Assembly (NCBI GenBank): GCA_002698885.1
Contig: PAAH01000002.1
Span: forward strand, 1 to 17,189
Direction: 5' to 3'
From: Nitrososphaerota archaeon
GTDB taxonomy: Archaea; Thermoproteota; Nitrososphaeria; Nitrososphaerales; Nitrosopumilaceae
Length of the DNA: 17,189 bases
This document shows, piece after piece, positions 1 to 17,189 of the stretch. The notes below the pieces were generated by a model. The model made no database searches. It was not told the DNA's origin and worked only from the letters and a program-made list of their open reading frames with translations. How positions within the stretch are numbered: the first letter of the stretch is position 1; every line of letters starts with the position of its first letter. The translations under genes and the position numbers were made by a program.

Positions 1-1167
1 AGAGTTCCTGAAGAGATTGAAAATCCACACTGTTCAATCTGTGGTCAGACACCTGTAAAGAAATCTACAAATCATTATTTTTTCAAACTAAAAAATTTCT
101 CAGCACCACTTCTTGATTATCTGAATAATGCACCATATCTACAAAAAGATGTAAAGAAGTATGTTGAAAACTGGATTGAAGAGGGATTAGTTGATTGGGA
201 TATCACACGTGATATTTCTTGGGGCGTTCCAATCCCAATTGATGGATTAGACAATAAGGTATTCTATGGATGGTTTGACAATCATCTGGCATACATTTCA
301 TCTTCAATCAAGTTTCTAAACGATAAAGGAGTAGATGGTAAGTCATTTTGGAATGATGCAGATATCTATCATTTCATTGGAAAAGACATAGTATATCATC
401 ATTATCTGTTTTTACCTGCAATGCGTTTAGGAATCAACAAAGAGTTCAAGTTACCAGATTACATTCCCACTAGAGGGCACCTAACACTTGAATCAAAAAA
501 GATTTCAAAGAGCAGAAATTGGTATATAGGATTAAAGGAATTTTTAGAAATATTCCCTGCAGACTATCTTAGATTCTATCTAATTTCTATTAACCCATAT
601 TCACAAGATGATTTGAATTTTGATTGGGATCAGTTTACAACTAAAATTAATTCTGAATTGATTGGAAATCTAGGAAATTTAGTTAATCGTGCATTGGGTT
701 TTACAAACAAAGCATTTGATGGTGTATTACCAGAGCCTGAAGACTTTGATGAAAAAGATTCCGAGGCAGAGAAAAGAATCAAATCGCTTGCAGATGATAT
801 TTCAAAATTAATGGTTGGCAATCATCTTGACCGTGCATTAAAACAAATCATGGAATTTTCTGCACATTTTAACCAGTACTTTCAACATAAAGAGCCTTGG
901 AAAAAAGGACCTGGTACAGCTTCATGTATTTATCTATCAGTTAATGCAGTTCGCTCATTGGCAATTGCCATACACTCATTCTTACCAAAGGCATCACAGC
1001 AAATTTGGTCACAGGTTGGAATGGATGGAAATGTTTCTGACATGGAATGGAACGAGATGTCAGAGATTTCCCTAAAACCAGATCATAAAATAGGAAAAGT
1101 AGAACCACTGTTTGCTAAAATTGAATCTTCTATTATAGATGAACAAAAAGCCAAGTTAGGTGGTTAA
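1..1167 (+). CDS. metG: Methionyl-tRNA synthetase, C-terminal part (5' end outside window)
   Basis: Class I aminoacyl-tRNA synthetase that charges tRNA(Met) with methionine in the cytoplasm. The frame is open from base 1, so 388 C-terminal residues are visible; the Rossmann half with the HIGH motif lies upstream of the window. Visible features are a CxxC zinc-knuckle pair (window residues 11 and 14), the block HFIGKDIVYHH near residues 125-135, and the signature loop KISKS (bases 499-513), an accepted variant of KMSKS that binds ATP. A helical anticodon-binding domain follows (WYIGLKEFLEIFP, then NLGNLVNRALGF). The protein ends without a C-terminal EMAP-type tRNA-binding domain. The in-frame ATG at 421 is internal and is not the start. 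The last codons contain AGGTG, which could serve as a ribosome-binding site for the following hydrolase. The family call is very secure. Confidence 0.97.
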   Translation, partial: RVPEEIENPHCSICGQTPVKKSTNHYFFKLKNFSAPLLDYLNNAPYLQKDVKKYVENWIEEGLVDWDITRDISWGVPIPIDGLDNKVFYGWFDNHLAYISSSIKFLNDKGVDGKSFWNDADIYHFIGKDIVYHHYLFLPAMRLGINKEFKLPDYIPTRGHLTLESKKISKSRNWYIGLKEFLEIFPADYLRFYLISINPYSQDDLNFDWDQFTTKINSELIGNLGNLVNRALGFTNKAFDGVLPEPEDFDEKDSEAEKRIKSLADDISKLMVGNHLDRALKQIMEFSAHFNQYFQHKEPWKKGPGTASCIYLSVNAVRSLAIAIHSFLPKASQQIWSQVGMDGNVSDMEWNEMSEISLKPDHKIGKVEPLFAKIESSIIDEQKAKLGG

Positions 1168-1310
1168 AAATAACACAAAAAATTTTCCCTAAGATATCGA
1201 CCAGAGGATTCTATGACCTAAAAACTGGAAAAGCTCTCAAAAAAATATCATATGAGATTTATCCACCAAAAACATTTAGTGGTCTTTCAAATAAATCTGA
1301 ATTCACCATA

Positions 1311-1928
1311 ATGATTCATGGTCTTCGAAATGATAGGTCTGGGGCACTTGCTAAGTATGTCATTGCCCAGAAACGCCTCAAGACATTACATTACAATCAC
1401 CCTGTAATAGGTTATAGTTATGATTCAAACACTACGGGAGTACAGTACAAATCTACAGCAATTTCTGCATTAAAAACTGGAATTGTTATCGCAAAAAAGA
1501 ACGGTCGTAACCTCTCAAAATTCATTTTAGATATGAAGAAAAAAAATCCATCACAAAAAATTCGGTTAATGGGTCACTCGTTAGGCGCACAAGTTATCCT
1601 ATCTACTGTTCAGATACTTTCAAAAAATCTAAACAATAAAGGAACTATTGAGTCAATTCACCTATTTGGTGCATCAATACCAGCAAACTCATTTAACCCA
1701 CGAAAAACTGGCTCCATATTTCAAAAAATTGTTAATAAAAAAATTACAAACTATTTTAGTCCATATGATGATGTTTTGAAGGTAGCAAATGATGAATGTT
1801 GGGTAGATTCACCACTTGGCTATAATGGAGCGTCTGGGGCATCCGTTTCTAAATATACACAAATAATGGTTAAACCAAGAAATCATCGGTTTGTAAGTTA
1901 TGCTCGAACTATCAAGTCATTTCCATAA
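1311..1928 (+). CDS. Alpha/beta-hydrolase (lipase/DUF726-like), start uncertain and probably upstream
   Basis: Predicted serine hydrolase with an alpha/beta-hydrolase fold; the substrate cannot be told. From the ATG at 1311 it has 205 residues. The oxyanion strand FTIMIHGL sits at the very start, the nucleophile elbow GHSLG gives Ser90, and likely acid and base residues are Asp153/Asp154 (SPYDD) and His192 (RNHRF). The strand leading into IHGL lies upstream of the ATG. The frame is open back to 1143 and encodes plausible protein (e.g. RGFYDLKTGKALKKISYEIY), but contains no ATG, GTG or TTG. An AGGTG at 1158-1162 is followed at 1170 by ATA, which would give about 252 residues. The gene follows metG directly and is probably cotranscribed with it. 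The fold is confident; the family name and true start are not. Confidence 0.8.
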   Translation: MIHGLRNDRSGALAKYVIAQKRLKTLHYNHPVIGYSYDSNTTGVQYKSTAISALKTGIVIAKKNGRNLSKFILDMKKKNPSQKIRLMGHSLGAQVILSTVQILSKNLNNKGTIESIHLFGASIPANSFNPRKTGSIFQKIVNKKITNYFSPYDDVLKVANDECWVDSPLGYNGASGASVSKYTQIMVKPRNHRFVSYARTIKSFP

Positions 1929-1951
1929 TGAAAGAAAAATTTAGCCTGGAT

Positions 1952-2110
1952 TTAGGACATTGCCTTTTCATCTAAGATGAAGTATTTTGCAAGTTTCAAG
2001 TATGTTTCTCTCTCATAATCTGATAACTCTTCATCTGAACTGTAGATCCTCTCAAACCATGAAATTATATTTTGTATGTCTTTTGTTGTAAACACTACTG
2101 AAGAACTCAC
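1952..2110 (-). CDS. Small acidic protein of 52 aa, unknown function
   Basis: A short gene starting with GTG at 2110 and ending with TAA at 1952. The product begins (M)SSSVVFTTKDIQNIISWF and continues with an ERIYSSDEELSDYERETYL stretch and a hydrophobic LAKYFILDE end. It looks like two amphipathic helices with a net negative charge. There is no signal peptide, membrane segment or metal motif. Its reality is supported by varied, protein-like codon use through the whole stretch, an in-frame stop (TGA) five codons before the GTG, and tight packing 23 bp from the convergent hydrolase stop. An A/T-rich element (AAAATACTTTAT on the minus strand, about 2126-2137) lies roughly 22 bp upstream of the start, as expected for a leaderless gene. 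I do not recognise a family. Confidence 0.62.
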   Translation of the reverse strand: MSSSVVFTTKDIQNIISWFERIYSSDEELSDYERETYLKLAKYFILDEKAMS

Positions 2111-2212
2111 AATATCAATAAATCAATAAAGTATTTTCAAGATTAAGTCAAAAATTGGTTCGATCATGTAGAGAAATTTATGACTAACAACTTATTTTCT
2201 ATATTGATAAAA

Positions 2213-2563
2213 TTAGTTATTTGATTCATCATCATTATTTTTTGGATCTTTAGAATCTCCACCAGGACCTAGCATCTCTTCTGGTTTTACATCCTGATCC
2301 CATGTACCCTTAACACCTTTAATCAGTGCTAAAACTCCTGCTGAAATTATAATTGCTACAACAGTGAATACTAATGTTTTATCCTGTAAGACCTCATCAC
2401 AATCAATTTCTACTGGTAACTGATCATCTGTATATTCATAACATGTTGAAAATTCATTTGTTTGTACAGTAATCCCTGTATATTCTGAACCAATTACGCC
2501 TAGAAAGATAAAACCAATCGTAATAACCACAACACCGATCATGATAAAACGTATATCACTCAT
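2213..2563 (-). CDS. Small membrane protein with two transmembrane helices, unknown function
   Basis: 116-residue protein. A first hydrophobic helix at about residues 5-25 (IRFIMIGVVVITIGFIFLGV) is followed by a roughly 40-residue loop with two cysteines (Cys41, Cys55) in an acidic context. A second helix lies near residues 64-83 (TLVFTVVAIIISAGVLALI), and the tail is acidic and Asn/Asp-rich (DDESNN). With both termini inside, the loop would be outside, and its two cysteines could form a disulfide; this is inference. The start is the ATG at 2563, with an A/T box at 2582-2592 about 25 bp upstream. Transcription is independent of the divergent element at 2619-2748. I do not recognise a named family. 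Confidence 0.8.
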   Translation of the reverse strand: MSDIRFIMIGVVVITIGFIFLGVIGSEYTGITVQTNEFSTCYEYTDDQLPVEIDCDEVLQDKTLVFTVVAIIISAGVLALIKGVKGTWDQDVKPEEMLGPGGDSKDPKNNDDESNN

Positions 2564-2581
2564 ACTAGAATGTTGTAACTT

Positions 2582-2592
2582 GAATATTTAAT
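2582..2592 (-). promoter_or_regulatory. TATA-like box of the 116-aa membrane protein gene
   Basis: The A/T run gaatatttaat, read on the minus strand as attaaatattc, is centred about 25 bp upstream of the ATG at 2563. This is the usual spacing between a TATA box and a leaderless archaeal start. Confidence 0.4.
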
Positions 2593-2618
2593 GAATTATT
2601 TAGATTTTAGAAGTTAGC

Positions 2619-2630
2619 ATTATTTTTAAG
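2619..2630 (+). promoter_or_regulatory. TATA-like box upstream of the candidate ncRNA
   Basis: CATTATTTTTAAG-type A/T tract centred near 2625. The expected transcription start, about 25 bp downstream, falls at about 2650, where the outer stem of the predicted RNA begins. No protein start lies nearby on this strand; the next plus-strand ATG gene, at 2805, has its own box. Confidence 0.35.
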
Positions 2631-2647
2631 GAATAATACATCATTTT

Positions 2648-2748
2648 TCAGATTAAATGGAGAATTTCATACTCTGATATGTGAGTATGAAACTCTGGTG
2701 AGAACACTACCTATGTTCAGTTAATCTTGACCGAATAAATATATTTTT
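2648..2748 (+). ncRNA. Candidate structured non-coding RNA (three-stem junction)
   Basis: The stretch between two divergent genes holds no convincing ORF but can form nested stems. The outer stem pairs AGATTAA (2650-2656) with TTAATCT (2721-2727), and can extend by two pairs past a bulged T at 2728. Inside it is a 14-bp hairpin of 2661-2674 with 2683-2696, with one mismatch and an 8-nt loop. A short hairpin pairs GAACA (2702-2706) with TGTTC (2714-2718) around a 7-nt loop. A T-tract at 2744-2748 could end transcription, and a TATA-like box at 2619-2630 is spaced to start it. The strand is assigned from that box and the T-tract. It is not a recognisable tRNA: no T-loop consensus, and spacer bases between stems. 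The long hairpin could instead be a protein-binding palindrome in DNA. Confidence 0.4.
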
Positions 2749-2775
2749 CAATAAATTTACTAACTTTTCTGTAAC

Positions 2776-2786
2776 ATTATATTATA
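2776..2786 (+). promoter_or_regulatory. TATA-like box of the DUF3892-like gene
   Basis: ATTATATTATA is centred about 24 bp upstream of the ATG at 2805. There is no Shine-Dalgarno sequence between box and start, so the transcript is probably leaderless or nearly so. It separates this gene's promoter from the upstream candidate ncRNA. Confidence 0.5.
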
Positions 2787-2804
2787 CCGAGTAAAAATTC
2801 TGGT

Positions 2805-3116
2805 ATGTCAGAGAGTAAATGGGCAGATTTTGTAATAACTGCGGTAAAAAGAGGCCCAGGATCAGGTAAAATTAGCCAAGTTCAGGTTCATAAAGATCTA
2901 GGGAAATCACTCGGGCAACCTGAAATTGTTGATAAATTACACGTTGCACATAATATCAAAAAAGGCAAAAAATACATCACTGTATTCAAAATTAGTGAAA
3001 CTAACTGGGAGCCAGGTGAATATGTTCGAGCATTTGTTAAGGACGGTGAAGCATTTATTCGCAGTGATGATAATAAAGTGACACTTGACAATTTAGGAAC
3101 TTTACCTGATATTTAG
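2805..3116 (+). CDS. DUF3892-like small protein, unknown function
   Basis: 103-residue soluble protein. The N-terminal part (WADFVITAVKRGPGSGKISQ) resembles the DUF3892 pattern, in which a beta strand ending in a 'V..V' pair and a charged turn precede a second strand. The middle KKGKKYITVFKI and the FVKDGEAFIRSDDN hairpin suggest an all-beta small domain. There is no signal peptide, membrane segment or cysteine. It starts at the ATG at 2805, directly downstream of a good TATA-like box, and lies 32 bp before the aminopeptidase gene, which has its own A/T box. No function is established for the family; the assignment is from pattern memory and only moderately sure. Confidence 0.8.
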   Translation: MSESKWADFVITAVKRGPGSGKISQVQVHKDLGKSLGQPEIVDKLHVAHNIKKGKKYITVFKISETNWEPGEYVRAFVKDGEAFIRSDDNKVTLDNLGTLPDI

Positions 3117-3121
3117 CTCAG

Positions 3122-3129
3122 AATTTATA
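3122..3129 (+). promoter_or_regulatory. TATA-like box of the M1 aminopeptidase gene
   Basis: AATTTATA is centred about 26 bp upstream of the ATG at 3152. This favours ATG 3152 over the immediately preceding in-frame GTG at 3149. It overlaps the last few bases past the stop codon of the DUF3892-like gene. Confidence 0.35.
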
Positions 3130-3151
3130 GCCTTAAATTTTATTTATAGTG

Positions 3152-5653
3152 ATGTCATTAATCTCAAAAATTAATTATGATCTAATATTTGAACCACTTT
3201 TTAGTAATTTTACATTTAATGGCAAAGAGATTATCTCTGTATCTATATCAAAGCCAATAAAAAATATTAAGTTAAACTCTGCAGAACTAAAAATTAAAAA
3301 ATGCTATGTAATTAAAAATTCTAAAACAATACATACAAAATTTTCTCTTAATGAGAAAAAAGAGGAATTATCAATTATATTTGAAAAGAAGATTAGTGGA
3401 AAAGTTAGAATTTGTATTGACTTTTTAGGAACTCTTAATGACCGCCTATTAGGATTTTATCGGAGTCAGTATAAGGACAAAACAGGTAAGATAAAATATC
3501 TTGCTACAACACAATTTGAAGCTGCAGATGCAAGAAGGGCATTTCCATGTTGGGACGAACCTGCGTTAAAAGCAACATTTGATGTATCTTTACTAATTGG
3601 CAAGAAACTTACTGCAATTTCAAACATGCCTGAGAAATCACGAAGTAATTTAGGCTCTAAAATATTGATTGAGTTTGAAAGAACACCTGTGATGTCGACT
3701 TACCTTCTTTATTTAGGTGTAGGTGAGTTTGAATTTTTAGAAACCAAATTACGAAATATAAAAATTAGAGTGGTGACAACAAAAGGAAAAAAAAGTAAGG
3801 GTAAATTATCATTAGAACTAACAAAAAAATTTCTTGCTGAGTATGAAAAATATTTTGGTATAAAATATCCTTTACCAAAATTAGACATGCTCGCAATTCC
3901 TGATTTCGCAGCAGGTGCAATGGAAAATTGGGGTGCAATAACTTTTCGTGAGACAATTTTACTTTATGATTCAAAAACATCATCAACCAGAACAAAACAG
4001 TATATCGCAGAAGTCATATCACATGAATTAGCTCATCAGTGGTTTGGTAATTTAGTTACAATGAAGTGGTGGAATGACTTGTGGCTGAATGAAAGTTTTG
4101 CTACCTTCATGGCTACTAAAGTCGTGGATAGGTTTTATCCTGAATGGGACTATTGGGATCAGTTTCTTGATGATGCAATGAACACCGCTATGAGTTTAGA
4201 TGCATTAAAAACATCACATCCAATTGATGTAAAAGTAAATCATCCATCAGAAATACGTGAAATTTTTGATTCTATATCATATGACAAAGGTGGTTGTATA
4301 TTACGAATGCTTGAACATTTTGTTGGAGAGAAAAATTTTCAGTTGGGTCTAAAAAAATATCTAACAAATCATCAATATGATAATGCAGAAGGAAGTGATT
4401 TATGGAATGCAATTGGTAAAGTTGCCAAACAACCAATTACTAAAATGATGAAGACATGGATTAATCAGGTAGGATTTCCATTACTTGAAGTGACACGAAA
4501 AGATTCAACTTTATCCATGACACAATCTAGATTTTTGCTTGAAGAAACTAAACAGTCCAAGAAAGGAACATGGTCTATTCCGCTTGTTATAGAAGAGGGG
4601 AATCAAAGAATAAAAAAACTAATGACAAAAAAGTCTGAAAAAATTAATCTTAAAAATAAGGATAGAAACTTTATCATAAATTCGGGCAGAACTGGTTTTT
4701 ATCGCGTTCAATACGATAACGAATCTCTCGATAATTTATCATTACTGGTTGATGAAAAAATCCTTGATCATATAGATCGTTGGAGTCTTCAAAATGATTA
4801 TTTTGCTCAGGTCGTTTCGACAAAAAAGAGTCTGAGGGGGTATCTTGATTTTATTACTGCATATTATGATGAAGATAACTACATTTCATCATTAAGTCTA
4901 GCACAAAATCTGTTTTCACTTTACATTATTACCAGAAAAGAAAAATTTTCTGATGAATTAAGGGAATATGCAGTGAATTTTCTGGGAGCAATTCATGATA
5001 GACTTGGATGGGATAAGAAGAAAAATGAACCACATACTGATGCGTTATTACGAAGTTTTGCAATAGTAGGCTTGGGAAAACTCGGAGATACGAATATTAT
5101 TTCAGAGGCTCAGTTACGTTTTAAGAAATACTTGAAGAATAATAATTCACTTCCTGCAGATATTCAAGAATCTGTTTTTAGTTTAGTTGCGTGGAATGGT
5201 GATGAGAAACTACACAAAAAATTTATCACTCTGTTTAAACAGGCAAACTCACAGGAGGAAAAATTACGATTCCTTGCAGCAATGTGCAATTTCAAGCAAA
5301 AGAAACTTCTTTTGAAAACACTTCAATTTACATTAGGACCAGATGTTCGTTCACAAAATATACAATTACCTATAATGAGAATTACTTCAAATATTTATGG
5401 TAAAGAATTCATGTGGTCATGGCTAAAAAATAACTGGAAAAAAATTCATAGAAAGGCTGGAATTGGAAATCCACTATTAAAACGAGTTGTTGATAGTATT
5501 GGTCATGTTGTAACAGCAAATCAAGAAAAAGAAGTGAGGCAGTTTTTTAAAAATAACCCAGTACGTGGAACAGAAATGACGCTAGAGCAAACATTGGAGA
5601 GAGTGCGTATTCGCTCAAAATTCCTTACATCATTAAAAAAAGAATTTAGATAA
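3152..5653 (+). CDS. M1-family zinc aminopeptidase (aminopeptidase N / tricorn-factor type)
   Basis: Metallopeptidase that removes N-terminal residues from peptides, probably in the cytoplasm, finishing peptides released by the proteasome or taken up from outside. The 833 residues from ATG 3152 match the usual archaeal M1 length. In order: an N-terminal beta domain with RAFPCWDEP near residue 130; the substrate-anchoring exopeptidase motif GAMEN (255-259); the zinc site HELAH (His291, catalytic Glu292, His295) with the third ligand Glu314 in WLNESFA; catalytic Tyr377 in ISYDKGG; and a helical ERAP1-like C-terminal domain. All catalytic residues are present. An in-frame GTG at 3149 would add one residue; the TATA spacing favours 3152. 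There is no signal peptide. The next gene's ATG follows the stop codon with no gap, implying cotranscription. Confidence 0.97.
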   Translation: MSLISKINYDLIFEPLFSNFTFNGKEIISVSISKPIKNIKLNSAELKIKKCYVIKNSKTIHTKFSLNEKKEELSIIFEKKISGKVRICIDFLGTLNDRLLGFYRSQYKDKTGKIKYLATTQFEAADARRAFPCWDEPALKATFDVSLLIGKKLTAISNMPEKSRSNLGSKILIEFERTPVMSTYLLYLGVGEFEFLETKLRNIKIRVVTTKGKKSKGKLSLELTKKFLAEYEKYFGIKYPLPKLDMLAIPDFAAGAMENWGAITFRETILLYDSKTSSTRTKQYIAEVISHELAHQWFGNLVTMKWWNDLWLNESFATFMATKVVDRFYPEWDYWDQFLDDAMNTAMSLDALKTSHPIDVKVNHPSEIREIFDSISYDKGGCILRMLEHFVGEKNFQLGLKKYLTNHQYDNAEGSDLWNAIGKVAKQPITKMMKTWINQVGFPLLEVTRKDSTLSMTQSRFLLEETKQSKKGTWSIPLVIEEGNQRIKKLMTKKSEKINLKNKDRNFIINSGRTGFYRVQYDNESLDNLSLLVDEKILDHIDRWSLQNDYFAQVVSTKKSLRGYLDFITAYYDEDNYISSLSLAQNLFSLYIITRKEKFSDELREYAVNFLGAIHDRLGWDKKKNEPHTDALLRSFAIVGLGKLGDTNIISEAQLRFKKYLKNNNSLPADIQESVFSLVAWNGDEKLHKKFITLFKQANSQEEKLRFLAAMCNFKQKKLLLKTLQFTLGPDVRSQNIQLPIMRITSNIYGKEFMWSWLKNNWKKIHRKAGIGNPLLKRVVDSIGHVVTANQEKEVRQFFKNNPVRGTEMTLEQTLERVRIRSKFLTSLKKEFR

Positions 5654-6094
5654 ATGGTATCGCTTAAACATAAAAGTAAATCTAAACTAATTGCCGCAAT
5701 TTTATTACTAGTTTTAGTTATAATCGTAATAAATTATTTTGATGATAAATCGTATACAATGTCAGAAGATATTTTAAAGCAAATTGAGTTTGATGCAGTT
5801 TATTTAGAAAATGATCATATTGTACAAGTTTCATTTAATGATAAATCTAATAACACAGAATCTGCAATTTTAGAAATTCTAGGAATGGATACCACATATC
5901 ATCAAGAGTATGTGTTCAGTAATAACTCAAACTTTATTGAAAAAATGAAATTAGAAGAGATTCCAAAATATGGTTGGGAAACCACTCCAGTTACTTTAGA
6001 AATTAAACATTCAGAATTTGGAATTATTGGACTAAAAACTGAAATTTATGAACCAGGACAACTCAAGCCTAGAGTTATAGTTGAAGAAAAGTAG
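5654..6094 (+). CDS. Membrane-anchored extracytoplasmic protein, unknown function
   Basis: 146 residues. A lysine-rich N-terminus (KHKSKSK) and one hydrophobic helix at about residues 12-28 (IAAILLLVLVIIVINYF) form a typical signal anchor. About 115 residues follow, predicted to lie outside the membrane and alternating polar and hydrophobic in a beta-rich manner. There are no cysteines or catalytic motifs. It may be a beta-sandwich domain; I recognise no family. The ATG sits immediately after the aminopeptidase TAA, so translation is probably coupled to it, yet the two products would be on opposite sides of the membrane if the peptidase is cytoplasmic. Its TAG stop touches the stop of the convergent SRPBCC gene with no spacer. 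Confidence 0.82.
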   Translation: MVSLKHKSKSKLIAAILLLVLVIIVINYFDDKSYTMSEDILKQIEFDAVYLENDHIVQVSFNDKSNNTESAILEILGMDTTYHQEYVFSNNSNFIEKMKLEEIPKYGWETTPVTLEIKHSEFGIIGLKTEIYEPGQLKPRVIVEEK

Positions 6095-6541
6095 TTATTT
6101 CTCTAAACTGATTCGTAGATTTTTTAATGATTTAGAGTAGAAATTTGATAGTAATTTATGAAATTCTCTAAATTCACTCTTGGTCATTAACTCACTTGAG
6201 AAAAACGACTGCCACTCAACAATAACTGAATTCTTATTTTTAGCAGTGATAGTAATTGTTGCATGGTATCCTCTTAACGGTAGACCAGAAATTGCAATAT
6301 ATGAGAAGTATTTTTTAGGTTTCCAACCCACTATGATTTCTTCAACGTTTGTTCCATCAATGAATGAAATATGTCTAGTTGCACCGATACCTCGTGTTTT
6401 GGCTGATAGGAATTTTGCTGTTTTAATATTATCTAGCCACTTTAAATCAACAATTTTACTTACAACATTCCATGTTTTTTGGAGGTTAGCAGCAATTATG
6501 ACTGATTTTTTTAACGTGTCAGCGTGGTATGATTTTTCCAT
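6095..6541 (-). CDS. SRPBCC-fold (polyketide cyclase/START-like) protein
   Basis: 148 residues with the pattern of the SRPBCC helix-grip fold. The first strand holds KKSVIIAANLQKTWNVV ('W..V' entry helix). Next come the LKWLDNIKTAKFLSA segment, the GIGATRHISF turn that resembles the 'G.G..r.....g' hallmark, the EEIIVGWKPKKYFSYIA strands, and a long C-terminal helix (FREFHKLLSNFYSKSLKNLR). Such proteins bind hydrophobic ligands in a deep cavity; the ligand is not predictable. The start is the ATG at 6541, with a TATA-like element at 6563-6573. A long open frame on the opposite strand over the same DNA (6180-6575) has no family character and was rejected. The stop codon abuts the convergent upstream gene. 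Confidence 0.85.
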   Translation of the reverse strand: MEKSYHADTLKKSVIIAANLQKTWNVVSKIVDLKWLDNIKTAKFLSAKTRGIGATRHISFIDGTNVEEIIVGWKPKKYFSYIAISGLPLRGYHATITITAKNKNSVIVEWQSFFSSELMTKSEFREFHKLLSNFYSKSLKNLRISLEK

Positions 6542-6562
6542 GATATCACTCGATATGACCTG

Positions 6563-6573
6563 TTATTATATTT
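6563..6573 (-). promoter_or_regulatory. TATA-like box of the SRPBCC gene
   Basis: TTATTATATTT, read on the minus strand as AAATATAATAA, is centred about 26 bp upstream of the ATG at 6541, consistent with a leaderless transcript. Confidence 0.45.
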
Positions 6574-6592
6574 GATATAATTAATTCTAAAA

Positions 6593-6600
6593 CATTTAAT
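6593..6600 (+). promoter_or_regulatory. TATA-like box of the coiled-coil gene cluster
   Basis: CATTTAAT is centred about 27 bp before the ATG at 6624. It may serve the cluster 6624-9065, together with the divergent box for the SRPBCC gene 20-30 bp away. Confidence 0.35.
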
Positions 6601-6623
6601 CATGCAAAATAAAAAACATCTTT

Positions 6624-7913
6624 ATGGTATTTGGATGGGGAAAGAAAAAAGATGTTATAGAACATGAAGTTGAACCCATTGAGCCAGTCACTTCAGAAAT
6701 AAAACTCACAGAAATCCCCAAAATTATAGATAATATTGAAAATTTAAGACAGAAAACACTTGTTTCTGAAATAAAGGTATTTAGAAATAAGATTGATTCT
6801 GATAGAAAAAACTTACTATCAATTGCAAATAAATTAAAAAATGATAATTTAAAAACTGATGATATTGACATTCATTTAAAACTTATTGTTAATAGAGGAA
6901 AATCTGAAGTAATCTCAACAATTCAAAAAGAATTTCAAACTTCATTTACAGAAATCAATTCACTTAATGATGTTATGCAGTTTGAAAAAAATGCCTCTAA
7001 AGCAATAAAGAAAGTTGGTGACGTATTAGGCAGACATACTAGAGTGATTCATATTTTTGCAAAAAAATATGCAAAACAATTAAAGTCAGATCTCCAAATA
7101 CTTGATAATTATCTTAAGGAAATTAAGGATTTAATTTCAAATTACAAGTCAAATCAAGAATTCTTAGCAATAATAAATGAAAATATTGAAAAGATTTCTT
7201 TCACTCGTGATGCTATTACTACACAGAATAAAAGAAGTAGCGAATTAGATAATTCATTAGAACAAGAAATTTCTAGATTAGATGATTTGAAGAAAAAGGA
7301 GTCTAAAATTATTTCGTCTTCTGAATATAATGAATATGTTAAGACTAAGGAGAATCTAGATGATTTGGTACCAGAAGAAAAAAAATTGCGCTATAAATTA
7401 GACGAGTATTTTGTAAAAATCTCAAGGCCATTAAACAAGTATATCCACATATCAGCACTTGATAAACCATTAAAGATCCTAAATGAAAAATTATTGAAGT
7501 CACCATATGATATATTATCTGAAAATAATTTACCTGATATCACAACAATCTTAGATTCTGTTCAATCAGCAATTTCTACTGGAGCAATATCTGTAAAAGA
7601 CACTGAAAAATCTATTGAACAGTTATCAAGTGTTAAGCAGATTTTACCTGACCTAATTAATCAAAAAGCAAGTTTCTTCAAAAATAAATCTGCATATTTG
7701 AATGATTTAGACAAATTTGATTCTGCTACCTTTGATACATGTAAACATGAATTAGTAAAATCTGAAAATGAAATTTCTAATATTGAATCTAAAAAAAATA
7801 CATTGAAAGAACAGATTCAGGAAAATGAGAAACTGTTATCTGACATTTTTATCACGCTTGAAATTAACCTTAAAAGTGCATCATCAGTTTCATATAAAAT
7901 TATTCAAGAATGA
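6624..7913 (+). CDS. Long alpha-helical coiled-coil protein, unknown function
   Basis: 429 residues, almost entirely helical and rich in Lys, Glu, Ile, Asn and Ser. A short N-terminal cap MVFGWGKKK leads into an acidic linker. Long heptad-like segments follow at about residues 40-80, 145-265 (e.g. SSELDNSLEQEISRLDDLKK) and 340-410 (ESKKNTLKEQIQENEKLL). There is no Walker A/B motif, so it is not an SMC or Rad50 ATPase, and no membrane segment. One cysteine (Cys373) is seen. The architecture suggests a structural or scaffold protein; I do not recognise the family. Its TGA is followed after one base by the ATG of the JAMM-like gene, so the two are very likely cotranscribed and may act together. 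Confidence 0.85.
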   Translation: MVFGWGKKKDVIEHEVEPIEPVTSEIKLTEIPKIIDNIENLRQKTLVSEIKVFRNKIDSDRKNLLSIANKLKNDNLKTDDIDIHLKLIVNRGKSEVISTIQKEFQTSFTEINSLNDVMQFEKNASKAIKKVGDVLGRHTRVIHIFAKKYAKQLKSDLQILDNYLKEIKDLISNYKSNQEFLAIINENIEKISFTRDAITTQNKRSSELDNSLEQEISRLDDLKKKESKIISSSEYNEYVKTKENLDDLVPEEKKLRYKLDEYFVKISRPLNKYIHISALDKPLKILNEKLLKSPYDILSENNLPDITTILDSVQSAISTGAISVKDTEKSIEQLSSVKQILPDLINQKASFFKNKSAYLNDLDKFDSATFDTCKHELVKSENEISNIESKKNTLKEQIQENEKLLSDIFITLEINLKSASSVSYKIIQE

Positions 7914-7914
7914 T

Positions 7915-8316
7915 ATGCTTTTCAAACAAAAAAAATCTGAGCGTAAGGTAGTAGTAAAAAATGATGTAAGAGATGGGATTATTTCGTATTGTAAGATTAA
8001 TCATCCAAATGGGATGGTTTTGATACTAAAAGGAAAGTCCAAAAATTCAATTATGGAAATTAATGGCCTGGTAATTCCTCCTTTTGATCATATAGGTCCA
8101 ACTTTTGCAGGGTTTCCTGCGTCATTTCTTCCATTAGATCTAAGCTATATTGGAATCGTTCATTCGCATCCAACTGGTTCAGAAAAGCCGTTAATTGAGG
8201 AACTGAATAATTTTTTTGGTCTTGTTTTATTAACTGTCAAATCACCCTACAATGATGATGACATATTTGCATGGGACAGTAGTGGAAATCAAATTTCACT
8301 CACTTTTTCTGATTAA
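7915..8316 (+). CDS. JAMM/MPN-like protein with degenerate metal site
   Basis: 133 residues from ATG 7915, one base after the coiled-coil stop; an earlier in-frame ATG at 7825 would overlap that gene heavily and is unlikely. The order of motifs is that of small archaeal JAMM proteins: an HPN helix start, strands NGLVIPPF, LPLDLSYIGIVHSHP, then helix and FAWDSSGNQ. Active members have HPxE, HxHx7SxxD and cleave isopeptide-linked ubiquitin-like modifiers using zinc. Here His83 and His85 remain, but the Glu expected after HPN is Gly33, the Ser position is Leu93 and the Asp position is Glu96. It is therefore probably a non-catalytic MPN scaffold, or an enzyme with a changed site. The pairing with a coiled-coil partner fits a structural role. 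The fold is confident; loss of activity is inferred. Confidence 0.85.
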   Translation: MLFKQKKSERKVVVKNDVRDGIISYCKINHPNGMVLILKGKSKNSIMEINGLVIPPFDHIGPTFAGFPASFLPLDLSYIGIVHSHPTGSEKPLIEELNNFFGLVLLTVKSPYNDDDIFAWDSSGNQISLTFSD

Positions 8317-8379
8317 TTCAAATTTGAAAGAGAATTTTTGAATAAACCTTATATTCTTTTTAAAATAAATTTACCTATC

Positions 8380-8721
8380 TTGATTAACTACAAATCTTAT
8401 TTGATATTTCTATTTGCATCATTGGCTGTAAGCATAGGTTTACAGATGGTCTTACCATTTCCATATGGATTAGGTGCAGCATTAGCATTGTTTATTGCAT
8501 TCCCATTAATTCTTAGACGTAGAATGATGAATAGAATGCGTGGAGGTTATGGTGGCGGCACTGGTTCAGGTTCTGGTTCTGGTGGTGGTTTTGGTGGATT
8601 GTTCGGTCAAAACTCTGAAAGTTCATCCAAGATAAAGTATGAATGTCTTGTATGCCATAAAGTGTATAACGCTAGAGAATGTCCACGATGCGGTTCTACA
8701 ATGAAGCGTGCAATGTTTTAG
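8380..8721 (+). CDS. Membrane protein with glycine-rich linker and C-terminal zinc ribbon
   Basis: About 113 residues from the TTG at 8380. Two close hydrophobic helices (IFLFASLAVSIGLQMVL and GLGAALALFIAFPLIL) with the short turn PFPYG form a hairpin. An Arg/Met-rich stop-transfer follows, then a roughly 25-residue Gly/Ser linker, then a rubredoxin-like zinc ribbon with CxxC (Cys89, Cys92) and CPRC (Cys101, Cys104). The ribbon should face the cytoplasm and may bind a protein or nucleic acid partner. No ATG is available for the N-terminus. A TTG at 8338 would add 14 residues encoded by promoter-like A/T sequence; CTTATATTC at 8348-8356, about 27 bp before 8380, favours the shorter form. It lies third in the coiled-coil/JAMM cluster, and a separate promoter is possible. 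I know no named family. Confidence 0.8.
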   Translation: MINYKSYLIFLFASLAVSIGLQMVLPFPYGLGAALALFIAFPLILRRRMMNRMRGGYGGGTGSGSGSGGGFGGLFGQNSESSSKIKYECLVCHKVYNARECPRCGSTMKRAMF

Positions 8722-8729
8722 TCGATCAA

Positions 8730-9065
8730 ATGTCTACAACAGAATTATCATTAGATGTAATACGCAAAAAAGTCTTTTTTCATAATTCTATTGACGTATG
8801 GATATCAGCATGTGAAGAAAAAAATATCGAATGGTTTGATATTGAACAATACAAAAAATTCATTTCATATTTGCTAAAAAATAATTTACATTTGAAAGCT
8901 TTCAATCTTTGTGCACATGAGGCAGGTGCAACTGAAGAGAAAAAAACGAAATTTGCTGACAGCCTAGCTGAAACAAAAGATACTGATCCTAATTCTGCAA
9001 CATATACTATAAAACTTAATGATAACACTATTGATGTTATCAGAAAATTCAAGTTTGAAAATTAA
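8730..9065 (+). CDS. Small soluble helical protein, unknown function
   Basis: 111 residues from the ATG at 8730, eight bases after the preceding stop; an earlier in-frame ATG at 8679 would overlap the zinc-ribbon codons and is rejected. The first 75 residues look helical (LDVIRKKVFFHNSIDVWISA, then IEQYKKFISYLLKNNLHLKA) with a C..C..H set (Cys24, Cys61, His63) that is probably not a metal site. The C-terminus YTIKLNDNTIDVIRKFKFEN looks like a beta strand plus helix. There is no membrane segment. Its close spacing makes it the last gene of the 6624-9065 cluster. The stop codon touches that of the convergent permease gene. No family is recognised. Confidence 0.75.
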   Translation: MSTTELSLDVIRKKVFFHNSIDVWISACEEKNIEWFDIEQYKKFISYLLKNNLHLKAFNLCAHEAGATEEKKTKFADSLAETKDTDPNSATYTIKLNDNTIDVIRKFKFEN

Positions 9066-10430
9066 TTAGCGTTTTAATTTTGGATTTATGATTGTATCAA
9101 GTGTGTTTCCTATGAAAACAAATGCAAGTCCTGTTATTGCTATGAGAAGACCTGGTGGCATAATCCACCACCAAAATCCTTGTGCTGCAGCACCATATGT
9201 ATTTGCATCATGAAGAATCTGTCCCCATGTAGGAAATGATGGATCACCTAAACCAAGAAAGCTTAACCCTGCTTCTGTAGTAATTGCAGCTGGAACTGAA
9301 ATTGCAATGCTAGCGAAAACATATGGTAGCATTTGTGGTATAATATGCTTGAAAATTATTTTAGAGTCCTTTTGACCCATAATTTTTGCTGCCTCAACGT
9401 ATTGTCGTGTTTTAATCTGTAATGATATACTCCTAGAAACCTTGGCAATTCCAACCCAGCTGAAAATCATTAAAAATCCTATCATAAGGAATATGCTGTT
9501 ACTTATTGTCACTGCTAAAATAATCAAAAATGGAAGTGCTGGCAAAGCATAAATGACATCATTAAAGCGCATCATAACTTCGTCTGTTTTCTTTCCTTTG
9601 TAGCCAGAATAAACTCCATAGATTAATCCTGCAACAACTGAACCGATTGAAACAGATATTCCAATGAATAATGCTAATGGCGTTCCATATAGTAATCCAA
9701 CTGCTAGATCTCTTCTCAATTCATCTGTTCCCATTACACCAAACGCTTTTCCACCAATAATCAAATTAGAATCAAGGAACACATTCTTGGTTTCTAGATT
9801 ATATGCATTCATAATGAAAACATAATCACCGGTTAGAACACGTCTATCTGTTTTTTCTGAAAAGATTAGTTCTGTTGACCCTAGGTTTCTTGCTTCATAT
9901 TCATATATGTTTGATTGAAGATCAAGGTTTTTTCTTAATAAGCTATCAGTAGAAAAAATTGTCTGTTTAAAATTTGTTGATTCAGATGAATGTGGTAATG
10001 ACATGTTTAATAATTCTAGTTTTATTCCATCTGGTCTAATAACAGTCATCTCGAGAAGTGGTGACCCAGTATAGGTTAACTCAAAGTTGTACATAAAATC
10101 ATTTGGAAAGTCATCAAAAGCATAATTGAATCTAAACTGTTGTGATGATATGAAAATTCCATCTTTTTCATTGGTAATATTCTCTGATTGAATAATTTTA
10201 TGCTCTGGAATTTTTTCAAACATAAAAATATTGACCCATGCTGGCACTGAGGTTTTTGGATATGAAATCCATTTCTCAGGATTATTCCAATCTTGGAATT
10301 CTGCTGAAGGGATTGAGATTAAAGCAAAAATTGAGATTACAATTAATGTTAGAAGAATTAAAACTCCACTAATTCCTATTTTACTCTTAAGGAATTCACG
10401 TTTTATGTCAACAGCTAAATCTGCACTCAA
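9066..10430 (-). CDS. ABC transporter permease, DppC/OppC type, with large outer domain
   Basis: One of two membrane subunits of a peptide/nickel-class ABC importer (454 residues; typical family members are about 300). TM1 is at about residues 18-40. A roughly 200-residue extracytoplasmic segment (41-240), mostly beta-like and aromatic-rich, follows before the family landmark GTDELRRDLAVGLLYGTPLAL. The core then contains four to five helices. The cytoplasmic coupling loop (EAA motif) EAAKIMGQKDSKIIFKHIIP (about 346-365) contacts the ATPase, and the conserved TTEAGLSFLGLGDPSFPTWG block is intact. Its ATG overlaps the stop of the upstream permease gene (bases 10427-10430), a standard coupled pair. 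Transport substrate unknown; peptides are the family default. No ATPase or solute-binding gene lies next to it. Names dppC/oppC are not assigned because the substrate is unproven. Confidence 0.93.
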   Translation of the reverse strand: MSADLAVDIKREFLKSKIGISGVLILLTLIVISIFALISIPSAEFQDWNNPEKWISYPKTSVPAWVNIFMFEKIPEHKIIQSENITNEKDGIFISSQQFRFNYAFDDFPNDFMYNFELTYTGSPLLEMTVIRPDGIKLELLNMSLPHSSESTNFKQTIFSTDSLLRKNLDLQSNIYEYEARNLGSTELIFSEKTDRRVLTGDYVFIMNAYNLETKNVFLDSNLIIGGKAFGVMGTDELRRDLAVGLLYGTPLALFIGISVSIGSVVAGLIYGVYSGYKGKKTDEVMMRFNDVIYALPALPFLIILAVTISNSIFLMIGFLMIFSWVGIAKVSRSISLQIKTRQYVEAAKIMGQKDSKIIFKHIIPQMLPYVFASIAISVPAAITTEAGLSFLGLGDPSFPTWGQILHDANTYGAAAQGFWWWIMPPGLLIAITGLAFVFIGNTLDTIINPKLKR

Positions 10431-11497
10431 TTTTTAGTCCTCACTCTAGGATCAAAATACCCATATAACAAATCAGCAACAAAAATACTGATTAAAAATA
10501 AGACTGTAAGAATGTATGTTGAACCAATGATCACAGGTAAATCCATTACTCCAATAGCATCAAAATATAGACGTCCCATTCCAGGCCAATCAAAAACTGC
10601 TTCTGTGATAATAGCACCACCTAATGAACCAGATAGACTTAATGCTAAAATTGTTACAATTGGGGGTGCAGCATTTTTTAATGCATGTTTGTAAACTATT
10701 TTTTTCTTATTTATTCCCATAATTTTTTTTGCAGTAATAAAATCCTCCTGTAAAATCCCTACCATAAAATTTCTTACTAGATATGCCCACGAACCAAATC
10801 CAATTAGTGATATTGTGATTAATGGAAGTGCCATATGATATAGTAATGAGAAAATATATCCAGGTTCTTCTGGACCAATTGAAGGTGTTGCCCTTGCAGG
10901 AAAAATTTGATATACAAACGCAAATAGAAAAATCATTAACATTCCGATCCACCAAACAGGAAAACTACTACTAACAATTGCAAATGTAGACGTAAACCTA
11001 TCAGTTTTTGAACCAATTTTATTACTAGATGCTGCACCCAGAAAAATTCCAATAATTGAAATAATTATTGTTGCGGTTGTGAACAGTAAGATAGTTCTTG
11101 GTATTTTTTCTAGAAGAATATCTGCAATATTGGAAGAACCTGAATCACTTGTTAAAAAAGTCGCATTACCAAAATCTAAAATCAAAATCTTATACATTGT
11201 TAACCCAACTCTTTGAGGTGAATACCATGGCGTATCAAGCCCTAATGATTTAACACGCTCATCAATTTTTTGTTGAATGAATGCCTCAAATTCTTCTGGA
11301 TCTGTAAAACTTTCTGCAATTGAAGGATTCTCAACAATTTCTGCTCTAACCTGAAACATTACTCCCTGTTTCAGAATTGTGTCCATGTTTGACCCAACTA
11401 ATAAAATTGTCAAAAGTAATGTTATCATCAATACAGCAAACATGGTAATTGCTCTTTTTGCAAGATATGCTTTCAGGCCCAATGCTCTAAAAGACAT
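10427..11497 (-). CDS. ABC transporter permease, DppB/OppB type
   Basis: Partner permease of the peptide/nickel-class importer, 356 residues. TM1 is at about residues 18-36, followed by a soluble outer segment to about 130 (including the acidic DPEEFEAFIQQKIDERVK). The conserved IPRTILLFT helix, helices to about 200, the loop HMALPLITISLIGF, the EAA-type coupling motif ITAKKIMGINKKKIVYKHAL (about 254-273) and the end block TEAVFDWPGMGRLYFDAI are all intact. The start taken is the ATG at 11497. A TTG at 11482 (residue 6, LGLKAYLAKRA) is an alternative because a TTATAAA element at about 11505-11511 lies 26 bp from it. The gene is first of the two-gene operon and overlaps the next by ATGA. Confidence 0.94.
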   Translation of the reverse strand: MSFRALGLKAYLAKRAITMFAVLMITLLLTILLVGSNMDTILKQGVMFQVRAEIVENPSIAESFTDPEEFEAFIQQKIDERVKSLGLDTPWYSPQRVGLTMYKILILDFGNATFLTSDSGSSNIADILLEKIPRTILLFTTATIIISIIGIFLGAASSNKIGSKTDRFTSTFAIVSSSFPVWWIGMLMIFLFAFVYQIFPARATPSIGPEEPGYIFSLLYHMALPLITISLIGFGSWAYLVRNFMVGILQEDFITAKKIMGINKKKIVYKHALKNAAPPIVTILALSLSGSLGGAIITEAVFDWPGMGRLYFDAIGVMDLPVIIGSTYILTVLFLISIFVADLLYGYFDPRVRTKN

Positions 11498-11533
11498 AAT
11501 TCAGTTTATAACTTATTTTCATCCCTAGTAAAT

Positions 11534-11543
11534 AACTTAAAAA
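11534..11543 (+). promoter_or_regulatory. TATA-like box of the HD/GNAT gene
   Basis: ACTTAAAAAC is centred about 27 bp before the ATG at 11566, with no ribosome-binding site between. Confidence 0.4.
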
Positions 11544-11565
11544 CAAGCTATTAGATCCGATCGTA

Positions 11566-12882
11566 ATGCAGGAATTTGCAAACCCTCACTCACTAAGAAA
11601 TGGTATATTTGATCTTCTGTCTTCTGTCAAACTGGCAACTGATGAAAATGTTAAGTTGTTAGACTATACCACTGAATTATTCAATAAGAATGGACTATCT
11701 AGTGATTATTATGGATATCATAACATTGATCATGAGTTAGAGGTTACTTATGTTACATTATTGTCTGCAGTTAACCTAGTAAATGAAAAAAAATTTTCAC
11801 TTGATGATGTAAAATATCTATTTGCATCTGCATTATTACATGATTTTGATCCTTCAAAATCTGCTGATAAGCCACATGAAAAAAATGTCATTCAATTTAT
11901 TTCAAAAGATAAAACAATTCAAGACCTTTTAAAAAATATGGAGTTAGATCCTTTACTCATTTGCGCACTCATATCGAGAACAGTTTATCCATGGTCTGGC
12001 GAAACAAAAGTTATCACAGAGAAACAAATGATGCATTATTTTAATACATCATCTGTTACAAAAAATAATTCCGAGCTACAGCAGCATTTTAGTATGCTGG
12101 GACATTTTCTTTCAGTAGCAGACCGTGTTGGCGGATACTCCCTAGGTGACTTTGGAAAAGCAATGGAGATGGCAAAGATGAACGCACATGCATCAGCATG
12201 GCATCCTGCACTAATTGTTAGAAGGTCTGTTTCATTTTTTGAGGACATGCTAAATAATGATGCAGAAATGTGTGAGTCACTTCTCAACGGCCTTCCAAAA
12301 CACATGCGAAAAAACTTTCTTGATAATATAACAAGTTTTATGAAACTACGCCAAGAAGAAATTCAAATTTATAACAAATTTACGTATGAAGGGTTGAATT
12401 TAGTTCCCTGTATTGAAAAAAGCTCTAATGAGGAATTAATTGATTCATTATTGGAAATCTACAGGGAATTACCCAGACCACTTCAATTCACACGAGAAGA
12501 TTTTGTTGAATCAGTTCATGATGAACAAACTATTCTAAATACATTAAGGGTTGCAGATTCAAAAGGACCAATCATTGGATTTGCAAAAGGAGGGCCACTC
12601 GAATCGTATAATTTCCAATCTGAAATCAATGATATCAATTATGGAAAGAACAACACAATATTTTTGGAGCCTATTGCAATAAAAAATGGATATTGGGGAT
12701 TTCATGGCGGTCGTGAAATTCGTCAGTTGTTCATGATGCAAGTCCATTCTAAGGGATACAAGTTTATGAGCAGTTTTGCAATGAGGGAAGTTATAGAACA
12801 CCGAAAAAAGAATGATAAGAATATTGAATTTGTGAAGAAATTTGATCCCGAAAAATGGGATTATTACAGAGTTACACCATAG
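11566..12882 (+). CDS. HD-domain phosphohydrolase fused to a GNAT-like C-terminal domain
   Basis: 438 residues in two parts. The N-terminal half (about 25-265) is an HD-superfamily metal-dependent phosphohydrolase: YHNIDHELEVTYV supplies His52/His56, LLHDFDP the HD pair His92-Asp93, and SVADRVGG the distal Asp186. The C-terminal part (about 285-438) resembles a GNAT acyltransferase: an IYRELPRP segment, IIGFAKGGPLE strand, the FLEPIAIKNGYWGFHGGREI stretch where a GNAT has its acetyl-CoA loop and following helix, and a closing FMSSFAMREVIEHR. The loop lacks a clear Q/RxxGxG/A signature, so this half is less certain. HD domains of this kind cleave phosphate esters or nucleotides; the substrate here is unknown. 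It is preceded by its own promoter and diverges from the permease pair. Confidence 0.85.
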   Translation: MQEFANPHSLRNGIFDLLSSVKLATDENVKLLDYTTELFNKNGLSSDYYGYHNIDHELEVTYVTLLSAVNLVNEKKFSLDDVKYLFASALLHDFDPSKSADKPHEKNVIQFISKDKTIQDLLKNMELDPLLICALISRTVYPWSGETKVITEKQMMHYFNTSSVTKNNSELQQHFSMLGHFLSVADRVGGYSLGDFGKAMEMAKMNAHASAWHPALIVRRSVSFFEDMLNNDAEMCESLLNGLPKHMRKNFLDNITSFMKLRQEEIQIYNKFTYEGLNLVPCIEKSSNEELIDSLLEIYRELPRPLQFTREDFVESVHDEQTILNTLRVADSKGPIIGFAKGGPLESYNFQSEINDINYGKNNTIFLEPIAIKNGYWGFHGGREIRQLFMMQVHSKGYKFMSSFAMREVIEHRKKNDKNIEFVKKFDPEKWDYYRVTP

Positions 12883-12912
12883 ATTATCTATTAGTTTGTT
12901 GTATACATTGTT

Positions 12913-13140
12913 ATGAGTTCAGATGAAGAATTAGTACAAACTGGGAAAAAATTTCTTACCGAAGGAAAATTCGCTGATGCATTAGATTGTTTTGAACAGT
13001 CATTATTATCTGATCCAACAAATCCAAACTTATTGAACCTTAAGGGCGCTGCATTACGTAGCCTTGGCAGATATGATGAAGCTCTAGAATGTTATAATAA
13101 ATCGCTTGAATTAGATCCACGTGACAAGGATTCATCATAA
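12913..13140 (+). CDS. Small TPR protein (two repeats)
   Basis: 75 residues made almost wholly of two tetratricopeptide repeats, at about 5-38 (LVQTGKKFLTEGKFADALDC) and 39-72 (LLNLKGAALRSLGRYDEALE). The canonical small and large residues (G/A at 8, Y/F at 11, A at 20, P at 32) are in place. TPRs are protein-protein binding scaffolds; two repeats are too few for a full superhelix, so it may dimerise or act as a binding cap. The start is the ATG at 12913, 30 bp after the HD/GNAT stop. It may be cotranscribed with that gene or use a weak A/T stretch at about 12883-12892. Confidence 0.88.
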   Translation: MSSDEELVQTGKKFLTEGKFADALDCFEQSLLSDPTNPNLLNLKGAALRSLGRYDEALECYNKSLELDPRDKDSS

Positions 13141-13162
13141 ATATATGAAAAATTCCTAACTC

Positions 13163-13172
13163 ATATAATTTA
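13163..13172 (+). promoter_or_regulatory. TATA-like box of the second TPR gene
   Basis: ATATAATTTA is centred 25 bp before the ATG at 13192, implying separate leaderless transcription from the first TPR gene. Confidence 0.45.
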
Positions 13173-13191
13173 GCTAAAATAATCTATAGTA

Positions 13192-13677
13192 ATGAAGAAA
13201 TTTTTGAATGACATGTTAGAGAATGCAGCAGAATTATGTGATGAACAGGAATTTGCAGAAGCAATCAAAATCTATGATAAAATTTTAGACACATACCCAG
13301 AAAACATCGGTGCGTTAATTGACAAGGCAACCACATTACAAAGAATTGGAGACAATAAAAAATCATTAAAATTATTTAATGTAGCATTAAGAATAGCACC
13401 AAAAAATATTGATGTATTAATTGGAAAAGGTTCTGTTTTACATGCATTAGAAAAATATGATGATGCGATAGTTCTTTACGATAAGGCACTAAAAATCAAT
13501 AAGAAATTCGCATTAGCATATGCATACAAAGGATTGGCGTTAGGAGAAAAAGGAAATACCAGCAATGCACTAGAACATTTCAAGAAAGCACTCTCAATTG
13601 ATAAAGATCTAGAATTGGCAAAAATCAGTAAAGAGACAGCTCTGAACCTATTAGATTCTAGAAAAACTAAAAAATAG
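13192..13677 (+). CDS. TPR protein (four repeats)
   Basis: 161 residues with four successive tetratricopeptide repeats: about 8-41 (EQEFAEAIKIYDKILDTYPE), 42-75 (LQRIGDNKKSLKLFNVALRI), 76-109 (LHALEKYDDAIVLYDKALKI) and 110-143 (LALGEKGNTSNALEHFKKAL). A charged C-terminal helix ends in RKTKK. There is no signal peptide or catalytic domain, so it is a cytoplasmic interaction module with an unknown partner. The similarity in build to the 75-residue TPR protein just upstream suggests an old tandem duplication, but identity between them is low. Its last 11 bases overlap the end of the convergent zinc-finger gene. Confidence 0.9.
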   Translation: MKKFLNDMLENAAELCDEQEFAEAIKIYDKILDTYPENIGALIDKATTLQRIGDNKKSLKLFNVALRIAPKNIDVLIGKGSVLHALEKYDDAIVLYDKALKINKKFALAYAYKGLALGEKGNTSNALEHFKKALSIDKDLELAKISKETALNLLDSRKTKK

Positions 13678-13840
13678 ATACATCACCGGGAGCAGGTTGA
13701 CGTTTTTGATCATCCTCATGAAATTCAAAGAAATCTTTATGTACTGTTTTTTGGTGTTTTTGTAAATCTTCTATATTTTCAAACATATCATGGCACAAAA
13801 AACACTTTGGCTTATCTTCGTCAACTAAAGGCAGTACCAT
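13667..13840 (-). CDS. 57-aa C2H2 zinc-finger protein
   Basis: Small gene from the ATG at 13840 to the TAG at 13667. The product carries one classical C2H2 finger: Cys13-x2-Cys16-x12-His29-x4-His34 (CFLCHDMFENIEDLQKHQKT), with the Phe and Leu core positions of the fold occupied (Phe20, Leu26). The C-terminal tail is acidic then basic (FHEDDQKRQPAPGD). An in-frame TGA lies just upstream, so the start is fixed. A TATA-like element is centred 26 bp before it. Single C2H2 fingers can bind DNA, RNA or protein; a regulatory role is inference only. It diverges from mqnE with an intergenic gap of 50 bp and overlaps the TPR gene's 3' end by 11 bp. Confidence 0.82.
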   Translation of the reverse strand: MVLPLVDEDKPKCFLCHDMFENIEDLQKHQKTVHKDFFEFHEDDQKRQPAPGDVSIF

Positions 13841-13860
13841 ACTATCTGTAAATTGTCATG

Positions 13861-13871
13861 TTTTATATTTT
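13861..13871. promoter_or_regulatory. Shared TATA element for divergent zinc-finger and mqnE genes
   Basis: TTTTATATTTT is the only A/T box between the two starts. Its centre (13866) is 25 bp from the ATG at 13891 (mqnE) and 26 bp from the ATG at 13840 (zinc finger). Read from either side it is a TATA-type sequence, so one element could drive both leaderless transcripts. This argues against the longer mqnE starts at 13858 or 13882, which would begin upstream of or too close to the box. Confidence 0.45.
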
Positions 13872-13890
13872 GATCAAAAATATGCCTGTT

Positions 13891-14991
13891 ATGCTAGAAA
13901 ATATGATTGGAAAATCAACTGCTATTGATCGTGTCATGGCAGGAAAAGAGCTTACATTTGATGATGGAATGGAATTAATGAATTATGATAATATTCACAT
14001 GCTTGGAGCAACTGCCGAAATTACTAGGAAAAAATTAGTCGGAGATGATGTAACATTTACAGCCTCATATTACATGAACTATACAAACGTCTGTGCTGCA
14101 AGCTGTCAGATGTGTGCATTCTATAGAAAGGGTGATGAGGATGATGCATACACACTAACTCCAGATCAGATTGAACAACGTGTATCATCAGCAGAGCAAT
14201 TAGGTGCTACTGAAGTACACATCGTAGGTGGATTTCATCCTGATTTACCATTAGATTATTATGAAGAAATGATGAAGGTGATAAAAGAAAAACATAAGAA
14301 TTTAACAATTAAGGCATTTACCGCTGCTGAGATTTTTTATTTATCTAAACTTACAAAAAATTCAATCAAAGAAATTCTTGCCAGACTAAAAGACGCAGGA
14401 TTAGATTCAATGCCAGGTGGAGGTGCTGAATTGTTTCATCCTGATATAAGAGGTAAAATTGTTAGGGGGAAATGTACTGGTCAGGAATGGCTTGACACAA
14501 TTGAACAAGCGCATAATCTTGGGATAAAAAGTAATGCAACCATGCTGTATGGTCACATTGAAAAGCCTGAACATATTGTTGATCATTTAATCAAAATTCG
14601 TGAGTTACAAAAAAGAACCAATGGGTTTCTTACTTTCATACCATTAAAATTTAGTCTTGATAATACAGAGTTAGAAAATGAGCATCAAGTTACCCAGGAA
14701 TGTTCATCTTTGTATGACCTAAAAATTATTGCACTATCACGACTTATGCTTGCTGGTGCATTGAACAACATTTCTGTTTATTGGGTTGCATATGGGAAAA
14801 AACTAGCGCAAGTTGCATTGTGTAACGGTGGAAATGACTTGGTTGGCACTGCATTTTCTGAAGAAATTTATCGCGCCGCTGGCAAACCAACAAACTCATC
14901 GTTAGTTGAATTATCTAACTTGGTAAAAGAAATCAATAGGAATCCAATTCAAAGAAATACATTTTTTGACAACCTTCAGTATTTCAAGTAG
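13891..14991 (+). CDS. mqnE: Aminofutalosine synthase, radical SAM enzyme of menaquinone synthesis
   Basis: Radical SAM enzyme that joins a SAM-derived adenosyl radical to 3-[(1-carboxyvinyl)oxy]benzoate to give 6-amino-6-deoxyfutalosine, an early step of the futalosine route to menaquinone. The [4Fe-4S] motif CAASCQMC gives Cys68, Cys72 and Cys75. Family landmarks follow: GATEVHIVGGFHPDLP, AFTAAEI, AGLDSMPGGGAELF (PGGGAE at 175-180), ATMLYGHIEKPEHIVDHL, FLTFIPLKF and YWVAYGKKLAQVAL. The FIPL block and the late YW...AQVAL block fit MqnE rather than its relatives CofH and MqnC. The start chosen, ATG 13891 (366 aa), is set by the upstream TATA box; in-frame ATGs at 13882 and 13858 exist. mqnD of the same pathway lies 1.3 kb downstream on the other strand. 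Its 3' end overlaps the next gene by 8 bp. Confidence 0.92.
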   Translation: MLENMIGKSTAIDRVMAGKELTFDDGMELMNYDNIHMLGATAEITRKKLVGDDVTFTASYYMNYTNVCAASCQMCAFYRKGDEDDAYTLTPDQIEQRVSSAEQLGATEVHIVGGFHPDLPLDYYEEMMKVIKEKHKNLTIKAFTAAEIFYLSKLTKNSIKEILARLKDAGLDSMPGGGAELFHPDIRGKIVRGKCTGQEWLDTIEQAHNLGIKSNATMLYGHIEKPEHIVDHLIKIRELQKRTNGFLTFIPLKFSLDNTELENEHQVTQECSSLYDLKIIALSRLMLAGALNNISVYWVAYGKKLAQVALCNGGNDLVGTAFSEEIYRAAGKPTNSSLVELSNLVKEINRNPIQRNTFFDNLQYFK

Positions 14992-15262
14992 CTGGCTTTT
15001 TCTCTGTTTTTTTTGCCCCACCTTTTTTCTTTCTTCTTGCACCAAAACTGATTAGAACAAGCAGAAATCCAACACCGATTAAAATTCCAGACAGTGTCTT
15101 AGAATCAGTATTTTGTTGCTCTGCCATCAGGAATTCCAGTTCTTCCTCGGGAGTCATCCCACCTTCACCGATTGGTGTAGATTCGCCAAGAATAGCTGAT
15201 AACGCAATACCAACAGCAATCATTACTAATCCACCAGTTAGAATTTTCTTATCAATGAGCAT
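14984..15262 (-). CDS. Small membrane protein with two transmembrane helices, unknown function
   Basis: 92 residues. Helix 1 is at about 8-25 (LTGGLVMIAVGIALSAIL). An acidic outer loop follows (GEGGMTPEEELEFLMAEQQN), then helix 2 at about 57-74 (LSGILIGVGFLLVLISFGA) and a strongly basic tail (RRKKKGGAKKTEKK). The positive tail fixes both termini in the cytoplasm by the positive-inside rule. There are no cysteines or motifs. It starts at the ATG at 15262, with an A/T box about 26 bp upstream at 15283-15293, and shares its upstream gap with the divergent dus gene. It sits between two menaquinone genes, but nothing in its sequence ties it to quinones. No family is recognised. Confidence 0.8.
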   Translation of the reverse strand: MLIDKKILTGGLVMIAVGIALSAILGESTPIGEGGMTPEEELEFLMAEQQNTDSKTLSGILIGVGFLLVLISFGARRKKKGGAKKTEKKPAT

Positions 15263-15282
15263 TTACAATTATTAGTTATCTG

Positions 15283-15293
15283 CATAATTTAAG
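15283..15293 (-). promoter_or_regulatory. TATA-like box of the 92-aa membrane protein gene
   Basis: CATAATTTAAG, read on the minus strand as CTTAAATTATG, is centred about 26 bp before the ATG at 15262. Confidence 0.4.
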
Positions 15294-15324
15294 AAAAGCG
15301 AAATAAATCAAACTAAAATGCACA

Positions 15325-15333
15325 TTTAAAAAT
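15325..15333 (+). promoter_or_regulatory. TATA-like box of the dus gene
   Basis: TTTAAAAAT is centred about 25 bp before the ATG at 15354, favouring that start over the ATG at 15342, which would leave only about 13 bp. Confidence 0.35.
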
Positions 15334-15353
15334 AAAAAAATATGACGAATTAC

Positions 15354-16319
15354 ATGTCTGAATTACCACATTTTTCAAGCAGGGCATTTTTGGCACCAAT
15401 GGCAGGTGTGAGTGATCCAGCATTACGATTAATCTGTAAAAATATGGGTGCAGGTCTGGTCATTACTGAATTAACTAGTATTCACGCAATCATTGCGAAA
15501 GAAGAGCAATTAAAAACTCAAATGAAAAACATCACAGAATTTTTAGAATTCTCTGAAAAAGAGAGACCACTGTCAGTGCAATTATTTGGATCTGATCTTA
15601 TTGCACTGGAAAAGGCAACAAAGATTGTAGAACCATTTTTTGACATGATTGATTACAATATGGGTTGTCCCGCACCACATATAACAAAGCAAATGGCAGG
15701 AGGTGCACTTTTACAAAATTCTGATTTAACACGTCAGATTTTTAGAACGATGGTAAATTCAACAACAAGACCGGTATCATTGAAAATGCGCATAGGTGTT
15801 TCTGATTCTAACAAATTACTGTTTAAAGAAATTGCAAAAATTGCAGAGCAGGAGGGAATTAAAATGATAACGCTCCATCCTAGGACTGTCTCACAGGGGT
15901 ATTCGGGTCATTCTGATTGGACCATGATAAAGAAATTAAAAGAAATTGTAGATGTTCCAGTTGTTGGAAATGGCGATATTACAACACCTGAAATTGCTAA
16001 AAGTATGATTGAGCAAACTGGATGTGATTATGTTATGATAGGACGCGGTGCGATGGGTAATCCATTTATTTTTGAACAAATTAACGATTACCTAAAATAC
16101 GGTGTATACAAAAATTATAATTTTTCTGATAGACTTAATGCATTTTTGGATTATGTTAGTGAGACATCAAAATATAAAATAAAATTTGTAAACATTAAGG
16201 AACAGGCAATTCGATTCACAAAAGGCACTGTTGGTGGTGGTGTATTACGAAAACGACTCACAACAACTAGGGATATCGATGAATTGAAAAAAATATTAGT
16301 ACAAACAGTTTCAGTCTAG
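15354..16319 (+). CDS. dus: tRNA-dihydrouridine synthase
   Basis: FMN-dependent enzyme that reduces specific uridines in the tRNA D-loop to dihydrouridine using NAD(P)H. The TIM barrel opens with FLAPMAGVSDPALRL (FMN phosphate side). Catalytic Cys105 lies in DYNMGCPAPHI, followed by the conserved KQMAGGALLQN. Later landmarks are VSLKMRIG, LHPRTVSQGYSGHSDW, VPVVGNGDI and CDYVMIGRGAMGNPFIF, all intact. The C-terminal helical domain is short (about 75 residues). Length from ATG 15354 is 321 residues; ATG 15342 would add MTNY. TATA spacing and the family's usual short N-terminus favour 15354. The subfamily (which D-loop position) cannot be told. Its 3' end overlaps mqnD by 9 bp in convergent orientation. 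Confidence 0.95.
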   Translation: MSELPHFSSRAFLAPMAGVSDPALRLICKNMGAGLVITELTSIHAIIAKEEQLKTQMKNITEFLEFSEKERPLSVQLFGSDLIALEKATKIVEPFFDMIDYNMGCPAPHITKQMAGGALLQNSDLTRQIFRTMVNSTTRPVSLKMRIGVSDSNKLLFKEIAKIAEQEGIKMITLHPRTVSQGYSGHSDWTMIKKLKEIVDVPVVGNGDITTPEIAKSMIEQTGCDYVMIGRGAMGNPFIFEQINDYLKYGVYKNYNFSDRLNAFLDYVSETSKYKIKFVNIKEQAIRFTKGTVGGGVLRKRLTTTRDIDELKKILVQTVSV

Positions 16320-17144
16320 AGGTTCTGAAATTTTAATTTCAAATTCAGGTACCAGATCTTTTTCACTAGCCATTTCAAACATTTTTCGAATAGACTTTTC
16401 TCCATCCTCTCCCATGTTTACAGTGACAGGATTTACGTACATTTTGACAAATTTTTCTATTAATTCTTCCGATTTTCCTCTACTATACTGCATTGCATAT
16501 TCCAATGCATCTTTGTCATGTTCCAGTGCAAATTCAATTGAGTTTTTCAGATATGTGTCAAATTTTTTGATGATATCATTATCAAATTTATTACTCATGA
16601 CATTAATTCCCAATGGAACAGGAAGACCATTAGTTTCTTTGTCCCACCATTCACCAACATCAAGTATTTTCATAATTCCTTCCTGTTCAAATGATAATTG
16701 AGTTTCATGAATAACCAAGCCAACATCAACCTGACCAGTTTTAACAGCATTTGGTATTTCACTAAAATTCATTTCAACATAATCGAATTTTCCAATCATT
16801 AATTGTAATAATAAAAATGCTGATGTCATTTTTCCTGGTATTGCAATTTTGGATTTTTTTATTTCATCTATTGACATTTGCTTTGTTGCAGTAACAATTG
16901 GACCATATCCTATTCCAAAACTTCCCCCACTACGTAGAATTGTGTAATCAGGAATGTATGCGCATGCATGAACTGAAACTGCCGTGACATCAAGTTCAGG
17001 GTTTTTTGCTCTAGAATTTAGGTCCTCAATATCACCTATTACATGTTTAACAGTAAAATCATCAGATTTTATCTTACCAGTAAGCATAGCATAAAACATG
17101 AACGCATCATCTGAATCAGGGGTATGCCCAACAGAAATTTCCAC
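16311..17144 (-). CDS. mqnD: 1,4-dihydroxy-6-naphthoate synthase of the futalosine menaquinone pathway
   Basis: Enzyme that converts cyclic dehypoxanthinyl futalosine to 1,4-dihydroxy-6-naphthoate, downstream of MqnE and MqnC. 277 residues, the usual length, with a periplasmic-binding-protein-like two-lobe fold but no signal peptide, so cytoplasmic. The N-terminal GHTPDSDDAFMFYAM is the family hallmark. Other blocks are DVTAVSVHACAYI, GFGIGYGPIV-like SFGIGYGPIVTA, KIAIPGKMTSAFLLLQLM and VGLVIHETQLSFEQEG, in which His146 matches the histidine proposed as catalytic base in the family. The first codon is GTG at 17144; a TATA-like element lies about 26 bp upstream. The GHTPDSDD motif separates it from MqnA, which has the same fold. 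Confidence 0.94.
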   Translation of the reverse strand: MEISVGHTPDSDDAFMFYAMLTGKIKSDDFTVKHVIGDIEDLNSRAKNPELDVTAVSVHACAYIPDYTILRSGGSFGIGYGPIVTATKQMSIDEIKKSKIAIPGKMTSAFLLLQLMIGKFDYVEMNFSEIPNAVKTGQVDVGLVIHETQLSFEQEGIMKILDVGEWWDKETNGLPVPLGINVMSNKFDNDIIKKFDTYLKNSIEFALEHDKDALEYAMQYSRGKSEELIEKFVKMYVNPVTVNMGEDGEKSIRKMFEMASEKDLVPEFEIKISEPLD

Positions 17145-17164
17145 AATTTATCATCAAAATTTGG

Positions 17165-17174
17165 TAATAAAAAA
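17165..17174 (-). promoter_or_regulatory. TATA-like box of mqnD
   Basis: The run taataaaaaa, read on the minus strand as TTTTTTATTA, is centred about 26 bp before the GTG start at 17144 and supports that GTG as a leaderless start. Confidence 0.4.
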
Positions 17175-17189
17175 CATTAGAATTAACAA

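Follow-up and report, generated by a model that had tools for sequence, protein, structure and literature searches.

The 241-nt spacer at positions 2564-2804 of the window, that is, of the whole 17,189-nt stretch of DNA analysed here, lies between two divergent genes and harbours a candidate structured element. The minus-strand neighbour encodes a small membrane-type protein for which no Pfam match was found, and the plus-strand neighbour a DUF3892 protein. The window falls in the genus of Ca. Nitrosopelagicus. The element occurs in the same spacer of a relative, Ca. Nitrosopelagicus sp. AH-558-D10 (G028; JAOMDA010000019.1), with which we compared the source genome of the window (G000). The features are listed below, identities and retained pairs referring to AH-558-D10.

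2213-2563, minus strand: gene for the small membrane-type protein, 116 aa (called 'membrane' on visual inspection of its hydrophobic stretches)
2582-2600, minus strand: membrane-gene promoter region with a TATA-like box spanning -29 to -22 relative to the ATG, 19/19 identical
2650-2656, plus strand: proposed outer stem, 5' side, pairing with 2721-2727, 2/7 pairs retained
2661-2674, no strand assigned: hairpin 5' arm (as read on the plus strand), inverted repeat with 2683-2696, 14/14 identical
2675-2682, no strand assigned: variable hairpin loop, 8 nt here and 10 nt in AH-558-D10, 3/10 columns identical
2683-2696, no strand assigned: hairpin 3' arm, 13/14 identical
2697-2704, no strand assigned: conserved tail beside the hairpin, GGTGAGAA (TTCTCACC on the minus strand), 8/8 identical
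2702-2718, plus strand: proposed 5-bp hairpin with a 7-nt loop, 2/5 pairs retained
2734-2748, no strand assigned: conserved AT tract, T-run terminator on the plus strand or TATA-like box on the minus strand (start near 2710), 14/15 identical
2766-2783, plus strand: DUF3892-gene promoter region with a box (2776-2783) spanning -29 to -22, 15/18 identical
2805-3116, plus strand: DUF3892 protein gene, 103 aa (PF13031, E 7.7e-10)

Two further genes were noted nearby. A 52-aa small protein (MSSSVVFTTKDIQNIISWFERIY..., 1952-2110, minus strand) is identical by eye at 50 of 52 positions in AH-558-D10 (954-1112 of L102); its gene starts with GTG here and ATG there, and fell under the 60-aa limit of the first listing of open reading frames. 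An alpha/beta hydrolase gene of DUF726/DUF900 type (1311-1928, plus strand) adjoins a methionyl-tRNA synthetase gene.

Both neighbours of the spacer appear to have promoters of their own. Across 97 upstream regions of the source genome, T peaks at -29 to -27 (0.46-0.57) and A/T remains high until -22, which is the pattern of leaderless archaeal genes. Both neighbour genes carry AT-only boxes at -29 to -22 from the ATG, the leaderless position, and both boxes are kept in AH-558-D10; that of the DUF3892 gene is identical at 7 of 8 positions there and at 8 of 8 in a second relative, G019. Each gene thus has a TATA-like box closer than the hairpin, which would place the hairpin outside both leaders, barring a second start further upstream, which is conceivable for the membrane-type gene. 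The initial annotation had likewise reasoned, from the TATA-like box of the DUF3892 gene, that the hairpin is unlikely to be the leader of this next gene.

The inner hairpin is real, rare and beyond chance. Its arms, AGAATTTCATACTC and GAGTATGAAACTCT, read as the initial annotation had given them, with a single mismatch on the plus strand, and this odd pair (2664/2693) is A-C on the plus strand and G-U on the minus strand in both species. A hairpin of 13 pairs in 14 positions with a loop of 3-12 nt occurs at two places in 207,345 bases of the source genome (190,156 sampled bases and the window), the second of which lies inside a called open reading frame, and a hairpin of the same quality appeared in 10 of 4000 first-order random spacers. 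The hairpin has also been kept in the relative beyond neutral drift: 27 of the 28 arm positions are identical, whereas identity at the fourfold sites of four genes nearby is 62% (123 of 198); at this background the arm identity has a probability of ~3e-5, for arms that were named before the relative was seen. Arms and tail together are identical at 35 of 36 positions (P 8e-7, for a tail that was spotted after the fact and not by a pre-planned test), while only 11 of 30 positions agree in the 5' flank and 11 of 29 in the 3' flank, which extends from the tail to the AT tract. Since arms and tail are kept against a fourfold identity of 62%, the core looks selected, and the conserved hairpin is probably under selection and does something.

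The same comparison did not bear out the three-way junction in which this hairpin had been placed. The letters of its parts are all present as described (AGATTAA/TTAATCT, GAACA/TGTTC and TTTTT at 2744-2748), and the junction itself is where the description lacks support: AH-558-D10, the single homologous spacer found, keeps the inner stem (13 of 14 pairing positions) but not the outer stem (2 of 7) or the small hairpin (2 of 5), although counting pairs in gap-free cells over both sequences gives higher percentages across the stems (90, 92.9 and 70). The initial annotation had named unconserved stems in homologous spacers as grounds for refuting its proposal, and this applies to two of the three stems in this one spacer. 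Four of the seven in the outer stem fall in an alignment gap, and a 7-bp complementarity between the flanks arose in 502 of 5000 shuffles, which is within chance; the flanks alone fold like shuffles (z -0.15). For positions 2648-2748, the proposed structure (-21.0 kcal/mol) comes near the optimum (-22.7 kcal/mol), which 15 of 1000 shuffles match, with pair probabilities of 0.44-0.79 in the outer stem and 0.07-0.08 in the small hairpin. The optimum for exactly these ends includes the outer stem and that for 2640-2750 does not, so that the junction depends on the chosen ends. One pair of the proposed structure changed on both sides, a count matched by 248 of 500 shuffles, and none did in the consensus fold; both counts come from two sequences, which cannot test covariation. 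The consensus fold further joins the GGTGA tail to an upstream stretch by five pairs across a long bulge, and in three of these pairs at least one species has a wobble; this is a curiosity and not support.

Known classes did not account for the element. The search against Rfam that had been suggested as a check gave no match: the covariance models of Rfam 15 returned nothing up to E 5 on either strand of the whole window, in which ARAGORN likewise called no tRNA or tmRNA gene. C/D box sRNAs carry a C box (RTGATGA) and a D box (CTGA); this class was rejected, as the CTGA at 2674-2677 is replaced by CCCAGT in AH-558-D10 in the alignment read by eye. GGTGA resembles a Shine-Dalgarno site, and a role of the tail as such a site for a small reading frame was discarded because no kept frame follows it. 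No open reading frame of at least 20 aa was found in the spacer; three overlap the spacer of AH-558-D10, and none is common to both.

Searches among relatives found the element in these two genomes. The pattern of 3' arm and tail, with up to three mismatches, matched in 5 of 250 family genomes including the source genome, and with zero mismatches in the source genome and AH-558-D10 only; the three 3-mismatch matches (L068, L069 and L072) were rejected as homologues, as they lie inside open frames of 102-187 codons. A covariance model built from the two copies likewise retrieved at E <= 0.01 only these two, both among the 31 genus genomes and among the 250 family genomes, the latter searched with stricter filters. 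Weak matches (E 0.09-0.92) occurred in six further genus genomes. Seven of these loci were checked for coding (L079, L080, L082, L084, L087, L089 and L090), and L081, L083 and L088 were folded; four (L079, L080, L082 and L087) were dismissed as lying inside open frames of 242-595 codons, and three (L084, L089 and L090) lie outside such frames, but their stems are imperfect and shorter. Blast gave matches of 39-46 bases in G010 (E 2.5e-4) and G025 (E 5.1e-4), matched G019 at its own promoter region (E 0.008) and elsewhere (E 0.09), and gave nine other places in the source genome (E 0.15-0.95). The hairpin pattern had one match in the genome collection, on the contig of AH-558-D10, and none in viral contigs, where relatives of neither neighbour protein were found.

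The membrane-type gene is present in 22 of the 31 genus genomes, and the spacer measures about 240 nt in two of these carriers, the source genome and AH-558-D10. In 15 carriers only 84-104 nt separate the membrane ATG from a DUF3892-type start motif, and this short spacer lacks the hairpin; G019 (spacer 88 nt) and G029 among them have a short DUF3892 gene as in the window, and the other 13 have a DUF3892 domain, which stands at the head of a much larger frame in 12 and in G001 lies where the contig ends. In the remaining five the start motif was not found in the 1200 nt upstream, which means little, as the search string also misses AH-558-D10. Judged by these genomes, the element is clade-restricted and the short spacer is the common state. 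A tree of 247 MetRS columns from 23 genomes (G003 and G009, matched only in part, and six genomes lacking a true match were excluded) unites the source genome, G019 and AH-558-D10 in one clade (97/93), within which the source genome and G019 are weakly joined (89/76). The element may have been gained in the clade ancestor and lost in G019, or gained once in a lineage of the source genome and AH-558-D10. As a separate observation, the further DUF3892 domain of 12 genus members, in a frame of 430-844 aa, faces the same membrane-type gene, so that the pair has undergone rearrangement or fusion.

We consider it quite possible, though short of probable, that the locus holds a clade-restricted functional stem-loop which most likely acts as RNA, with weak signs for the minus strand. 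An insert of about 150 bp in the spacer, confined to a small Nitrosopelagicus clade, would carry one functional element, made up of a 14-position stem-loop, a free loop and the 8-nt conserved tail, and this element could supply the structured portion either of a short transcript or of an alternative, long leader whose start lies in the spacer. The minus transcript would start near 2710, its 5' end being formed by TTCTCACC and the hairpin, and would run towards the membrane-type gene, the putative target, being the closest gene downstream on this strand. We infer transcription of the element, its strand, and either a tuning of the membrane-type gene or an action as small RNA.

Several observations speak for the minus strand: the hairpin folds more strongly on it in both species, the odd pair is G-U there, the AT tract is conserved, starts score at 2710 here and in the tail of AH-558-D10, and in the latter a T-rich stretch comes after the hairpin. 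In pieces of 49-59 nt, folding energies are -19.3 and -18.6 kcal/mol on the minus strand (source genome and AH-558-D10, respectively) versus -15.6 and -14.5 kcal/mol on the plus strand, with z scores of -6.12 and -3.92 versus -3.49 and -2.30; over 111-119 nt the z signal is lower (plus -1.93 and -1.15, minus -3.72 and -2.30). On the minus strand the AT tract forms a TATA-like box whose distance from the conserved block is roughly as expected, and a transcript, if there is any, may therefore run in this direction. Against the minus strand stands the single arm substitution in AH-558-D10, A to G at 2691, which turns a U-A into a U-G pair on the plus strand and breaks the pairing on the minus strand, and the T-run at 2744-2748 suits a plus transcript. 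Between the minus hairpin and the membrane-type gene, the source genome contains no T-run of at least four, which would leave a discrete minus small RNA without an obvious end there. Promoter scores call for caution: an EM motif search gave no sharp motif, and the position profile and positional score used instead are weak in AT-rich DNA and prove little either way. The minus start at 2710 scores 2.3, just above the shuffled 95% level of 2.0, and is outscored at other places of the spacer (up to 5.7 on the minus strand of the source genome); the second-best minus start in AH-558-D10 (4.8) lies 2 nt into the conserved tail. At the true ATG positions of the neighbours the score is -2.3 and -0.1, rising to 2.8 and 2.9 on a shift of 1-2 bases. 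If the element is RNA at all, we lean modestly towards the minus strand.

A discrete plus-strand small RNA, comprising only the inner hairpin and tail and ending at the T-run, seems unlikely. The initial annotation had taken this T-run as a plausible end, and it is conserved and even longer in AH-558-D10, so that it could end a plus transcript; T-runs are ordinary archaeal terminators, and the pairing kept by the arm substitution on this strand fits as well. The same letters form the TATA-like box of the other strand, however, and the transcript would lack a conserved outer stem and small hairpin, would fold more weakly than its complement, and would contain the poorly conserved 29 columns before the AT tract. 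The plus-strand box proposed at 2619-2630 was not supported: it is not conserved in AH-558-D10, and its score for starts at 2648-2650 does not exceed 1.0, below the 2.0 that marks the shuffled 95% level.

It is similarly doubtful that the inverted repeat serves as a DNA operator for a dimeric regulator. Its central position between two conserved divergent promoters and the 10-bp perfect half-sites of the source genome resemble the inverted-repeat operators of divergent promoters, from which the element differs by its variable spacing, its conserved tail on one side only and the failure to find a second copy in the source genome or AH-558-D10. Half-sites 8 nt apart in one species and 10 nt in the other, a difference of 2 bp, do not suit a rigid dimer and would be compatible with a flexible binder, and nearly all arm bases are kept, beyond what is usual for an operator. 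The change of loop length and sequence beside kept arms, together with the one-sided tail, favours a folded strand rather than a rigid operator.

Within the preferred reading of a folded RNA, a more specific version appears quite improbable: that the hairpin with its TTCTCACC motif, transcribed on the minus strand from its own spacer promoter, forms a switchable long leader of the otherwise leaderless membrane-type gene. It would then act in cis as a riboregulator that one Nitrosopelagicus lineage acquired by insertion. It is very unlikely that the minus hairpin and a T-rich tract act as a terminator or insulator that keeps stray transcripts out of the promoter of the membrane-type gene; AH-558-D10 has a T-rich stretch after the minus hairpin, but the source genome lacks a T-run of four there, and terminators need no conserved arm sequence or tail. 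We give equally little credence to the idea that a small mobile element (a single-strand transposon end or MITE) entered the clade ancestor and left a relic without function: the spacer is ~150 bp longer than in the 15 short-spacer genomes, G019 among them, and a hairpin with a one-sided tail recalls such ends, but 35 of 36 bases were kept while the flanks drifted, unexpected for a relic, and with no second copy found (in a source genome 64% complete, or in AH-558-D10) and a Y1 transposase in none of the 31 genus genomes, a folded strand is favoured. An IS200/IS605-type end was rejected in the same way, PF01797 being found in 0 of 31 genus genomes versus 5 of 14 control genomes.

Few regulatory RNAs are known to have been assigned in these ocean archaea. 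Uncharacterised archaeal intergenic small RNAs are, as a class, short, non-coding, stem-loop-forming and lineage-restricted, and the element resembles them as a short non-coding stem-loop between genes of one lineage; it differs as a candidate drawn from sequence alone, without a match in Rfam 15. If one clade acquired a hairpin and retained it while the surroundings drifted, this would offer a modest but datable example of how a regulatory element emerges in a compact genome. In a limited search of the literature on small RNAs of these archaea, none was found for Nitrosopelagicus. By description, not by sequence, the element may be set beside Tan1 of the marine Thalassoarchaea, likewise an ncRNA of a marine planktonic archaeon whose function is not known, which differs in its length (229 nt), its euryarchaeal host and its abundance in RNA-seq data (PMC5069720). 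The passages of that paper drawn on here report active Thaumarchaeota promoters and contigs, and in them no Nitrosopelagicus ncRNA was found (PMC5069720).

One further stretch of the spacer merits mention. The sequence AGTTAGCAT at 2612-2620 is fully conserved in AH-558-D10, amid drifting DNA between the membrane-gene promoter and the hairpin, and is possibly a regulator site.
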